This document shows positions 1 through 64,000 of a DNA stretch of 64,000 nt, piece by piece. Source of the stretch: Streptomyces xanthii (GTDB lineage Bacteria > Actinomycetota > Actinomycetes > Streptomycetales > Streptomycetaceae); the NCBI RefSeq assembly GCF_014621695.1, contig NZ_CP061281.1:558001-622000 (forward strand), in the 5' to 3' direction. Each line of letters opens with the position of its first letter. Position 1 is the first letter of the stretch. The position numbers and the translations under genes are program-made. The notes below the pieces were generated by a model. That model made no database searches. It was not told where the DNA came from and saw only the letters and a list, made by a program, of their open reading frames with translations.

Positions 1-414
1 GTGCGTCTGCGGGTCGGGCTCCTGCAGTCGCTGCGGCTCGATCACCTTGTACGCCTGCAGGCCGCCCGGTTGCCGGGTCAGCGGGAACATGGTGCGCCCG
101 CCGTGCACGATCGGCTTGGCCCGCACGCGCGGATCGCCCACGGGCGGCGCGCCGACCAGTTCGTCGAGCGCGACCTGGTGGGCGCGGGCGATCGGGAGCA
201 GCAGCTCCAGGCTGGGCTTGCGCAGGCCGGACTCCAGCCGGGACAGCGTGCTCACCGAGATGCCCGTGGCCTCCGAGAGCCCGGTCAGCGTGGCGCCGCG
301 CTCCTTGCGCAGGGCGCGCAGGCGCGGGCCGACGCCCGTGAGCACGGCCTCCATGCTCTCGGCGGGCTGCTCGGCCACGGACTCGGCCGCGTGGGTGTGC
401 GGGTGCGACTTCAT
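1..414 (-). CDS. XRE-family HTH regulator with start of a cupin domain (3' end outside window)
   Basis: The reading frame runs from an ATG at 414 off the left edge of the window, so only the first 138 residues are visible. Residues about 26-80 form an XRE/Cro-type helix-turn-helix (RLRALRKERGATLTGLSE, then ISVSTLSRLESGLRKPSL). The following part resembles the entry into a cupin sensor domain, as in the common XRE-cupin regulators. The gene is divergent from the thioredoxin-reductase-like gene at 527, with 112 bp between the two starts, so it probably controls that gene and itself. The effector cannot be predicted because most of the sensor domain is missing. Confidence 0.85.
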   Translation of the reverse strand, partial: MKSHPHTHAAESVAEQPAESMEAVLTGVGPRLRALRKERGATLTGLSEATGISVSTLSRLESGLRKPSLELLLPIARAHQVALDELVGAPPVGDPRVRAKPIVHGGRTMFPLTRQPGGLQAYKVIEPQRLQEPDPQTH

Positions 415-526
415 GCTTCCATTGCAGTTTCGGCAAAGCGGTTTGTCAATACGCACGATCCGGTGCATCTTCGAGAACGGGAGACGGCAGGAGATTCCGC
501 CGTTCCGGTGCAGCGAGGTGACCGTG

Positions 527-1489
527 ATGAGCAACGCAGACTCCGAGCAGAGGGTGTACGACGTCGTGGTGATCGGCGGTGGCACGGCGGGCCTGTCGGC
601 GGCCCTGATCCTCGGCCGCGCGCGCCGCTCCGTGCTCGTCGTCGACGCGGGCGAGCCGCGCAACGCCCCGGCCGCGCACATGCAGGGCTACCCGTCCCGC
701 GACGGCATGCCGCCCGCCGAGTTCCTGGCCGTGGTCCGCGAGGAGGTGGCCGGGTACGGGGTCGAGCTCGTCCGGGACCGGGTGACGAAGGCGGTGCCGG
801 ACGGCTCCGGCGAGTTCGACGTGGTCCTCGCGGAGGGCGGCGGCGTCCACGGGCGCCGCCTGGTCGTCGCGACCGGCCTGACGGACGAGCTGCCGGACGT
901 TCCCGGGGTCGCCGAGCGCTGGGGCCGCGACGTGATCCACTGCCCGTACTGCCACGGCTACGAGGTACGGGACGAGCCGGTCGGGGTGCTGTACGCGCCC
1001 GCCGCCGGCATCCATCAGGCCCTGCTGTTCAGCCAGTTGTCGCACGACGTGACCCTGTTCCTCGGCGCCCACGGCGAGGACGCGCTCACGGACGCCGAGT
1101 GGCGGCTGCTGGCGGCGGCCGAGGTCGCTGTGGTGACGGGTGAGGTGGCGGATCTGGTCGTGACGGACGACCGCCTCACCGGGGTCCGCCTCGCCGACGG
1201 CCGGGTGATCCCGCGCACGGTCACCGTGGTGGCGCCCCGCATGACCCCGAACGACTCCCTGCTGACCGGCCTCGGCGCCGACACCCGGGACACCCCGGCC
1301 GGCCGTTTCCCGGCCGTGGACCCCACGGGCCTGACGAGCGTCCCGGGTGTCTGGGCGGTCGGGAACGCGACGGGGCCGGCGGAGCAGGTGGTGAACGCGG
1401 CGAGCGGCGGCTACCGGGCGGGCACGGCGATCAACATGGACCTGCTCCTGACGGACCTGGAGGACCGGGCCGCGGCCGCCACGACCTGA
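527..1489 (+). CDS. Thioredoxin-reductase-like FAD/NAD(P) oxidoreductase
   Basis: This 320-residue protein starts with an FAD-binding Rossmann motif (VVIGGGTAGLSAAL, residues about 11-24). It carries a redox CxxC in the context CPYCHGYE near residue 142 and a C-terminal FAD-closing segment (GVWAVGNAT). This is the arrangement of the small class II thioredoxin reductases. Lone actinobacterial members next to XRE-cupin genes often act on other disulfides or small molecules rather than thioredoxin. ATG 527 is chosen because GAGGTGA lies just upstream and because the longer frame has no signature before it. It is divergent from the XRE gene. No thioredoxin gene is adjacent, so the physiological substrate is unknown. 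Confidence 0.9.
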   Translation: MSNADSEQRVYDVVVIGGGTAGLSAALILGRARRSVLVVDAGEPRNAPAAHMQGYPSRDGMPPAEFLAVVREEVAGYGVELVRDRVTKAVPDGSGEFDVVLAEGGGVHGRRLVVATGLTDELPDVPGVAERWGRDVIHCPYCHGYEVRDEPVGVLYAPAAGIHQALLFSQLSHDVTLFLGAHGEDALTDAEWRLLAAAEVAVVTGEVADLVVTDDRLTGVRLADGRVIPRTVTVVAPRMTPNDSLLTGLGADTRDTPAGRFPAVDPTGLTSVPGVWAVGNATGPAEQVVNAASGGYRAGTAINMDLLLTDLEDRAAAATT

Positions 1490-1600
1490 GGCAGGCCCCG
1501 GGCCCACAGGGGCCCGGGGCACCGAGCCCGCACGGACGCGGGAAGGCCGCGCCCCGCACGGGCATGGAAAGGTCACGCCCCGCGCGGTATCCATGCGCGC

Positions 1601-2500
1601 ATGGACTCCACGACGCCGCTGCCCGGACTCTCCGCCCCTCCCCCGCCCGGCGCCCACGCCCTGTCCCCGGGGTCCTATGACGGGCGGCTCGTGCTGGTGA
1701 CGGGAGGCGGCACCGGCCTGGGCCGGGCGGTCGCCGCCGAGTTCGCCCGGCTCGGCGCGTCCCTGCTCCTCGTCAGCCGCCGCGAGGAGCATCTGGCGCC
1801 CGCCCGCGCCGAGTTGGCGAAGGTTCCCGGGGCGGGCCCGGTGACCTCGCAGCTGTGCGACATCCGCGACGCGGACCGCATCGCCGAGGTCTTCGACGCC
1901 GCCGTCGCCGCGCACGGCCGCCTCCCGGATGTCCTGGTCAACAACGCGGCGGCCAACTTCCCCGTCCCCTCGGAGGACATGACACCGAACGGCTGGCGCG
2001 CGGTCGTCGACATCACGCTCACCGGTACGTTCCTGATGACGCGCGAGTTCGGCCGCCGCCATCTCGCCGAGGGCACCCCGGGCTCGGTGATCGCGGTCGG
2101 CGCCTCGTATGCGTGGACGGGCGGACCCGGGTTCGCGCACAGCGCGGCGGCCAAGGCGGGCGTCAAGAGCCTGGTCGAGTCGCTGGCCGTGGAGTGGGGC
2201 CCGTACGGGATCCAGGTCAACGGCCTGGTGCCGGGGCTCATGCCGCACGAGGACATGACCGCCGACATCAGGACCGGACTCGACCGGGCCCCGGACCCGG
2301 ACGCCCGCCAGCCCGCGCTGCGGGTGGGCGCGCCGAGGGAGCTCGGCTGGGCGGCCACCTTCCTCGCCTCGCCCTACGCCCGTTTCATCAGCGGGCACAC
2401 GCTCGTGGTGGACGGGGCGAACTGGCAGCGGCGCGACCTGGTGAACGCTCCGGTGACGCCGGTGCGCGAGCAGCTGGACCGCGGCCCGTTCGCCCCCTAG
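1601..2500 (+). CDS. Short-chain dehydrogenase/reductase of the 2,4-dienoyl-CoA reductase type
   Basis: The 299-residue protein has the SDR cofactor motif TGGGTGLG (residues about 34-41), an NNAA motif and the segment VEWGPYGIQVNGLVPG. The usual catalytic YxxxK is not present. The corresponding stretch reads HSAAAK, so lysine is kept but tyrosine is replaced by histidine. Loss of this tyrosine is a feature of 2,4-dienoyl-CoA reductases and peroxisomal DECR-like SDRs, which suggests an acyl-CoA substrate. The enoyl-CoA hydratase gene at 3342-4181 is nearby but on the other strand. The exact substrate is inferred only. Confidence 0.85.
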   Translation: MDSTTPLPGLSAPPPPGAHALSPGSYDGRLVLVTGGGTGLGRAVAAEFARLGASLLLVSRREEHLAPARAELAKVPGAGPVTSQLCDIRDADRIAEVFDAAVAAHGRLPDVLVNNAAANFPVPSEDMTPNGWRAVVDITLTGTFLMTREFGRRHLAEGTPGSVIAVGASYAWTGGPGFAHSAAAKAGVKSLVESLAVEWGPYGIQVNGLVPGLMPHEDMTADIRTGLDRAPDPDARQPALRVGAPRELGWAATFLASPYARFISGHTLVVDGANWQRRDLVNAPVTPVREQLDRGPFAP

Positions 2501-2766
2501 GGCGTGTCCGCAAAGTCCCGTCGTCGCCCGAAGGGCGGCCGGGCGGCGTCTGGTGCGTGCTCTGGGGGTCCCGGCCGAAGGCTGAGGGAGTGCCGGGCGC
2601 AAGGCCTCGTACTGGACGTACTTGGCCTTGCGCCCGGTGCGGCGTGTGGGGGTACCTCCCACGCCATTGAGGCGGTGGGGAAGCGTGCCAGGCGTCGACC
2701 GGCTCGGGCACCTCCCAGCGTCAGCTGGGGGAGGGACTTTGCGGACACGGCCTGGGGCGTGTCCGC
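2501..2766. repeat. Palindromic intergenic repeat element
   Basis: Immediately after the SDR stop codon, CGTGTCCGCAAAGTCCC (2503-2519) is repeated as its exact reverse complement at 2733-2749. The match extends outward with one mismatch. Inside lies a second inverted repeat, CCGGGCGCAAGGCC (2593-2606) against GGCCTTGCGCCCGG (2624-2637), with a 17-nt loop. A partial third copy of GGCGTGTCCGC begins near 2756. Short frames cross it but none has a recognisable product. Nested palindromes of this style recur in Streptomyces intergenic regions and resemble a MITE or a large terminator-type structure. No transposase is present. Confidence 0.7.
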
Positions 2767-2810
2767 GCGGTCCGGGCTGCCGGGCGGCGCCCGGTACGCC
2801 CTGGGCTCGG

Positions 2811-3242
2811 TCAGCCGAGGCGCTGCCCGTAGACGTGGTCGACCTTCATCGTCATCAGTACGCGCCGGTCGGCGACCATGACCGTGCGGTACTCGTCCCA
2901 GTCGGGGTGCTCGCCCGCGGCCTTGCGGTAGTAGGCGACGAGGGTCTCGACCTCGGGCCCGTGCGGGTCGGTACCGGGGCCGACGAGTTCGACGGCGCCC
3001 TCGGCGGTGGCCCACTCGCGGCCGCCGGGTCCGGTGACCTCCAGGGCGGCGCGCGGGTCGCGGCGCAGGTTCGCGGTCTTGGCGCGGCCCTCCGTCATCG
3101 ACACGTACAGCGTCTCGGTGTCGCGGTCGTAGAACGGCAGCACGGGCGACAGTTGGGGCCGCCCGTCGGACTTGAGGGTGGCGAGGACGCCGAGGCGGCT
3201 CTCGGCGAGCAGGGCGCGGGGGTCGAACGGTGCGGAGGTCAT
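2811..3242 (-). CDS. PPOX-class F420-dependent-like flavoenzyme
   Basis: This 143-residue protein has the split beta-barrel pattern of the pyridoxamine-phosphate-oxidase superfamily (LGVLATLKSDGRPQLSPV near the N terminus, then LYVSMTEGRAKTANLRRDPRAAL). This subgroup usually binds F420 and reduces small unsaturated compounds, and some members bind FMN. ATG 3242 is used because the in-frame extension upstream is arginine-rich and lacks family similarity. It is followed by the palindromic repeat, with the convergent SDR gene beyond. Its substrate cannot be inferred. Confidence 0.85.
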   Translation of the reverse strand: MTSAPFDPRALLAESRLGVLATLKSDGRPQLSPVLPFYDRDTETLYVSMTEGRAKTANLRRDPRAALEVTGPGGREWATAEGAVELVGPGTDPHGPEVETLVAYYRKAAGEHPDWDEYRTVMVADRRVLMTMKVDHVYGQRLG

Positions 3243-3341
3243 GGCTGCCTTCCGGACGGTGCGGTCTGTGGGCCTCGGCCTCCGCAAACCGCCCGCCGGC
3301 GTCCTTTCTTCCCGCACGGGCGCGGGATTCGCCCGGACGGC

Positions 3342-4181
3342 TCACGCCCCGCGGAATCGGGGCGGCCTGCGGCCCGCCTTCGCCGTGAAGCCTTCCGTGG
3401 CGTCCTGGGAGGTCAGGGTCAGCGCGGCGCTCATCGCGACGCGGTCGAGCGCGGCGTCGAGCCCGGCGTCGGCGTAGGCGTCGACGTCCCGTTTGACGGA
3501 CTGCACGGCGAGCGGCGCGTTCGCGGCGATCTCCGCGGCGACGGCCCGCGCCTCCTTGTCCAACTCCTCCAGGGGGACGACCTGTTGGAGCAGATTCAGC
3601 CGGTGTGCCGTGCCGGCGTCGATGCGGCGCCCGGTCAGCGCGAGGTACTTCGCCCACCCCGCGCCCGCCTCACGCGCGATCCGCAGGTCGCCTCCCGCGT
3701 CGACGGCGACGCCCAACTGCGCCTCGGGCAGGGCGAACACGGCGTTCTCGGCCGCGATGCGCACGTCCGCCATCAGCGCCAGTTCGAAGCCGAACCCGAG
3801 GCAGTAGCCCTGCACGGCGGCGACGACCGGCTGCGGCAGCCGGGCGAACGCGGCGAACCTCTCGTGCGCCCAGCGGATCCCCTCGTAGTAGCCGCGTGCC
3901 CGCGCGGACCCGCTCTCGCCCTCGATGCCGCCACCGGGCGCGCCGACGTCGATCCCGGCGCAGAACGCCCGCCCCTCGGCCCGCAGCAGCACGACCCGGA
4001 CGCGGTCGTCGAAGCGGATCCGGTCGGCCATCACCCCGAGCTGACGGCTGGCCTCCCAGCTCCAGGCGTTCAGCTTGGCCGGGCGGCACAGGGTGAGCAC
4101 CCCGATCCCGTCCGGCTCCACGTCCAGCCGCATCCGCAGGTCGTCCCCGTCGGGCAGGCTCCCGTCGGTCGTGTCGATCAT
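3342..4181 (-). CDS. Enoyl-CoA hydratase/isomerase family protein
   Basis: The 279-residue protein shows the crotonase fold motifs: RPAKLNAWS, then RAFCAGIDVG at the oxyanion-hole strand, and VAAVQGYCLGFGFELAL. Residues FALPEAQLGV fall in the region that normally supplies an acidic catalytic residue. Length matches the family. It is divergent from the TetR gene at 4317, and the TetR operators lie between them, so this gene may be co-regulated. The in-frame region upstream of ATG 4181 is a non-coding overlap with the TetR side and was excluded. The reaction is probably hydration or isomerisation of an enoyl-CoA. Confidence 0.88.
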   Translation of the reverse strand: MIDTTDGSLPDGDDLRMRLDVEPDGIGVLTLCRPAKLNAWSWEASRQLGVMADRIRFDDRVRVVLLRAEGRAFCAGIDVGAPGGGIEGESGSARARGYYEGIRWAHERFAAFARLPQPVVAAVQGYCLGFGFELALMADVRIAAENAVFALPEAQLGVAVDAGGDLRIAREAGAGWAKYLALTGRRIDAGTAHRLNLLQQVVPLEELDKEARAVAAEIAANAPLAVQSVKRDVDAYADAGLDAALDRVAMSAALTLTSQDATEGFTAKAGRRPPRFRGA

Positions 4182-4279
4182 GCCGCCTCCAGCTCCGTCG
4201 GCACCGCGAGCGGCGCGCAGCGTAACGGCTCCGGGCGTGACCTTGAAGGGACGGCGCACCACACGTCTCCACTCCCGAG

Positions 4280-4317
4280 GTAGACAGTGTCTACACCGAT
4301 CGGGTAGACACTGTCTA
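4280..4317. promoter_or_regulatory. Two palindromic operator sites overlapping the TetR start
   Basis: TAGACAGTGTCTA at 4281-4293 (GTAGACAGTGTCTAC if extended by one base each side) and TAGACACTGTCTA at 4305-4317 are near-identical palindromes, 24 bp centre to centre. The second ends on the A of the TetR start codon. This is the expected layout of an autoregulated TetR operator. It also sits between the divergent enoyl-CoA hydratase and TetR genes. Confidence 0.8.
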
Positions 4318-4937
4318 TGAATGAATCGGCACCACCGGAGCATCAGGCGTCCGAGCCCGCCCGGAGCGGCGGCGCGAGCCTGCGCGAGAGGCTCGTGGAC
4401 ACGGGTGTGGCACTCGTCGACGCGGAGGGCGCGGCGGCCCTGTCGCTGCGGGAGATCGCCCGCCGGGCCGGCGTCTCGCACGGCGCCCCGCGCCGCTACT
4501 TCCCGACGCACCTGGAGCTCCTGTCGGCGATCGCGCGGCGCGGCTTCACGGATCTGGGGGCGCGCGTCGCCGGGACCCTGGCGCAGGCGGACGCGGATCC
4601 GCGCGCCCGGATCACCGCCCTCGCCCGCGTCTACCTGGACTTCGCGGCCCGCCATCGCGGCATGTACGAGCTGATGTTCCGTCACGATCTGTTGGAGAGC
4701 GACCGGTTCGGGCTGCGGGAGACGAGCCTTCCGCTCTTCGGCGTGCTCGTGGAGCTGATCGCAGCGGTCCGCCCGGAGGCCGAACCCGCCGTCGTGGCGG
4801 GTGCGTTGTGGGCGAACCTGCACGGGGTGGCCCAGCTGTGGGGCTGGGGCAGTCTGCAGCTCGCGACCGGATCCGAGGCGGTCGACCCGCTCCTCACCGC
4901 CGTCCTGGACGCCCATCTGGGCCCGGTGGCCCGATGA
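4317..4937 (+). CDS. TetR-family transcriptional regulator
   Basis: This 206-residue protein has the TetR N-terminal helix-turn-helix (LSLREIARRAGVSHGAPRRYF, residues about 42-62) and a helical ligand-binding C-terminal half. ATG 4317 has no Shine-Dalgarno sequence because an operator palindrome occupies the preceding bases, so the transcript is probably leaderless or very short-leadered. Its stop overlaps the start of the MFS gene by 4 bp (ATGA), which indicates an operon. It most likely represses that exporter and itself in response to a compound the pump removes. The ligand is unknown. Confidence 0.92.
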   Translation: MNESAPPEHQASEPARSGGASLRERLVDTGVALVDAEGAAALSLREIARRAGVSHGAPRRYFPTHLELLSAIARRGFTDLGARVAGTLAQADADPRARITALARVYLDFAARHRGMYELMFRHDLLESDRFGLRETSLPLFGVLVELIAAVRPEAEPAVVAGALWANLHGVAQLWGWGSLQLATGSEAVDPLLTAVLDAHLGPVAR

Positions 4938-6331
4938 GCGGCACGGCGCACCGCAGGATCACCCTCGCGGGCAGCGTGATCGGCGCGGTGCTCGTCGCGC
5001 TCGACGGCACCGTCCTGACCGTCGCGCAGCCCGCGCTGGGCGACGACCTCGGGGCAGGTCTCGGCCAGGTCCAGTGGACCAGCACCGCGTATCTGATCAC
5101 GGTGGCGAGCCTGCTCGTGTTCGCGGGCCGGCTGGGCGACCGGTACGGGCACCGGCGCTTGTTCGGGTACGGGATGCTCGGCTTCGCGGTGGCCTCGGCG
5201 GGTGTCGGTCTCGCCCCGGACATCGGCGTGCTGATCGGACTGCGGGTGGTGCAGGGCGTGTGCGGAGCGCTGTTGCAGCCGGCGACGCTCGGCATGCTGC
5301 GGGCGGCGTTCCCGGCGGACCGGCTGGGCCCGCCGATCGCCGCCCGTACCGCGGCGATCGGCCTCGCGGCCGCGGCGGGCCCGGTTGTCGGCGGCGTGCT
5401 CACGGCACACTTCGGCTGGCGCTCGGTGTTCTTCCTGGGTGTGCCGCCCGCGCTGGTGATCGCCGTGCTCGTGCTCCTCGTACGGGATCCGGAGGCGGCG
5501 GACGCCTCCCGTGAGCAGCCGGTGGGGCTCGATCCGCTGGGGGCGCTGCTCCTCGGCTGCGCGCTCGCGGGCCTGGTCACGGGACTCGTGTCCCTGCCCG
5601 ACGCGACGGTCGCCGTCCCGGCCCTCGTCGGCGCGGTCGTCGCGGGGGCACTCCTCGTACGTCACGAGCGCCGCGCGCCGAGCCCGTTGCTCTCCCCCGC
5701 CGTGATCGCCGCACCGGTGACGGCGACCTCGCTCGCCATCCTGCTGACGGCGTCCGCGGCGCTCTTCGGCGCACTGTTCTCGGCGACGTACTTCCTCCAG
5801 GACGTGCAGCATCTGGACGCGCTGGCCACGGCGCTGCGGATGCTGCCGGCCGCGCTGTGCATGGTGCTGGCGGCGCCGCTGGGCGCGGTGCTCCTGCGGC
5901 GGCACGGGGCGCGGACGACGACGGCCGGCGGGCTCGCGCTGCTGGCCCTGGGCGTCCTGGCCTTCGGCCGGCTCACCACCGACGCGTCCGGACTGACCGT
6001 CGGTGCCTGCGCGTTGGCGATGGGCGCCGGGTTCGGCACCGTCATGGTGACCGCGACGGAGGTCCTGGTCCGCCGGGCGCCGCGCGCCCATGCCGGTGTG
6101 GCGGGAGGCCTTCAGCAGACGGCGATGAACATCGGCCCGACCCTCGGCGTGGCCGTGGCGACGATGCTCCTCGTCTCCCCGGCGGACGCCGCCTCCCCGG
6201 ACACGTTCACCGCGTCCATGCGCACGACCCTGACGGTGCTGGCGCTGCTCACGGCGCTCGCGGCCGCCGCCGCGCTCCGCAGGCTGCCCGCCAGGGCCCC
6301 GCTCCGGGTGGAGGCGGACGTCAGCGGCTGA
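4934..6331 (+). CDS. MFS drug-efflux transporter (DHA2-like)
   Basis: The 465-residue protein is hydrophobic throughout and spans the membrane many times. It begins with the DHA2-type signature (LDGTVLTVAQPAL) and carries the loop motif GRLGDRYGHRR between helices 2 and 3. Proton-driven export of drugs or secondary metabolites is the usual role. It overlaps the TetR stop by 4 bp. Its 3' end overlaps the convergent PIG-L gene by 11 bp. The substrate cannot be read from the sequence. Confidence 0.9.
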   Translation: MSGTAHRRITLAGSVIGAVLVALDGTVLTVAQPALGDDLGAGLGQVQWTSTAYLITVASLLVFAGRLGDRYGHRRLFGYGMLGFAVASAGVGLAPDIGVLIGLRVVQGVCGALLQPATLGMLRAAFPADRLGPPIAARTAAIGLAAAAGPVVGGVLTAHFGWRSVFFLGVPPALVIAVLVLLVRDPEAADASREQPVGLDPLGALLLGCALAGLVTGLVSLPDATVAVPALVGAVVAGALLVRHERRAPSPLLSPAVIAAPVTATSLAILLTASAALFGALFSATYFLQDVQHLDALATALRMLPAALCMVLAAPLGAVLLRRHGARTTTAGGLALLALGVLAFGRLTTDASGLTVGACALAMGAGFGTVMVTATEVLVRRAPRAHAGVAGGLQQTAMNIGPTLGVAVATMLLVSPADAASPDTFTASMRTTLTVLALLTALAAAAALRRLPARAPLRVEADVSG

Positions 6332-7070
6332 ACAGTTCGAACGCCACGGCGGGCTTCCCACCGAAGCGCTCGGCCACGGCCTGCGCGTTCCCGGTGAGGA
6401 AGGTGCGGCAGTACGTCTCCGGGTCCTCGCTCGTCAACACCTCGATGTACGTGCGGTGTTCGAGCAGGGACCGCACGGAGCGCTCCAGGCCGGGCGTCGC
6501 GTCGACGGCGTGCGTGGGCTGCACCGAGCCCGCGACCGCCACCCACTTCACCCCGTTCCAGGGCTCGAGGCCCTGCTCGACGAGCTCGGGGAAGATCCAG
6601 CGGTTGCCCGCGTCGGACGCCGCGTCGAGGGTGGCCCGGCCGACGGCCACGTGGTCCGGCGTGTTCCAGTGGACGCCGCCCCAGGTGTCCCGGTGGTTGA
6701 GGGTGATGACGAGTTCGGGGCGGTGCCGGCGGATCGCGGCGGCGATGTCGCGGCGCAGCGCCGTGCCGTACTCGATGACCCCGTCCTTGTGGCCGAGGAA
6801 CTCGACGGTGTCGACGCCGACGACGGCCGCGCTGGCCCGCTGCTCCTGTTCGCGCAGCGGGCCGCACTTCTCCGGCTCCAGGGTGTCGATTCCGGCCTCG
6901 CCGCGGGTGGCCAGCACGTAGGTGACCTCGCGGCCGGCGTCGGTCCACGCGGCGATCGCGGCGGCGCAGCCGTACTCCAGGTCGTCGGGGTGCGCCACGA
7001 CGGCCAGAGCACGGCTCCAGTCCTCCGGCATCGGCTCCAGCGGTGTCTTCTTCGATTCGGGCGAGCTCAT
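6321..7070 (-). CDS. PIG-L family deacetylase
   Basis: This 249-residue protein has the N-terminal zinc motif AHPDDLEYG (residues about 27-35) and a later metal-binding segment TPDHVAVG. Both are typical of LmbE/PIG-L N-acetylglucosaminyl hydrolases. In actinobacteria this family includes the mycothiol enzymes MshB and Mca and many enzymes that deacetylate natural products. The protein is shorter than MshB and lacks clear Mca features, so it is more likely a general small-molecule deacetylase. The start is ATG 7070. It is convergent with the MFS gene. Confidence 0.88.
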   Translation of the reverse strand: MSSPESKKTPLEPMPEDWSRALAVVAHPDDLEYGCAAAIAAWTDAGREVTYVLATRGEAGIDTLEPEKCGPLREQEQRASAAVVGVDTVEFLGHKDGVIEYGTALRRDIAAAIRRHRPELVITLNHRDTWGGVHWNTPDHVAVGRATLDAASDAGNRWIFPELVEQGLEPWNGVKWVAVAGSVQPTHAVDATPGLERSVRSLLEHRTYIEVLTSEDPETYCRTFLTGNAQAVAERFGGKPAVAFELFSR

Positions 7071-7130
7071 GGTTGGCAGCGTAGGCGCCTCTGCGGCGGG
7101 CGGCACGTGTTTCCCGGGCGACCGCGGGCC

Positions 7131-7285
7131 GGTGGGGCTTCTCGCGCCCGCGCGGCGGAGCCGCATGTCGAAGCGGCCCCGCGCGCCTGAAATACAGAGG
7201 CTTCGGGTCGCATTTCGCCGATGAAGGCTGAGCGGCGCAGCCGCAAGCCTTCAGGGGGGCGGGGAACTGCGCGAGAAGCCCCACC
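7131..7285. repeat. Inverted-repeat intergenic element
   Basis: GGTGGGGCTTCTCGCG at 7131-7146 is repeated exactly in inverse at 7270-7285 (CGCGAGAAGCCCCACC). The right half includes GGGGAACTGCGCGAGAAGCCCC, a core that I recognise as a widespread Streptomyces intergenic repeat. It fills most of the gap between the PIG-L and peptidase genes, which both point left. No reading frame in it looks coding. Confidence 0.6.
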
Positions 7286-7314
7286 GGGCCGCACCCGGCA
7301 ACGAAACTACGGCG

Positions 7315-8619
7315 CTACACCTCCCCGCGCACCATCCCCAGCAGCCGGTCGAGCACCCGGGGCCCACCCGCCCGGACCCCGTCGTGCTCGAACTCGTTCG
7401 TCACCCAGCTCCGGGCCCCCCGAATCCCCTCAGCGGTCCGCAGGGCCATCGCCGTGTCCACGTACATGTCGTCGTGGTAGACCGCCGCGGCGACAGGAAC
7501 CTCGTTCGCCGCCAGCCGCACGGAGTCGTACAGCGGCGCCCAGTCCACCCGCCCGGCGACGAGCTCCGCCGCCTCCCGCAGCGGCCGCAGCGCGGGGTCG
7601 CAGTCGAACTGCCAGGGGTGCACGCTCTCCCCCGTGAAGAGCAGCGCGCCACCGTCGGCCAGCGCCTTCTCCCCGTCGAACTGCGGGAACTCCCCGCGAA
7701 CGCGCTCGGCCGACCAGTCGGTGGCCCGCCCGCCCTGGGCGTAGATCGCCTCGTGCAGCACGGCGTACAGCGGATGGCTCACGTACGACAGGGCCGCGCC
7801 GATCTGTTCCTGGAACGCGTCGGACAGTTCGCGCCCGCCCGGGGTCCGTACGAACGCGTCCTCCAGCAGGTAGTGCAGCCGGTCGCTGCCGTCGCCCGCG
7901 CCGAGCCAGATGCCGAGGGACTGGAAGGCCTCCAGGGTGAGCCGGTAGCCGTTCGGCAGGACGGGCTCGTGCTCCAGGACGTACGCGCCGATCTCGCGGG
8001 CCCGCTCGACGTCCATCGGGTAGCGGGCGTAGTGCGCCCGGACCTTGCGCTCGACGCGCGGGTACGCGGCCCGGTACACGTCGTCCGCGTGCCCGTCGAG
8101 GGTCGGCAGTCCGCCGGTGATCAGCGCGGCGGCGAGACCCTCGGGCGCCGTCGACAGGTAGTTGACCGTGCAGAAGCCGCCGAAGCTCTGGCCGAGCACG
8201 GTCCAGGGCGCTCCCCCGGTGACCTCGCGGCGGACGAGCTCGCAGTCCCGCACGATCGAGTCGGCGCGGAAGAAGCCCAGGTACGCGGCCTGCTGCGGCG
8301 CGTCGCCGCGCAGCGGGAGCGTCTGCCGGCCGACGGGGGTGGACGCACCGGTTCCGCGCTGGTCGAGGAGGAGGACGCGGTGGTCCTTCAGGGCGCGGCC
8401 GAGCCAGGCCTGGGTGCCGGAGAAGCGGTTGGCGCCGAAGCCGGGGCCGCCCTGGAGGTAGAGCAGCCAGGGAAGGTCGGCGTCCTCGCGGCCCGGCGCG
8501 ACGGCCTCGCGCGCGTACAGCTCGATCCGCTCGCCGTCGGGGGCGGAGTGGTCCAACGGGACGGAGAAGCGGCGGTCGGTGAGGACGACCCCGGCCTGCC
8601 GGTATCGCGCGGCGCTCAA
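7315..8619 (-). CDS. Alpha/beta hydrolase, S33 proline-iminopeptidase-like
   Basis: The 434-residue protein has the S33 pattern LLYLQGGPGFGAN (oxyanion region), LLLDQRGTGASTPV, and the nucleophile elbow GQSFGGF near residue 147. This family removes N-terminal proline or other residues from peptides. Members of about 430 residues are cytosolic prolyl aminopeptidases. The start is a TTG at 8619, supported by GGAG five bases upstream in the transcript. No ATG is available in this frame. There is no signal peptide. A role in peptide scavenging is likely but unproven. Confidence 0.87.
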   Translation of the reverse strand: MSAARYRQAGVVLTDRRFSVPLDHSAPDGERIELYAREAVAPGREDADLPWLLYLQGGPGFGANRFSGTQAWLGRALKDHRVLLLDQRGTGASTPVGRQTLPLRGDAPQQAAYLGFFRADSIVRDCELVRREVTGGAPWTVLGQSFGGFCTVNYLSTAPEGLAAALITGGLPTLDGHADDVYRAAYPRVERKVRAHYARYPMDVERAREIGAYVLEHEPVLPNGYRLTLEAFQSLGIWLGAGDGSDRLHYLLEDAFVRTPGGRELSDAFQEQIGAALSYVSHPLYAVLHEAIYAQGGRATDWSAERVRGEFPQFDGEKALADGGALLFTGESVHPWQFDCDPALRPLREAAELVAGRVDWAPLYDSVRLAANEVPVAAAVYHDDMYVDTAMALRTAEGIRGARSWVTNEFEHDGVRAGGPRVLDRLLGMVRGEV

Positions 8620-8866
8620 TTCGACTCCATGACGACTGATCGGATGACGGAACGAAGGCCCCGGATTCCGGACGACCGGGACGGGGCCAGTTCAGCACAT
8701 GCCCTCGCGCCCGGAGCGGGCGGGACCCGGCCGGACGGGACCCCGGCCCGTGACGGACCGTCAGCCGTGTGCGCCCGCCCGCGCACACCCCGTGACCGAC
8801 GGGCCACGACGACGTACGCTGCACCCATCCGATGATCGACCCGAGCGACCCGACGAAGGGGCCACG

Positions 8867-9640
8867 ATGCGTGTCGCACTCTTCCTGACCTGTGTCAACG
8901 ACACGCTCTATCCGGACACCGGCCGTGCCGTGGTGAAACTGCTGACCAGACTGGGCGTCGAGGTGGACTTCCCGGCCGCGCAGACCTGCTGCGGGCAGCC
9001 CCACTACAACACCGGCTACCGCCACGAGGCCGAACCGCTCGCCCGGCATTACTCCGATGTCTTCGGCCCCGGAGTCGCCTCGGGTGATTACGACGCAATC
9101 ATCACGCCGTCGGGTTCGTGCGCCGCGATGGTGCGGGAGCTGTACCCGCGCATGGGCGAGCGGGCCCGCGCGGAGGGCCGCGGCGACCGGCTGGCGACCG
9201 CACTCGCGCCGGTGATCCCGAAGACGTACGAACTCACCGAGTTCCTCGTGGACGTGTTGGGAGTGACGGACGTCGGGGCCTTCTACCCCCACACCGTCAC
9301 CTACCACCCCACCTGTCACGGCCTGCGCTCGCTCGGCCTCGGCGACCGCCCGACCCGGCTGCTCGCGGCGGTGAAGGGCCTTGAGCTGCGGGAGCTTCCG
9401 GGGGCGCAGGAGTGCTGCGGCTTCGGCGGCACCTTCGCCGTGAAGAACTCCGATGTCTCCGCGGCCATGGGCGCGGACAAGGTGCGCAACGCGGCGGCGA
9501 CGGGCGCCGAGGTGCTGTGCGCGGCCGACAACTCCTGCCTGATGCACATCGGCGGCACGATGTCGCGCCTCCAGGTCGGCATGCGGCCGGTGCACATCGC
9601 GGAGATCCTGGCGAGCACGGAAGAGGAGCCCCTGGTATGA
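8867..9640 (+). CDS. lutA: L-lactate oxidation complex subunit LutA (CCG-domain protein)
   Basis: This 257-residue protein contains two cysteine-rich CCG modules, TCCGQPHYNTG near residue 41 and ECCGFGGTFAVKN near residue 183. These are the hallmark of LutA and heterodisulfide-reductase-like subunits that hold an iron-sulfur centre. In Bacillus, LutABC oxidises L-lactate to pyruvate without a flavin LDH. The gene opens a tight three-gene operon, with its stop overlapping the lutB start by 4 bp. ATG 8867 is the first start of the conserved frame. Confidence 0.92.
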   Translation: MRVALFLTCVNDTLYPDTGRAVVKLLTRLGVEVDFPAAQTCCGQPHYNTGYRHEAEPLARHYSDVFGPGVASGDYDAIITPSGSCAAMVRELYPRMGERARAEGRGDRLATALAPVIPKTYELTEFLVDVLGVTDVGAFYPHTVTYHPTCHGLRSLGLGDRPTRLLAAVKGLELRELPGAQECCGFGGTFAVKNSDVSAAMGADKVRNAAATGAEVLCAADNSCLMHIGGTMSRLQVGMRPVHIAEILASTEEEPLV

Positions 9641-11115
9641 GCGGCACGTATCTCGGCATGCCCGCCTTCCCGGAGGCCGCGCACGACGCCGTACGGAACA
9701 CGACGCTGCGCGCCAATCTGCGGCACGCGACCCACACGATCCGCGACAAGCGCGCCCGCGCGGTCGCCGAACTGGACGACTGGGCGCGGCTGCGCGAGGC
9801 CGGCAAGCAGATCAAGGACCACACGCTGCGCCACCTGGAGCACTATCTGGTCCAGTTGGAGGAGTCGGTGACGGCGGCCGGCGGCACCGTCCACTGGGCC
9901 GCCGACGCCGACGAGGCGAACCGGATCGTGACCCGGCTCGTCCTCGCGACCGGCGAGCGGGAGGTCGTCAAGGTCAAGTCGATGGCGACACAGGAGATCG
10001 GGCTCAACGAGGCGCTGGAGGCCGAGGGTGTCCGCGCCTACGAGACGGACCTCGCGGAGCTGATCGTGCAGCTCGGCGACGACCGCCCGTCCCACATCCT
10101 GGTGCCCGCGATCCACCGCAACCGCGGCGAGATCCGGGACATCTTCCGTGAGGAGATGGGGAGTTGGGGCCGCCCGGCCCCCGAGGGGCTCACCGACACC
10201 CCGGCCGAGCTGGCCGAGGCGGCCCGGCTGCACCTGCGCGAGAAGTTCCTGCGCGCCAAGGTGGGCGTCTCCGGCGCGAACTTCATGGTCGCCGAGACCG
10301 GCACCCTCGTGGTCGTCGAGTCCGAGGGCAACGGCCGGATGTGCCTGACCCTGCCCGAGACGCTGATCTCGGTGGTCGGCATCGAGAAGATCGTGCCGAC
10401 CTGGCAGGACCTGGAAGTCTTCCTGCAGACCCTGCCGCGCTCCTCGACGGCCGAGCGCATGAACCCGTACACGTCGACGTGGACCGGCACCACCGAATCC
10501 GACGGCCCGCGGACCTTCCACCTCGTGCTGCTCGACAACGGTCGCACCGACACCCTCGCCGACGAGGTCGGCCGCCAGGCGCTGCGCTGCATCCGCTGCT
10601 CGGCGTGCCTGAACGTGTGCCCGGTCTACGAGCGGGCGGGCGGGCACGCGTACGGCTCCGTGTACCCGGGGCCGATCGGCGCGATCCTGAGCCCCCAACT
10701 GCGCGGCACGCAGAGCGAGATCGACGCCTCCCTGCCGTACGCGTCCTCGCTGTGCGGCGCCTGCTACGAGGTGTGCCCGGTCGCCATCGACATCCCCGAG
10801 GTCCTCGTCCATCTGCGGGAGCGGGTGGTGGAGGGCGGGCCGGTGACCCGGCGCGGCACGAAGGTCACCCTCAAACCGGCCAGGGGGCACGCCGCCGAGC
10901 GCGCCGCGATGCGCGCCGCCCGCTGGGCGTTCACCCATCCGGCGGCGCTCGCGGCCGGCCAGCGCCTGGCCGCCCGCACCCGCCGCTTCCATCCGCGGAC
11001 GGTGCCGGGTCCGGGTCGGGCATGGACGGACACCCGGGATCTCCCGCAGGTGCCCGCGGAGTCCTTCCGCGACTGGTGGCAGCGGACAGACGGTGGCAAG
11101 GAGGCCGGCAAGTGA
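9637..11115 (+). CDS. lutB: L-lactate oxidation iron-sulfur protein LutB
   Basis: The 492-residue protein has an N-terminal LUD domain and, near residues 320-385, two ferredoxin-type cysteine clusters (CIRCSACLNVCPVYE and CGACYEVCPVAIDIP). These bind two [4Fe-4S] centres for electron transfer from lactate. Length and domain order match LutB/YkgF. It overlaps lutA by 4 bp at the start and lutC by 4 bp at the end, so the three are translated together. Electrons probably enter the respiratory chain. Confidence 0.93.
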   Translation: MSGTYLGMPAFPEAAHDAVRNTTLRANLRHATHTIRDKRARAVAELDDWARLREAGKQIKDHTLRHLEHYLVQLEESVTAAGGTVHWAADADEANRIVTRLVLATGEREVVKVKSMATQEIGLNEALEAEGVRAYETDLAELIVQLGDDRPSHILVPAIHRNRGEIRDIFREEMGSWGRPAPEGLTDTPAELAEAARLHLREKFLRAKVGVSGANFMVAETGTLVVVESEGNGRMCLTLPETLISVVGIEKIVPTWQDLEVFLQTLPRSSTAERMNPYTSTWTGTTESDGPRTFHLVLLDNGRTDTLADEVGRQALRCIRCSACLNVCPVYERAGGHAYGSVYPGPIGAILSPQLRGTQSEIDASLPYASSLCGACYEVCPVAIDIPEVLVHLRERVVEGGPVTRRGTKVTLKPARGHAAERAAMRAARWAFTHPAALAAGQRLAARTRRFHPRTVPGPGRAWTDTRDLPQVPAESFRDWWQRTDGGKEAGK

Positions 11116-11759
11116 GCAGCAGGGACGTGATCCTGGGCCGGGTGCGGCGGGCGCTCGGCGGCCCGGCCGGGCCGCCGTCCTCGTACGGCGACGCGATCGA
11201 CCGGAGCTATCTGCGCGAGCACGGCGGGCGGAGCGTCGAGGAGACGGTGGAGCTGCTGGCCGAGAACCTGGCGGACTACCGCGCGGTCGTGCACCGCTGT
11301 GGCGCCGCGGAGCTGCCCCTCCTGATCATGCGGCTGCTGGCCGAGCGGGGTCCGGAGTCGGTGCTGGTCCCGCCGGGGCTCCCGCCGGAGTGGATGTCGG
11401 CGGCCGACCCGCCGCGCGTCCACGACCGGGCCGTCAGCACCCCGGCGGAGCTGGACCGCGTGGAGAGCGTCGTGACGGGGTGCGCGGTCGCGATCGCCGA
11501 GACCGGCACGATCGTCCTGGACGGCTCCCCCGACCAGGGACGGCGCCGTATCACCCTGATCCCCGACCACCACATCTGCGTGGTCCGCGTCCCCGACCAG
11601 GTCGTGTCCTCGGTGCCGCGGGCACTGGAACGGCTCGATCCGGCGCGCCCGCTGACGTGGATCTCGGGCCCGTCCGCGACCAGCGACATCGAGCTCGACC
11701 GGGTCGAGGGGGTGCACGGTCCGCGCACCCTGGAGGTGGTGCTGGTGAGCGGGGAGTGA
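11112..11759 (+). CDS. lutC: L-lactate oxidation protein LutC
   Basis: The 215-residue protein starts at a GTG that overlaps the lutB stop (GTGA). It consists of a LUD domain (ETGTIVLDGSPDQGRRRITL, then HICVV near the C terminus). LutC is the third subunit of the lactate oxidation complex and has no obvious cofactor cysteines here. Its position as the last gene of the lut operon supports the call. No LutR-type GntR regulator is present in the window. Confidence 0.9.
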   Translation: MSSRDVILGRVRRALGGPAGPPSSYGDAIDRSYLREHGGRSVEETVELLAENLADYRAVVHRCGAAELPLLIMRLLAERGPESVLVPPGLPPEWMSAADPPRVHDRAVSTPAELDRVESVVTGCAVAIAETGTIVLDGSPDQGRRRITLIPDHHICVVRVPDQVVSSVPRALERLDPARPLTWISGPSATSDIELDRVEGVHGPRTLEVVLVSGE

Positions 11760-11781
11760 GGGTCCCGGTTAGCGTGAGTCC

Positions 11782-12945
11782 ATGATCCGGTTCGATCAGG
11801 TCACCAAGCGGTACGCGGACGGCACGACGGCGGTGGACGACCTCTCCTTCGAGGTCGCCGAGGGCGAACTGGTCACGCTCGTGGGCCCGTCCGGCTGCGG
11901 CAAGACGACCACGATGATGATGGTCAACCGGCTCATCGAGCCCACGTCCGGCCGCATCTTCGTCGACGGCGAGGACATCGCGACGATCGACCCGGTACGG
12001 CTGCGCCGCCGCATCGGGTACGTCATCCAGCAGGTCGGCCTGTTTCCGCACCGCACGATCCTCGACAACACGGCGACCGTCCCGGCCCTGATCGGCTGGA
12101 AGAAGCCGAAGGCCCGGGCCCGCGCCGCCGAGCTGCTCGATCTGGTGGGCCTGGACCCGAAGACGTACGGCGGCCGGTACCCGGAGCAGTTGTCGGGCGG
12201 CCAGCGGCAGCGGGTCGGGGTGGCGCGGGCACTGGCCGCCGATCCGCCGGTGCTGCTGATGGACGAGCCGTTCGGCGCTGTGGACCCGGTGGTGCGCGAG
12301 CAGTTGCAGGACGAGTTCCTGCGGATGCAGGCGGCGGTGCGCAAGACGGTGCTGCTCGTCACGCACGACATCGAGGAGGCCGTGCGGCTCGGCGACCGGA
12401 TCGCGGTGTACGGGCAGGGGCGCATCGAACAGTTCGACACGCCGGGTGCGGTGCTCGGGAAACCCGCGACGCCGTACGTCGCCGAGTTCGTCGGCGCGGA
12501 CCGGGGGCTGAAGCGGCTGTCCGTGACCGCGGTCGAGGCGGCCGATCTGGAGCAGCCCGCGGTGGTCGGGATCGACGAGTCGGCGGCGCAGGCCGCCGCC
12601 CGGCTGCGGCAGGAGGGCGCGCGCTGGGCCGTGGTCCTGGACGGGCAGGGCGATCTGCACGGCTGGGTCGGCGTCGACGAGGTGGCCCTGGCGGGCGCGG
12701 GCGGCAGGGTGGGCGAGCTGGCGCACCGCATGAACGCGTGGGTTCCGGTCGGGGCGCCGCTCAAGCAGGCGTTCGGTGTGATGCTGCAGCACGACGCGGG
12801 CTGGGTCGCGGTCCTCGACGGCTCCCGCTTCCTCGGTGTGCTGACACCTGCGAAGCTGCACGAGGCGCTGCGGCGGTCGGTGGACGCGGACGCGCTGGGC
12901 GTGGGGCGCGACGAGGTCGACTTCGACTCGGTCGCGGACGCGTGA
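11782..12945 (+). CDS. Osmoprotectant (glycine betaine/choline-type) ABC transporter ATPase with CBS region
   Basis: This 387-residue protein has Walker A GPSGCGKTT, signature LSGGQRQRVGVARAL and Walker B VLLMDEPFGAVD. The ATPase is followed by a C-terminal region of about 120 residues that resembles a CBS pair, as in OpuCA/ProV where it senses ionic strength. It most likely energises the two permeases and binding protein at 13025-15396. Those genes lie on the opposite strand and converge on it, which is unlike the usual OpuC operon. Uptake of quaternary amines under osmotic stress is the expected role. Confidence 0.88.
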   Translation: MIRFDQVTKRYADGTTAVDDLSFEVAEGELVTLVGPSGCGKTTTMMMVNRLIEPTSGRIFVDGEDIATIDPVRLRRRIGYVIQQVGLFPHRTILDNTATVPALIGWKKPKARARAAELLDLVGLDPKTYGGRYPEQLSGGQRQRVGVARALAADPPVLLMDEPFGAVDPVVREQLQDEFLRMQAAVRKTVLLVTHDIEEAVRLGDRIAVYGQGRIEQFDTPGAVLGKPATPYVAEFVGADRGLKRLSVTAVEAADLEQPAVVGIDESAAQAAARLRQEGARWAVVLDGQGDLHGWVGVDEVALAGAGGRVGELAHRMNAWVPVGAPLKQAFGVMLQHDAGWVAVLDGSRFLGVLTPAKLHEALRRSVDADALGVGRDEVDFDSVADA

Positions 12946-12980
12946 GACGGCCTGCGCGGCAGCCGGCACAACCCTGAAGT

Positions 12981-13009
12981 CTCACCCTAAAGTTCACCTT
13001 GAGGGTGAG
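12981..13009. terminator. Hairpin between converging osmolyte-transporter genes
   Basis: CTCACCCT at 12981-12988 pairs perfectly with AGGGTGAG at 13002-13009 around a 13-nt loop. It lies between the stops of the ATPase gene and the binding-protein gene, so it can end transcription from both sides. Confidence 0.6.
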
Positions 13010-13024
13010 CGGTCGGTGTGGGGC

Positions 13025-13969
13025 CTAGAGCAGCCCCTTGTCCTCCAGATACGTGCGGGCCACGTCCTCGGGGAGCCGGCGCCAGCTGTCGACCTGCTCG
13101 TTCAGGGACGCCAGGTCCTTGGTGGTGAGCACGGAGTTGAGCTTGCCGAGCGCCTGGGCGACCTTGGTGCTGCCCGCGCGGGAGCGGTTGACGACCGGCA
13201 CGATGTAGTCGGCGTTCTGGAGGTTCTTGTCGTCGGCGAGCAGGACGAGGCCGAACTCTCCGAGCGTGGCGTCGGTCGTCGTGGTCAGCACCATCTGGTC
13301 CTGCCCGTTCTGCACGGCCTTCTTGGACTGCGTGGTGCCGACGCCCTTCGGGTCGACGCCGGTGACGTCGATCCCGTAGACCTTCTTGAGCCCCGGCGCG
13401 CAGTACGGCCGCTGGACGCACTCGTCCCCGGCGGCGAGCCGCACCTTCTGGCCGGATCCGCCGAGGTCGCTGAGGGTGCGCAGGCCGTGGGTGCGGGCGT
13501 ACGCGGAGGTCACGGCGAAGGCGTTCTGGTCGACGGCCTTGCCGGGATCGAGGACGACGAGACCGCGCGGCCCGGCGAGCGAGCGCAGGGCGGACATGGT
13601 GGCGTCGAGGTCGGGCGATCCGGCCGGTGCGGCGTCGGCCCCGTTGGCCTTGGCGTTGAGCCAGTCGGCGAACGTGGCGGCGTACTCGGGGACGACGTCG
13701 ATCTGCCCCGCCTCCAGGGCGGGTTCGTACAGCTCCCGGTTGGCGACGGACAGGATGCGGGTGCCGTATCCGGCGTCGTCGAGCAGGAGCGCGTACATGT
13801 TGGCGAGCAGGTCGCTCTCGGTGAAGCCGGCGGAGCCGATGACGAGGTGCTTGCTGTCGCCGGGCGGCGCGGTGACGGCGCCCTGGTCCTCGAGGGCGGG
13901 GCCGCCGGAGCAGCCGCCGGCGAGCAGTGCGGTCAGCGCCGCGAGCACGGCGAGGGTTCTCCTGGTCAT
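13025..13969 (-). CDS. Osmoprotectant ABC transporter substrate-binding lipoprotein
   Basis: The 314-residue protein has a lipoprotein signal (arginines at 3-4, hydrophobic core, LAGGC with the lipidated cysteine at residue 20). A QAT/OpuAC-type periplasmic binding fold follows (VIGSAGFTESDLLANMYA, then VVPEYAAT). The family binds glycine betaine, choline or carnitine. Its start overlaps the stop of the upstream permease by 4 bp. The aromatic cage residues cannot be assigned reliably by eye, so the exact ligand is open. Confidence 0.88.
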   Translation of the reverse strand: MTRRTLAVLAALTALLAGGCSGGPALEDQGAVTAPPGDSKHLVIGSAGFTESDLLANMYALLLDDAGYGTRILSVANRELYEPALEAGQIDVVPEYAATFADWLNAKANGADAAPAGSPDLDATMSALRSLAGPRGLVVLDPGKAVDQNAFAVTSAYARTHGLRTLSDLGGSGQKVRLAAGDECVQRPYCAPGLKKVYGIDVTGVDPKGVGTTQSKKAVQNGQDQMVLTTTTDATLGEFGLVLLADDKNLQNADYIVPVVNRSRAGSTKVAQALGKLNSVLTTKDLASLNEQVDSWRRLPEDVARTYLEDKGLL

Positions 13970-14637
13970 CCGCTCCCCCGCGCCCAGGACGGTGCGAACC
14001 GTTCCGCGATCTCGAAGAGCCCCTCCACGAGGAGGGCGAAGACCGCGACGAGGAAGGCTCCCGCGACGACCTGCGGGGTGCTCGCGAGGTTGAACCCGGC
14101 GGTGATGATGCGGCCGAGTCCGCCGCCGCCGGCGAGGGCGGCGATGGTGGCGGTGGCGACGAGCTGCACGGCGGCGATCCGCACCCCGTTCATGATCATC
14201 GGGAGGGCGAGCGGCGCCTCGACGCGCAGCAGCATCTGCTTCCCCGTCATCCCCATGCCGCGGGCGGCCTGGACGACGCCTCGGTCGACGCCGCGCATGC
14301 CGACGTAGGCGTTGGTGAGCAGGGGCGGCACGGCGAACAGCACCAGTGCGACGACGGTCGGCCCCTCGCCGTACTGGCCGAGCGGGGTGAGCAGGAGCAG
14401 GACGAGGACGGCGAAGGTCGGTACGGCCCGCCCCACGTTGGAGATGTTCACGGCGAGCGCGCCGCCCTTGCCGAGGTGGCCGAGCACGAGGGCGATCGGG
14501 AGGGCGATGAGGCAGCTGACCACCAGGCACACGACGGTCAGGACGAGGTGCTGGGCGAGCCGGTGCCAGATACCGTCGTCGCCGGCCCAGTGCGAGGCGT
14601 CGGCGAGCCAGTCCCAGGCGTCGGCGATGGTCTTCAC
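13966..14637 (-). CDS. Osmoprotectant ABC transporter permease
   Basis: The 223-residue membrane protein has the ABC permease cytoplasmic loop (ARGMGMTGKQMLLRVEAPLALPMIMNG, residues about 135-160) and about five to six membrane segments, like OpuCB/OpuCD. It starts at GTG 14637. It is the middle gene of a three-gene minus-strand group, after the other permease and before the binding protein. It should pair with the permease at 14674-15396 to form the channel. Confidence 0.88.
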   Translation of the reverse strand: MKTIADAWDWLADASHWAGDDGIWHRLAQHLVLTVVCLVVSCLIALPIALVLGHLGKGGALAVNISNVGRAVPTFAVLVLLLLTPLGQYGEGPTVVALVLFAVPPLLTNAYVGMRGVDRGVVQAARGMGMTGKQMLLRVEAPLALPMIMNGVRIAAVQLVATATIAALAGGGGLGRIITAGFNLASTPQVVAGAFLVAVFALLVEGLFEIAERFAPSWARGSG

Positions 14638-14673
14638 GACGGCCTCCCTGTGGTCACGCGGGGCTCCCTGTCG

Positions 14674-15396
14674 TCATGAACGGCTCGCTCTCGTCCAGGG
14701 GGTCAGGAGGCGGCCGACGCCGAGAAGCAGCACGTCGGCGACGACGGCGATCACGACGCACAGCGCGGAGGCGGTGAGCACCTGCGCCTTGAAGTACGTG
14801 TTCATGCCGGAGTAGATGAGGTTCCCCAGTCCCCCGTAGCCGACGATCGCCCCGACGGTGACGAGCGAGACCGCGGACACGGTGGCGATGCGCAGCCCGG
14901 CCATCGCGGCGGGCAGCGCGAGCGGCAGTTCGACGGTGAGCAGCAGCCGGATCGGCCCGTAGCCCATGCCCCGGGCGGCCTGCCGGGTCTCCTCGGGGAC
15001 GGCGCGGAGTCCGGCGAGGATGTTGCGGACGAGCAGCGTCAGCGAGTACAGGACGAGGCCGGCGACGACGAGCGTGGCGGACAGCCCGTACGCGGGCAGG
15101 AGCAGCGAGAACATGGCGAGCGAGGGGATCGTGTAGAGCACGGTCGTGAGCGCGAGCACGGGTCCGGCGGCCCAGCCCCAGCGGCGGGCGACGACGGCCA
15201 GCGGCACCGCGATGACGAGGGCGATCGCGACGGCGATCGCGGTGATCTGCAGGTGCTGCACGACGGCGTCGACGAGGATGTGCCGGCGCGTGTCGAGGTA
15301 GGCGCCGCAGATCCAGTCGTTGCGGGCGAGACAGTCGTCCGGCGGCGCGGCGTCCACCGCCGGCGTCGCCAGGGTCGCCTGATGCGCCGGGGGCAT
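14674..15396 (-). CDS. Osmoprotectant ABC transporter permease
   Basis: This permease is a paralogue of the gene at 13966-14637, sharing the loop ARGMGYGPIRLLLTVELPLALPAAM. It has a short extra N-terminal segment with two cysteines (DDCLARNDWICG) before the first membrane helix. The start is uncertain. ATG 15396 has GGGGA five bases upstream, but ATG 15414 and GTGs at 15432 and 15441 are in frame. It heads the minus-strand group and is divergent from the pirin gene. Confidence 0.85.
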   Translation of the reverse strand: MPPAHQATLATPAVDAAPPDDCLARNDWICGAYLDTRRHILVDAVVQHLQITAIAVAIALVIAVPLAVVARRWGWAAGPVLALTTVLYTIPSLAMFSLLLPAYGLSATLVVAGLVLYSLTLLVRNILAGLRAVPEETRQAARGMGYGPIRLLLTVELPLALPAAMAGLRIATVSAVSLVTVGAIVGYGGLGNLIYSGMNTYFKAQVLTASALCVVIAVVADVLLLGVGRLLTPWTRASRS

Positions 15397-15585
15397 CTGA
15401 TTCCCCGGGGTCATCTGGTTCGCCGCGGTCACATGGGGCACTCGTCCATTCCAGTGGCTGGTGGTGCGGATGGCGCGCCGGGTGACCCGTACGGGCGGCG
15501 GACGCGCCGGTGCGCGCGCCGCCCGTCGGGGCGACTTCGGGCCGCGGGACTGACGGAGAGCCGCACAGGCCCTAGGTTGTCCGAC

Positions 15586-16551
15586 ATGAGCAATCTTGAT
15601 CGTGAGGCGGTTCCCTCCGTGTGCGGCGGACGGGGTTTCGTCGTGGCGGAACCGGTGCGCGAGCTTCTCAGCCCGCGCCGCGTGAAGCTCGGCGAGTCCA
15701 CCGAGGTCCGGCGCCTGCTGCCGAACCTGGGCCGCCGCATGGTGGGCGCCTGGGCCTTCGTCGACCACTACGGCCCCGACGACATCGCGGACGAGCCCGG
15801 AATGCAGGTGCCGCCCCACCCCCACATGGGCCTGCAGACGGTGAGCTGGCTGCACGAGGGCGAGGTGCTGCACCGCGACTCCACCGGCAGCCTGCAAACG
15901 ATCCGCCCGCGCGAGCTGGGCCTGATGACGTCGGGCCGCGCCATCTCGCACTCGGAGGAGAGCCCGAAGACCCACGCGCGCTATCTGCACGGCGCCCAGC
16001 TGTGGGTCGCGCTCCCCGACACGCACCGCCACGTCGAGCCGCACTTCCAGCACCACGCGGACCTGCCGACGGTGACGGCCCCGGGTCTGACCGCAACGGT
16101 GATCCTGGGCTCGCTCGACGGCGCGACGTCACCGGGCTCGACGTACACGCCCATCGTGGGCGCGGACCTGACCCTCACCGCGGGCGCAGACGTCCGCGTC
16201 CCCCTGAACCCCGACTTCGAGTACGCGGTCCTGGCCATGTCCGGCGAGTCCCACGTGGACGACGTCCCGGTCCTCCCCGGCTCGATGCTCTACCTCGGCT
16301 GCGGCCGCACAGAACTCCCGGTACGGGCGGGCTCGGACACGGGCCTGATGCTCCTGGGCGGCGAACCGTTCGAGGAGGAGCTCGTCATGTGGTGGAACTT
16401 CATCGGCCGCTCCCAGGACGACATCACCCAGGCGCGGGAGGACTGGATGACGGGCTCCCGGTTCGGGGAGGTGAAGGGGTACGACGGGGATCGGCTGGAT
16501 GCGCCGGAGCTGCCTTCCGTGCCGCTCAAAGCCCGAGGGCGAGTACGTTGA
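15586..16551 (+). CDS. Pirin family protein
   Basis: The 321-residue protein has the pirin metal site pattern PHPHMGLQTVSW (residues about 80-91), followed by MTSGRAISHSEESP and a C-terminal cupin domain. Pirins bind iron(II) or other metals. Family members act as quercetin dioxygenases or as regulators of metabolic enzymes. Length is slightly above the usual 290-300 residues. It is divergent from the osmolyte permease and followed by a strong hairpin. Its partner or substrate is unknown. Confidence 0.88.
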   Translation: MSNLDREAVPSVCGGRGFVVAEPVRELLSPRRVKLGESTEVRRLLPNLGRRMVGAWAFVDHYGPDDIADEPGMQVPPHPHMGLQTVSWLHEGEVLHRDSTGSLQTIRPRELGLMTSGRAISHSEESPKTHARYLHGAQLWVALPDTHRHVEPHFQHHADLPTVTAPGLTATVILGSLDGATSPGSTYTPIVGADLTLTAGADVRVPLNPDFEYAVLAMSGESHVDDVPVLPGSMLYLGCGRTELPVRAGSDTGLMLLGGEPFEEELVMWWNFIGRSQDDITQAREDWMTGSRFGEVKGYDGDRLDAPELPSVPLKARGRVR

Positions 16552-16561
16552 CCAGCTAGTT

Positions 16562-16597
16562 CTCTGCGTCGGGCTCTGCGTCGGGCTCTGCGTCGGC
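16562..16597. repeat. Three tandem 12-bp repeats
   Basis: CTCTGCGTCGGG occurs three times head to tail at 16562-16573, 16574-16585 and 16586-16597, the last with C for the final G. They lie just after the pirin stop in the 308-bp gap before the DUF6193 gene. That gap otherwise holds only the hairpin at 16697-16726, and I see no gene in it. Confidence 0.7.
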
Positions 16598-16696
16598 CAG
16601 ATCGCGTTGGCGTCGCAGATCTTCCGTAGCGGTCACGGTGGGAGCTCCTGCACGGACTCCGGACCACCTGGCCTCCGCGGCCCGATTCTGCCTGGA

Positions 16697-16726
16697 GGTG
16701 GCCCGCGGAAGTTTCCGTGGGCCACC
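16697..16726. terminator. Strong hairpin between pirin and DUF6193 genes
   Basis: GGTGGCCCGCGGAA pairs with TTCCGTGGGCCACC with a single mismatch and a minimal loop. It lies between two converging genes, as expected for a bidirectional terminator. Confidence 0.65.
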
Positions 16727-16859
16727 CGCCGCGTTCCGCTGCGCTGAGCGACCCGCGCCTGAGGCGGTCCGGGAATCCCGCAGGATCAGCTGCCCGGCTG
16801 CCGATCACTGGTCGGCCGGGGCCTCCAGAACCGCCCCCGCAGTCGGCAACTCCGGTCGA

Positions 16860-17258
16860 TCACAGGTTTCCTCCACTTTCATACACGGCCAGCTCTTCGG
16901 GCGTTCCGTGGAATGCGGGGCCGCAGTTGGAGGGCAGCCGCTCCACGACCATCGCGATCGCCTCCTGCGCCGTGTCAGCTCTGCCGATCTTCTGGGTCCG
17001 AGAAGGTCCCTCGACGTAGTACGGCCCGGCGTGGCCCGGTCCGGCTGCTGTCGGGCCGATGTAGGGCACGTCCCATGTCCAACGCTGCTCGGTGCAGCGG
17101 CTGAAGTGCAGCTCCCACATCCCCACCCAGGGGAAGAGCTGCCGCAGCCGAGGCTCGGCGTACGCCGCCACAACCAGTTCAGCGCTCACCCGGTCGGAGT
17201 CGAGCAGATCCTGCCATGCCGCTTCCACCTTGCCTGCGCCTGAAGCGTCCGTCGTCAT
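16860..17258 (-). CDS. DUF6193 family protein
   Basis: The 132-residue protein matches, as I remember it, the Streptomyces family labelled DUF6193 (natural product biosynthesis protein). Recognisable parts are AYAEPRLRQLFPW, LHFSRCTE and DVPYIGPT, then a C-terminal ERLPSNCGPAFHGTPEEL. The biochemical role of the family is not established. It has no membrane segment or signal peptide. Codon use is like its neighbours. It is not next to any biosynthetic cluster here, so the family name should not be read as evidence for a natural product locus. Confidence 0.75.
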   Translation of the reverse strand: MTTDASGAGKVEAAWQDLLDSDRVSAELVVAAYAEPRLRQLFPWVGMWELHFSRCTEQRWTWDVPYIGPTAAGPGHAGPYYVEGPSRTQKIGRADTAQEAIAMVVERLPSNCGPAFHGTPEELAVYESGGNL

Positions 17259-17423
17259 GGCCGCATTCTCGCCGCGCCACCGTTCCGGCAGCCGGTCGCC
17301 ATCATGGGAGTCGGCTGCTGCACGTTTCAGGACACATCACGAGTCAGTCACTTCTTCTCCATACTTTCTCCACGATCAGTGCGTGCGGAATAGCCTCGCC
17401 CCTCCATCTCCAAGGGGGACGCC

Positions 17424-17915
17424 TTGACTCATCCGTACATGCCTGGCCAACCGGTACCACCCGCAGGCGGGTTCCGTCCCGCGCCCAAGTGGGCTAGGAA
17501 GCGGTTCGTGCTTCCCGCCCTCGGGGTCGCCTTCCTCCTCGGTGGAGTCATCACCAGCGCCGGTGACACCACGACGCAGGCCGACGCCAAGCCGGCGGCG
17601 GCCGGCCCCGGTTCGAGCCCCAGGCCCACGGTCACCGTCACGGAGGCCGCCACCTCCAGCGCCGAACCGGCGCCGACCGTCACCAGGACCGTGAAGGCGA
17701 CCACCACCGTGCGGGCCACCGTCACCGCCGCGGCGCAGGGTGGGGGCGCCGCGGCCGGCGACGACTCCTCCGACGGTGGCAGCGGCGGCGGCAGCGTCTA
17801 CTACGCCAACTGCAGCGAGGCCCGTGCCGCCGGAGCGGCTCCGGTCCATCGCGGTGAGCCCGGGTACGCGAGTCACCTCGACCGCGACGGCGACGGGATC
17901 GGCTGCGACACCTGA
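17424..17915 (+). CDS. Membrane-anchored excalibur calcium-binding domain protein
   Basis: The 163-residue protein has an N-terminal proline-rich stretch, a membrane helix at about residues 30-46, a long Thr/Ala/Pro-rich extracellular spacer and a C-terminal excalibur domain (YANCSEARAAGAAPVHRGEPGY, then DRDGDGIGCD). The last motif resembles the calcium loop of EF hands. TTG 17424 is chosen because AAGGGGG lies just upstream. The next ATG (17439) is further from that site. The function of such surface proteins is not established, although some occur fused to nucleases. Confidence 0.85.
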   Translation: MTHPYMPGQPVPPAGGFRPAPKWARKRFVLPALGVAFLLGGVITSAGDTTTQADAKPAAAGPGSSPRPTVTVTEAATSSAEPAPTVTRTVKATTTVRATVTAAAQGGGAAAGDDSSDGGSGGGSVYYANCSEARAAGAAPVHRGEPGYASHLDRDGDGIGCDT

Positions 17916-17952
17916 TCCGTCGCAGCCGCTCCTCCGGCCTCTGCTGCGGCCG

Positions 17953-18717
17953 TCAGATCACCTCTTGTGCTGCGGCGAGGGCCCGCTCCCGGATGTTGCC
18001 GAACAGCTGCATCGCGGTCGCGGACAGGACGTCCTCGCCGCCGACGGTCCGCCGGTCCCCGCTGCGCGTGGGCGGGTCGTGGGGGCCCTGGACGGACGGC
18101 GGTGGGGGCGTCTGGCCCGGCATCACCAGGATGACCTCGCCGAAGCGTTTCACCCCGCCCTCGCGGACGACCATGGCCGCGTCCCGGGCGAGGTCCATAA
18201 GGAACACGCTCGCGATCCCGTCGAGGTCGCGGACCAGCGCCGGGACGGCCGTCGCCCCCTGGCTTCGGAGCAGCCGCCTGACGCCGGCCTCGAACCTGTG
18301 GGCGCCGGCCGCGGCACTCGGTCTGCGCGATGCACTGCGCCGGGGAGTGGGCACGATGGCCCCCTCGGCGTCGTACCGGACACCCAACAGGCCTCGAAAC
18401 GTCGGGCTGCGGACGTACCACTGGGTCCCGACCTCGAGTTCGACGTTCCGGTCGATCGCCGCGATGAGGTCTCTGGGGAGCAGTTTCGGCCGCGCCTCCT
18501 CCGCGGCCGCTCTCCGTGCACCGTCGATGATCTCCGTCAGCACGGTGCGCGTCACCGCCCCGGCGGCTCGCGCGGCCGCCCGGGAGACATGCATCGAGGT
18601 GACTCCCCTGAACACCGTCTTGACGAGCGCAGGCTTGAACGGCGGGGCGTCCGGGGCCGGGGCGGTCTTGGGGGCACCACTGTCCAGATGTACGGGCTGT
18701 ACGGGCTGTGCGCTCAT
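17953..18717 (-). CDS. Putative histone-fold doublet protein
   Basis: I do not recognise this 254-residue protein as a named bacterial family, but its pattern is that of a histone fold. Residues 27-39 give a short helix, 45-75 a long helix (SRAAARAAGAVTRTVLTEII), 76-80 a loop, and 81-90 a short helix introduced by PKLLPRDLIAAI, closely like H2A (TRIIPRHLQLAI). The next bases encode RNVEL where H2A has RNDEEL. A basic linker (RRSASRRPS) follows. A second helix-long helix unit is seen at 142-184, and RRTVGGEDVLSATA (222-235) resembles a histone loop 2/helix 3 after a proline-rich insertion. It follows fabV by 63 bp on the same strand. DNA binding is an inference. Confidence 0.6.
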   Translation of the reverse strand: MSAQPVQPVHLDSGAPKTAPAPDAPPFKPALVKTVFRGVTSMHVSRAAARAAGAVTRTVLTEIIDGARRAAAEEARPKLLPRDLIAAIDRNVELEVGTQWYVRSPTFRGLLGVRYDAEGAIVPTPRRSASRRPSAAAGAHRFEAGVRRLLRSQGATAVPALVRDLDGIASVFLMDLARDAAMVVREGGVKRFGEVILVMPGQTPPPPSVQGPHDPPTRSGDRRTVGGEDVLSATAMQLFGNIRERALAAAQEVI

Positions 18718-18780
18718 CGGGCGAAGTGCTCCCTGCCGTATCGGAGTTGCCGGAGGCTCACACTTCACCACGCGGGCCGT

Positions 18781-19992
18781 TCAGGCGGTGTGAGAGGGCC
18801 ACGGGACGTCGGCTTCGACAGGGGCGGTGTAGTCGACGCCGGGGACGGAGAAGCCGTAGAGGCGGCGGACTTCGTCGCCGAACCAGTCGAGGTCGGCGAG
18901 GGCGGTGACGCTCTCGCTGGTCGCCGCGCTCCAGCGTTCCGCCACGGCGTCCTGGACGGCGGGGTCCAGTTCCCAGGTGTCCAGGCGGACCCTGCCTTCG
19001 TCGTCGAGGGCGAGGGGGCTGGCGCCGGTCAACTGGTCCCACAGCGATACGAGTTGACCGATCGGAGGCACCAGAGCGTCACCGAGGACGCCGCGCAGCA
19101 GGCCGACGTACAGGGCGATGCCGGGGATGGCGGTGGACGACTGGGTGACGGCGGCGGCGTTGACCGAGGTCACGGCGCGGCCGCCCACCGTCTTCGCGAG
19201 GCGCTCGTCCAAGGTGCGTGCGGTGGCTTCGAGATGGGACTTCGCGGCGCCGATGGTGCCCTGCCGGTAGATCGCCGCGGTGAGCGGTGAGCCGATGTAC
19301 GAGAGCGCGGCGGTGGTGAAGCCGTCGGCGAGCAGGGAGCGGTCGGCCAGGAAGGTGATCCAGCGTTCCCAGTCGGTGCCGCCCATCACCGCCACGGTCT
19401 GCTCGACGTCGTCGCCCTCGGCGGGCGCCGTGGTGACCTCCTTGACCTCCGGGGCGCCGGACTCGTCGAAGACGAGGGTCTTGGTGGTGTGCGGCGCGCC
19501 GACCGGCTTGAGGACCGAGGCGTGCACCCGGCCGGTGTCCGGGTCGGTTCGGCGGGGCGCGGCCACCGAGTAGACGAGGTGGTCGAGCCGTCCCCCGAAC
19601 CGCTCGGTGAGGAGGTCGGCGACCTGCTCCTTCATCGTGTCGCTGAACGCGTCGCCGTTGAGGAAGACCATGTCCTGCCCGTGGAGCCGGGCGAGGCGGG
19701 CGGTGGCGGCGGTGCGGTACCAGCCGGCCGTACCGGTACGGCGGCCCGGCGCCTTCTCGAAGCAGACGCCGATCCCGCGGATTCCGGCACGGGCCAGGCC
19801 CGCGATCGTCGCCGCCAGGCCGTATCCGGCGGACGAGCCGATGATCAGGGCCACCGGCCGGTCACCGTCGTCGGCGCGGTCCGGCGCGGGGACCGCGTGC
19901 CACATCTCGTCCACCAGCGCCGCGCAGCCGCCGGGGTGGGAGTCGAGGAACAGGAATCCCCGGCTCTTGGGCTCGATGACGCGTTCGCTCAT
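18781..19992 (-). CDS. fabV: NADH-dependent enoyl-ACP/trans-2-enoyl-CoA reductase FabV
   Basis: The 403-residue length matches FabV. The cofactor motif IIGSSAGYGLA lies at residues 50-60. The catalytic Tyr-(x8)-Lys is present as YRQGTIGAAK (Y242, K251), where the Xanthomonas enzyme has Y236 and K245. N-terminal residues RGFLFLDSHPGGC also fit. The enzyme reduces the enoyl group in the last step of fatty acid elongation or acts on crotonyl-CoA, and it resists triclosan. It is best known from proteobacteria. It may be co-transcribed with the histone-fold gene downstream. Confidence 0.93.
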   Translation of the reverse strand: MSERVIEPKSRGFLFLDSHPGGCAALVDEMWHAVPAPDRADDGDRPVALIIGSSAGYGLAATIAGLARAGIRGIGVCFEKAPGRRTGTAGWYRTAATARLARLHGQDMVFLNGDAFSDTMKEQVADLLTERFGGRLDHLVYSVAAPRRTDPDTGRVHASVLKPVGAPHTTKTLVFDESGAPEVKEVTTAPAEGDDVEQTVAVMGGTDWERWITFLADRSLLADGFTTAALSYIGSPLTAAIYRQGTIGAAKSHLEATARTLDERLAKTVGGRAVTSVNAAAVTQSSTAIPGIALYVGLLRGVLGDALVPPIGQLVSLWDQLTGASPLALDDEGRVRLDTWELDPAVQDAVAERWSAATSESVTALADLDWFGDEVRRLYGFSVPGVDYTAPVEADVPWPSHTA

Positions 19993-20153
19993 GATGTGCT
20001 GTCCCAGGGTGTCGTGGCGGGCAGGGTGTGGGGCGGTCGGCTGGTCCGGCCACCCCGTCCCGCCAGTCTGTTGTGGCGCGCACGAGCGTGGTGATCTTGG
20101 TCGGCACAATGATGCCCGGCCGATCTTGGAGGGTTTGGCACTGTCTGCGCGCG

Positions 20154-20501
20154 GCCGTCGGCCATCATCCGTGAGCGCACCAGGTCAGGGGGAAGGGCCT
20201 CGAAGCGCAGTTCTCGGCGGAGTGCGGTTCCGAGGTGAGCGACTTGCTCGGCGCGGCCGAGCACCTCGGGTCTGGTCGGCACGTACGGGCCGTGGTCCGG
20301 TGGGTCGTGGGGCGCGAGCAGCTCGGTCTCGGCCGCGTCCGCGACATCCCGTTCGTCGACCACGGCCGTACGGGCGACATCCGCCCCTGAGACGATGTCA
20401 CCTGTGCGCAACCGCCCTGACCAGCCACGGGCGTTGAAGGCCCGGGTGTGGCTGCGGAGCACCACGGGGCGGAGACCGGCGTCGTGGAGCAGGGTTTCCA
20501 T
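20154..20501 (-). pseudogene. Remnant of an NmrA-type NAD(P)-binding reductase
   Basis: An in-frame stretch of about 116 residues matches the C-terminal half of NmrA-like NAD(P)-binding proteins: RTGDIVSGADVARTAVVDERD, then TRPEVLGRAEQVAHLG and FEALPPDLVRSRM. The N-terminal half, with the cofactor-binding GxxGxxG, is missing, and the frame continues past the homology into unrelated sequence. The 540-bp gap between the fabV start and the methyltransferase holds nothing else I can support. It is best read as a truncated gene. Confidence 0.6.
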
Positions 20502-20531
20502 GTCTCTGCCGGACCCCGTGAGCTCGGCCGC

Positions 20532-21302
20532 TCACTGCGGTGCGGTCGCCGCCGCGACGAACATCGGCAGGGCCAGGAAGAGGCGGTCGGCCTCGGCCCT
20601 GGCCCGTTGCTCGGCGATCCAGGCGTCCGCCTGCCCGCGCGTGACGGCACCGGCCGAACAGGCGCCCTCGGCCAGGCCGGTGAGCAGCGGCAGCATCGTC
20701 GGCCCCGTGAACACACCGGTGCGCACCTCTACCGTCACGTCCTCGAAGCCCGCGTCCAGGAGCAGGCCGCGGTACCGGCGGGCGGCTCGCGGCCCGGCGG
20801 TCAGATCGGCGCGGGCGTGCACGAGCCGACGAGTGAGGTCCGCGTCGTCGGAGTCGATGACGAACGTGTCCCAGTCCTGGCCGAGGAGCACGATCCGCCC
20901 GCCGGGCACCAGCACCCTGCGCGCTTCCCTCAACGCCCTTGCGGGGTAGCTCAGTTCGTGGAACACCTTGTCGGCGCGGTAGCCGTCCACGGACGCGTCC
21001 TCCAGCGGCAGCCCGTACGCGTCCGCGATCCGGAGGTCCGCCTCCGGCCACCGCTCCCGCGCCACGGCGACCATGCTCTCGTCCGGGTCCACCCCCAGGG
21101 CCCGCACGCCGCGTTCCGTCAGTTCGGACACGGCGCGTCCGGCGCCGCAGCCCACGTCGACCACGGCCTTCCCCTGCGTCGCGGCGAGCAAGTCGTAGGA
21201 CAGGGCGCGCAGTTCCTGGGCGCCGGGCAGTCGGTCGGCGGCGTCGAGGAGTGCGATCAGGGCATGCGCGGGCTGCTGAGTCTGTGCGGTTTCCTTGGTC
21301 AT
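20532..21302 (-). CDS. Class I SAM-dependent methyltransferase
   Basis: The 256-residue protein has SAM motif I VVDVGCGAGRAVSEL (residues about 47-61), motif II around GVDPDESMVAVA, and LVPGGRIVLLGQDWDTFV as motif III. It is a soluble Methyltransf_11/25-type enzyme, and the family does not fix the substrate. The gene is divergent from a MerR regulator with only 27 bp between the start codons. It is therefore the probable target of that regulator. No biosynthetic partners are adjacent. Confidence 0.87.
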   Translation of the reverse strand: MTKETAQTQQPAHALIALLDAADRLPGAQELRALSYDLLAATQGKAVVDVGCGAGRAVSELTERGVRALGVDPDESMVAVARERWPEADLRIADAYGLPLEDASVDGYRADKVFHELSYPARALREARRVLVPGGRIVLLGQDWDTFVIDSDDADLTRRLVHARADLTAGPRAARRYRGLLLDAGFEDVTVEVRTGVFTGPTMLPLLTGLAEGACSAGAVTRGQADAWIAEQRARAEADRLFLALPMFVAAATAPQ

Positions 21303-21315
21303 GAAGCAAGGCTGC

Positions 21316-21337
21316 GACTTAATGTCGGCATGAAGTC
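21316..21337. promoter_or_regulatory. 22-bp dyad overlapping the MerR start codon
   Basis: GACTTaATG (21316-21324) and CATgAAGTC (21329-21337) form an inverted repeat around TCGG, one base mismatching on each side. It lies between and into the divergent methyltransferase and MerR genes. It covers the MerR start codon at 21330. Long dyads of this size are typical MerR operators. Confidence 0.65.
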
Positions 21338-21785
21338 AAACGATCCCGCGCCGCCCGACGACTCCGGCGCCGCACGCGCGTGGCTGAGCATCGGCTCCGT
21401 CGCCGAACGCTTCGGCCTGGCCCCGCACGTGCTGCGGCACTGGGAGGCGTCGGGCCTGCTCACCCCCGCCCGCGACCCGGCCGGACGGCGCCGCTACGGC
21501 ACCGGCGACCTCGTCCGCGTAGCCGTGATCCTCCGCGCCAAGGAGGCCGGCCTCTCCCTGGACACCATCCGCTCGCTCGCGGCGAGTGCCGATCCCGCCG
21601 AGCGCAGGGAAACGCTGCGCGTGGAGGCCGACGCGCTCCGCTCGCGCATCGCGGCCGCGCAGGCATCCCTCGCGCTCATCGAGTGCGCCCTCGACTGCGA
21701 CCACGAGGACTTCACCGCGTGCGCCCACTTCCGGCAGGTGCTGACCGAGCGCGCCGGCGCGGGCCCCCGCCTATCCTTTCCCTAG
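21330..21785 (+). CDS. MerR-family transcriptional regulator
   Basis: The 151-residue protein begins with a MerR helix-turn-helix (SIGSVAERFGLAPHVLRHWE, residues about 18-37) and the arginine-rich wing RRRYGTGDL. A dimerisation helix follows, and the C terminus holds three cysteines and a histidine cluster (ECALDCDHEDFTACAHF). This is not the CxxCxC pattern of SoxR, but it could bind a metal or respond to thiols. It is divergent from the methyltransferase over a shared dyad that covers its own start codon. Confidence 0.9.
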   Translation: MKSNDPAPPDDSGAARAWLSIGSVAERFGLAPHVLRHWEASGLLTPARDPAGRRRYGTGDLVRVAVILRAKEAGLSLDTIRSLAASADPAERRETLRVEADALRSRIAAAQASLALIECALDCDHEDFTACAHFRQVLTERAGAGPRLSFP

Positions 21786-21822
21786 CCGCTCTTGCCCGGT
21801 CGTCGCATTCAGGGGGATTGCC

Positions 21823-22188
21823 ATGGACTGGTTCTGGTGGGTGCTGATCGTCTTCTGGACAGGTGGGTTCGCCTGGCTCGCCGACACGGTCCGTACGGCG
21901 CTGCGCAGCAGACACGAACGGAAGCTGGAGCTCTTGGAGGCGGCCCAGCAGGAACGCCTCGCCCTGGAAGCCGCGCACAAACCGCCGGAGCCGATCTGCG
22001 GGTGCACCCACCACCTGGCCAAGCACGACAAGCAGGGCCGCTGTCACGAGCGGGTCGAGGTGCCGACCGCCTGGGACGAGAACAAGAAGCCGTTGCGCTT
22101 CGAGGCCGGGCAGTGCAACTGCCAGCGGTACGTGGGCCCGCAGCCGCTGTCGCAGGTGTACGCGGAGGAGCTGACGGACGGCATCTGA
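21823..22188 (+). CDS. Small single-pass membrane protein with Cys/His-rich tail
   Basis: The 121-residue protein has one N-terminal membrane helix (residues about 3-20), a charged coiled-coil-like stretch (SRHERKLELLEAAQQERLAL) and a soluble tail with cysteine and histidine pairs (CGCTHHLAKHDKQGRCH and CNCQRY). The spacing suggests a bound metal, probably zinc. Similar proteins are common in Streptomyces as conserved hypotheticals. It stands 37 bp after the MerR gene and may be co-transcribed. No function can be given. Confidence 0.75.
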   Translation: MDWFWWVLIVFWTGGFAWLADTVRTALRSRHERKLELLEAAQQERLALEAAHKPPEPICGCTHHLAKHDKQGRCHERVEVPTAWDENKKPLRFEAGQCNCQRYVGPQPLSQVYAEELTDGI

Positions 22189-22220
22189 GCCGCTCCTGCC
22201 GGGCCAGGGCTCCGCGCCGG

Positions 22221-24188
22221 TCAGGCGGTCGTCCGCCCCGGTTCCGTACGGGACTGCGGCCCTTGCAGTTCGGCCAGGCCCTGCCGGGTGGCGGCCAGGA
22301 CGACCCGGTCGGTGGGGCGCAGGACGTAGCCGGGGTGCAGGCGCCAGATGAGACCGGTGGCGGGGGCGGGGTTCTCCTCGTCGGGCGAGGCGGCGAGGTC
22401 GGGCCGGCGTTCGTCCGGGGCGGCGGAGTCGATGGCCAGCACCCGCCAGGCCCCGGGCCGGAACGACTCGGCGACGGTGCGCCCCTCCAACTGGGGGTGC
22501 CCGGCCACGTCGAGGGCGGCGAAGAGGAGCACCTTGCGCTCGACCGAGATGGCTCCCAGGACCTGGCGGCCCATCATGGCGCCCGCGAAGGCGGGCGCGG
22601 CGAGCGTGGTGACGCTGCGGCTGCGGGTCAGGGCCCGGGGGTGGGCGGCGCGCAGGGTGCGGTAGACGGCGGTGGCGAAGGCGTCGTCGTACAGGCGCAG
22701 GGAGACCCGCAGGTCGGGTTTGACCGAGCGGGCGTACAGGGCGGCTTCGAGGTTGGTCGTGTCGCGGCTGGTGAGAGCGAGCAGGGCGTGGGCCCGGTGG
22801 ATCTTGGCGGCTTCGAGGACGCCCTCGTCGGTGACGTCACCGAGGATGGTGGGCACGCGCAGGCGGCGGGCGAGGGGGACGCCGCGGGCGTCCGGGTTCT
22901 CCTCCACGCAGACGACGGGGACGCCGAGTTCGTGGAGGCGGGCGAGGACGCGGGTGCCGATCTTGCCGAGGCCGAGCAGGACGACGTGGCCGGACAGTCC
23001 GCGCGGCGGCCGGCGCAGGGCGGAGGCGGTCCGGAACGTGCCGAGGGCTTCCAGGACGGCGGCGAGCAGGACGGGCAGCAGCAACAACCCGGCGAGCCCG
23101 GTGAGGAGTTGGAGGACCTGCCGGGTGACGGGTTCCCCGATCGCGGGGTCGTCGATGGCGAACAGGTCGAGCAGGGTGAGGTATCCGGCGCGCAGCGGGT
23201 GGGGTTCGGTGGTCGCCCAGGTGGCCAGAGCCAGGCCGAGGACGCAGGCGACGAGCCCGGCGAGCGACCAGCGCAGCCGGCGTGAGAAGAGCGAGCCGAT
23301 CGGCAGGCCGCGACCGGACAGGCTCCGCCGGGCTCGCCCCGGGGGTGCGGGGGTCACGGCGTCGAGGACCACGGTGCCGCGTCCGGTGGTCGCGGCGACG
23401 GTGCGGTCGTCGGGCAGGAGCAGGGGCCCGTCCTGGCCCGAGGCGTCAGAACCCTCGGTCCCCGCAGGGTCGTTGGTGGTGGAGGACAGCAGGGCGAGCG
23501 TGCACATGCCCGGGTCGGCACTCTCGCCCCGGCCCGGCGGGCGGCGCTCGGCGGCACGCAGCAGCAGCCCGTCGGCCTGGATCACCTTGCTGGTGCCCGC
23601 GACGACGGTTCCGGCGAGCGCGGGCGCGGCGGTGTCGGCGTCGGACAGGACGGTCGTGGAGGTGTCGAGGGCGTCCGGATCGAGCCCCGGCTGTGCCAGA
23701 GCGGCGGCCTGGTCGAGGAGTTGGGCGAGGTGCTGGCCGAGCTTGCGGTCGTAGAGCCGGATCACCAGGCGCAGGCGCGGGTTGAGCCGTCGGGCGGCCA
23801 GCGCGGCGCGGATGTTGACCTCGTCGTCGTCATGGACCAGCGCGAGCGCGTCCGCCCGCCCGGCTCCCGCCTCGGTCAGCGTGTCCTCGTCGAGGACCGG
23901 CGCCTCCAGGACCCGCGGCGCCTGCCCGGCCAGGGAGTCCGTCGGGGCCGGAGCGGTCCGGTTCATCGCCGCCTGGAGCCGGCTGAGCAGCGCGGCCGCC
24001 CGCATCCGGCCCGCGCCGCCTCCGGGGTCCTGCTCCGGGGTGGTGCGGGCCGAGGGGACGACGACGGTGACCTGCGTGCGATACAGCTGGCGCAGCTCGG
24101 TGGCCAGCCGCTCGGCGAGCGCGTCGTCACCGCACACGATCATGTGCGCGGGCCGGGGCGGATGTGTGGACTGGTGGGGAAGCGACAC
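22221..24188 (-). CDS. NAD-binding (TrkA-N) ion-channel-like membrane protein
   Basis: The roughly 655-residue protein has two TrkA-N/RCK modules, one at the N terminus (MIVCGDDALAERLATEL) and one in the C-terminal half (HVVLLGLGKIGTRVLARL). Between them are two membrane helices around the position of a channel pore. The loop where a K+ channel has TVGYG reads TLLDLFAIDDPA, so no potassium filter is visible. The plan resembles CASTOR/POLLUX-type channels. The start is uncertain: GTG 24188 keeps the PAHMIVCG lead, while ATG 24143 is shorter. The same frame runs on into the broken methyltransferase upstream. Confidence 0.8.
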   Translation of the reverse strand: MSLPHQSTHPPRPAHMIVCGDDALAERLATELRQLYRTQVTVVVPSARTTPEQDPGGGAGRMRAAALLSRLQAAMNRTAPAPTDSLAGQAPRVLEAPVLDEDTLTEAGAGRADALALVHDDDEVNIRAALAARRLNPRLRLVIRLYDRKLGQHLAQLLDQAAALAQPGLDPDALDTSTTVLSDADTAAPALAGTVVAGTSKVIQADGLLLRAAERRPPGRGESADPGMCTLALLSSTTNDPAGTEGSDASGQDGPLLLPDDRTVAATTGRGTVVLDAVTPAPPGRARRSLSGRGLPIGSLFSRRLRWSLAGLVACVLGLALATWATTEPHPLRAGYLTLLDLFAIDDPAIGEPVTRQVLQLLTGLAGLLLLPVLLAAVLEALGTFRTASALRRPPRGLSGHVVLLGLGKIGTRVLARLHELGVPVVCVEENPDARGVPLARRLRVPTILGDVTDEGVLEAAKIHRAHALLALTSRDTTNLEAALYARSVKPDLRVSLRLYDDAFATAVYRTLRAAHPRALTRSRSVTTLAAPAFAGAMMGRQVLGAISVERKVLLFAALDVAGHPQLEGRTVAESFRPGAWRVLAIDSAAPDERRPDLAASPDEENPAPATGLIWRLHPGYVLRPTDRVVLAATRQGLAELQGPQSRTEPGRTTA

Positions 24189-24273
24189 TGGATCATGGTG
24201 CTCGCCCCGCCGGGCCGAAGTCCACCGGAGGCCCCTCTTCCGGCCCGACGGCCCTCGTGTCGCGCCCGGTCGC

Positions 24274-24998
24274 TCAGGTCGCGCGCAGCAGGACGAGCGA
24301 GCCGGTGTACCTCGCTGCGCCGCGCGCTCGGCTCCGGGGCGTGGGACGAGGATGTCGAACTCCTGGCGGGCGCCGTCGTCGATGAAGCTCCATGCGGAGC
24401 AGGCCTGCCGGGCGGCGGGGTCGAGGAGCATCTCGGGGCGCCCGTAGTACGCCGCGTTGAAGCCGTCGGCGCAGTCCAGCGGGATGGGGACGGGCTGCAC
24501 GGAGACGGTGCCGCCGAGCGCGTCGGCCAGGGTGTCCAGGCGCGGGTGTCGCCGCGCTTCGGCGTCGAGCACGTCGGGGGCGTAGTCGTAGAGCCAGAAG
24601 TCGCGCACGCGCGCCGGGTCGCCGGTGGGGACGACGACGGGGCCGTTGGTGACCCGGCGCATCTCCCGCAGGCCCGCGACCGCGTCGGACACTTGGTGAA
24701 CGATGAAAAGGGCCATGGAGGCGTCGAACTGTCCGTCCTCGAAGGGGAGGTCCTCGGCGACGGCGTCGATCGCGGTGGCGAGTTCGGCCGGGCGCCGGGC
24801 TCTCAGGGCGAGGGAAGGCTCGACCGCTGGGACGGTGTGCGCGTCGGTCTCGTAGGAGCCGGTGCCGGCACCGACGTTCAGAACGTCGTGCGCGTCCCCG
24901 AGGGCCCGGGCGACAGTGCGGGCGATACGTACGTCGGAACGGCGGCAAGGTGGTCGACCTCGCCCGCGCTTGCTGCCGTCGTAGGTGCGCATGACCAT
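24274..24998 (-). pseudogene. Frameshifted class I SAM methyltransferase
   Basis: One frame begins MRTYD at 24992 (or 24998) and carries VLNVGAGTGSYE (SAM motif I), LPFEDGQFDASMALF and REMRRVTNGPVVV, through to SAWSFIDDGARQEF. It then leaves the homology and runs into the channel gene without a stop. The expected family C terminus (YTGSLVLLRAT followed by a stop at 24274) is found in another frame. The piece linking the two is shorter than in intact members. The gene has therefore suffered a frameshift, probably with a deletion. A sequencing error alone would not explain the missing segment. Confidence 0.65.
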
Positions 24999-25171
24999 GA
25001 GTACCTCACCATGCAGACGCGAAGCGGTTGGGACGGTTGCATCCGCACCCTGGACAGCACATTCGCTCCCGCATCTGACTTCGAGGCAGTACGCGTCCGC
25101 GCTCCGGGAAACCTCAACTCCTGCCGATAGATTGACCCTTGACCGAGCATCGGCAAGATCCGGAGGACCGC

Positions 25172-25990
25172 GTGACCGACATATCCGCCGCGTCGATCGA
25201 GGCGCGCAAGCGCATCAGGACCGATCAGCCGCACACCGCCCGGATCTGGAACTACTGGCTGGGCGGCAAGGACAACTACGAGGTCGACCAGGCGGCCGGT
25301 GACCAGATCCGCGCACTGCACCCGGGGATCGGGGACTACGCCGTCGCCGACCGGCGGTTCCTCGGGCGCGCCGTGCGCCACCTCGCCGAGGAGTGCGGGA
25401 TCCGGCAGTTCCTCGACGTCGGCACCGGGCTGCCGACCGCCGACAACACGCACGAGGTCGCGCAGCGCGTCGCGCCGGAGTCCCGCGTCGTCTACGTCGA
25501 CAACGACCCCATCGTGCTGGCCCACGCCGAGGCGCTGCTGACCAGCACGCCGGAGGGTCGCACCGCGTACCTGGACCTGGATCTCCGCGACGTCGACGCC
25601 GTTCTGGAAGAGGCGGCGCGCGTCCTGGACCTCAGCGAGCCGGTGGCGCTGATCCTCCTCGGCGTCGTCATCTTCGTGGAGGAGGACGAGGAGGCGTACG
25701 GGGTCGTGCGGCGGCTGATGGACGCCCTGCCCCCGGGCAGCCATCTCGTCCTCTCGCACACCATCACCCGGGCCGACATGCCGGACGTCGACGCGGCGGT
25801 GGCGTTCTGGAACGAGCACGGCACGCCCCGGCTGACGCAGCGGACGCCGGCCGCGGTCGCCGCCTTCTTCGACGGCCTCGACCTGCTCGAACCGGGCGTC
25901 GTCTCCTGCAACCACTGGCGTCCGGACGACGGCGGGGCGGAACTGCCCGCCGAGGTGGCGATGTTCGGCGGGGTCGGGCGCAAGTCCTGA
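25172..25990 (+). CDS. SAM-dependent methyltransferase of the DUF574 family
   Basis: The 272-residue protein fits the actinobacterial family PF04672: RIWNYWLGGKDNYEVDQAAG near the N terminus, FLDVGTGLPTADNTHEVAQ as motif I, and YVDNDPIVLAHA as motif II. GTG 25172 is chosen over the longer TTG at 25139 because GGAGG lies five bases upstream. These proteins are abundant in Streptomyces and their substrates are largely unknown. The gene follows the broken methyltransferase divergently. Confidence 0.88.
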   Translation: MTDISAASIEARKRIRTDQPHTARIWNYWLGGKDNYEVDQAAGDQIRALHPGIGDYAVADRRFLGRAVRHLAEECGIRQFLDVGTGLPTADNTHEVAQRVAPESRVVYVDNDPIVLAHAEALLTSTPEGRTAYLDLDLRDVDAVLEEAARVLDLSEPVALILLGVVIFVEEDEEAYGVVRRLMDALPPGSHLVLSHTITRADMPDVDAAVAFWNEHGTPRLTQRTPAAVAAFFDGLDLLEPGVVSCNHWRPDDGGAELPAEVAMFGGVGRKS

Positions 25991-26032
25991 CGGACGCCCG
26001 GAGCCGAGGGGCCCCCGCGCGGCCGCACATCA

Positions 26033-26064
26033 GCCGATCGGATGATCCTTCACCACCGATCGGC
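26033..26064. promoter_or_regulatory. Repeated CCGATCGG palindromes upstream of the HbpS-like gene
   Basis: GCCGATCGG at 26033-26041 and CCGATCGGC at 26056-26064 are each built on the palindrome CCGATCGG and together form an inverted repeat around 14 nt. They may be a regulator site for the gene at 26177 or a weak terminator of the methyltransferase. Confidence 0.4.
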
Positions 26065-26176
26065 GTGCGGAACGCAGCCGAGATTCCGAAGGAGTCGCCG
26101 GATACGCCGCGGAGACTGAGGGCAGAGCGGGACGGCTGGTTCCCGCACCACCCCGGCACTTTCTGAGGAGCCCTCG

Positions 26177-26731
26177 TTGAAGCACGCAATGAAGCCCCGT
26201 CGCAAGCGGGTACTGATGGGCGCGGGTGTCGCCGCCGTACTGGCCGCGGGTACCGCCGGGGTGCTCTCCGCCAACGCGTCGGAAACCACGCCCGCCGCCA
26301 CGGTCTCGGAGGCCGCCGGTGACAACCTGCGCCAGACCACGCACCTGACCGTCGACGCCGCGTCGAAGGCCGCCCAGGCCGCGCTCGACGCCGCCGAGAA
26401 GGAGGGCCAGCGCGTCTCCGTGGCCGTCGTCGACCGCAACGGCAACACCATCCTGACCCTGCGCGGCGACGGTGCCGGCCCGCAGTCCTACGAGGCCGCC
26501 GAGAAGAAGGCGTTCACCGCCGTCTCCTGGAACGCCCCGACCTCCGAGCTGGTCAAGCGTCTCGAGAACGCCCCGACCCTGAAGGACATCCCGGGCACCC
26601 TCTTCCTCGGCGGCGGCGCTCCGGTCGCCACCGAGGGCGCCCCCATCGCGGGCATCGGTGTCGCGGGCGCGCCTTCGGGCGACCTGGACGAGAAGTTCGC
26701 GAAGGCGGGCGTCGCCGCGCTGGAGCAGTAG
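26177..26731 (+). CDS. Exported HbpS/GlcG-like protein
   Basis: The 184-residue protein has a signal peptide (KPRRKR, hydrophobic core, ending near ANA at about residue 35) and a GlcG/HbpS domain: LTVDAASKAAQAALDAAEKEG, VAVVDRNGNTILTLRGDGA, then APIAGIGVAGAPSGDLDEKFAKAG. HbpS of Streptomyces reticuli binds heme and controls the SenS/SenR system. No such two-component pair is next to this gene, so a free-standing heme-binding or redox-sensing role is only inferred. The start is TTG 26177, with GAGGAG six bases upstream. ATG 26189 is too far from that site. Confidence 0.87.
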   Translation: MKHAMKPRRKRVLMGAGVAAVLAAGTAGVLSANASETTPAATVSEAAGDNLRQTTHLTVDAASKAAQAALDAAEKEGQRVSVAVVDRNGNTILTLRGDGAGPQSYEAAEKKAFTAVSWNAPTSELVKRLENAPTLKDIPGTLFLGGGAPVATEGAPIAGIGVAGAPSGDLDEKFAKAGVAALEQ

Positions 26732-26759
26732 TCCGCACGCCCCGCGCACGGCAACACCG

Positions 26760-26793
26760 AAGCGGCACCCGAGTCCTGACTCGGGTGCCGCTT
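26760..26793. terminator. Strong hairpin terminator
   Basis: AAGCGGCACCCGAGTC (26760-26775) pairs perfectly with GACTCGGGTGCCGCTT (26778-26793). It lies between the converging HbpS-like and hydrolase genes and can serve both. Confidence 0.85.
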
Positions 26794-26834
26794 GCGCGTA
26801 GAGAAATGTGAGAACGGAGGGCGCCGGCTCGCGT

Positions 26835-27680
26835 CTACCCGAGCGCGAGCATCGCCTCGGCGACCTCCTCGACCGCCCCGGCGCCGATCGCGGTGCCGCA
26901 CTCCTCCAGGACGAGCAGCCGCGCCCCGGGGATCTCCCGGGCGAGCGCCTCGCCGTTGCCCACGGGGAAGAACGGGTCGCGGCGGCCGTGGACGACGAGG
27001 GTGGGGCGCGCGAGACCGGGCAGCCGCTCGCGCCAACGGGGGCGGCAGTCGAGCCGGGAGAAGACCATGCCCAGTTGGTTGGCCGCGTGGACCTGGGGAT
27101 CGTCGCCCGGGGTGCGGTCCCACACGCGCGCCGCGGTCTCCCGTGCGGCGCCGGGGTCGTTGCCGAGCACTTCGGCGCCGGCCGCGGCGAACTCCGCCAC
27201 CTCGTCGCGGTCGCTCCAGTCGGGCTGCGGCCGCGAGAACAGCCGGCCGAGTGCCGCCTGGTCGTGGTCGGGGAGGTCGTCGTCGACCGGGCCCGGGGCG
27301 ACCGGGCGGGTCCCGGCCAGGGTGAGCGCCGAGAACGCCTCCGGGTGATCGAGCACGGCCACCTGCGCGACCATGCCCGCGACGCCGATCCCCGCGAGAT
27401 GCGCGGGGCCGCCGCCGAGCGTGCCGACCAGGGCCGCCGCGTCGGCCGCGAGGTCGCGGAGCGTGTACGCGGGCGCCTCGGGATCACCGGCCGTCGACGC
27501 GCCGCTGTCGCGCAGGTCGTAGCGCACCACGCGCCGGCCTCCCGCGGCCAGCCGCTCGCACAGCGCGTCGGGCCAGGACAGCATGGTCGTCCCGCCGGCG
27601 AGGAGGATCAGGGGCGCGTCGTGGTCGCCGAAGGACTCGATGCCCAGATCGACCCCGCGGACGTGGACGGTGGTGGTCAT
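26835..27680 (-). CDS. Alpha/beta-hydrolase-fold protein lacking the catalytic serine
   Basis: The 281-residue protein follows the fold of small alpha/beta hydrolases (LILLAGGTTMLSW, VRYDLRDSGAS, VVHGRRDPFFP with a likely acid residue). At the nucleophile elbow it reads GIGVAG (residues 97-102) instead of GxSxGG, so serine is replaced by Gly99. The usual C-terminal GH motif is also absent (LEECGTAIG). It is therefore probably not a serine hydrolase. It may be a binding or cofactor-free enzyme relative. It starts at ATG 27680 and shares a terminator with the HbpS-like gene. Confidence 0.82.
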   Translation of the reverse strand: MTTTVHVRGVDLGIESFGDHDAPLILLAGGTTMLSWPDALCERLAAGGRRVVRYDLRDSGASTAGDPEAPAYTLRDLAADAAALVGTLGGGPAHLAGIGVAGMVAQVAVLDHPEAFSALTLAGTRPVAPGPVDDDLPDHDQAALGRLFSRPQPDWSDRDEVAEFAAAGAEVLGNDPGAARETAARVWDRTPGDDPQVHAANQLGMVFSRLDCRPRWRERLPGLARPTLVVHGRRDPFFPVGNGEALAREIPGARLLVLEECGTAIGAGAVEEVAEAMLALG

Positions 27681-27830
27681 CGCACCACCGTATCCGCCGC
27701 GCCGCACCCAGGGACGGATTCACTTAATTCCCATTTATCCCTTTAGTCCCGTTTATCCACTTCTGTGACGGTGACCCGCCAAGAGGGGACCCAACGGGGA
27801 CGTCACAGAAGCGAAAGAGGGTGCTGCGGA

Positions 27831-28760
27831 ATGATCACCCAGGAGCAGATCCCGGCGGTACTGGAACACCCGGTCCACGACGCGGAAGGGAACAAGATCG
27901 GGAACGCGAAGCACATCTTCTACGACGACGCCACGGGCCGCCCGGAATGGGTCACCGTCAAGACGGGCCTGTTCGGCAGCCACGAGTCGTTCGCACCGAT
28001 CCGCGACGCGGCCATGGTCGGGGAACACCTCGAACTCCCCTACCCCAAGGACAAGGTCAAGGACGCTCCCAACGTCGACGTGGACAACGGCGGCCACCTG
28101 TCCGTGGCAGAGGAACAGCGCCTCTACGACTACTACGGCATCGCCTGGGACGACGCCTGGCAACGGGCCAACGAGCCCGGTGAGGGTGGCTGGGCCCACG
28201 GCGGCCCCGCGGCGGGCGACGGCATGGCCGGCGCGGGCGGCGGCATGGCTGCCGCGGCGGGCGGCACGGGTACGGCCGCCGGCTTCAAGGGCCCCGACGA
28301 AGCCGCCGGAACCGAGGAGCAGCGGGCCGGCACGGCCGAGCGGGAGCGGACCGGCATGGCCTCCGGCGACGACGCGATGACGCGGTCCGAGGAGCGCATG
28401 CACGTCGGCACCGAGCGCTACGAGTCGGGCCGGGCACGGCTGCGCAAGTACGTCGTGACGGAAGAGGTCGAACAGACCGTCCCCGTCAGCCACGAGGAGG
28501 TCCGGCTGGTGCGTGAGCCCATCACGGAGGCCAACGTGGACGACTCCCTGCGCGGCCCGGAGATCAGCGAGGCCGAGCACGAGGTCACCCTGCACGCCGA
28601 ACGCCCCGTGGTGGAGACCGAGGCCGTCCCGGTGGAGCGCGTCCGGCTGACCACCGAGGAGCGCACCGAGGAGCGCACGGTCACGGGCGAGGTCCGCAAG
28701 GAGGAGATCGCCCTCGAGGGCGTCGACGAGACCGGCGAGGAGCAGCGCCGGAGCATGTAG
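27831..28760 (+). CDS. PRC-barrel and DUF2382 stress-associated protein
   Basis: The 309-residue protein has a PRC-barrel at residues about 5-75 (VHDAEGNKIGNAKHIFYDD, then PEWVTVKTG). A glycine/alanine-rich flexible linker follows at 125-160. A charged C-terminal DUF2382 domain (KYVVTEEVEQTVPVSHEEV, EEVRLVREPI) has a repeated Val/Glu pattern. DUF2382 proteins are often induced by osmotic or general stress. It leads a run of small proteins before Ku. The role is probably structural or sensory, with no enzyme motif. Confidence 0.88.
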   Translation: MITQEQIPAVLEHPVHDAEGNKIGNAKHIFYDDATGRPEWVTVKTGLFGSHESFAPIRDAAMVGEHLELPYPKDKVKDAPNVDVDNGGHLSVAEEQRLYDYYGIAWDDAWQRANEPGEGGWAHGGPAAGDGMAGAGGGMAAAAGGTGTAAGFKGPDEAAGTEEQRAGTAERERTGMASGDDAMTRSEERMHVGTERYESGRARLRKYVVTEEVEQTVPVSHEEVRLVREPITEANVDDSLRGPEISEAEHEVTLHAERPVVETEAVPVERVRLTTEERTEERTVTGEVRKEEIALEGVDETGEEQRRSM

Positions 28761-28798
28761 GCGCGCGAGCGCGGCGCGGACCGTAGCGTCCGTTCGAA

Positions 28799-28823
28799 GA
28801 CGGCGGCCTTCCCGGCCGCCGTC
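28799..28823. terminator. Hairpin after the PRC-barrel gene
   Basis: GACGGCGGCC (28799-28808) and GGCCGCCGTC (28814-28823) form a perfect 10-bp stem with a 5-nt loop, 39 bp after the stop codon. Confidence 0.65.
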
Positions 28824-28937
28824 GGCCTCCCCGGCAGGCCGTCGGACCGTCGCGGGCCGTTTCGACCGTGGGGATCCGGGCACTCGGCCCGCACATCCGC
28901 ATTGATGCCTCTCACAGTCTTGGAGGGGGTTCTCCTC

Positions 28938-29495
28938 ATGTCGACAGGGACACTGCTGGCGATCGTCATTCCCGTCGCCGTGGTCGTCGCCCTGCTGTTC
29001 GTGGCGGTCACGCTGTTCATGCGCCGCCGGAACCTGCGCGAGCGTTTCGGCCCGGAGTACGAGCGGACGGTGGACGACGCCGACAGCCGCAGGGAGGCCG
29101 AGCGCGAGCTCAAGGCGCGCGAGCGGCGCCACGACGCGCTGGACATCAAGCCGCTCGACCGTCAGGCCAAGGACCGCTACACCCGGGACTGGGCCACCGT
29201 GCAAGAGGACTTCGTGGACCACCCCGAGGGTGCCGTGCACGACGCCGACGACCTGGTGACCTCGCTGATGCACGAACGCGGCTATCCGACCGAGGACTTC
29301 GACCAGCGGCTCAAGGACCTCTCGGTGGAGCACGGGCGGACGCTGGAGCACTACCGGGCCGCCCACGAGGTGGACGAACTCACCGACCGGCACCAGGCGA
29401 CGACGGAGCAGCTGCGCGGCGCCATGGTGCACTACCGCGCCCTCTTCGACGAACTGCTCTCCGACGGGGGCGGACCCCGCCACGCCCGCGCCTGA
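28938..29495 (+). CDS. Membrane-anchored protein of a small stress-associated family
   Basis: The 185-residue protein has one N-terminal membrane helix (residues about 5-27) followed by a charged soluble region. The region includes RYTRDWATVQEDFVDHPEGA and a C-terminal helix HYRALFDELL. The next gene shares both motifs, so the two are paralogues. ATG 28938 is preceded by GGAGG. I do not know a function. The acidic/basic helical tail suggests a protein-protein or envelope role. Confidence 0.75.
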   Translation: MSTGTLLAIVIPVAVVVALLFVAVTLFMRRRNLRERFGPEYERTVDDADSRREAERELKARERRHDALDIKPLDRQAKDRYTRDWATVQEDFVDHPEGAVHDADDLVTSLMHERGYPTEDFDQRLKDLSVEHGRTLEHYRAAHEVDELTDRHQATTEQLRGAMVHYRALFDELLSDGGGPRHARA

Positions 29496-29532
29496 GCGGC
29501 CCCGGACACGTGGCCCTGAACAAGGAGGAGAG

Positions 29533-30030
29533 ATGCAAAGGGACGAGACTCCCGGCCGCCCCGCCACGCAGGACGGTCCGCCCACCGACGCGGCGCAGGT
29601 ACCGACCTTCCCCGGCGAGGCGACGACAGGGACGGGCGAGCCCGATACGGAGACGACGAGGCAGGGCAAGCCCCAGACGGAGACGACGGGGATGAGCCAG
29701 CCCGTCGACGACGAGCGGCCCGGTGAGGCCGCGGCCGCCACCGAGTCCGGGGAAGAGGACGTTCCGCAACTCCTCACCCCCGCCGACGAGGACAGGTTCC
29801 GCGCGCGCTGGCAGTCGGTGCAGAGCAAGTTCGTCGACGACCCGCGCGAGGCCGTCCGTACCGCCGACACCCTCGTCGCCGAGGTGATGCAGCAGCTCGC
29901 CGCCACCTTCGCCGACCACAAGCAGGACCTGGAAGGCCAGTGGAACAGGGGTGAGCAGGCGGACACCGAGGACCTGCGTCAGGCCCTGCGTCACTACCGT
30001 TCGTTCTTCAACCGACTGTTGGTCACCTGA
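29533..30030 (+). CDS. Soluble paralogue of the preceding protein
   Basis: The 165-residue protein has a disordered, Thr/Glu/Gly-rich first half and a helical second half with RWQSVQSKFVDDPREAV and HYRSFFNRLL. These correspond to the conserved motifs of the gene at 28938. It lacks the membrane helix. AAGGAGGAG stands directly before the ATG, giving one of the strongest ribosome sites in the window. Function is unknown. The pair looks like a tandem duplication with loss or gain of a membrane anchor. Confidence 0.72.
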   Translation: MQRDETPGRPATQDGPPTDAAQVPTFPGEATTGTGEPDTETTRQGKPQTETTGMSQPVDDERPGEAAAATESGEEDVPQLLTPADEDRFRARWQSVQSKFVDDPREAVRTADTLVAEVMQQLAATFADHKQDLEGQWNRGEQADTEDLRQALRHYRSFFNRLLVT

Positions 30031-30056
30031 CCGTCTCTCCCCGGGAGATGATTCAC

Positions 30057-30398
30057 ATGCGGGCCCTGGGACTTCTTCTCCTCGCCGCCACCGGCGCCTT
30101 CACCGCTCTGGCGATCGCCGGCAATCTCGGAGGCGGCCCCGAGTACACCGTGTCCGTGCTCGACCACGACATCGCCACCATGAACACGCTGGCGATCTTC
30201 TGCTCCGGCCTGGCCCTCGCACTCGTCTTCTGCCTCGGACTGGCCATGGCCCTGCGCGGCACCTCCCACCACCACGCCAGGACCGCGCGGCCGCGCGAGA
30301 CGGGCGGCGGGCGCACCCACCGCTGGATGCGGCGCGGCTCCGACGCCTCCGCGACCGGGCGCGGTCACGCCTCGCACCGGCGCAGCAGGCCGGCCTAG
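30057..30398 (+). CDS. Small two-helix membrane protein
   Basis: The 113-residue protein has two hydrophobic helices (about residues 3-22 and 44-66) and an arginine/histidine-rich cytoplasmic tail. ATG 30057 is preferred over ATG 30048 because GGGAG (30043-30047) then has a normal nine-base gap. It lies 26 bp after the previous gene and 30 bp before Ku, so it is probably in the same transcript. No family was recognised. Confidence 0.65.
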   Translation: MRALGLLLLAATGAFTALAIAGNLGGGPEYTVSVLDHDIATMNTLAIFCSGLALALVFCLGLAMALRGTSHHHARTARPRETGGGRTHRWMRRGSDASATGRGHASHRRSRPA

Positions 30399-30428
30399 GC
30401 GTCCGGCCGGCCGAGGACGGCGACCGCC

Positions 30429-31346
30429 ATGGCTCGAGCCGTATGGGGCGGGGCACTGACCTTCGGGCTGGTGTCCCTGCCGGTACGCCTGTTCACGGCG
30501 ACGGACAGCCACGCCGTCCACTTCCATCAACTGGAGCGCGGCACCTCGGACCGCGTCCGCAACCGGCGGGTGAACGAACGCACCGGCGACGAGGTGCCGC
30601 TCGACGCGATCGTCAAGGGGTACGACGTCGGCGACGAGTACGTGCTCGTCGAACCCGGCGAACTCGACGACATCGCCCCGGGACGGTCGAAGTCCCTCGA
30701 GATCGACGGCTTCGTGGACCTCGACGACATCGCACCTGTCTTCTTCGACAAGACGTACTACCTCGCCCCGAAGGGCAAGGACTTCGGCAAGACGTACGCG
30801 CTGCTGGCGAAGGCGATGGAGCACCAGGACAAGGCGGCGATCGCCACGTTCGTCATGCGCAACCGTGAGTACCTGGTCGCTGTGAAGGCCGAGTCGGGAC
30901 TGCTCACGCTGCACACCCTGCACTGGGCCGACGAGATCCGGGACCCGCGCAAGCTCGACTCGCTGCCCGGCCGGGTCAAGGTCTCCGACCGGGAGGTACG
31001 GATGGCCGAGCGGCTCATCGACGAGCTGAGCATGGAGTGGGACCCCGAGGAGTTCCACGACACCTACCAGGAGCGGGTGGCGCGGCTCGTCGAGGCCAAA
31101 CGGACCGGCGAGCCGGTCGAACGGGCCGATCCCCCGGCGGAGTCGACCAACGTCGTCGACCTCATGGACGCCCTGCGCGCGAGCGTGGACCGGGCGAAGA
31201 AGCCCACGGATCTCGGCTCCCTGACCAAGAAGGAGCTCTACGAGAAGGCCGCCGAGGCCGGCGTCCCGGGCCGCTCCTCCATGAACCGCGACGAACTCGT
31301 CAAGGCACTGTCCGAGACATCCGGCCGGCGCAGGTCCGCCGCCTGA
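30429..31346 (+). CDS. ku: Non-homologous end-joining protein Ku
   Basis: The 305-residue protein matches bacterial Ku from its start (ARAVWGGALTFGLVSLPVRLF) through KTYYLAPKGKDFGKTYALL and WADEIRDP. It has a C-terminal SAP/Rho-N-like segment (LTKKELYEKAAEAGVPGRSSM). Ku forms a ring on DNA double-strand breaks and recruits LigD. No ligD is present in the window. The next gene encodes another DNA-damage protein, and the upstream genes look stress-related, which suggests a stress or sporulation role. Confidence 0.95.
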   Translation: MARAVWGGALTFGLVSLPVRLFTATDSHAVHFHQLERGTSDRVRNRRVNERTGDEVPLDAIVKGYDVGDEYVLVEPGELDDIAPGRSKSLEIDGFVDLDDIAPVFFDKTYYLAPKGKDFGKTYALLAKAMEHQDKAAIATFVMRNREYLVAVKAESGLLTLHTLHWADEIRDPRKLDSLPGRVKVSDREVRMAERLIDELSMEWDPEEFHDTYQERVARLVEAKRTGEPVERADPPAESTNVVDLMDALRASVDRAKKPTDLGSLTKKELYEKAAEAGVPGRSSMNRDELVKALSETSGRRRSAA

Positions 31347-31374
31347 CCCCCGCCGCAGAGAGAGAGCGGACGAC

Positions 31375-32070
31375 ATGACGCACCAGGCACCGGACGGGGA
31401 GGAGGGCGCGGCGCCCTACCTTCCCTCCCGCGGCGGACTGCCCACCCTGCGGCGCGCGGCGGCCGACTGCCGCGGCTGCCCCCTGTACAAGGACGCCACC
31501 CAGACGGTCTTCGGCTCCGGGACGCGGTCCGCGCGGCTGATGCTGATCGGGGAACAGCCGGGCGACCAGGAGGACGTGCGGGGTCTCCCCTTCGTCGGCC
31601 CGGCGGGCAAACTGCTGCGCAAGGCGCTGGGCGAGGCCGGCATCAGCGAGAAGGACGCCTATCTCACGAACGCGGTGAAGCACTTCAAGTTCGAGCGGCA
31701 GGGGTCGGGCAGACGCCGCATCCACAAGACCCCGGACCTCCATGAGCTGAAGGCGTGCCGGCCGTGGCTCGCCGCCGAACTGAAGGCGGTCGAACCTGAG
31801 TTGGTGGTCGCCCTGGGCGCCACCGCGGGCAAGGCGCTCCTCGGCAGCTCCTTCCGCGTCGGCGAACAGCGCGGGCTCCTGCTGCCTGCCCCGGACTGGG
31901 ACGACCTGGGCCATGCGGCGGCGACGAGCGGTGCCGCGCCGGGGCACGGTCTCGTGTGCACGGTCCACCCGTCGGCGGTGCTGAGGGCGGACGACCGCGA
32001 GAGCGCGTACGAGGGGCTGCTCTCGGACCTCGGTGTGGCGGCCGAGGCTCTTGCCTCCGGCGGGCGTTGA
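31375..32070 (+). CDS. udgX: UdgX-type uracil-DNA crosslinking glycosylase
   Basis: The 231-residue protein belongs to the uracil-DNA glycosylase superfamily (GEQPGDQED at residues 59-67, FVGPAGKLL, and a late VHPSAVL). It has the UdgX-specific loop RRRIHK (residues 113-118). His117 corresponds to the histidine that, in Mycobacterium smegmatis UdgX, forms a covalent bond with the DNA after removing uracil. An N-terminal CxxC (32, 35) fits the iron-sulfur centre of the family. It follows ku by 28 bp, and the two are probably co-transcribed. Confidence 0.92.
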   Translation: MTHQAPDGEEGAAPYLPSRGGLPTLRRAAADCRGCPLYKDATQTVFGSGTRSARLMLIGEQPGDQEDVRGLPFVGPAGKLLRKALGEAGISEKDAYLTNAVKHFKFERQGSGRRRIHKTPDLHELKACRPWLAAELKAVEPELVVALGATAGKALLGSSFRVGEQRGLLLPAPDWDDLGHAAATSGAAPGHGLVCTVHPSAVLRADDRESAYEGLLSDLGVAAEALASGGR

Positions 32071-32073
32071 CGC

Positions 32074-33807
32074 TCACGGATCCACGCGGCGCAGGGCGAG
32101 GAGCGTGGCGTCGTCGTGGCGGTGCGGCCCGTCGAGGCGTTCGACGAGTCGCTCCGTGTAGTGGAGGAGCCCGAGGCGGCCGGGCGGGGGCGGATCCGAG
32201 GCGAAGCAGTCCTCGGCCTGTGCGAGGAAGCGGGCCGTGTCGCGGTCCGGGTCGCCGGGGCGCCGCTCCGTGAGCCCGTCCGAGTACATCAGGACGATGT
32301 CGTCGGCCCGCAGCCGCGTCTCGACGGCGCTGTACGAGATGCCCGGCAGCACGCCCAGCGAGAGTCCGGGGCCGCCTTCGGGCGAGGGCAGGACGGCGGC
32401 GCGGCCGTCGCGGATCAGGACCGGTCGCGGGTGACCGGCGCAGGTCCAGCGCAGTACGGAGCCCTCCGGGTGGTACCGGGCGACGATGGCGGTGGCCGTG
32501 GACTCGTCGCCGTCCGCGCACGCCGCCTCGTTCAGCCATCGCGTCAGCTGCTCGACGGGCTGCTCGGTGTACGTGAGCCCGGCGAGGGCGTAGCGGAGTT
32601 TGGCCATGAGGGTGACGGCCGCGAGCCCGTGCCCGCGTGCGTCGCCGAGGGCGATCAGCAGTCGGCCGTCGGGCACGCGCCGGGCCTTGTACCAGTCGCC
32701 GCCCACTCCGGCCTCGCGGGCGTCGGGCCGGTAGACGACCGCGGCCTGGAGCCCGTAGGTGGCCAGTTCGTCCTGGAAGTGGGGCAGGACGGCTTCGCGC
32801 AGGGCCTCCGCGACCTCGGCGAGGGTCTCGGCCCGCTGGCGCTGGAGGCGCGCCTCCCGTGCCGTGCGTTCGGCCGTCTCGCGTCGCCGTCGCTCGGCCG
32901 TCACGTCGCTGAGCACGGCGCGCACGGCCCAGACGAGGCCGCCCGGGGCGATGCGGACGGGCTCCGCGGTCATCCGGACGACCCGCCCGGTCTGGCCGCG
33001 GAGCCGGAGTTCGCAGGAGGCGGTGCGTTTGCGCAGGATGACGTCGTACAGCATCTGGTAGTAGCCGGGCAGTCCGTCGTTCGTCACGGCGGCCGCCAGG
33101 TCGCCGAGGGTGGGCAGGGCGCTGCCCGGGGGCAGGCCCATCACCTGGCGGAAGCCGCGGGAGGGTTCGATCCCGTCGTCGCCGAGATTCCACTCCGCCC
33201 AGCAGGTGCGGACCAGGTGCTGGGCGGCCGCCGCCATCCGCAGCCGGTTCCCGCGCTCCCAGGTCAGCAGCAGCTGGTCGCCGCACGGTGCGACCCGGAC
33301 CTCGTCGTTGACGCGGACGGGGCCCTGGGTGCCGCCGCCCGCCATCCATTCGACGGTCGTGGGGCCCTGGGGCTCGCGCAGGCGGTGGGCGCGGGCGATC
33401 AGCTCGGGCAGCCGTGAGGCGCGCAGGGCGGGGAACCGCTCGTAGAGGGAGACGGGCCCGGACCCGGGCGGCACCGAGCCGCCGTGCATGCGTGCCACGG
33501 AGTAGGCCACGGCCTCGGTGTTCTGGGCCACGTGGAGGACATCGCTGATCGCGCCGTCGGCGCCGGTCACCGGCTGGAGCAGCAGGGCGGGCATCGGGAG
33601 GGCGTCCAGCACCTCCTGGCCGGACGGGTGGTGCGTCGTGACCGACGGCGGGTCAGTGCGGGGGCGGTCGGTGGCAGGAGGGTGAGCGCGCCGGTCGTGG
33701 TCGCGCGCGTAGGTGAGCACGCGCCGGCGCTGGGCGAGGAGCAGTTCCTTGATCGCGCCCAGTTCCAGCCGGGCGCGTGCGTCGGGCACCGAGGAGGGAC
33801 GGTCCAT
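32074..33807 (-). CDS. SpoIIE-type PP2C serine phosphatase with PAS sensor region
   Basis: The 577-residue protein has PAS-like segments in its first half (EVLDALPMPALLLQPV and ELRLRGQTGRVVRMTAEPV). A helical linker with RQRAETLAEVAEALREAVLP leads to a C-terminal SpoIIE phosphatase with VGGDWYKARRVPDGRLLIALGDARGHGLAA and MYSDGLTERR. Such proteins dephosphorylate anti-sigma-factor antagonists and so control sigma-B-like stress sigma factors. No such partner is in the window. It converges on udgX with only 3 bp between the stops. Confidence 0.92.
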   Translation of the reverse strand: MDRPSSVPDARARLELGAIKELLLAQRRRVLTYARDHDRRAHPPATDRPRTDPPSVTTHHPSGQEVLDALPMPALLLQPVTGADGAISDVLHVAQNTEAVAYSVARMHGGSVPPGSGPVSLYERFPALRASRLPELIARAHRLREPQGPTTVEWMAGGGTQGPVRVNDEVRVAPCGDQLLLTWERGNRLRMAAAAQHLVRTCWAEWNLGDDGIEPSRGFRQVMGLPPGSALPTLGDLAAAVTNDGLPGYYQMLYDVILRKRTASCELRLRGQTGRVVRMTAEPVRIAPGGLVWAVRAVLSDVTAERRRRETAERTAREARLQRQRAETLAEVAEALREAVLPHFQDELATYGLQAAVVYRPDAREAGVGGDWYKARRVPDGRLLIALGDARGHGLAAVTLMAKLRYALAGLTYTEQPVEQLTRWLNEAACADGDESTATAIVARYHPEGSVLRWTCAGHPRPVLIRDGRAAVLPSPEGGPGLSLGVLPGISYSAVETRLRADDIVLMYSDGLTERRPGDPDRDTARFLAQAEDCFASDPPPPGRLGLLHYTERLVERLDGPHRHDDATLLALRRVDP

Positions 33808-34222
33808 GTGCGGCGTGAGCCTCCCGGGGTTCCGGTGCGCTGACGTCCAGCTTCGGCTGTCGCGGGCCGGTCAGCCACTCGGCAGGGTCCGGTGGCGCCC
33901 CGCTCGGGCGCTTCTACGCGGCTCCGCGTTCCCCGGCAGCAAACCGCAACCGCACTTCCACATGGAAGCCATGACCTCCGCGACCGGGCCGCCCTGCCCG
34001 TGTGCGTGGCCGGGGTCCGGCCCGAGGAGAACCACACCATCCGGGGCACCATGATCTCCTCGGAGGCGACCGGCCTGCTCCCTCCGCCGGGTGATCGGGG
34101 ACTGGAGCGGCCGCGGCTTCGGAAACGGGCGGGATTCCGCCACTCATGACTGCCCTTCGGCCCCTTTCCGAATGGAAACGTCCAGTTAACCCGGCGCGCG
34201 ACTTTGCATGGCTATGGTGTTT

Positions 34223-34249
34223 CTTGGCAGTTCGTTGACCAAGTCTTGG
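34223..34249 (+). promoter_or_regulatory. Mutually exclusive hairpin segments in the leader of the carbonic anhydrase gene
   Basis: CTTGG (34223-34227), CCAAG (34239-34243) and CTTGG (34245-34249) can pair in two exclusive ways. They lie in the 703-bp gap between the phosphatase start (33807) and the carbonic anhydrase start (34511). The rest of that gap (33808-34200) holds no gene I can support. A regulatory RNA leader is possible but unproven. Confidence 0.35.
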
Positions 34250-34286
34250 TGTGCGCCAGAGACGTGAACCGTCCGGAAGGAGAGGC

Positions 34287-34439
34287 ATGTTCGGAGGTGG
34301 ACCGGCCCGAACCACGGTGGTGTTCCCCGCCGTCCCTCCCCTCTGCCTTCCGGCGCACGGGGCGAACTGCCGCCGGGACAGCGACCGCGCCCGGCGGTCT
34401 TGCGTCCGACGGCACGTCAGACGTTCCGCCGCTCGGTGA
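34287..34439 (+). CDS. Possible 50-residue upstream ORF
   Basis: This short frame starts at an ATG with AAGGAG four bases upstream, an unusually good ribosome site for a non-coding gap. It encodes 50 residues with a basic, cysteine-containing second half (RSCVRRHVRRSAAR). It ends 71 bp before the carbonic anhydrase gene. I recognise no family. It could be a leader peptide or chance. Confidence 0.3.
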   Translation: MFGGGPARTTVVFPAVPPLCLPAHGANCRRDSDRARRSCVRRHVRRSAAR

Positions 34440-34510
34440 GCGGGCCGACCCCACACCTGCCCTTGTCCGTCCGACGCGCCTTCGTGGCGCGCCAGGAGGA
34501 AACACCAGCC

Positions 34511-35092
34511 ATGCATCCCCTCATCGACAATGCCCGCACGTTCGGACAGCGCCCTGAGGAGTTCGCCGGACTCGCCGAAGGCCAGTCACCCGAAGTTCTG
34601 TTCATCACCTGCGCCGACTCCCGCGTCGTCCCGGCGCTCATCACCGGCGCCCGCCCCGGCCAGCTCTTCGAGCTGCGCACGGCCGGGAACATCGTCCCGC
34701 CGTACGCCTCCGGGCACCCGACCGGAGAGGCGGCCACCATCGAGTACGCCGTGGAGGTCCTCGGCGTCGAACACATCGTGGTCTGCGGCCATTCGCACTG
34801 CGGCGCCGTGGGCGCCGTCGTGCGCGGGGACGACCTCGGTGCCGTGCCCGCCGTGCGGGACTGGCTCGCGCACGCCGCGGGGGAACCGGAGTGCGCGGAT
34901 CCCTCGGATCCCACCGTCGCCGACGCGGTGCAGCACCACGTCCTGACCCAGCTGTTGCGCCTGCGCTCGTACCCGTGCGTGGAGAAGCAGGTGCGGGCGG
35001 GAAGGCTCCGGTTGCACGGGTGGTACTACGAGGTGCACACCGGAGGCGTGCGCGAACACCGCCCGGAGACCGACTCGTTCGAGGCGCTGTGA
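34511..35092 (+). CDS. Beta-carbonic anhydrase
   Basis: The 193-residue protein has the zinc and catalytic motifs CADSR (residues about 34-38) and HSHCGA. It also has the substrate-site segment RTAGNIV. It interconverts CO2 and bicarbonate. AGGAGG stands 12 bases before the ATG. The next gene, nine bases on, is a SulP transporter, and carbonic anhydrase-SulP pairs are known to link bicarbonate uptake to CO2 hydration. The length is typical of the short bacterial beta class. Confidence 0.93.
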   Translation: MHPLIDNARTFGQRPEEFAGLAEGQSPEVLFITCADSRVVPALITGARPGQLFELRTAGNIVPPYASGHPTGEAATIEYAVEVLGVEHIVVCGHSHCGAVGAVVRGDDLGAVPAVRDWLAHAAGEPECADPSDPTVADAVQHHVLTQLLRLRSYPCVEKQVRAGRLRLHGWYYEVHTGGVREHRPETDSFEAL

Positions 35093-35100
35093 GGGGCACC

Positions 35101-36588
35101 ATGACACTGAAGTCGAGGTTCCCCTTCCTGCGGCAGGACGTCGCCGCGTCCCTCGTCGTGTTTCTCGTGGCCCTGCCGCTGTGCGTCGGCGTGGCCGTCG
35201 CCTCCGGCGTCCCCGCCGAACTGGGCCTGGTCACCGGCATCGTGGGCGGGATCGTCACCGGCCTGCTCCCGGGCAGCAGCCTTCAGGTGTCGGGGCCCGC
35301 CGCGGGCATGACCGTGCTCGTCTACGAGGCGGTCAGCACGTACGGAGTGGCCGCGCTGGGCGTGATCGTCCTGATGGCCGGTCTGCTCCAGCTCGCCATG
35401 GGCTTCCTCGGGATAGGCCGCTGGTTCCGGGCCATCTCCGTGTCCGTGGTCGAGGGCATGCTGTGCGGCATCGGCCTCGTGATCATCGCCGGTCAGCTCT
35501 ACGCGGCGGCGGGCCTCAAGGCCCCGGAGACGGGACTCGGGAAGCTCACGGGCCTGCCCGGCGCGTTCGCCGACGCCGTCGGCAGCCCGGAGGCCCTGAT
35601 CTCGCTGGCGATCGGCGCCGGAACCGTCGCCGTCATCGTGCTGTGGAAGCGGCTGCCCGCCAAGGTACGCACGGTGCCCGGCGCCCTCGCGGCGGTGGTC
35701 CTTGCGACGCTGGCCTCGCTGGTCGGCGACCTGCCGGTCGCCACGGTCGAGGTGGAGGGCCTGCTCGGCGCGATCCAGCCGCCCGGGGCCGGCGCGCTCG
35801 GTGAGCTGGCCGACCCGGCGATCTGGGGCACCGTCCTCGCGTTCGCGCTGATCGCCTCCGCCGAATCGCTGTTCAGCGCGGCGGCCGTGGACCGCCTGCA
35901 CACCGGTCCGCGCACCCGCTACAACAAGGAGATGATCGCCCAGGGCGCGGGGAACACGGTGTGCGGCCTGCTCGGCGCGCTGCCGATGACCGCGGTGATC
36001 GTGCGCAGTTCGGCGAACGTGCAGGCGGGCGCCAGGACGAAGGCGTCGCGCGTCCTGCACGGCGTGTGGCTCCTGCTGTTCGCGGCGGCGCTGCCGTCCA
36101 CGCTGGCACTCATCCCGCTGCCCGCGCTGGCCGGCGTGCTCGTGCACGCGGGCTGGAAGCTGATCCCGTTCCGGCAGGTCGGCCTGCTGTGGCGCGGGCA
36201 CAAGGGCGAGGCGCTCGTCCTGGTCGTCACCGCCGTGTCGATCGTCGCGATGAACATGCTCGAGGGCGTGCTCATCGGACTGGCCCTGGCCGTCGTCAAG
36301 ACCGCCTGGGAGGCCTCGCACCTGAAGACGGAGGTCATAGACAAGGGCGCCGGTCCGATCCAGGTGCACCTGTCGGGCAACGCGACGTTCCTGCGGCTGC
36401 CGAAGATACTCGACAGCCTGGAGGCGCTTCCGCAGGACCGGCCGATCGAGGTGTACCTGTCCGGGCTGCACCATCTCGACCACGCCTGCCGCTCGGCGCT
36501 GGAGAGTTGGGCCGAGCAGCACAGTGCCGCCGGCACGGCTCCGGTGCGGGTCACGTCCGACGAACCGGCCAAGGCCGCCGCGTCGTAG
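35101..36588 (+). CDS. SulP family anion (likely bicarbonate) transporter
   Basis: The 495-residue protein has the SulP membrane domain (LPLCVGVAVASGVPAELGLVTGI, then GSSLQVSGPAAGMTVL). A C-terminal STAS-like region follows from about residue 415 (IQVHLSGNATFLRLPKILDSL, then GLHHLDHACRSALESW). It is eight bases after the carbonic anhydrase stop. Pairing with that enzyme argues for bicarbonate rather than sulfate as the substrate, although sulfate cannot be excluded. Confidence 0.9.
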   Translation: MTLKSRFPFLRQDVAASLVVFLVALPLCVGVAVASGVPAELGLVTGIVGGIVTGLLPGSSLQVSGPAAGMTVLVYEAVSTYGVAALGVIVLMAGLLQLAMGFLGIGRWFRAISVSVVEGMLCGIGLVIIAGQLYAAAGLKAPETGLGKLTGLPGAFADAVGSPEALISLAIGAGTVAVIVLWKRLPAKVRTVPGALAAVVLATLASLVGDLPVATVEVEGLLGAIQPPGAGALGELADPAIWGTVLAFALIASAESLFSAAAVDRLHTGPRTRYNKEMIAQGAGNTVCGLLGALPMTAVIVRSSANVQAGARTKASRVLHGVWLLLFAAALPSTLALIPLPALAGVLVHAGWKLIPFRQVGLLWRGHKGEALVLVVTAVSIVAMNMLEGVLIGLALAVVKTAWEASHLKTEVIDKGAGPIQVHLSGNATFLRLPKILDSLEALPQDRPIEVYLSGLHHLDHACRSALESWAEQHSAAGTAPVRVTSDEPAKAAAS

Positions 36589-36646
36589 GGTCCGTGGACC
36601 GTCGTAGGGCCCGTGGTTCGTCATAGGGGCGGGCCGTGATGCAAGG

Positions 36647-36690
36647 GGCGGGGCCCACGCACCGGTACGTCCGGGTGCGTGGGCCCCGCC
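36647..36690. terminator. Strong hairpin between SulP and phytase genes
   Basis: GGCGGGGCCCACGCACC (36647-36663) pairs perfectly with GGTGCGTGGGCCCCGCC (36674-36690) around a 10-nt loop. It separates two converging genes. Confidence 0.85.
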
Positions 36691-36711
36691 TCCTCGGTGG
36701 GTGCCGCCGGG

Positions 36712-38019
36712 TCAGTCGTCGAGCGCGACGAGCACGGGCTTCAGGTCCACGAACTTGAAGTCCGTGGCGTCCCGGCCCGTCTCCCCCGGCTTGTCGTCGC
36801 CGTCCTGGACGACGAGGAGGCCGTGCGGGTACTTCGTTCCGAGCGGCTCGTTCAGGACGGCGGCGCCGTCGCTCTCCTCGGTGCCGTCGAGGGTGGCGGA
36901 GGCGGCCGTGATCCTGAACCCGCCCTCGTACTCGTTGTCCTCGTCGAGCTCGCGGTCGTAGGCGGCGAAGGTGTTGTCGCCCTGGCTGGAGGCGAGGAGA
37001 TAGCCGTCGCCGTCCTTCTGGCGCAGCAGGGTGAGTCCCTCGACGTCGGCGCGCAGACGCGTGCCGCCGAAGCCGGGGTCCGCGCCCGGGACGCACTCCT
37101 CGGTCTCCGGGTCGTACGTGCCCGGCACGCCGTACTCGCGGACCTTGTCGACGAGTTCGGGGGTGCCGCCGAGGTCGGCGTCCATGCGCCAGATGCCGAC
37201 GTCCTCCTGGCCCGCGTAGAGCGTGCCGGTCTCCGGGTCGACGACCATGCCCTCGACCTGCGGCAGTTCGTCCGGCTCGGCGCACGGGGACCAGGTCCGG
37301 CCGTTGGGCAGCTTGAAGGCCGAGGGCAGTGCGAGGGTACGGATCTTCCGGTACGAGACGGTGCCGTCGGAGCCCGCGGTCAGTTCCAGCAGGCTGAGTT
37401 CGGTCCGCTCCCGCCGGCTGACCACCGCGTACGAGCGGCCGCTGGACGGGTCGGTCCAGGTGGCGAGGCCGTAGGCGGTGCGCTGCTCGTTGATCTCCTC
37501 CTGGGAGCCGGAGAAGACCGCCGGGGCCGTGGGCGCGGTCACGTCGGTGAGCGGGGCGCCCGAACCGCTGCCGTCGATCCGGTAGATCCGCAGCCGGTCG
37601 CTGCCCCGGTCGCTGGTGACGGCCAGATCGGCCTTGCCGGAGCGGGTCTTCATGCCGGGCACGAGGTCGACGTTGTTGAACCGGCCGGGCGCGTCGTCCG
37701 GACCGGGGGCACGCGGCGCCGGGACGGACTGCACTTCGCGCGCGTCGAGGTCGTAGACGCGCAGGCCTCCCTCCTTCACCGTGGCGATGACGAGGCTGCG
37801 GTCCGGGTCCGCCGGGTTGCGCCAGATCGCGGGGTCGTCGGCGTCCGCGTTGCCGCCCGCCTCGTCGTCGTACACGGCCGGTGTCTCTGCGGTCGGCCGC
37901 ACCGCGGGCAGATCGTCCGCCGCGACGGCGGATCCGGGTACGACGGTGGACAGTGCGGCGAGCGCGGTCAACAGCGCGAGCCGGCCTACGACTTGGCGGG
38001 TCCGGTGGGACGGAGCCAT
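36712..38019 (-). CDS. Secreted beta-propeller phytase
   Basis: The 435-residue protein has a signal peptide (basic start, hydrophobic core, cleavage near AVA at about residue 33). It then has the propeller-phytase signature NADADDPAIWRNPADPDRSL and EGGLRVYDL, acidic calcium-binding segments, and GLATWTDPSSGR. The family cleaves phosphate from phytate with calcium. ATG 38019 is preferred because it begins the signal sequence and AAAGGA lies nine bases upstream. ATG 38049 would add ten residues. It supplies phosphate from plant material. Confidence 0.9.
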   Translation of the reverse strand: MAPSHRTRQVVGRLALLTALAALSTVVPGSAVAADDLPAVRPTAETPAVYDDEAGGNADADDPAIWRNPADPDRSLVIATVKEGGLRVYDLDAREVQSVPAPRAPGPDDAPGRFNNVDLVPGMKTRSGKADLAVTSDRGSDRLRIYRIDGSGSGAPLTDVTAPTAPAVFSGSQEEINEQRTAYGLATWTDPSSGRSYAVVSRRERTELSLLELTAGSDGTVSYRKIRTLALPSAFKLPNGRTWSPCAEPDELPQVEGMVVDPETGTLYAGQEDVGIWRMDADLGGTPELVDKVREYGVPGTYDPETEECVPGADPGFGGTRLRADVEGLTLLRQKDGDGYLLASSQGDNTFAAYDRELDEDNEYEGGFRITAASATLDGTEESDGAAVLNEPLGTKYPHGLLVVQDGDDKPGETGRDATDFKFVDLKPVLVALDD

Positions 38020-38173
38020 GAAGGGGGATCCTTTCCTTGTCACGATCATGACCAGCTCACGGTCGGGCGGCCCGGTGAAGGAATCCGGGGGGCGAGGTGA
38101 TCAGGACGCGTCCCGAAGGTGAAGAACGTGAGGCATCATGTTCGTCGCCGTGACGTTCATCGGGGGGATCATC

Positions 38174-38536
38174 GTGCGGATCGCTGCTCTGTTTCTTGCG
38201 CTGGCCGTGTGGGTGGGTGTGCCCCTGTCGGCGGCCCCCGCGGCCTCGGCGGCGGCCTCGATCACCGCACCGTCGGTGCCCGAGGTGTCCGGGGTCGGCG
38301 CGGTGCGCACCGTCGCCGCGTCGCGGCCGCGCCCCAAGCGCAAGTCGGGCAGCCGCACCGGTACGGGTGCGAAGCGCCGGCACGGCGAACGCCCCGGCAC
38401 GGGCGACTACGTGGCCGGTGCCGCGGTGTCCTGGTGGGTCTACGCCACGTACGGGCTCGGCGGTCTCGCGGTGCTGATCGTGGTCGGTCTGCTCGTGCTG
38501 TTCCTGCTGCGCCGCCGGCAGGCCCGCACGGACTGA
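38174..38536 (+). CDS. Exported single-pass membrane protein
   Basis: The roughly 120-residue protein has a signal sequence (RIAALFLALAVWVG, ending near AAPAASA). A basic extracellular stretch follows (RPRPKRKSGSR). A C-terminal membrane helix (LGGLAVLIVVGLLVLFLL) ends in arginines. GTG 38174 fits the signal peptide and has GGGGGGA six bases upstream. ATG 38138 is the alternative. No family is recognised. The basic segment could contact the wall or nucleic acid. Confidence 0.65.
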   Translation: MRIAALFLALAVWVGVPLSAAPAASAAASITAPSVPEVSGVGAVRTVAASRPRPKRKSGSRTGTGAKRRHGERPGTGDYVAGAAVSWWVYATYGLGGLAVLIVVGLLVLFLLRRRQARTD

Positions 38537-38616
38537 GCACCCGGGCGGTACGGGTCCCCCGGCGACGCGCCGGTCACGGTACGGGGCTGCGGCACCGGAC
38601 GCGCCAGAATCGGCCC

Positions 38617-39573
38617 GTGCTGCATGTACGACTCATCGCCCCGCCCGACCGCACCGACGCCGCCGTGCGCGTCGCCGCGGACAGCCCCGCCGCCGTGAAC
38701 GTGGTCCTGCTGCGGGGCGCCGCGCACCAACCGCCGGGTGACGTCGTGGAGTTCGACGTCGCCCGCGAGGCCGCCGACACCGTGCTGCGTGAACTGCGCT
38801 CGCTCGGCCTGGAGGAGAGCGGCGGCATCACGGTGGAGCAGCTCGACCTGTCGCTGTCCCGCGCGGCGGACCGGGCCGAACGACTCGTTCCGGGTGACCC
38901 GGACGACGCGGTCGTCTGGGACGAGCTCGCGGCGCACACCGCCGCCGACTCGCGGCTCACCTGGGCGTTCCTGGCCTTCCTCACGCTGGCGACGCAGATC
39001 GCCGCCATCGGCGCGCTCCTCGACCAGCCGGTCCTCATCGTCGGCGCCATGGTGCTCGGCCCGGAGTTCGGCCCCGTCTCGGCCATCTGCTTCGGTCTGG
39101 TGCGCGGGGACGGGCGAGCCGTCGGCGGTGCGCTGCGCACGCTCGTGGTCGGCTTCGCGGTCGCCGTCGCGTTCACGATGGCGTGCGCGGCCGTGGGGCG
39201 GGGGCTCGGCTGGGTCACGCCGGACATGCTGGTCACCCGGCCGCTGACCGACTTCATCGTCCATCCGGACCGCTGGTCGTTCATCGTGGCGCTGCTCGCG
39301 GGTGTCGCCGGCGTCCTCTCCCTGACGGCCGGCAAGTCGGCCGTGCTCGTGGGTGTGTTCATCTCGGTCACGACGGTGCCCGCCGCCGGAAACCTCGCGC
39401 TCGCCGTGCCGCTCGCGCACTGGGACGAGGTGAGCGCTTCGCTGGTTCAGCTCGGCCTGAACCTCATGGGCATGCTGATCTCCGGCACCGCGACCCTGAT
39501 CGTCATGAAGCAGCTCTGGGCCCGGTACGGCCTGCCGCTGAAGGCTCCCCGTGCCGCCCGTGAGACCGCCTGA
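38617..39573 (+). CDS. DUF389 membrane protein
   Basis: The 318-residue protein has a soluble N-terminal domain of about 100 residues. It is followed by a membrane domain with the DUF389 signature (LIVGAMVLGPEFGPVSAICFGL, residues about 143-164) and TAGKSAVLVGVFISVTTVPAAGN. DUF389 proteins are found widely in actinobacteria and cyanobacteria, and their function is not settled. It starts at GTG 38617. It converges on the Rieske gene. Confidence 0.88.
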   Translation: MLHVRLIAPPDRTDAAVRVAADSPAAVNVVLLRGAAHQPPGDVVEFDVAREAADTVLRELRSLGLEESGGITVEQLDLSLSRAADRAERLVPGDPDDAVVWDELAAHTAADSRLTWAFLAFLTLATQIAAIGALLDQPVLIVGAMVLGPEFGPVSAICFGLVRGDGRAVGGALRTLVVGFAVAVAFTMACAAVGRGLGWVTPDMLVTRPLTDFIVHPDRWSFIVALLAGVAGVLSLTAGKSAVLVGVFISVTTVPAAGNLALAVPLAHWDEVSASLVQLGLNLMGMLISGTATLIVMKQLWARYGLPLKAPRAARETA

Positions 39574-39606
39574 CGGGCCTCCGCCACCGGCCGCCTGACG
39601 GAGCGT

Positions 39607-40464
39607 TCAGGAAGCGGCCGACCGGACGTGGACCCGTCCCTCGTCGTCGACCTTCGTCTCCCAGCGCCGGGCGTCCGCCGCCGCCGGCCCGCGCACCGCG
39701 CTGCCGTCGGCGAGCCGGAACTCGCTGCCGTGCCACGGACACCGGACGCAGTCACCGTCGTCCAGCACCTCGCCCTGGTCCAGGGGGCCGCCCGCGTGCG
39801 TGCAGACGGCGGACAGCGCGTACACCGTCGGCCCGCGCCGGACGAGGACGACCGGCACCTCACCGGCCTTCACCCGCATGGGCTCGCCCTCGCTCAAGGC
39901 GTCCAGTGCGGCGACGTCCGTCCACTCGTCGACCTCCGGCTGGAACGCGGTGTGGCTCACACCCACGCCCCGTACCAGCGTCAGATGGCCACCGAGGTAC
40001 GAGGCGCCCGCGGTGAACGCGAACCCGATGCCGCTGAGCACCGCACCGGTCCCCCGCCGCCCCCGGCCGCGCGCGACCCAGCTCGCCGTCTGCAGCACGG
40101 TCGCGGTCGCGTTGCAGATCCCGTGCACGGCGCCGATCCGCTGGTCGGGGCCGTACGAGTCGGACCAGTCGGAGGCTCCCGAGACCGCGGTCGGGACCGC
40201 GGCGAGCAGCCCCACCCCGACCAGCCGGCGCGCGGCACCGGCCCCGGCCGGGCCCGCCGTCGCGTCGAGCACCGAGGCCATCGCCCAGGCGCCGATGGGG
40301 ACGTCGGTCAGCATCGGGTGCAGCTGATGGCCCAGCCAGGTGCCCGACAGGGCGTTCTTGACCGCTCGGCAGCGCGTGGCACGCCGCACCCGTCCGGCAG
40401 CGGAACGGCACAGGCCGTCCAGCGCCCCCAGGTCCTCGACCTGCTTGATCAGGTGCTGTGCCAT
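39607..40464 (-). CDS. Rieske [2Fe-2S] protein fused to a DUF2231 membrane domain
   Basis: The 285-residue protein has a DUF2231 membrane part (HPMLTDVPIGAWAMASVLD, residues about 49-67). A C-terminal Rieske ferredoxin has C221-T-H223 and C242-P-W-H245, the four ligands of the cluster. Such fusions probably carry electrons at the membrane to an unidentified partner. There is no oxygenase subunit next to it. It starts at ATG 40464. Confidence 0.9.
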   Translation of the reverse strand: MAQHLIKQVEDLGALDGLCRSAAGRVRRATRCRAVKNALSGTWLGHQLHPMLTDVPIGAWAMASVLDATAGPAGAGAARRLVGVGLLAAVPTAVSGASDWSDSYGPDQRIGAVHGICNATATVLQTASWVARGRGRRGTGAVLSGIGFAFTAGASYLGGHLTLVRGVGVSHTAFQPEVDEWTDVAALDALSEGEPMRVKAGEVPVVLVRRGPTVYALSAVCTHAGGPLDQGEVLDDGDCVRCPWHGSEFRLADGSAVRGPAAADARRWETKVDDEGRVHVRSAAS

Positions 40465-40600
40465 GGTCGCTTCTCTCGTCGGGAGCGGATTCAGCGGGTA
40501 CGGAAACCAGCGAGTCCCCCCACAACCTAAAACCACTCCCGCCGCCCCTGCATGTCGAGCCGCCGCCGTTCGACGCGGGCCGTGACGCGCCTTTCCCGGT

Positions 40601-41020
40601 TCAGCGGATGTCGTGGTCGGGGTGCGTCTCGTCGTACGCGTGGCGGGCCTCGGCGATGACGGTGCGGTGGGCGAGGGACCAGTCGGCGAGTGCCTTGACC
40701 AGGTGGGTCAGTCCGGCTCCGGTGTCGGTGAGCCGGTAGTCGACCTGGGCCGGGACGGTCGGATAGACGGTGCGCAGCACGAGGCCGTCGCGTTCGAGCC
40801 TGCGCACCGTGAGGGTGAGCATCCTCTGGGAGATGCCGTCGACGGCGCGCTGCAGCTCACGGAAGCGGCGCGGCCCGCCGGCCAGCTCGACGATCACGAG
40901 CACGGACCACTTGTCGCCGATGCGGTCCAGGACGTCGCGGATGCCGCAGTCGGGGTGGTCCTCGCGCCCGCACGGGTCGAGCTCGGCAGGGGTGGTTACC
41001 CCGGTGTGCGTGGGTGACAT
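40601..41020 (-). CDS. HxlR-family transcriptional regulator
   Basis: The 139-residue protein is a winged helix of the HxlR type ([22 protein letters not shown] and [24 protein letters not shown]). Cysteines at residues about 17 and 25 precede it, and these regulators often sense electrophiles through such a cysteine. It is divergent from the NmrA-type reductase gene at 41108, with 87 bp between the starts. Control of that gene is the likely role. Confidence 0.92.
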
Positions 41021-41107
41021 CAGAATGCCTTCTTGTCGCCGGTGGTCGTGCGCTCGAGGATCAAGCGTAGTTACTGATGAGAACCACCGAAGGAAGACTG
41101 CGCTGCG

Positions 41108-41929
41108 ATGAACACGATCTTGGTGACGGGAGCCAACGGGAGCCTCGGCTCGGCGACCCTGGAGGCGCTGCGGGCGAGCGGTGCCCCGGCCACGGGCGGC
41201 AGCCGGACGCCCGGCGCGGGGATGCGGCGTCTCGACTTCGACGACCCCTCGAGCCTGGACCTCACAGAAGTGGCGACCCTGGTACTGGTCTCCGCCGGGT
41301 ACGCCGAGGACGACCGGGTCGTCGCCCGGCACGCGGCGGTCCTGGACGCCGCAGTCCGCGACGGCGTCCGTCATGTCCTCTACACCAGCCTGACCACGGC
41401 CGGTGACCACCTCGGTTTCGCGCTGGCCCACCGCGCCACCGAACACCTCGTCCGCGCGAGCGGGCTTTCGTGGACGATCCTGCGCAACGGCCTGTACGCC
41501 GAACTCTTCGGCGGCCTGCTGATGTGGTCCGGCGAGGGTGTCGAGTCGGCTTTCGGGGACGGCGCCCTGGCGGCGGTGGCCCGCGAGGACCTCGCCGACG
41601 CTGCCGCGATCGTCGCGGCGGATCCCGCCCCGCACGCGGAGCGCGTCTACGACCTGGTCGGTACGCCGATCACAGCGCGGGAGGTCGCGGGCCGACTCGG
41701 TGTCCCCCATCGCACGATCGGCCTGGGCGAGTACCGGCGCAGGCTCCTCGACGAGACGCCCGGGCTCCTGCCGTTCCAGCCGCCCATGCTCGCCTCGATC
41801 GCCACCGGCGTCCGGCACGGTTTCCTGGCCGGCACGACCCCCGACCTCACGGCCCTGCTCGGCCGCCCGGCCCGCGACCCCTTGGCCACCGCCGCGTCAG
41901 CGTCCTCCACCGGTCGCCGGTCTGCTTAG
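41108..41929 (+). CDS. NmrA-type NAD(P)-binding reductase
   Basis: The 273-residue protein has the cofactor motif [17 protein letters not shown] (residues about 5-21), LYTSLTTAG and [13 protein letters not shown]. This is the QorB/NmrA quinone-reductase-like pattern. The pairing with a divergent HxlR gene is frequent for quinone- or aldehyde-responsive reductases. Its last bases overlap the convergent DUF6480 gene by 4 bp. The exact substrate is not evident. Confidence 0.9.
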
Positions 41930-42156
41930 GCCAGCAGCGACACGACCATGGCGACCAGGCCGATCGCCACCAGGAGTGTCACCACGGCGATCGCGATCAG
42001 GGGCATGGTGCCCCAGCCCTTGCGCAACAGCTCGGACTGCGGGTACGAGATGGCGGCGGACGTCCCTTCCTCGCCGGGTGGGGTCTCGCCGGGCGGCACT
42101 GCGCCACCGGCGGCAAGGCCTGGCGTTCGGCGCGGATCGGGGTCGGTCCCGTTCAT
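41926..42156 (-). CDS. DUF6480 small membrane protein
   Basis: The 76-residue protein begins NGTDPDPRRTPGL and has GGAVPPGETPPGE and one C-terminal membrane helix (IAIAVVTLLVAIGLVAMVVSLL). This matches my memory of the Streptomyces DUF6480 family. Function is unknown. GAGGCGTGTC precedes ATG 42156. It overlaps the 3' end of the NmrA gene. Confidence 0.8.
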   Translation of the reverse strand: MNGTDPDPRRTPGLAAGGAVPPGETPPGEEGTSAAISYPQSELLRKGWGTMPLIAIAVVTLLVAIGLVAMVVSLLA

Positions 42157-42287
42157 GACACGCCTCCTCTCGGTGACGTCTGCGCCCGACGGGTACCCCC
42201 GCACCGGCGGGGGTACCGTCCCTTTCCGCATGGTTCGATCACTTCCGGGTACCGGAAAGCCATCGGACGAGCCGCTGGGGGAAGACC

Positions 42288-42710
42288 ATGTGTGACGACA
42301 CGATCCCCATGGAACTGTTCGCGGGCGCGGCCCAGGACGCCCTGCGCGACCTCCGCCGGTCCTCCGACGACGTGGCCGCGCTGGACACCCTCGCCGCCTG
42401 CGACATCCTCGTACCGGAGCCGGCCGGTTCCGACGCAGGGAACAGCCCGGAGTACGGCAGACTGACCCTGCCCGTGATCGACGAACCGCCGGGGCTGCAC
42501 GCCGTGCCCGTCTTCACGTCACCGGAGCGCATGGGCCAGGCGCTCCCCGGCATCCGCAGGAGCCATCAGGTGCAGCTCGGCCTGCTGGCGGCCAATTGGC
42601 CCACCGACGAGGACCTGGCCCTCCTCATCGATCCGGGCCACCACGACGGCCTCATCCTGACCAGCCGGGGCGTGCGCTCCCTGCTCGCGGAGCGCGGGGA
42701 CGGCGCCTAG
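42288..42710 (+). CDS. SseB-like domain protein
   Basis: The 140-residue protein resembles the N-terminal domain of SseB family proteins (VIDEPPGLHAVPVFTSPERMGQALPG, then LLAANWPTDEDLALLIDPG). In actinobacteria this domain occurs in soluble proteins of unknown role, sometimes in ESX-type gene sets. None are seen here. GGGGGAAG lies just before ATG 42288. No enzymatic motif is visible. Confidence 0.7.
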   Translation: MCDDTIPMELFAGAAQDALRDLRRSSDDVAALDTLAACDILVPEPAGSDAGNSPEYGRLTLPVIDEPPGLHAVPVFTSPERMGQALPGIRRSHQVQLGLLAANWPTDEDLALLIDPGHHDGLILTSRGVRSLLAERGDGA

Positions 42711-42720
42711 GAAACAGCCT

Positions 42721-43884
42721 CTAGAGTCCCAGGTCGCGGCCGACGATCTCCTTCATGATCTCGGTGGTGCCGCCGTAGATCGTGCTGATGCGCGAGTCCA
42801 GGTAGTCGTGCGCGATGCGGTACTCGAGCATGTAGCCGTAGGCGCCGTGGAGTTGGAGGCAGCGGCCGACGGTGTTCACGTACGTCTCGGTGGCCCAGAA
42901 CTTCGCGGCGGCCGCGTCGACCGCCGAGAGCTCGCCGCGGGAGTGCCGGGCGAGGAGGTCGTCGAGGTGACTGCGGCCGACGCGGGCGGTGGTGACCATC
43001 TCGGCGAGTTCGAAGCGGGTGTTCTGGAACGAGCCGATGGGCTTGCCGAACGCCGTGCGCTGCTTGACGTAGTCCAAGGTGCGTTCGAGAACGCCCTCCA
43101 TGGACGCGATGGCGTTCGCGGCGATCGAGATGCGCTCCTGCGGCAGGTTGCGCATGAGGGAGGCGAAGCCCGTGCCCTCCTCGCCGAGCAGGTTGGCGGC
43201 CGGCACGCGCACGTCCTGGAAGACCAGCTCGCTGGTGTCCTGGGCGTGCAGGCCGACCTTCTCCAGGTTGCGGCCGCGTGAGAAGCCGGGCCGGTCGGCC
43301 TCGACGACGATCAGGCTGAGCCCGCCGTGCCGGTCCGGGCCGGTCCGTACGGCGGTGACGACGAGATCGGCGTTCTGGCCGTTGGAGATGAAGACCTTGC
43401 TGCCGTTGAGCACGAACATGTCGCCGTCGCGGACGGCGGTGGTGGCGATCCCGGCGAGGTCGCTGCCCGTGCCGGGTTCGGTCATCGCGACGGCCACGAC
43501 GAGCCGGCCCGCCGCGATCCCGGGCAGCCAGCGGGCCTTCTGCTCGTCGTCGGTCAGATCGGTGAAGTAGGGCACGACGATGTCGCTCGACAGACCCACG
43601 CACGCGAGAGCGTCCGCCGCGGGATGACGGGAGAACTCCTCGCCGATCACCGCGTTGAAGCGGAAGTCGGTGATGCCTCCGCCCCCGTACTCCTCGGGGA
43701 TGTTGAAGCCGAGGAGGCCCGCGCGGGCGGCCTCCTCGAAGAGCGCGCGGTCGACCTTCCCCTCGGCCCGCCACCGCTCCACGTGCGGTGCGGCGTGTTT
43801 GTCGGCGAACGCGCGGGCGGTGTCCCGCAGCAGCTCGTGCTCGTCGTCGTAGAGGGAGCGCTGGGCGGAGATCACACGGGTCAT
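42721..43884 (-). CDS. Acyl-CoA dehydrogenase
   Basis: The 387-residue flavoprotein has VAVAMTEPGTGSDLAGIATTA (FAD/substrate region), VFISNGQNADLV and the C-terminal YGGTTEIMKEIVGR. The position that carries the catalytic glutamate in medium-chain enzymes (YEGT) is glycine here, as in the isovaleryl- and long-chain subgroup where the base sits on another helix. It is divergent from the latex clearing protein gene. It could process branched acyl-CoAs that arise from isoprenoid breakdown. Confidence 0.92.
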   Translation of the reverse strand: MTRVISAQRSLYDDEHELLRDTARAFADKHAAPHVERWRAEGKVDRALFEEAARAGLLGFNIPEEYGGGGITDFRFNAVIGEEFSRHPAADALACVGLSSDIVVPYFTDLTDDEQKARWLPGIAAGRLVVAVAMTEPGTGSDLAGIATTAVRDGDMFVLNGSKVFISNGQNADLVVTAVRTGPDRHGGLSLIVVEADRPGFSRGRNLEKVGLHAQDTSELVFQDVRVPAANLLGEEGTGFASLMRNLPQERISIAANAIASMEGVLERTLDYVKQRTAFGKPIGSFQNTRFELAEMVTTARVGRSHLDDLLARHSRGELSAVDAAAAKFWATETYVNTVGRCLQLHGAYGYMLEYRIAHDYLDSRISTIYGGTTEIMKEIVGRDLGL

Positions 43885-44032
43885 TCGGTCACCACTCCTG
43901 ATGCGGACACTGACGCGTCGGCTCTTGCCGACCCCGGAACGCGTCGTTATGTTAATCAGAAATCACACCCATGGACATACCTGCCGGACCGTCAACTCTC
44001 CAGTCTCACAGGCGAGTACGGCCAGGATTCGA

Positions 44033-44048
44033 CCTACGTGGAAGTAGG
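44033..44048. promoter_or_regulatory. Inverted repeat just before the lcp start
   Basis: CCTAC (44033-44037) and GTAGG (44044-44048) form a small dyad eight bases before ATG 44056. It may be the operator of the nearby double TetR regulator or part of the ribosome-binding region. Confidence 0.35.
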
Positions 44049-44055
44049 TAAGTGA

Positions 44056-45264
44056 ATGGGAAATATCAGCAGACGACGTGTACTGTCGCTGGGCGCCGTG
44101 CTGGGCCTGGCGGGTGTGGCGTCCGCGCCCGAGGCGTGGGCCTGGTCGTCCCGCGGTTCGCTCGCCGGCACCGACGCGGTCACCGATCCGTTCCAGGTGT
44201 GGGATCCGGAGCCGGACGAGGTGGCCGCGCGGCTCCTGGCCGACGGTGTGATTCCGGCGGTCAACACCGCCTGGCGCTCCTGGGTCGACAACGCGGACCC
44301 GCTGCCGGCCGGCATGCCGGGCTATCTGACCAGCTACCTCCAGCAGGTCAACCGGCTGCCGTCCTGGGCGGACGCCACCGCGCTCGCCGCGTCCGAGCGC
44401 TACTACAAGCGACTCGCCTCGTACCTGTTCGTCTCCCAGAGCCTGGGCAGCGGCATCATGAGCACCGTCATCCCGCGCGAGGCCAGGGCCGTCTACTGGT
44501 CGGCGGGCGGCGCCGACATGAAGGAACGCGCGGCCAAGACGTTCACCTTCGGCTACGACCTCAACTCCGAGACCGCATGGCAGCCCACGGGACACTTCGT
44601 CGTCACGGCCAACAAGACCCGCCTGGTGCACTCGGTGGTGCGCAATCTGCTGCCGACGTCCCCGCGCTTCATGGAGACCTCGGACCAGCCGAAGCCGATC
44701 AGCAACGGCGACATCCTGCGCACCTTCCACTCGGTGGCGACGTACGCGCACAGCAATCTGCTCAAGTGGGGCATCCGCCTGTCCGCCGCGGAACAGGAGG
44801 CCGACCTGCACGCGTGGCAGGTCGCTCTCCATCTGCTGGGCGTGCGGCGGGAGTTCATCCCCGCCACGTGGGCCGACGCCCTGACGCAGGCGGAGCACAT
44901 GCTGTGGCCGAACCTTGGCCCCACCACCGAGGGGACCAGCCTGGCCGAGACGCTGCTGGGCTACATCACGCAGCCCACGCTGGGTCTGGCCACGGGCTTC
45001 GTCCACGAGTTCGTGCGCTATCTGCTCGGCGACGAGATGTGCGACTGGCTCGGGCTGCGCCGCGACTGGGCCCAGGCCGCCCTCATCAAGGTGGAGTGGC
45101 CGCTGTACGTCGCCTTCCGCGAGGGGACCTCGGGCGTGTTCCCCGGCAGCGGCTACCTGTTCGACCAGGCCCTGCGCGGCATCGCGATGCTGTATCTCAA
45201 CAACGGCACCTCCGCCACGCAGACCCCGGTGACGCTCCCGGCCGCGAACAGACCGGGCGCCTGA
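44056..45264 (+). CDS. lcp: Latex clearing protein (secreted rubber oxygenase)
   Basis: The 402-residue protein has a Tat signal (SRRRVLSLGAVLGLAGVASA) and the DUF2236 domain of latex clearing proteins. R158, K161 and T162 stand in RAAKT, and H192 in RLVHSVV. These equal R164, K167, T168 and the heme ligand H198 of Streptomyces sp. K30 Lcp, all with the same offset of six. Lcp cleaves cis-1,4-polyisoprene outside the cell to oligo-isoprenoid keto-aldehydes. Genes for an acyl-CoA synthetase, an alcohol oxidase-like enzyme and an acyl-CoA dehydrogenase lie nearby. Confidence 0.92.
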   Translation: MGNISRRRVLSLGAVLGLAGVASAPEAWAWSSRGSLAGTDAVTDPFQVWDPEPDEVAARLLADGVIPAVNTAWRSWVDNADPLPAGMPGYLTSYLQQVNRLPSWADATALAASERYYKRLASYLFVSQSLGSGIMSTVIPREARAVYWSAGGADMKERAAKTFTFGYDLNSETAWQPTGHFVVTANKTRLVHSVVRNLLPTSPRFMETSDQPKPISNGDILRTFHSVATYAHSNLLKWGIRLSAAEQEADLHAWQVALHLLGVRREFIPATWADALTQAEHMLWPNLGPTTEGTSLAETLLGYITQPTLGLATGFVHEFVRYLLGDEMCDWLGLRRDWAQAALIKVEWPLYVAFREGTSGVFPGSGYLFDQALRGIAMLYLNNGTSATQTPVTLPAANRPGA

Positions 45265-45272
45265 GCCGTGAC

Positions 45273-45316
45273 CCCGCGGCGCCGCCCTCCCGGATGTCCC
45301 GGGGCGGCGCCGCGGG
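45273..45316. terminator. Strong hairpin between lcp and the double TetR gene
   Basis: CCCGCGGCGCCGCC (45273-45286) and GGCGGCGCCGCGGG (45303-45316) pair perfectly. It lies between the stops of two converging genes. Confidence 0.8.
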
Positions 45317-45327
45317 CACAGCCGGAG

Positions 45328-46491
45328 TCACAGACCGAGGGCCCGGACGACCAGGGTGGTGAGCCCGTCCCGGTTTTCGGGGCTGTCCTGCCATCGCAGC
45401 CGGCGACCGGCCTCGACGACCACGCCGAACCCGGCATGGACCAGGACCCGGGCCTGACGCGCGTCCAACTCCGGGCGCGCCAGCCGTAGTTGCCGCTCCC
45501 ACACGGCGATGTGCTCGCGCTGCGCGAGGATCAGGGGCCGGCGCAGCTCGTCGGGCAGCCCGGCGACCTCGGCCTCCGCGACGCTGATGAGCCCGGTGTG
45601 CTCGAAGCTGTAGCCGACGTACGCCGACGCCAGCGCGACGACCGCGTCGCGCGGGTCGGTCACCTCGTCGAGGCTCTGCTCGACGGCCTGTGCGAGCAGC
45701 GCCGCCGCCTGCAGGCAGGCGGCCACCAGGATGTCCACCTTGGTGGCGTAGTGCCGGTAGAGCGCGGACGGGGCGAGGCCCACGGCCCGCGCGATCTGCC
45801 CGTTGGTGACCTTGGCGAATCCGTCGCGGGCGAACAGCGGGACCGCGGCGGCGAGGATCTCCGCCCGCCGCGTGCGCGGCACGGGCCGGGCGGGCGGTCC
45901 GATGGAGCGCGGGGGGCGTACGGCCTGGTCGGGTGTGGTCGCGGCGACGCGCAGGGCAGAGGCCAGCAGCTCCTCCTCCAGGCGCCGCCGGGCCAGGGAG
46001 TTGTGGTGCTGCGTGATGGACCCGATGGCGCCGAGCGCCGCCACGGCCCGCACCTGTGCGCCGGGCCGCGGGTGTGCGCGCCGTACGCCCTCGCAGACCC
46101 GGCCGACGACGCGCGCGAACTTCGCCTTGAGCAGACGCCGGTCCTCGGCTTCGAGGTAGCGCGCCTCCCACCGGTAGAGGCCTCCGGACTCGCGGTGCGC
46201 CACCGCGACCCGGGTGACGGCGCCGAGCACCTCCGCGAGGTCCGCCTCGGACGGCACCTCGTCGAGGGTCGCAACGAGCCGGTCCACCATGACGTTCGCG
46301 CACGCGGCGAACAGCGCGTACTTGTTGGGGAAATGCCGGTACAGGGCCGTGGCCGTGATGCCCACGGCGGCCGCGATCTCCTCCATGGACGCCGCGTGGT
46401 AGCCGCGCTCGCTGAACACCCGGCCGGCCGCCCCGACGATCAACTGCTTGCGATTGCGCGGGCGCGTGGCCGCGATCGGCTCGGCGGTCAC
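45328..46491 (-). CDS. Regulator with two TetR modules
   Basis: This protein (about 387 residues from GTG 46491, or 402 from TTG 46536) has two complete TetR helix-turn-helix units, MEEIAAAVGITATALYRHFPNK and NGQIARAVGLAPSALYRHYATK, about 200 residues apart. Each is followed by a helical ligand domain. A single chain may therefore act like a built-in dimer with two unlike halves. It converges on lcp and is divergent from the acyl-CoA synthetase gene, so it is the best candidate regulator of both. Confidence 0.88.
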   Translation of the reverse strand: MTAEPIAATRPRNRKQLIVGAAGRVFSERGYHAASMEEIAAAVGITATALYRHFPNKYALFAACANVMVDRLVATLDEVPSEADLAEVLGAVTRVAVAHRESGGLYRWEARYLEAEDRRLLKAKFARVVGRVCEGVRRAHPRPGAQVRAVAALGAIGSITQHHNSLARRRLEEELLASALRVAATTPDQAVRPPRSIGPPARPVPRTRRAEILAAAVPLFARDGFAKVTNGQIARAVGLAPSALYRHYATKVDILVAACLQAAALLAQAVEQSLDEVTDPRDAVVALASAYVGYSFEHTGLISVAEAEVAGLPDELRRPLILAQREHIAVWERQLRLARPELDARQARVLVHAGFGVVVEAGRRLRWQDSPENRDGLTTLVVRALGL

Positions 46492-46580
46492 CGGCAGCGA
46501 GAAGGTCGTGAAGAGTGGGCCATGCGCACCAGTCAATCACACGGACCGGCGTGGGCCGCGCCCGCTCCACACCTCGGCCC

Positions 46581-46611
46581 TCACGTGACGCGCCGTTCAC
46601 ATCCCATGTGA
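46581..46611. promoter_or_regulatory. Palindromes in the TetR/acyl-CoA synthetase divergent promoter region
   Basis: TCACGTGA (46581-46588) is a perfect palindrome and TCACATCCCATGTGA (46597-46611) is a perfect inverted repeat. Both lie between the divergent double TetR and acyl-CoA synthetase genes and are candidate operator sites. Confidence 0.5.
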
Positions 46612-46722
46612 TTTTCCATTAACAAAGGGCTTCTTGGGCGATGCCCGCGCGGGCATAATGGCCCTCGCTCGCGCCCCACCCCGTTCCGCCCCGCCCCGCC
46701 CGCCCGGAACCTGAGGAGTGGC

Positions 46723-48294
46723 ATGTCCACCGATACGGCTCCCGCCTGGTCCTTCCGGCACCACTGGATGGCACAGACGGCCACTCACGCGGCCATGCGG
46801 CCCGACAAGCCCGCGCTGCGCCACCTCGGGGAGACCACGACGTGGGCCGAACTCTCGCGCCGGTCCCTGCGACTGGCCGCCGCGCTCTCCGACCGGGGCG
46901 TCGGCGAGGGCGACCGGGTGGCCCTGCTGACGCTCAATCACCCATGGTTCGTGGAGAGCGTGTTGGCGGCGAACAGCCTGGGCGCCATGGCCGTCCCGCT
47001 CAGTTTCCGGCTCGCCCCGCTCGAGCTGGGGTACATCCTGGCCGACTGCACCCCTTCCGCCCTGGTCGTCGACGCCCAGCTCCTGCCGCTGCTCCGCTCG
47101 GTCCCGGCCGCGGCGTCGATCGGCACCGTCGTCGTGATCGGAGAAGGCGGCGCGGGCGAGGGCGAGTTGGCGTACGAGGACCTTCTCGCCGCGCACGAGC
47201 CGATGGAACTGCCGGACGTCCCCGAGGACGCCACGGCGCTGATCATGTACACCTCGGGCACCACCGGCAGGCCGAAGGGTGTGCTGCTCTCGCACCGCAA
47301 CATGCAGGTGCAGGCGATCACCTGCATCCGGGCGATGGAGATCTTCGACGACTCCGACGTCGGCTTCCTGACCGCGCCCTTCTTCCACATCGCGGGCCTC
47401 GGCTCGATCGTCGCGAACATCCTGGTCGGCGGTACCGTCGTCATCCACCCGCTCGGCGCCTTCGACCCGAAGGCCGTGCTCGACGCGTACGAACGCGAGG
47501 GCGCCACCGTGGTGTTCAACGTGCCGCAGCAGTGGGACCTGCTCTGCGCCCAGCCCGACATCGACAAACGGGACCTGAGGCTGCGGGTCATCAGCTGGGG
47601 CGCCGCGCCCGCGAGCGACGCGACCCTGCGCGCCATGGGCGAGGCGTTCCCCGACGCCCTGAACGTGGCCGTGTTCGGCCAGACCGAGACCTCGCCGATC
47701 ACCTGCGTCCTGCGCGGCAGGGACTCGCTGCGCAAACTCGGCTCGGTCGGCCGCCCGATCCCGACCCTCCAGTACCGCATCGTCGACGAGGCGATGAACG
47801 ACGTACCCGTCGGCGAGGTCGGCGAGATCGTCTACCGCGGTCCGACGGTGACGCGAGGGTACTGGCACAAGCCGCGGGAGACCGCGGAGGCCTTCGAGGG
47901 CGGCTGGTTCCACTCCGGCGACCTGGTCCGGATGGACGAGGAGGGCTTCGTCTGGGTGGTCGACCGCAAGAAGGACATGATCATCAGCGGCGGCGAGAAC
48001 ATCTACTGCGCCGAGCTGGAGAACGCCATCGCCGGGCATCCCTCGGTGCTGGAGGTCGCGGTGATCGGCCGGTCCGACGAGCGCTGGGGCCAGGTACCGG
48101 TCGCGTACGTCACCCTCGCTCCCCAAGCGTCGCTGTCCCTCGGGGAGTTGACCGAGTTTCTCGACGGACGGATCGCGTCGTTCAAGATGCCCAAGGACCT
48201 CGCCGTCGGTGACGGGCTGCCCCGCAACGCGGGCGGCAAGGTCGTCAAGCACGCGCTGCGCACCCAGGACGAGCAGCAGGCGCGACGGGCCTGA
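46723..48294 (+). CDS. Long-chain fatty acid-CoA ligase (adenylate-forming enzyme)
   Basis: The 523-residue protein has the AMP-binding signature YTSGTTGRPKGVLLS (residues about 176-190). It also has FGQTETSPITC, the GGWFHSGDLVRMDEEGFVWVVDRKKDMIISGGENIY hinge region, and a late lysine in GGKVVK. It activates a fatty acid to its CoA ester for beta-oxidation. GAGGAG lies seven bases upstream of the ATG. It sits with a fatty-alcohol-oxidase-like gene downstream and lcp nearby, consistent with oxidised isoprenoid acids or long-chain fatty acids as substrates. Confidence 0.9.
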   Translation: MSTDTAPAWSFRHHWMAQTATHAAMRPDKPALRHLGETTTWAELSRRSLRLAAALSDRGVGEGDRVALLTLNHPWFVESVLAANSLGAMAVPLSFRLAPLELGYILADCTPSALVVDAQLLPLLRSVPAAASIGTVVVIGEGGAGEGELAYEDLLAAHEPMELPDVPEDATALIMYTSGTTGRPKGVLLSHRNMQVQAITCIRAMEIFDDSDVGFLTAPFFHIAGLGSIVANILVGGTVVIHPLGAFDPKAVLDAYEREGATVVFNVPQQWDLLCAQPDIDKRDLRLRVISWGAAPASDATLRAMGEAFPDALNVAVFGQTETSPITCVLRGRDSLRKLGSVGRPIPTLQYRIVDEAMNDVPVGEVGEIVYRGPTVTRGYWHKPRETAEAFEGGWFHSGDLVRMDEEGFVWVVDRKKDMIISGGENIYCAELENAIAGHPSVLEVAVIGRSDERWGQVPVAYVTLAPQASLSLGELTEFLDGRIASFKMPKDLAVGDGLPRNAGGKVVKHALRTQDEQQARRA

Positions 48295-48329
48295 ACGCCC
48301 GAGCCGAACCCACCTCGGAGGACGGTCCC

Positions 48330-50285
48330 ATGCAGCTCGACTCCCGCCGGCGGGCGGCGCTCACCGCGATCTGCGACACCTTCGCCCCGGGGGACGGCGC
48401 GGCGATCCCGTCCGCCGGCGCGCTCGGCGCGGTGCCCGTCGCCGAGTCCCTCGTACGCGCCCTGCCGCGCGCCGCCGACCGCAAGCAGCTCACCACCTTG
48501 CTCGGCCTGTGGAACACGAGGGCGGCCGGACTGTTCCTGGGCACCGGCGGGCGCCGGTTCTCGGACCTGACGCCGGCCGCCCGCGAAGAACTGCTGCTCC
48601 GCCTGGGCGACGCACCGTCCGAGCGAAAGCGGGTGCTGTTCCAGGCCCTGCGTTCCCTGGCGACCTCGGCGTACCTCCTGGCGCCGGGCCCCACCGGCAC
48701 CTCGCCGGTCTGGGAGGCCATCGGCTACCCCGGCCCCCTGGGCACGCGGCCGGACGCCCCGCTCCCCCGTCTCTCTCCCGTGTCGCCGACGGCCGACACG
48801 ACGTTCGACTGCGATGTCGTCGTGGTCGGCTCCGGCGCCGGGGGCGGAACCGCGGCGGCCGTTCTCTCCGGTGCCGGGCTCGACGTGGTCGTGCTGGAGC
48901 GCGGCGGGTACTACGACGACGCCGACTTCGACGGCGGCGAACACTCGGGGCTCACCCGCCTCTACGCGGGCGGCCCGGCGGCCACCGCCGAGGGCCAGGT
49001 CTCCCTCGTCGCGGGTTCCTGCCTGGGGGGCGGGACAGTCGTCAACTGGACCACCTCCTTCCGAACGCCGGACGAGATCCGGACGGAGTGGGCGGGTCTG
49101 GGAGCCGCACAGTTCGCGGAGAAGGAGTACACGCAGGCGCTGGACGCGGTGACGGACCGGCTGTCCGTGAACGGCGACCACAGCGCCGCGTCCGCCCGCG
49201 ACGCCGTGATGGAGCGCGGGCTGCGCGCCCTCGGCTGGCACGTCGACGCGATGCCCCGCAACGTCGTGGGCTGCGACACGGGCACCGACTGCGGGCGCTG
49301 CGGATACGGCTGCCGGCTCGGCGCCAAGCAGTCCGTCACGAAGACCTGGCTCGCCGACGCGGAGGCCGCGGGCGCGCGCCTGGTCGTCGACACCGCCGTC
49401 CGCACGATCGACGTGAAGCAGGGCCGCGCCGTCGGCGTCCGCGCCGTGACCTCCTCCGGGCACTCCGTGAGCGTGCGGGCCCGAGCCGTCGTCGTGGCGG
49501 CCGGCGCCGTCCAGACGCCCGCCCTGCTGCGCCGCTCCGGGTTCACCGACCCGAACATCGGGCGGTATCTGCGCCTGCATCCGGCCACGGCCGTGTGGGG
49601 CGTCTTCGACGAGGAGATCCGCCCCTGGGAGGGCGGGATGCAGACCCGGTACTCGCGCGAGCACAGCGACCTGGACGGCCGCGGCCACGGCGTCATCTAC
49701 GAGACCGGGCCCGGCAACCCGGCCGCCCTCCAGGGCTTCATGAACTGGCGGGGCGCCGCCGCCCATCTCGACGCCCTGAAGGACCTCGGCCGCACCGCGG
49801 GCGTCGGCGTCATCACCCGCGACCGCGACAGCGGTGTCGTGAAGGTGGCGCGCGACGGCGAGCCCGTCCCGCACTACCGGCTCTCGGCGTACGACGCCGC
49901 GCATCTGCACGCCGGGATCGAGGGGGCCACCAAGATCCTGGCCGCCGCCGGAGCCCGCCGCGTCCGGTCCGCCCATCAGTCGGGCCCCGCCTACGAGCCC
50001 GGCCGCAGCGGCACGTACGAGGACTTCGTCGCCGCCTGCCGCACCGCCGGATACGGTCCGGGCCGTTGCGCGATCGCGGCGCTGCACATCATGGGCACGG
50101 CCCGCATGGGCGGTTCCCGGAACACGAGCGCCACCGACCCCGACGGCGCGACCTGGGAGGTTCCCAACGTCGTGGTCGCCGACGCGTCCTGCTTCCCCAC
50201 CTCGTCGGGGGTGAACCCCATGATCTCCATCGAGGCGATCGCCCACATGAACGCCACGAGGCTGGCGGAGCGGCTCGGCCGGTAG
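48330..50285 (+). CDS. GMC oxidoreductase, long-chain fatty alcohol oxidase-like
   Basis: The 651-residue protein has an N-terminal helical domain of about 150 residues. The FAD motif VVVVGSGAGGGTAAAVLSGAG lies near residue 163. A glycine/cysteine segment (CDTGTDCGRCGYGC) and the GMC C terminus SSGVNPMISIEAIAHMNATR follow. This is the plan of plant and yeast fatty alcohol oxidases and some sterol oxidases. It oxidises a long-chain alcohol to an aldehyde. It follows the acyl-CoA ligase by 35 bp, so the two are probably co-transcribed. Confidence 0.88.
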   Translation: MQLDSRRRAALTAICDTFAPGDGAAIPSAGALGAVPVAESLVRALPRAADRKQLTTLLGLWNTRAAGLFLGTGGRRFSDLTPAAREELLLRLGDAPSERKRVLFQALRSLATSAYLLAPGPTGTSPVWEAIGYPGPLGTRPDAPLPRLSPVSPTADTTFDCDVVVVGSGAGGGTAAAVLSGAGLDVVVLERGGYYDDADFDGGEHSGLTRLYAGGPAATAEGQVSLVAGSCLGGGTVVNWTTSFRTPDEIRTEWAGLGAAQFAEKEYTQALDAVTDRLSVNGDHSAASARDAVMERGLRALGWHVDAMPRNVVGCDTGTDCGRCGYGCRLGAKQSVTKTWLADAEAAGARLVVDTAVRTIDVKQGRAVGVRAVTSSGHSVSVRARAVVVAAGAVQTPALLRRSGFTDPNIGRYLRLHPATAVWGVFDEEIRPWEGGMQTRYSREHSDLDGRGHGVIYETGPGNPAALQGFMNWRGAAAHLDALKDLGRTAGVGVITRDRDSGVVKVARDGEPVPHYRLSAYDAAHLHAGIEGATKILAAAGARRVRSAHQSGPAYEPGRSGTYEDFVAACRTAGYGPGRCAIAALHIMGTARMGGSRNTSATDPDGATWEVPNVVVADASCFPTSSGVNPMISIEAIAHMNATRLAERLGR

Positions 50286-50502
50286 CCGGCGCGGTACGGC
50301 TGCTTCGCGGTAATTCCCCTGCGGGACAGCCGTGTTGGCGGTCGGCGAGCGGGGCCGGATCTTCGGCCGAGACGCGACACCCGGGCGCAGCGGCCGGTGA
50401 AGCGCGACCGGTGGCCCGCGGTCTGGCCGGACGTGTGAATGCGCGGTGGGCCCGTCGGCGCGTCTTGGGCGTGTCGCGTCCGGCCGCGTCGAAGATGCCG
50501 GG

Positions 50503-50709
50503 ATGAGCGATGCGACCAGAGCAGTTCTCGAAGGCGGGCCCGACGATCTCCCCGAGCGGATCGTCTCCGTGTCCACTCCCGGAGAAGACATCAAGATCGC
50601 CTTTCGCGGCGGGTACGAGCATTTCCGGCCCACGACGCGTGACCAGGACACCCCGGAGGGTGCGTTGCCGGTCTACGAGTGGTGGGAGCGCACGGAACTG
50701 CCCGGCTAG
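50503..50709 (+). CDS. DUF5988 family small protein
   Basis: The 68-residue protein contains EGGPDDLPERIV, the glycine-tyrosine segment RGGYEHFR and the C-terminal YEWWERTE. This matches my memory of the Streptomyces DUF5988 family, members of which occur beside biosynthetic genes. The function is unknown. No such cluster is present here. It starts at ATG 50503. Confidence 0.78.
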   Translation: MSDATRAVLEGGPDDLPERIVSVSTPGEDIKIAFRGGYEHFRPTTRDQDTPEGALPVYEWWERTELPG

Positions 50710-50767
50710 CGGCCCCTTCCCGTGACATCCGCCGCCTCCCGCGCGACGATGGAGGTGGAGTCCAGTG

Positions 50768-51226
50768 ATGGCACGGATGTTCGTCGAGGGCGACGAGGTG
50801 GTCGTGCACCTGTCCTTGCGCGAGAGGGCGGCCGCACGCAGGGGCGACGTGCGCGCTCCGCTCGGCTCGGTGAGCCGGGTGACGGTGGAGCCCTCCTGGT
50901 GGCGCGCCCTGCGCGGGGTCCCGCACAAGGGCCGCTGGACCGCCGGGACGCGGTGCATCGGCACGCGCACGTACGAGGGTGGTTCGGACTTCGTCGCCAT
51001 CCGGCACGGCCGGCCGGTCGTCTGTGTCGAGTTCCGGGACCCGGCACCCTTCCGCCTCCTGGCCACCTCCGTCGCCACGCTGGCCGAGGCCCGCGACCGA
51101 GCGCGGGCGATCAGCGATCGGGCCCCGGATCCGGACACGTCCACACCCTGCCGCCAGCCGCTGCCCGTGCCGGAGGAGGACGACGAGAACACGGCGCTCG
51201 ACCAGCGCCGCTCGGAGACCGAGTGA
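50768..51226 (+). CDS. Conserved hypothetical, soluble
   Basis: The 152-residue protein has no signal or membrane helix. Its first 100 residues are beta-rich (MFVEGDEVVVHLSLRERAAA, then EGGSDFVAIRHGRPVVCVEF), which suggests a PH-like or SRPBCC-like barrel. The last 40 residues are acidic and probably disordered. ATG 50768 is used, with GTG 50765 directly before it as an alternative. I do not recognise a function. Confidence 0.65.
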   Translation: MARMFVEGDEVVVHLSLRERAAARRGDVRAPLGSVSRVTVEPSWWRALRGVPHKGRWTAGTRCIGTRTYEGGSDFVAIRHGRPVVCVEFRDPAPFRLLATSVATLAEARDRARAISDRAPDPDTSTPCRQPLPVPEEDDENTALDQRRSETE

Positions 51227-51300
51227 CGGACGCGCGGGGGCGCGGGCACGCGAGTTGATCGTCGTATAGTCGCGGTCGGCTCGTGTGCGGGGGAGGCAGG

Positions 51301-51774
51301 ATGAGCAGTCAGGGTCCGGCGGGTGGCGGGGACATCGAGGACACGTGGCGCAAGCCGTGGTGGATCGTCGTCGGTGCGGCCGTCATGTTCGCCATCGCCT
51401 GGGCGACCGTGGACTCGTGGATCGATCCGTACGCCGTGGAACTCCCGGACGACTGCGTACGGGGACCGCGCGGCGGCTGCCTGGTCGACGCCCCCTACCA
51501 CTGGGTGGCGTCGGTCACCTTCTTCGTCCTGGGGCTCCCTGCCGTGGTGGTCGCGATCATGGGCCTGGTGACCGACCGCTGGCCCCCGGCGCTCGGCCTG
51601 GCCCTGGGCTCGATCGCCGGAGGGATCTTCACTCTCACCCACGGAGACACGACGGCGCATGTGATCTGGGCGGTGGTGCTGTTCGCGCTCGCGGCCACGT
51701 CCCTCGCCCTGGTCACCGGCCGCAAGATCCGGCGGCCGCGCAGGCGGTCACGGGAGAGCTGGCTCAGCCCGTGA
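51301..51774 (+). CDS. Hypothetical membrane protein
   Basis: The 157-residue protein has about four membrane helices (residues about 20-40, 70-90, 97-115, 122-140), separated by a short cysteine-containing loop (DDCVRGPRGGCLVDA) between helices 1 and 2. The cysteines could form a disulfide outside the cell. It ends in a basic tail. GGGGGAGGCAGG precedes ATG 51301. No family was recognised. Confidence 0.65.
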   Translation: MSSQGPAGGGDIEDTWRKPWWIVVGAAVMFAIAWATVDSWIDPYAVELPDDCVRGPRGGCLVDAPYHWVASVTFFVLGLPAVVVAIMGLVTDRWPPALGLALGSIAGGIFTLTHGDTTAHVIWAVVLFALAATSLALVTGRKIRRPRRRSRESWLSP

Positions 51775-51807
51775 CACCGCCGGCGAGTGTGGCGAGCGGA
51801 TCGGACG

Positions 51808-52266
51808 TCAGCGGTGCGGGTCGCTGATCTCGCGCAGCGCCTCCAGGGCCTGGCGCAGTTGCCTGGTTCGCGTGGGGCCGAGGTGGGCGGTCCATCGGTC
51901 CTGGACGTCGCGGACGACCGGCAGGCTCAGTGCGACGAGTTCGTGGCCCCGGTCGGTGAGGCTGACGAGGCGGGCACGCGCGTCGCGCGGGTCGGGTGCG
52001 CGTCGGACGTACCCGGCGCGTTCGAGCTGGTCGACGATGGAACCGATGGTCTGCTTGCTGACCTGGGAGGCCTCGGCCAGTTCGGCGAGGCGCGAGCCGT
52101 CCGGGCCGATCCGCTGGAAGACGCGCGCCTGTGTGAGCGAGATGTCGTGCCCGGCCGATTTGAGGGCGTCCATCACCGCGGACTCCATGAAGCGGTACGG
52201 GATGAACATCAGGAGGCCCAGGTTGAGCTCGCCCTCGTCGCTGGCACCGACCTCGTCGTCCGTCAT
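51808..52266 (-). CDS. MarR-family transcriptional regulator
   Basis: The 152-residue protein has the MarR winged helix (LAELAEASQVSKQTIGSIVDQLERAGYVRR, then DPRDARARLVSLTDRG). It is divergent from the gene at 52337, with 70 bp between the start codons. That gap carries a 10-bp inverted repeat and a second palindrome at the probable -10 region. It most likely represses both genes. The ligand is unknown. Confidence 0.92.
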   Translation of the reverse strand: MTDDEVGASDEGELNLGLLMFIPYRFMESAVMDALKSAGHDISLTQARVFQRIGPDGSRLAELAEASQVSKQTIGSIVDQLERAGYVRRAPDPRDARARLVSLTDRGHELVALSLPVVRDVQDRWTAHLGPTRTRQLRQALEALREISDPHR

Positions 52267-52282
52267 GCCGCCATCATTGCAG

Positions 52283-52325
52283 AAGGTCCGAATCTCGTAC
52301 TAAAATAGTCCGAGGTTCGGACCTT
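52283..52325. promoter_or_regulatory. MarR-type operator region
   Basis: AAGGTCCGAA (52283-52292) and TTCGGACCTT (52316-52325) are a perfect 10-bp inverted repeat 23 nt apart. Between them ACTAAAATAGT (52299-52309) is a second palindrome that contains a -10-like TAAAAT. The whole lies between the divergent MarR gene and the gene at 52337. Confidence 0.75.
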
Positions 52326-52336
52326 TGGAGGCTGTC

Positions 52337-52978
52337 ATGGACGACTCGGCCCCGTACTGGTCGGCGGTCCGCGCCACCCGACTGCGGATCGCGGACCTGC
52401 TGGAGGATCTGAGCCCCGCGGAATGGGAGCGGGAATCGCTGTGCCGGGGCTGGCGGGTGCGGGACGTCGCCGGGCACCTGGCCCTGGTCCCCACCATCAC
52501 CACCTGGGACATGCTGGCGGCCGCCCCGCGCGCCCGCTTCGACCCCGACCGGATCAACACGGCGCTGGCCCGCCGGCACGGCCGTCGCGCACCGGCGGAC
52601 CTGGTCGCCACGATCCGGGAACACGCGGGCACACGGCGGACGGCGAAGGTCCTGGACACACGCAACGCGCTGTTCGACGCGATCGTCCACGGCCAGGACA
52701 TCGCCCTCCCGCTCGGCCGGTCCTTTCCCGTGCCCGCCGAGCACAGCCGCGAGGGCCTGCGCCGGGTCTGGGCGATGGGCTGGCCGTTCCACGCCGGGCG
52801 CCGCCTGGCCGGCTTCACGCTGCGGGCCACGGACACCGACTGGGAGACCGGCGACGGGCCTGAGATCGCGGGCCCCGCGCTGGCCCTGCTCCTCCTGTCG
52901 ACCGGCCGCACCGTCTCCCTGCCCGCCTTGCGCGGCGAGGGCGCCGACCGTCTCCGGGCCTCGGATCCGCAGGCTTGA
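52337..52978 (+). CDS. TIGR03083/maleylpyruvate-isomerase-like (DinB fold) protein
   Basis: The 213-residue protein resembles actinobacterial proteins of the mycothiol-dependent maleylpyruvate isomerase/DinB group (LSPAEWERESLCRGWRVRDVAGHLA near residues 27-48, then VHGQDIALPLGR). The histidines in GHL and VHGQD fit the metal site of that fold. The family includes mycothiol-dependent detoxification enzymes, so a role in thiol transfer is possible. TTGGAGG precedes ATG 52337. It is divergent from MarR over a clear operator. Confidence 0.82.
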   Translation: MDDSAPYWSAVRATRLRIADLLEDLSPAEWERESLCRGWRVRDVAGHLALVPTITTWDMLAAAPRARFDPDRINTALARRHGRRAPADLVATIREHAGTRRTAKVLDTRNALFDAIVHGQDIALPLGRSFPVPAEHSREGLRRVWAMGWPFHAGRRLAGFTLRATDTDWETGDGPEIAGPALALLLLSTGRTVSLPALRGEGADRLRASDPQA

Positions 52979-53093
52979 GGACCTCCTCGTACGGCGCGTA
53001 CCACCTCGTCGCCCCGGCCACCGGCAACGGAGGTCCACGAGATCGTCCGCCACGTGCAGGCGCCGTCGGCTCGGGGCCTGCCACGATGAACGC

Positions 53094-53750
53094 ATGAGCG
53101 ATGAACCCCGCCGGAAGCTGCTCGCGGAGAAGACGCCCTTCCCGGACGGCCTGGACGAACGGCTGCGCGCCCAACTCACGTTCCTCGTCGAGGTGGACCG
53201 GCTCAAGACCGTGCTGCGGCAGTCTCCGCTCGCCGCGGCGGACCGCCGGGAGAACGACGCGGAGCATTCGTGGCACCTGGCGATGATGGTCGGCGTCCTC
53301 GCCGAACACTCCGACCGGCCCGTCGACGTGGGACACACCGTCCAGCTCGTCCTGGTGCACGACCTGGTCGAGATCTACGCGGGCGACACCCCGCTGTACG
53401 ACAGTGCCGCCGGGGCCGACCAGGAGGAGCGGGAGGCCGCGGCGGCCGACGAACTCTTCGGTCTGCTCCCGGACGACCAGGCGCGGCGCATGCGGGCCCT
53501 CTGGGACGAGTTCGAGGAACGCCGCACGCCGGAGGCCCGGTTCGCCAAGGCGATGGACCGGCTGCAGCCCTTGCTCCTCAACTGGATGGCCCGCGGCGGC
53601 ACATGGCGCACCCCGGGCGTCACCGCCGACGACGTCCGGGCCCGCAAAGCCGTGATCGGGGACGCCTCCGGTTCGCTGTGGGAGGCCGGGCGGCGCCTCA
53701 TCGACGAGGGCGAGCAGCGCGGATGGGCGCGGACCTCGCCCGGGGAGTGA
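53094..53750 (+). CDS. HD-domain hydrolase (YfbR/HDDC2-like)
   Basis: The 218-residue protein has NDAEHSWHLAMM (first metal histidine near residue 59) and LVLVHDLVEIYAGDTP with the HD pair, followed by an acidic segment. This is the pattern of YfbR/HDDC2 5'-deoxynucleotidases, which release deoxynucleosides from their monophosphates. A nucleotide-salvage role is likely. It ends at a very strong hairpin. Confidence 0.88.
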   Translation: MSDEPRRKLLAEKTPFPDGLDERLRAQLTFLVEVDRLKTVLRQSPLAAADRRENDAEHSWHLAMMVGVLAEHSDRPVDVGHTVQLVLVHDLVEIYAGDTPLYDSAAGADQEEREAAAADELFGLLPDDQARRMRALWDEFEERRTPEARFAKAMDRLQPLLLNWMARGGTWRTPGVTADDVRARKAVIGDASGSLWEAGRRLIDEGEQRGWARTSPGE

Positions 53751-53752
53751 CT

Positions 53753-53795
53753 GCCGCCGGCCGCGCGCGGCCCCACACCGCGCGCGGCCGGCGGC
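53753..53795. terminator. Very strong bidirectional terminator
   Basis: Two perfectly complementary 18-nt arms (53753-53770 and 53778-53795, beginning GCCGCCGGCCGC and ending GGCCGGCGGC) flank a 7-nt loop. It lies between the converging HD-hydrolase and symporter genes. Confidence 0.9.
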
Positions 53796-53798
53796 CGT

Positions 53799-55226
53799 TC
53801 AGTTCGCCTCGGCCGGGACCGGGGCGGCGGACCGGGAGCGCACCACCAGCTGGGCGACGGCCGTGACCGCCACGTTCAGGACGAGGGCGATGAGTCCCGT
53901 GTCGAAGGTGCCGACGTCCACTCCCCCGAAGGTGAGCCAGATCAGGAGGCCGACGCCGGTCAGGATGCCGAGCAGTGCGGGCACGGCGTCCAGGCGGACC
54001 TTCCTGGCCAGGCCCATGACGATCGCCGGGGCGAGCTGGGTGAGGCCGCCGTACGTGAGCAGGAGCAGGTCGGACAGGAGTCCGGGCCGGGTCAGGCCGA
54101 GGACGAGGGCGAGTCCGGCGGCGGCGATCACACAGAGGTGGTTGGTGCGCAGCTGCGCGCGCTCGTTGCCTGCGCTCAGGAGGTTGCGGGACAGCAGGCT
54201 GGAGATGCCCACGACGATGGCGGCGGACGGCACCATGGCGGCCGAGGCGGCGGCGACCGCGACGACACCGACGAGCCACCCGGGCAGGGTCTGGCCGGCG
54301 AGGGTCAGGGCGACCGCGTTGGGCGCCGAGCCCTGCTCGACGAGGAGGACCCCGGCGAAGCCGACGATGACGGGGATGCCGAGGGCGATCTGGTAGAGCG
54401 GCAGCCAGATCGCGTTCTTGCGCAGGGCACGTCCGCTCCCGGCGGCGAGGACCGGCGGCCACAGGTGGGCCATGGTGCCGAGGCCTCCGCCGAGCCCGGA
54501 GATGATGACGGCGGTCACGAAGAAGGTGGCGTCGTAGCCTTCCTGATGGAAGGTCAGGAGGTTCGGGTGGCTGTCCTGCACGGTCTCGAAGAGGCCGCCG
54601 ATGCCGCCGTTCACGGACAGGGCCACGCCGGCGATCAGGACCACGAGCCCGATGATCATCAGGGCGTCCTTGAGGTAGGCGACGCGGGCGATGCCGCGGA
54701 TGCCGGACCACAGGACGAAGGCGACGGTGAGCACGGTGGCGAGCACCATGCTGAGGTTGCCGCCGGTGCGGCTGCCGGTGGCGAGCTGCACGATGAGGCC
54801 GAGGCCGGTGATCTGGAGCTGGAGGTAGGGCAGCAGGAAGACGGCACCGACGACGGCGACGACCTTGCCGAGCAGGGGGCTGCGGAAGCGGTCGGTGAAG
54901 AAGTCGGCCTGCGTCAGATAGCCGCCCTTGCGGCCCAGTTCCCGCATGCGCGGCGCGGTGAAGTACTGGAGGACGAAGTTGATCGCGAGATAGCAGAGGG
55001 CGAAGGCCGCGGCGACGCCGCCGCCGAAGGCGATGCCCGCGAGGCCGAGGAAGCTGAAGGTGGTGAAGGACTCGCCCGCCTGGAGGAACCAGGTGGTGAA
55101 GGTGGAGAACTTGCGCTTCCCCACGGTCCATTCGCCGAACTCCCCGCGGCCGGGGCGGCGTCCGGTCATGCCGACGACCGCGATGGTGACGATGCCGACG
55201 AGGGTGATGGCCATGGTGGTGTTCAC
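53799..55226 (-). CDS. Sodium:solute symporter (SSS family)
   Basis: The 475-residue protein is highly hydrophobic, with about 12-13 helices. It has the SSS features FGEWTVGKRKFSTFTTWFLQAGESFTTFSFLG near the N terminus and APRMRELGRKGGYLTQADFFTDRF. Members take up amino acids, amides, acids or sugars with sodium. It starts at GTG 55226, overlapping the DUF3311 stop. The gene order DUF3311-symporter after an amidase suggests an amide or the acid released by it as substrate. Confidence 0.92.
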   Translation of the reverse strand: MNTTMAITLVGIVTIAVVGMTGRRPGRGEFGEWTVGKRKFSTFTTWFLQAGESFTTFSFLGLAGIAFGGGVAAAFALCYLAINFVLQYFTAPRMRELGRKGGYLTQADFFTDRFRSPLLGKVVAVVGAVFLLPYLQLQITGLGLIVQLATGSRTGGNLSMVLATVLTVAFVLWSGIRGIARVAYLKDALMIIGLVVLIAGVALSVNGGIGGLFETVQDSHPNLLTFHQEGYDATFFVTAVIISGLGGGLGTMAHLWPPVLAAGSGRALRKNAIWLPLYQIALGIPVIVGFAGVLLVEQGSAPNAVALTLAGQTLPGWLVGVVAVAAASAAMVPSAAIVVGISSLLSRNLLSAGNERAQLRTNHLCVIAAAGLALVLGLTRPGLLSDLLLLTYGGLTQLAPAIVMGLARKVRLDAVPALLGILTGVGLLIWLTFGGVDVGTFDTGLIALVLNVAVTAVAQLVVRSRSAAPVPAEAN

Positions 55227-55486
55227 GCGACGGCCTCCTCATAACTGTCGTGCGCGGCGCGTCCGTTCGCGTCGGCGGGGTCGGCGTCCTCGTCGTCGTC
55301 CGTGTGCCGGGCGAAGTGTTCGACGAGCGCGAGGGACGCGGTGGTGCCGGCCGTCCAGAACAGGCACCAGGCGAGGACGGAGGGGATGCCCAGCCAGAGG
55401 TGCGGGCCGTTGACGAAGGGCAGGAAGGGGGTGCTGAGGAAAGCCACCACGGGCACCAGGGCCCAGAGCACGTGCGGTTTTCTCAT
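55223..55486 (-). CDS. DUF3311 small membrane subunit of the symporter
   Basis: The 87-residue protein has two membrane helices (about residues 6-23 and 35-58) separated by a short loop and ending in an acidic tail. DUF3311 proteins are typically encoded directly upstream of SSS symporters and are thought to be accessory subunits. The stop overlaps the symporter start by 4 bp. The amidase gene is just upstream. Confidence 0.88.
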   Translation of the reverse strand: MRKPHVLWALVPVVAFLSTPFLPFVNGPHLWLGIPSVLAWCLFWTAGTTASLALVEHFARHTDDDEDADPADANGRAAHDSYEEAVA

Positions 55487-55501
55487 CGGGGCTCCATACG
55501 G

Positions 55502-56968
55502 CTACGGGAGGGAGGGGCGACGGCGTCCGTGCCCGGTGGCCGCCTCGTAGGCGGCGCCGGTCTCGAGCACGGTCCTCTCGGCGCGGGGCGGACCCACGAT
55601 CTGGAGGCCGACGGGAAGCCCGGCCTGGGTGAAGCCGGCGGGGACGGAGAGGGCGGGTGAGCCCAGGACGGTGACGAAGTACGCGGAGCGCATCCAGTCG
55701 AGGTAGGTGCGCTGCGGCTCTCCGTCGATGTCGGTGGGGTATTCCGACTCGACGGCGAACGGGGTGACCTGGCTGACCGGGGCGATCAGCACGTCGTACC
55801 GCTGGAAGAAGGCGGTGGCGGCGAGGTGGATGCGGGCGTGCCCGTTGCGGGCGCGGATCAGGTCGGCGCCGGTCAGGCGCCGGCCTTCCTCGATGTTCCA
55901 GACCAGGCTGGCCTTGAGGGAGTCGCGGTCGCTGTCGAGCAGCGCGCCGAGCCCGTGGTGGAACTCCTGGGCGCGCAGGGTGCGGAACACGTCCTCGGCG
56001 CCGTCCAGGTCGGGGCAGTCCTCGATGATGTCGCAGCCGAGGTCCTCGAAGACCCGCACCTGGCGTCCGACGACCTCGCGGACGTCGCGGTCGACGGGGA
56101 CCCGGCCGCCGAGATCGGGGGCGTACGCGACGCGCAGGCCGGTGAGGTCGCGGTCGAGCGGGGCCCGGAAGCCGGCGCCCGGTTCCTCGAGGGAGATCGG
56201 GACGCGGGGGTCGGGGCCGGCCATGACGGACAGCAGGAGCGCGGTGTCGGCGACGGTGCGGCCCATGGGTCCGGCGACGCCCATGGTGTCCCAGAGGTTG
56301 CCGGTGGGGTGCGAGGGGACTCGGCCGGGGGTGGGGCGCAGGCCGACGACGTTGCAGAAGGAGGCCGGGTTGCGCAGCGAGCCGCCCATGTCGCTGCCGT
56401 CGGCGAGCGGCTGGAACCCGGCGGCGAGCGCGGCCGCGGCGCCGCCGCTGCTGCCGCCGGCGGAGCGCGTCAGGTCGTACGGGTTGCGGGTCGCGCCGAA
56501 GACGGGGTTGAAGGTGTGCGAACCGGCCGCGAACTCGGGGACGTTCGTCTTGCCGATGCGGATGGCGCCCGCGTCCTGGATGCGCCGGACGAGCAGCTCG
56601 TCCTCGAGCGGGACATGGTCGGCGAAGAGGGGCGAGCCGTGCGTGGTGCGCATGCCGCGGGTGCTGTGGGTGTCCTTGAAGGCGATGGGCAGACCGTGCA
56701 GCGGGCCCAGCTCCTCGCCGCGGGCCTGTCGTTCGTCGGCCGCGGCCGCGGCGGCCAGCGCGCCCTCCGCGTCGAGGGTGACGATCGCGTTGACCGCCGG
56801 GTTGTGGCGCTCGATGCGGTCGAGGTGCGCCTGGACGACCTCGCGGGCCGACAGTTCGCCGCGCCGGACCCGGGCCGCGAGGTCGACGGCGTCTAGTGCG
56901 CAGATCTCCTCGCCGGGGGAATCGGACACGGGCGAGCTGGGGGCGACAGGGCCGGGGGATACGGGCAT
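55502..56968 (-). CDS. Amidase (amidase-signature family)
   Basis: The 488-residue protein has the amidase-signature triad: Lys98 in IAFKDTHSTRG, the cis-serine in RSAGGSSGG (173-174) and the nucleophile Ser197 in DMGGSLRNPAS. It hydrolyses an amide to acid and ammonia. ATG 56968 is chosen because AAGGA lies six bases upstream. An in-frame upstream extension is rejected. It heads a unit with the DUF3311 and symporter genes. The substrate is unknown. Confidence 0.92.
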   Translation of the reverse strand: MPVSPGPVAPSSPVSDSPGEEICALDAVDLAARVRRGELSAREVVQAHLDRIERHNPAVNAIVTLDAEGALAAAAAADERQARGEELGPLHGLPIAFKDTHSTRGMRTTHGSPLFADHVPLEDELLVRRIQDAGAIRIGKTNVPEFAAGSHTFNPVFGATRNPYDLTRSAGGSSGGAAAALAAGFQPLADGSDMGGSLRNPASFCNVVGLRPTPGRVPSHPTGNLWDTMGVAGPMGRTVADTALLLSVMAGPDPRVPISLEEPGAGFRAPLDRDLTGLRVAYAPDLGGRVPVDRDVREVVGRQVRVFEDLGCDIIEDCPDLDGAEDVFRTLRAQEFHHGLGALLDSDRDSLKASLVWNIEEGRRLTGADLIRARNGHARIHLAATAFFQRYDVLIAPVSQVTPFAVESEYPTDIDGEPQRTYLDWMRSAYFVTVLGSPALSVPAGFTQAGLPVGLQIVGPPRAERTVLETGAAYEAATGHGRRRPSLP

Positions 56969-57071
56969 GGCATTCCTTGGGCAGCAGGCACGAGGAGCGT
57001 CGTCGCCGCGGTGGCCGGACGGGGCCGCGGGCACGAAGCGTGTGGTGCACCACACTGGAGCCGATGACCGT

Positions 57072-57138
57072 TTCAGTCAATGGTTGATGACTGATGAATT
57101 TTTAAGACGCCACGCATTCACGACTGACGTTTTCAGTC
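57072..57138. promoter_or_regulatory. Repeated TCAGTCA/TGACTGA motifs upstream of the amidase unit
   Basis: TTCAGTCA (57072-57079) faces TGACTGA (57088-57094), and a second pair, GACTGA (57122-57127) and TCAGTC (57133-57138), lies 28 bp further. The four copies occupy the gap between the regulator gene and the amidase start. The last overlaps the regulator's stop codon. They are the best candidate operator for the Lrp/AsnC-type protein. Confidence 0.65.
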
Positions 57139-58200
57139 ACCGCGCCCGTCTTGGTGATCGACCCCGGGGAACTCGACACCACTGCGCTTGAACGACTCCA
57201 CGACCAGATGGGACTGCACGGACTCCACGTGCCGCACCCACGGGGACTCGGTCAGGAACGCGTGCAGCGCGGTCTTCGACGGCTGCGTCACGTCGACCAG
57301 CAGCTGGTGCTCGCCCATCACGACGGCCGCGTACCGCACGAGCGGCGACGCGACGAGCAGCTCGCCGACCTTCTCGACCTCGTCCGGCCTGACCTTGATC
57401 CACAGCAGGGCCTCGACCGGCAGGCCGAGCAGCGCGGGCTCGACGGCGGCCCGGATGCTGACGACGCCCTCCCGCGTCAGCACCTCCACGCGCCGCCGCG
57501 CCGTGGCCACGGACACGCCCGCGACGGCGGCCAGGTCCTCGTACGTGCTGCGACCGTCCTCGGCGAGCGCCCCCAGGATCGCCAGCTCCTCGGGCCCGAT
57601 CTCGATGCTTGGCGGCACCGGCTGCCCCACGTCCCTGGGCTGTCCGCCGAGCGCCTCCACCTCGTCCGCGTCCAGGATCCCCGGCGACCACTCGTGCACC
57701 GTGCGGAAATACCGCAGCACCGGGGACACGCTCTGCGAGACCAGCCCCGGCAGCTCCGGGACCTCGTCCAGCATCAGCGGCGCCAACCGGCCCGGCGGAC
57801 ACTGCAGTTCGGCCACGCAGTCGACCGGCCCGGCCAGCGCGTACGAGAAGATGCAGTCCGGACGCCGGGCGGCCGCCACCGCGGCGTCCCGCACCGTGCC
57901 CGGCCGGCACGTCATCCGCAGGATCACCGTCTCGCCCCGCATGACGAGCCCCCGCACGGCGACGTCCCCGCTCTCCAGCAGCCGCAGCCCGCGCCGCGCC
58001 ACCTTCCGCTCGGGCTCCCCCAGCGCCGCCGCGATCCGCCGCCACGAGGCCCGCCCGTCGATCTGCAACGCGGCGACGATCCGCCGGTCCAGCCCCTCCA
58101 GCGGCCCGCCGGACCCACCGTCCGGCACGGCGGGATGGGTGGAGGGGCGCGCGGGCGAGGCGGCGGGGGCGGTCCTGGTGGCCGGTACGGGGTGCGTCAC
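57133..58200 (-). CDS. Lrp/AsnC-family regulator with two tandem modules
   Basis: The 355-residue protein (from GTG 58200; ATG 58233 would overlap the upstream gene) has two AsnC units. One has LDRRIVAALQIDGRASWRRIAAALG and a following sensor segment. The second has LAILGALAEDGRSTYEDLAAVAGVSVATARRRVEVL and LWIKVRPDEVEKVGELL. Ordinary Lrp proteins have one unit of about 150 residues. Position directly upstream of the amidase unit suggests that it controls uptake and hydrolysis of an amino-acid-like amide. Confidence 0.9.
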   Translation of the reverse strand: MTHPVPATRTAPAASPARPSTHPAVPDGGSGGPLEGLDRRIVAALQIDGRASWRRIAAALGEPERKVARRGLRLLESGDVAVRGLVMRGETVILRMTCRPGTVRDAAVAAARRPDCIFSYALAGPVDCVAELQCPPGRLAPLMLDEVPELPGLVSQSVSPVLRYFRTVHEWSPGILDADEVEALGGQPRDVGQPVPPSIEIGPEELAILGALAEDGRSTYEDLAAVAGVSVATARRRVEVLTREGVVSIRAAVEPALLGLPVEALLWIKVRPDEVEKVGELLVASPLVRYAAVVMGEHQLLVDVTQPSKTALHAFLTESPWVRHVESVQSHLVVESFKRSGVEFPGVDHQDGRGD

Positions 58201-58210
58201 GGGAACGACC

Positions 58211-59107
58211 CTAGCGACCTGGTACGGATCCATGGTCCGGTGCCAGGACCAGATCGAAGGCCATGCTCGTCCAGGCGCCCCGGCGTCGTGATCCGTCCGG
58301 TGCCGTGCCGTCGTCGTGGTGGGCGGCCTCGACGACGAGGCTGTCCCTGACGCCGAACACGGCGTCCCGGGCCAGATGGGGGTCGCCGGCCACGAACAGG
58401 TGGGTGACCAGGGTGCGGAAGCCGGGGGCGGCGGCCTTGAAGTGCAGGTGGGCCGGGCGCATGGGGCCGCGGCCGCAGGCGGTCAGGAGGTCGCCGGCCG
58501 GGCCGTCGTGCGGGATCGGGTAGGGCGTCGGCAGCACGGTCCAGAACCGGTAGCCGCCGTCCGCGTCCGTGCGCAGCCGCCCGCGCCCCGCACAGCGCTC
58601 GCCGGGGTACTGGACGTCGTACAGGCCGTCCTCGTCGGCGCCCCAGACGTCCAGCAGCGCTCCGCCGACCGGGCTGCCGTCCGTGGAGCGGACCCGGCCC
58701 GACACATGGCACGGGGTGCCGGGAGCTCCCTGGGCGAGGTCGCCTCCGAGGGGGATCTCGGGGGCGCCGTCGACGAAGAACGGTCCGAGCACCGTCGCCT
58801 CGGTCGCTCCCGGGGCGTCCGGCGCGTCGAGGGCGGCGGTCAGCGTGGACAGGCCGAGGACGTCGGACAGGAGGACGAACTCCTGACGGCGGTCGTCGGT
58901 GAGGTGGCCGGCGCGGGTGAGGAAGTCGATCCCCGCCTCCCACTCCCCCTCGGTGAGCCGGACCTCGCGGGCGAAGGCGTGCAGGTGCCCGATCAGGCTC
59001 CGCACGATCGCGCGCAGCCGTGGGTCGGCGGTGGCGCTGAAGGCCGCGAGGACCTCGTCGGTGATCGCCTGCTCCCGTTCGGCCGCGTTCTCGTGCGCGC
59101 TGTTCAT
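58211..59107 (-). CDS. Hydroxyquinol 1,2-dioxygenase (intradiol)
   Basis: The 298-residue protein has the intradiol iron ligands Tyr163 (LYDVQYP), Tyr196 (PTPYPIP), His220 and His222 (AHLHF). Those of the Nocardioides simplex hydroxyquinol enzyme are Tyr164, Tyr197, His221 and His223, a uniform offset of one. It cleaves hydroxyquinol (benzene-1,2,4-triol) to maleylacetate. Its start overlaps the stop of the maleylacetate reductase gene by 4 bp, so both are made together. Confidence 0.93.
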   Translation of the reverse strand: MNSAHENAAEREQAITDEVLAAFSATADPRLRAIVRSLIGHLHAFAREVRLTEGEWEAGIDFLTRAGHLTDDRRQEFVLLSDVLGLSTLTAALDAPDAPGATEATVLGPFFVDGAPEIPLGGDLAQGAPGTPCHVSGRVRSTDGSPVGGALLDVWGADEDGLYDVQYPGERCAGRGRLRTDADGGYRFWTVLPTPYPIPHDGPAGDLLTACGRGPMRPAHLHFKAAAPGFRTLVTHLFVAGDPHLARDAVFGVRDSLVVEAAHHDDGTAPDGSRRRGAWTSMAFDLVLAPDHGSVPGR

Positions 59108-60177
59108 GCGTCGGTCCCCCTCGACGGTGCCGTTCCTGTCCATGCCGCGTGCAGGAGCCCGGCGAGGTTCTCCGCCGTGACCGTGCGCGGGTTGTCGGCG
59201 GGGGCGAGGGCGAGGATGTCGCCGAGGACGGTGTCCAGATCGCCTTCCGCGAGGCCGAGTTCGCGCAGTCCCGCGGGCACGCCGAGTTCCGTGGCGAGGT
59301 CGTGGAGTCCGGCCGCCGGGTCGGTCCTGCCGAGCGCGGCGGCGACGCGGGCCACGGCTTCGGGGGCGTCCGCGGCGTTGAAGGCCACCACGTGCGGGAG
59401 CACGATCGCGTGGGTCTGCGCGTGCGGCAGGTCGAAGGCGCCGCCGAGGACATGGCAGATCTTGTGGTGGAGGCCGGATCCGGCGCCGGCGAAGGCCGAC
59501 CCGGCGAGGTAGGCGCCCAGCAGCAGGGACGTACGGGCGTCAGCGCCGGCGAGGTCGGCGGCGAGCCCGGGCAGTCCGGCCGCGAGGTGCCGGATGCCGT
59601 CCTCGGCGACGGCGCCGGACACCGGGTTGCGCCCGGGGGCCCAGAACGCCTCGACGCAGTGGGCCATGGCGTTGAGGCCGCTGGCCGCCGACAGCGCGGC
59701 CGGCAGGCCGAGGGTGAGCTCGGGGTCGTAGACGACGGTCCGGGGCAGCACGCGGCGGTCCGTGCCGGTGGTCTTGCGGGTGCCCTGGGTGAGGCCCCAC
59801 ACCGGGGTGACCTCGGAGCCCGCGTAGGTGGTGGGAACGGCCACGATCGGCAGCCCTGTGGTCAGGGCGACGGCCTTGGCGGTGCCCGTCGTGGATCCGC
59901 CGCCCACGCACAGCACCAGATCGGCGCCGGCGGCCGCCGAGCGGGCCCGCTCGGCGGTCTCGACGGGGACGTGCGGGCGGACCTCGGTGAACGCGGCCAT
60001 GACCCGGTCGGCGAAGGGGGCGCACAGGTCACGCGCCGGTCCGGTCGCGGAACCTCCGGCGACGAGCAGGATCCGGCGCGCGCCGAAGGCGTCGACCTCG
60101 TCTCCCAGGCTCCGGCGGGCGGCGCCCGGGCCGAACACGATCCGCCCGGGCAGGGCGTCGTAGGTGAACGTGTGCAT
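59104..60177 (-). CDS. Maleylacetate reductase
   Basis: The 357-residue protein is an iron-containing alcohol dehydrogenase fold: GRIVFGPGAARRSLGDEV, then CVGGGSTTGTAKAVAL and HHKICHVLGGAFDLPHAQTHA. It reduces maleylacetate to 3-oxoadipate. AGGAGG stands just before ATG 60177. It is the first gene of a two-gene unit with the hydroxyquinol dioxygenase. No monooxygenase that would make hydroxyquinol is in the window. Confidence 0.93.
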   Translation of the reverse strand: MHTFTYDALPGRIVFGPGAARRSLGDEVDAFGARRILLVAGGSATGPARDLCAPFADRVMAAFTEVRPHVPVETAERARSAAAGADLVLCVGGGSTTGTAKAVALTTGLPIVAVPTTYAGSEVTPVWGLTQGTRKTTGTDRRVLPRTVVYDPELTLGLPAALSAASGLNAMAHCVEAFWAPGRNPVSGAVAEDGIRHLAAGLPGLAADLAGADARTSLLLGAYLAGSAFAGAGSGLHHKICHVLGGAFDLPHAQTHAIVLPHVVAFNAADAPEAVARVAAALGRTDPAAGLHDLATELGVPAGLRELGLAEGDLDTVLGDILALAPADNPRTVTAENLAGLLHAAWTGTAPSRGTDA

Positions 60178-60437
60178 CACGCCTCCTGGGCACGGCGATG
60201 GACCTGCGGGCGGCCGGCGCCGCGGGGGGCACCGCCGCCCTCCCATACTCTCCACCGTCCCGCCCGCGCCGCCCCACGACGCGCGCGGCCCCGACAACTC
60301 GTCGCGCCCTGTGGGGGATTGCACGACGCCCTGTCCGTTGTGACCCGGCTCACCACACCGCCACACTGACGCATCCGCAAGCGCACCACGTTCTCACCTA
60401 CGGATTTCGCAGTGGCAGCCCCCAGAGAGGGATGAAA

Positions 60438-61958
60438 ATGCCCGAAACAGCGGCGAACGGCGCACACCAGAATCCTCCGGTCCAACGGCTGAAAGCCAAC
60501 TCGGTCGGGCTCGTCGGGGTGGTCTTCATGGCCGTCGCCACGGCTGCCCCGATCACCGCGATGACCGGCAACCTTCCCATCGCCGTCGGCTTCGGCAACG
60601 GCACGGGAGCGCCCGCCGGCTATCTCTTCGCGACGCTCGTCCTGACGGTGTTCTCCGTCGGCTACGTCGCCATGGCCAAGCGCATCACCGCCGCGGGCGC
60701 CTTCTACGGGTACATCTCGCACGGCCTGGGCCGGATCGCCGGGATGGCGTCCGGGATGCTCGCCGTGCTGGCGTACGTCGTGTTCGAGGCGTCGATCGTC
60801 GGCGTCTTCTCCTACTTCGCGCAGACGACGGTCCACGACCAGCTCGGCTGGGACGTCCCCTGGATCGTCTACGCCGCGGCCATGCTGCTGGTCACCGCGG
60901 CCCTGTCGTACTTCGACATCAACCTCACGGCCAAGGCGCTCGGCGTCATGCTCATCGCCGAGATCGCGGTGCTGTTCGCGGTCGCCACGGCGGTTCTCGT
61001 CCAGGGCGGCGGTCCCGACGGCATCCCGGTCGAGCCCATCAATCCCAAGAACGCCTTCACGGGCACCTCCGCGGGTCTCGGACTGTTCTTCGCCTTCTGG
61101 TCGTGGGTCGGCTTCGAGTCGACGGCGATGTACGGCGAGGAGTCCCGCGACCCCAAGCGCGTCGTGCCGCGCGCCACCCTCGTCTCGGTGGTCGGCGTCG
61201 GCATCTTCTACATCTACGTGTCCTGGATGACGATCGCCGGCAACGGCCTGTCGGGGGCGGTGAAGGTGTCCTCGAGCACGAGCCCGCTGGATCTCTTCTT
61301 CAACCCCGCGCACAGCTTCATCGGGGCGTGGGCCGTCGACGCGTTCCAATGGCTGCTGATCACCGGGTCGTTCGCGTGCGGCATGGCCTTCCACCAGTGC
61401 GCCTCGCGGTATCTCTACGCGATCGGCCGCGAGGGCTTCCTGCATCCCGCCCTGGGCCGCACCCACCACCGGCACGGCTCCCCGTACCTCGCCTCGTTCA
61501 CGCAGTCGGTCATCGCGGTGGCGATCGTCGCCGCGTTCTGGCTCACCGGCCAGGACCCGTATCTGCACCTCTACACGCTGCTCGCCATCCTCGGCACGAT
61601 GGCCATCCTCATCGTGCAGACGCTCTGCTCGTTCGCCGTGATCGGCTACTTCCGGCGCAACCACCCCGAGGACCGGCACTGGTTCCGCACGTTCCTGGCC
61701 CCGCTCCTCGGCGGCGTCGGCATGATCGCGGTCGTGGTGCTGCTCGTCCTGAACATGGAGACGGCCGCGGGCTCGGCGGCCGACTCACTGTTCTTCAAGG
61801 CGATCCCGTGGATCGTCGGCCTCGTCTTCTGCGGCGGCCTGGGCCTCGGCCTCTACCTCAGGTCCCGGCGTCCGGACCGCTACGAGGTGATCGGCCGCAT
61901 CGTGCTCGAGGACGCCAAGGAGCGGGAGGAGGACGTGCGGACGACCGCGATCGTGTGA
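60438..61958 (+). CDS. APC-superfamily amino acid/amine permease
   Basis: The 506-residue protein has about 12 helices and the APC features VGVVFMAVATAAPITAMTGNLPIAVGFG, FFAFWSWVGFESTAMYGEESRDPKR and GMAFHQCASRYLYAIGREGFL. ATG 60438 is chosen over ATG 60432 because the AGAGAGGG site then has a normal gap. The next gene encodes a flavin amine oxidase that would use an imported amine such as putrescine or a similar compound. Confidence 0.92.
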   Translation: MPETAANGAHQNPPVQRLKANSVGLVGVVFMAVATAAPITAMTGNLPIAVGFGNGTGAPAGYLFATLVLTVFSVGYVAMAKRITAAGAFYGYISHGLGRIAGMASGMLAVLAYVVFEASIVGVFSYFAQTTVHDQLGWDVPWIVYAAAMLLVTAALSYFDINLTAKALGVMLIAEIAVLFAVATAVLVQGGGPDGIPVEPINPKNAFTGTSAGLGLFFAFWSWVGFESTAMYGEESRDPKRVVPRATLVSVVGVGIFYIYVSWMTIAGNGLSGAVKVSSSTSPLDLFFNPAHSFIGAWAVDAFQWLLITGSFACGMAFHQCASRYLYAIGREGFLHPALGRTHHRHGSPYLASFTQSVIAVAIVAAFWLTGQDPYLHLYTLLAILGTMAILIVQTLCSFAVIGYFRRNHPEDRHWFRTFLAPLLGGVGMIAVVVLLVLNMETAAGSAADSLFFKAIPWIVGLVFCGGLGLGLYLRSRRPDRYEVIGRIVLEDAKEREEDVRTTAIV

Positions 61959-62005
61959 GCGACGCGGACCCAGCCGGCACCGCCAGTCGAGAGGGAGTAC
62001 GCACC

Positions 62006-63619
62006 ATGGCCCGTACGCATCTGATGCACGCCCTGCGCCACCTCACCGCCGAGCACCACGCCGCCGCGCAACTGGGTGTCCCTGTGGCCGAGTTCCGCGA
62101 GCGGAACGCGACCCGCCGTACCGTCCTGAAGGCCGCCGCGGCCACCGGCGTGGCCGCGGCCGCGCTGCCCGCCCCGAGAGCGAGAGCGGCCACGTCCGCC
62201 GCCGCTCCACGGATCGCCGTCGTCGGCGCGGGCATCGCGGGCCTGACCGCCGCCCTCACCCTCCAGGACGCGGGCCTGGGCTGCACCGTGTACGAGGCGC
62301 ACCCGGACCGGGTCGGGGGCCGGATGTACTCGCAGCGCGCGCACTGGGCGTACGGGCAGACGTCCGAGATCGGCGGCGAGCTGATCGACACCAGCCACAA
62401 GAAGATGCAGGAACTGTGCCGCCGCTTCAACCTGCCCCTGGAGGACTTCCTCGGCGGCGGGCCGAACGGCGCCGAGGAGATCCTCTGGTTCAACGGCGCC
62501 TACTACCCCCGGGCGCAGGCCGATGAGGACTTCAAGGCGGTGTACCAGGCCCTGCACCAGGACCTGCAGAACTCGGGCGAGGTCTACTGGAACCAGACCA
62601 CGCCCACCGGGACGGCCCTGGACAACATGTCGCTGTACGAGTGGATCGACTCCCGGGTGCCCGGCGGTCACGCGTCGCCGCTCGGCCGGTGGTTCGACGT
62701 CGCGTACAACGTCGAGTACGGCGCCGACACCACCAACCAATCAGCCCTGGCTCTGGTCCTCCTGATGGGCTATCAGACCAATCCCGGCAACTTCAACATC
62801 TGGGGCCTGTCCAACGAGCGCTACCACGTCGTCGGCGGCAACGACCAGTTGCCGCGCGCCGTCGCCGCCGCGCTGCCCGCCGGGACGGTCCGGCACGGCT
62901 GGTCCCTGACCGCGGTCGCGGCGAACACGAACGGCACGCAGACCCTCACCTTCACCGATTCCGGCACCACGCGCACGGTCACCGCAGACCACACGATCCT
63001 GTGCGTGCCCCTGCCCGTGCTCCAGCGGCTCGACCTGTCCCGGGCCGGCTTCGACAGCCGGATGACGAGCCTGCTGCGCGACGCCCGCATGGGCCACTGC
63101 AGCAAGCTCAACCTCCAGTTCGGCAGCCGCCCCTGGCGGGGCACCGGCGCCTGGCCGGGCGTCTCGGCCGGGGACTGCTTCACGGACGCCGACTTCCAGC
63201 AGACCTGGGACACCACCAAGGTCCAGCCGGGCACGGGCGGCATCCTCATCCAGTACGGCGGAGGTTCCCTGGCCGCGTCCCTCGATCCGGCCACCCCGTT
63301 CGCCTTCGAGGACGACCCGTACGTCCGCGACCTGGCGGCCCGTCATCTGACCCAGATCGACAAGGTCTTCCCCGGCACCCGGGCGGCCTGGACGGGCCGG
63401 GCCCAGCTCTCCGCCTGGCACAAGAACCCGTACGCCCTGGGCGCCTACTCGTACTGGCCCGTCGGCTACCTCCACCGCTACGCGGGCTACGAGGCAGTGG
63501 CCCAGGGCCGCGTCCACATCGGGGGCGAGCACTGTTCGTACGACTTCCAGGGCTTCATGGAGGGCGGCGCGACCGAGGGGGCGCGGGCGGCCGGGGAGGT
63601 GATCACGGCGGTGCGCTGA
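62006..63619 (+). CDS. Tat-exported flavin monoamine oxidase family protein
   Basis: The 537-residue protein has a twin-arginine signal in an extended N terminus (ATRRTVLKAAAATGVAAAAL). The FAD motif IAVVGAGIAGLTAALTLQDAG lies near residue 70, with GGRMYS following. The C-terminal FAD segment is GRVHIGGEHCSYDFQGFMEGGATEGARAAGEV. It probably oxidises a primary amine to an aldehyde with peroxide and ammonia. It lies 47 bp after the APC permease gene. Confidence 0.9.
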   Translation: MARTHLMHALRHLTAEHHAAAQLGVPVAEFRERNATRRTVLKAAAATGVAAAALPAPRARAATSAAAPRIAVVGAGIAGLTAALTLQDAGLGCTVYEAHPDRVGGRMYSQRAHWAYGQTSEIGGELIDTSHKKMQELCRRFNLPLEDFLGGGPNGAEEILWFNGAYYPRAQADEDFKAVYQALHQDLQNSGEVYWNQTTPTGTALDNMSLYEWIDSRVPGGHASPLGRWFDVAYNVEYGADTTNQSALALVLLMGYQTNPGNFNIWGLSNERYHVVGGNDQLPRAVAAALPAGTVRHGWSLTAVAANTNGTQTLTFTDSGTTRTVTADHTILCVPLPVLQRLDLSRAGFDSRMTSLLRDARMGHCSKLNLQFGSRPWRGTGAWPGVSAGDCFTDADFQQTWDTTKVQPGTGGILIQYGGGSLAASLDPATPFAFEDDPYVRDLAARHLTQIDKVFPGTRAAWTGRAQLSAWHKNPYALGAYSYWPVGYLHRYAGYEAVAQGRVHIGGEHCSYDFQGFMEGGATEGARAAGEVITAVR

Positions 63620-64000
63620 CGTCACCGCGACCGGTGCTCCCGCCCCGGACCCGCCAGGCGGCCTGGCCGATCGCCAGGATGCCGCGGGCCGGGAGGGGGA
63701 CGTCGCCGATGCGGGGGTTGTGGTCCAGGCGGGCCGGGCGGCCCAGGTCCGTGCCGTCGAGGACGGCGCGGGCCTCGTCGACGTAATACATGCGCCCCGG
63801 CATGAGGGTGCCGACGTGCCCGCTCGGCATCGTCCCCCGCATCTGCAACCGGCCGAGCCCGAGGGCCAGGGCCAGCTGTTCCCGGCAGCGCACCAGGGCT
63901 CGCGGGCGCCAGCTCGCCGGAGGCAGGGCCGCCCCGACGGCGTTCAGCGCGGTGAGCACCGGGGTGGAGCGGGCGGTGAGGGTCCACTCCAGGGCGGGCG
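63603..64000 (-). CDS. Uncharacterised protein (5' end outside window)
   Basis: The frame runs from the right edge of the window to a stop at 63603, giving the last 132 residues. It includes WRPRALVRCREQLALALGLGRLQMRGTMPSGH, MYYVDEARAVLDG and a C-terminal HNPRIGDVPLPARGILAIGQAAWRV. This looks like a conserved actinobacterial protein, but I cannot name it. It overlaps the 3' end of the amine oxidase gene by 17 bp. Nothing can be said about its N-terminal domain. Confidence 0.6.
   Translation of the reverse strand, partial: PALEWTLTARSTPVLTALNAVGAALPPASWRPRALVRCREQLALALGLGRLQMRGTMPSGHVGTLMPGRMYYVDEARAVLDGTDLGRPARLDHNPRIGDVPLPARGILAIGQAAWRVRGGSTGRGDVSAPP

What the first reader, a model, noticed from the sequence alone, without database searches (positions are those of the whole stretch)
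17953..18717. Bacterial protein with two histone-fold-like segments
Residues 27-95 follow the short helix, long helix, short helix plan of a histone fold. The loop 2/helix 3 motif PKLLPRDLIAAI is close to H2A's TRIIPRHLQLAI, and RNVEL stands where H2A has RNDEEL. A second long-helix unit (157-184) and RRTVGGEDVLSATA (222-235) look like a second fold interrupted by a proline-rich insertion. The linker is arginine-rich. Bacterial histones are known from other phyla, but an H2A-like doublet in an actinomycete would be new to me.
Basis: partly seen in the sequence, partly recalled or inferred. Interest (0 to 1): 0.82.

Follow-up and report, generated by a model that had tools for sequence, protein, structure and literature searches.

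The report
Streptomyces double-histone-fold protein
A gene scattered through Streptomyces and close relatives encodes a basic protein predicted to fold like two joined histones, the first resembling histone H2A, which would give these bacteria an undescribed kind of histone-like, probably DNA-binding protein.

The parts
17953..18717 (-). whole gene with stop, 254 aa, double-histone-fold protein
   Evidence: conserved family; AlphaFold2
18442..18642 (-). fold 1, residues 26-92 (helices 29-39, 46-72, 81-91), H2A-like
   Evidence: profile matches
18469..18492 (-). loop 2 of fold 1, residues 76-83 (R76, K/R78, D83): RD clamp and basic loop residue
   Evidence: R76 92/93, K or R at 78 in 93/93, D83 92/93; role recalled from known histones
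18397..18426 (-). WY..SPTF segment after fold 1, residues 98-107
   Evidence: W100, Y101 and F107 in 93/93 rows; function unknown
18316..18351 (-). arginine-rich linker, residues 123-134
   Evidence: R127 88/93, R131 91/93; pLDDT mostly under 50
17959..18300 (-). fold 2, residues 140-253 (helices 143-152, 159-185, 227-237, C-terminal helix 240-253), H2B/H4-like
18067..18141 (-). proline-rich insert in loop 2 of fold 2, residues 193-217, low confidence and fast evolving
   Evidence: pLDDT under 50 at 190-217; median dN/dS 0.95 over 194-217
18031..18054 (-). loop 2 of fold 2, residues 222-229 (R223, T224, D229)
   Evidence: R223 92/93, T224 93/93, D229 92/93; R222 31/93
18718..18780 (-). 63-bp spacer with the conserved leader; the enoyl-CoA reductase gene ends just upstream

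Best explanation
The gene encodes a one-chain histone pseudodimer. Fold 1 (H2A-like) and fold 2 (H2B/H4-like) pack head to tail through their long alpha-2 helices, with loop 1 of each bridged to loop 2 of the other. I infer that the basic protein binds double-stranded DNA across the alpha-1/loop-2 face, helped by the arginine-rich linker, and acts as an accessory nucleoid-associated protein that bends, coats or locally compacts DNA, perhaps silencing or insulating variable parts of the chromosome. Shown by computation: the predicted double fold, the family and its narrow, scattered distribution, the conserved clamp and loop-2 residues, the basic charge. Inferred: DNA binding, oligomeric state, nucleoid role.
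Against: The L1 sprocket-arginine positions are His at 43 (85/93; Arg in 3) and Thr at 156 (75/93; Arg in 10). The clamp arginine of fold 2 (222) is Arg in only 31 of 93. Overall dN/dS is 0.52, which seems fast for a housekeeping nucleoid protein, though no control gene was run. Only 23 of 249 family genomes have a match, so it is dispensable. None of the 39 members or 10 proteins reaches a Pfam histone-fold cut-off. No expression or binding data.
Confidence: 0.55

Rival explanations
1. A true double-histone-fold protein that does not package DNA but works as a protein- or lipid-binding scaffold or regulator, as the histone domain of SOS, SPT3 and perhaps DUF1931 proteins do.
Against: Strongly basic; loop-2 basic residues and the RD clamp of fold 1 kept. 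PMC11390915 and PMC13088155 (passages of each) say that DUF1931-type doublets lack histone DNA-binding residues.
Confidence: 0.3
2. A horizontally spread conflict or mobile-element accessory gene: a DNA-binding histone mimic that inhibits or protects against invading DNA, kept or lost strain by strain.
For: Scattered presence and partial copies (G426, G428, G261); 7 of 12 copies on contigs over 7 Mb lie in the outer 10% at either end (P 0.004), 8 of 16 when the four such contigs are added (P 0.007); the gene travels with its own leader between unlike neighbourhoods; fast evolution; link to ALF-repeat genes in one clade.
Against: No match in 50,697 phage records and only 4 of 72,556 plasmid records; no constant neighbour (with a rough gene finder).
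Confidence: 0.12
3. An unrelated helical protein whose resemblance to histones is coincidence or a prediction artefact.
For: In the first, shallow run only one of five models scored well (58.6; the others 38-42); Foldseek E-values against PDB are not below 0.001; sequence E-values are modest and below Pfam cut-offs.
Against: With the deeper alignment the five models score alike and both folds are near 90; the two halves retrieve histones independently; clamp and loop residues fall in register.
Confidence: 0.03

Closest known systems
Bacterial double histone folds of the DUF1931 family (1wwi Thermus thermophilus, 1r4v Aquifex aeolicus)
   Different: Only 1 of 39 members matches PF09123 at E<=1, at 17.2 bits against a cut-off of 21.8. 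DUF1931-type proteins are reported to lack DNA-binding residues (passages); here loop-2 basics and one RD clamp are kept. This family is longer and basic, with a linker and an insert.
Eukaryotic H2A-H2B pair and giant-virus H2A/H2B doublets (e.g. Melbournevirus 9cvt, 7n8n)
   Same: Fold 1 retrieves H2A; the C-terminal helix of fold 2 aligns with the end of H2B; giant-virus histone-like proteins, an H2B/H2A fusion among them, are the top predicted viral matches (best E 1.9e-4).
   Different: 10-17% identity; order H2A-like then H2B/H4-like, whereas marseillevirus doublets are H2B-H2A (klosneuviruses are reported with H2A-H2B-like doublets, PMC9145170 passages); no further histone was found in this genome with PF00125, PF00808 or the fold-1 profile, searches of limited reach since the two Pfam models also miss this gene.
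Bacterial singlet alpha-3 histones (HBb/Bd0055 of Bdellovibrio)
   Same: Histone fold in bacteria; loop-2 threonine and clamp aspartate; the L1 sprocket arginine is also not conserved in bacterial singlets (PMC10627809, section 6 read).
   Different: Those are singlets with a truncated alpha-3 and a shorter alpha-2 (PMC11390915, sections 6 and 8 read); here there are two folds, each with an 11-residue alpha-3 and a 27-residue alpha-2.
Methanopyrus kandleri double histone (1f1e)
   Different: 1f1e is 151 residues, so it has no room for the long linker and insert; the fold-1 profile prefers H2A to the archaeal histone HMfB, 16.8 against 5.0 bits. 1f1e itself was not scored by profile.

Membership tests
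Double-histone-fold (DHF) proteins | Two consecutive histone folds in one chain packed as a pseudodimer | tested here: met
   Predicted, not solved:
Double-histone-fold (DHF) proteins | Paired L1-L2 bridges between the two folds | tested here: met
   DSSP bridge residues at 43-44, 224-225, 78-79 and 156-157; which pairs with which is read from their order, coordinates not seen
Core histone H2A (fold 1) | Sequence affinity to H2A over other histones | tested here: met
   16.8 bits to H2A; 7.6 H4, 5.1 H3, 5.0 HMfB, 3.8 H2B; 60 of 60 rows shown, of 180 hits, are H2A or its fusions
Core histone H2A (fold 1) | Pfam PF00125 gathering score | tested here: not met
   Window protein has no PF00125 hit at E<=10; best of the members scanned 22.8 against 26.4
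Core histone H2A (fold 1) | L1 sprocket arginine | tested here: not met
   Position 43 is His in 85 and Arg in 3 of 93 rows; the mapping of the position is mine
Core histone H2B (fold 2) | Sequence affinity to H2B plus the alpha-C helix | tested here: inconclusive
   H4 and H2B score nearly alike; helix 240-253 predicted
DUF1931 bacterial doublets | Match to PF09123 over its cut-off | tested here: not met
   1 of 39 members at E<=1, 17.2 against 21.8 bits; none for the window protein
Alpha-3 (HBb-type) bacterial histones | Truncated alpha-3 and shortened alpha-2, singlet | tested here: not met
   alpha-3 of 11 and alpha-2 of 27 residues, twice, in one chain (predicted)
Nucleoid-associated proteins | Binds and organises DNA in the cell | not testable with these tools
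   Only indirect: pI and conserved basic residues

The most novel reading that the evidence does not exclude
Streptomycetes carry a laterally spread histone doublet related to the eukaryotic/giant-virus H2A-H2B line rather than to known bacterial or archaeal histones. It wraps or bends DNA without H3-H4 partners: a nucleosome-half working alone in a bacterium that compacts a linear chromosome in spores.
Probability: 0.25. Interest if true: 0.87.

Novelty: new variant of a known kind. Interest (0 to 1): 0.66.

Why it matters
Well-studied bacterial histones are singlets, and the known bacterial doublets (DUF1931) are thought not to bind DNA. This looks like a third kind: a basic doublet with full-length helices, an H2A-like first half and kept loop-2 residues, in culturable, genetically tractable Streptomyces. 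That makes two questions testable in ordinary laboratory strains: whether bacteria use H2A/H2B-type histones, and where the H2A-H2B pair came from. The members scanned score just under the Pfam cut-offs, so surveys that rely on those cut-offs would probably miss them (inference).

Tried and rejected
Wrong strand at first: translated and searched the plus-strand reading of the coordinates; they served only to place the window in its genome.

Relatives outside Streptomycetaceae: the one class-level hit outside the genus (G037, E 7e-4) is the antisense of an ABC-transporter ATPase and was rejected. Phylum survey: 4 of 396 genomes, all in the window's genus. A search for short single-fold relatives with the fold-1 profile found 19 proteins at E<=10: 10 named as Streptomyces, 2 named 'histone H3/H4', 7 without a name. 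These searches need shared words or patterns, so distant relatives may be missed.

Internal duplication: fold 1 and fold 2 profiles do not match each other (hhalign probability 0.1%), so a recent tandem duplication is not supported.

Second half alone with the insert kept: only 2 PDB hits, best H2B E 0.21, and in the local test its scores (H4 9.3, H2B 8.8) lie below the best shuffle (10.3). Leaving the insert out raised H4 to 11.7 and H2B to 10.7 bits against 9.9 for the best shuffle, and gave 38 histone-fold hits of 43 in PDB. The top row 8grq_D (E 0.012) is inflated, as it carries two H2B copies; the best single-copy row is an H4 entry at E 0.10, then an archaeal histone at 0.29 and other H4 rows from 0.58. 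Pfam on the 12 spliced members found PF00808 in 1 of 12 and PF00125 in none.

Operon reading: the window copy lies 63 bp behind an enoyl-CoA reductase gene, but no neighbour recurs widely across loci; the largest cluster is a clade-limited one (12 of 81), so no functional link was drawn. The gene finder used there recovered the histone gene itself in only 66 of 81 loci, so neighbours may be missed.

Rows dropped or chosen: 80 of 100 confirmed places were kept by the tool. A2 holds 39 representatives under 83% identity, chosen from 87. L072 and L078 (disrupted second halves) were left out of A4 and A5; A5 adds 56 of the 120 proteins listed. L001 (duplicate of the window locus) was left out of the tree and dN/dS. 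dN/dS used 3,461 of 3,741 pairs. One search was a script that failed; one search replaced it and also corrected one misread frame (L062).

Full report
What is there. The gene is on the minus strand, 18717..17953 with its stop, 254 residues, pI 10.8. Pfam gives one sub-threshold match to the histone-fold TFIID subunit family TAFII28 (E 0.007, residues 27-89) and NCBIfam none. It is a real family: 422 proteins at E<=1e-3 (120 listed) and 100 confirmed places in GTDB contigs (80 kept). Named carriers are Streptomyces, Kitasatospora, Actinacidiphila, Embleya and Yinghuangia, plus one record titled only 'Actinobacteria bacterium'; many metagenome entries have no name. The window protein is an outlying member (at most 74% identity among the 120 listed; a long branch in the tree).

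Sequence. Whole-family profile against PDB sequences: all 60 rows shown of 176 are histones or histone fusions, best E 0.0012. Fold 1 alone: 60 of 60 rows shown, of 180, are H2A or fusions matched in H2A, best 0.0017. Against five recalled histones, fold 1 scores H2A 16.8 bits, the others at most 7.6, and the best of 5,000 shuffles 11.1. Fold 2 with its insert was inconclusive; without it, 38 of 43 PDB hits have a histone fold, the other five being 6b7l, 7rmx, 6rxv, 5lwl and 5e7p, and H4 and H2B both exceed every shuffle, though narrowly (11.7 and 10.7 against 9.9). Fold 2 is therefore histone-like without a firm type. The best member scores lie under the Pfam cut-offs: PF00125 22.8/26.4, TAFII28 25.1/27, DUF1931 17.2/21.8; one relative, P0102, nevertheless carries a precomputed PF04719 label.

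Could it bind DNA? Fold 1 keeps the arginine-aspartate clamp at the spacing known from archaeal histone (R76, D83) and a basic residue at loop-2 position 78 in 93 of 93 rows; fold 2 keeps R223-T224 and D229, but its clamp arginine 222 in only 31 of 93. The loop-1 sprocket positions are His at 43 (85 of 93) and Thr at 156 (75 of 93, Arg in 10), so that feature is mostly lost; PMC10627809 (section 6 read) reports that it is not conserved in bacterial singlets either. The mapping of these positions onto known histones is mine, from alignment and recalled structures. DNA binding is plausible, not shown.

Distribution and evolution. 23 of 249 Streptomycetaceae genomes have a match, one of them (G426) only in pieces; 4 of 396 in the phylum, 4 of 72,556 plasmid records and 0 of 50,697 phage records. 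Partial extra copies occur in G428 and G261. Of the full-length copies on contigs over 7 Mb, 7 of 12 lie in the outer 10% at either end (P 0.004); adding the four such contigs makes it 8 of 16 (P 0.007; contig ends taken as chromosome ends). Neighbours vary, while a short leader (motif in 44 of 81) and about 70 bp behind the stop are shared among many loci. Median dN/dS is 0.52 overall, 0.32-0.45 in the folds and 0.95 in the proline insert (simple counting method, no control gene): the folds are constrained, the insert is not. In its own genome the fold-1 profile finds one copy and two chance-level matches (E 0.7 and 1.3), and PF00125 and PF00808 find nothing; these two models miss the gene itself as well.

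What is known. The surveys of bacterial histones do not name Streptomyces or Actinobacteria in their main text: PMC10627809 (passages and section 6 read; it searched PF00125, PF00808 and DUF1931 with curated cut-offs plus jackhmmer) and PMC11390915 (abstract, passages and sections 6 and 8 read). Nor does the double-histone-fold review PMC13088155 (passages), although it reports DUF1931-type doublets from the kingdom Bacillati, which as I recall includes Actinomycetota. Eight paper searches listed no paper on a Streptomyces histone-fold protein; searches had more matches (184, 3,229 and 1,086) than they listed. Supplementary tables and subscription papers were not seen. Automatic annotation already names some relatives 'histone H3/H4' or 'Histone H2A/H2B/H3', so the resemblance is on record in databases.

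Verdict. The protein belongs to a family of bacterial double histone fold that differs from DUF1931 by charge, length and kept DNA-contact residues. A DNA-binding accessory nucleoid protein is the most likely function, at roughly even odds.

Noticed in passing
L004, L005, L006, L010 and 9 other loci, 70-76 nt upstream of the histone ATG: A promoter-like TTGAC-N16-19-[GT]AGGAT pair in 13 of 81 upstream regions (0.005 expected in shuffles); the window copy lacks it and lies 63 bp behind the enoyl-CoA reductase gene.
   Followed up: partly
L028, L029, L046, L058, L081 and 7 other loci, about 230 bp upstream of the histone gene: In 12 of 81 loci, all in one clade of the family tree, a same-strand ORF cluster lies upstream; the three members scanned carry ALF repeats (PF03752).
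   Followed up: partly
L025 and L029: Streptomyces griseomycini carries two members, one in each half of the midpoint-rooted tree (weakly supported root), so paralogues or separate gains occur.
   Followed up: no
L112-L117: Partial copies of the gene in three genomes (G426, G428, G261).
   Followed up: no
window 22221-24998, minus strand: A 925-aa open frame with a methyltransferase domain near its N-terminus and two TrkA_N matches, the best at 672-780; it may be two genes run together.
   Followed up: no
window 18397-18426, minus strand: The WY..SPTF segment between the folds is among the most conserved parts (W100, Y101, F107 in 93 of 93 rows) though outside both folds; I recognised no known motif.
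   Followed up: no
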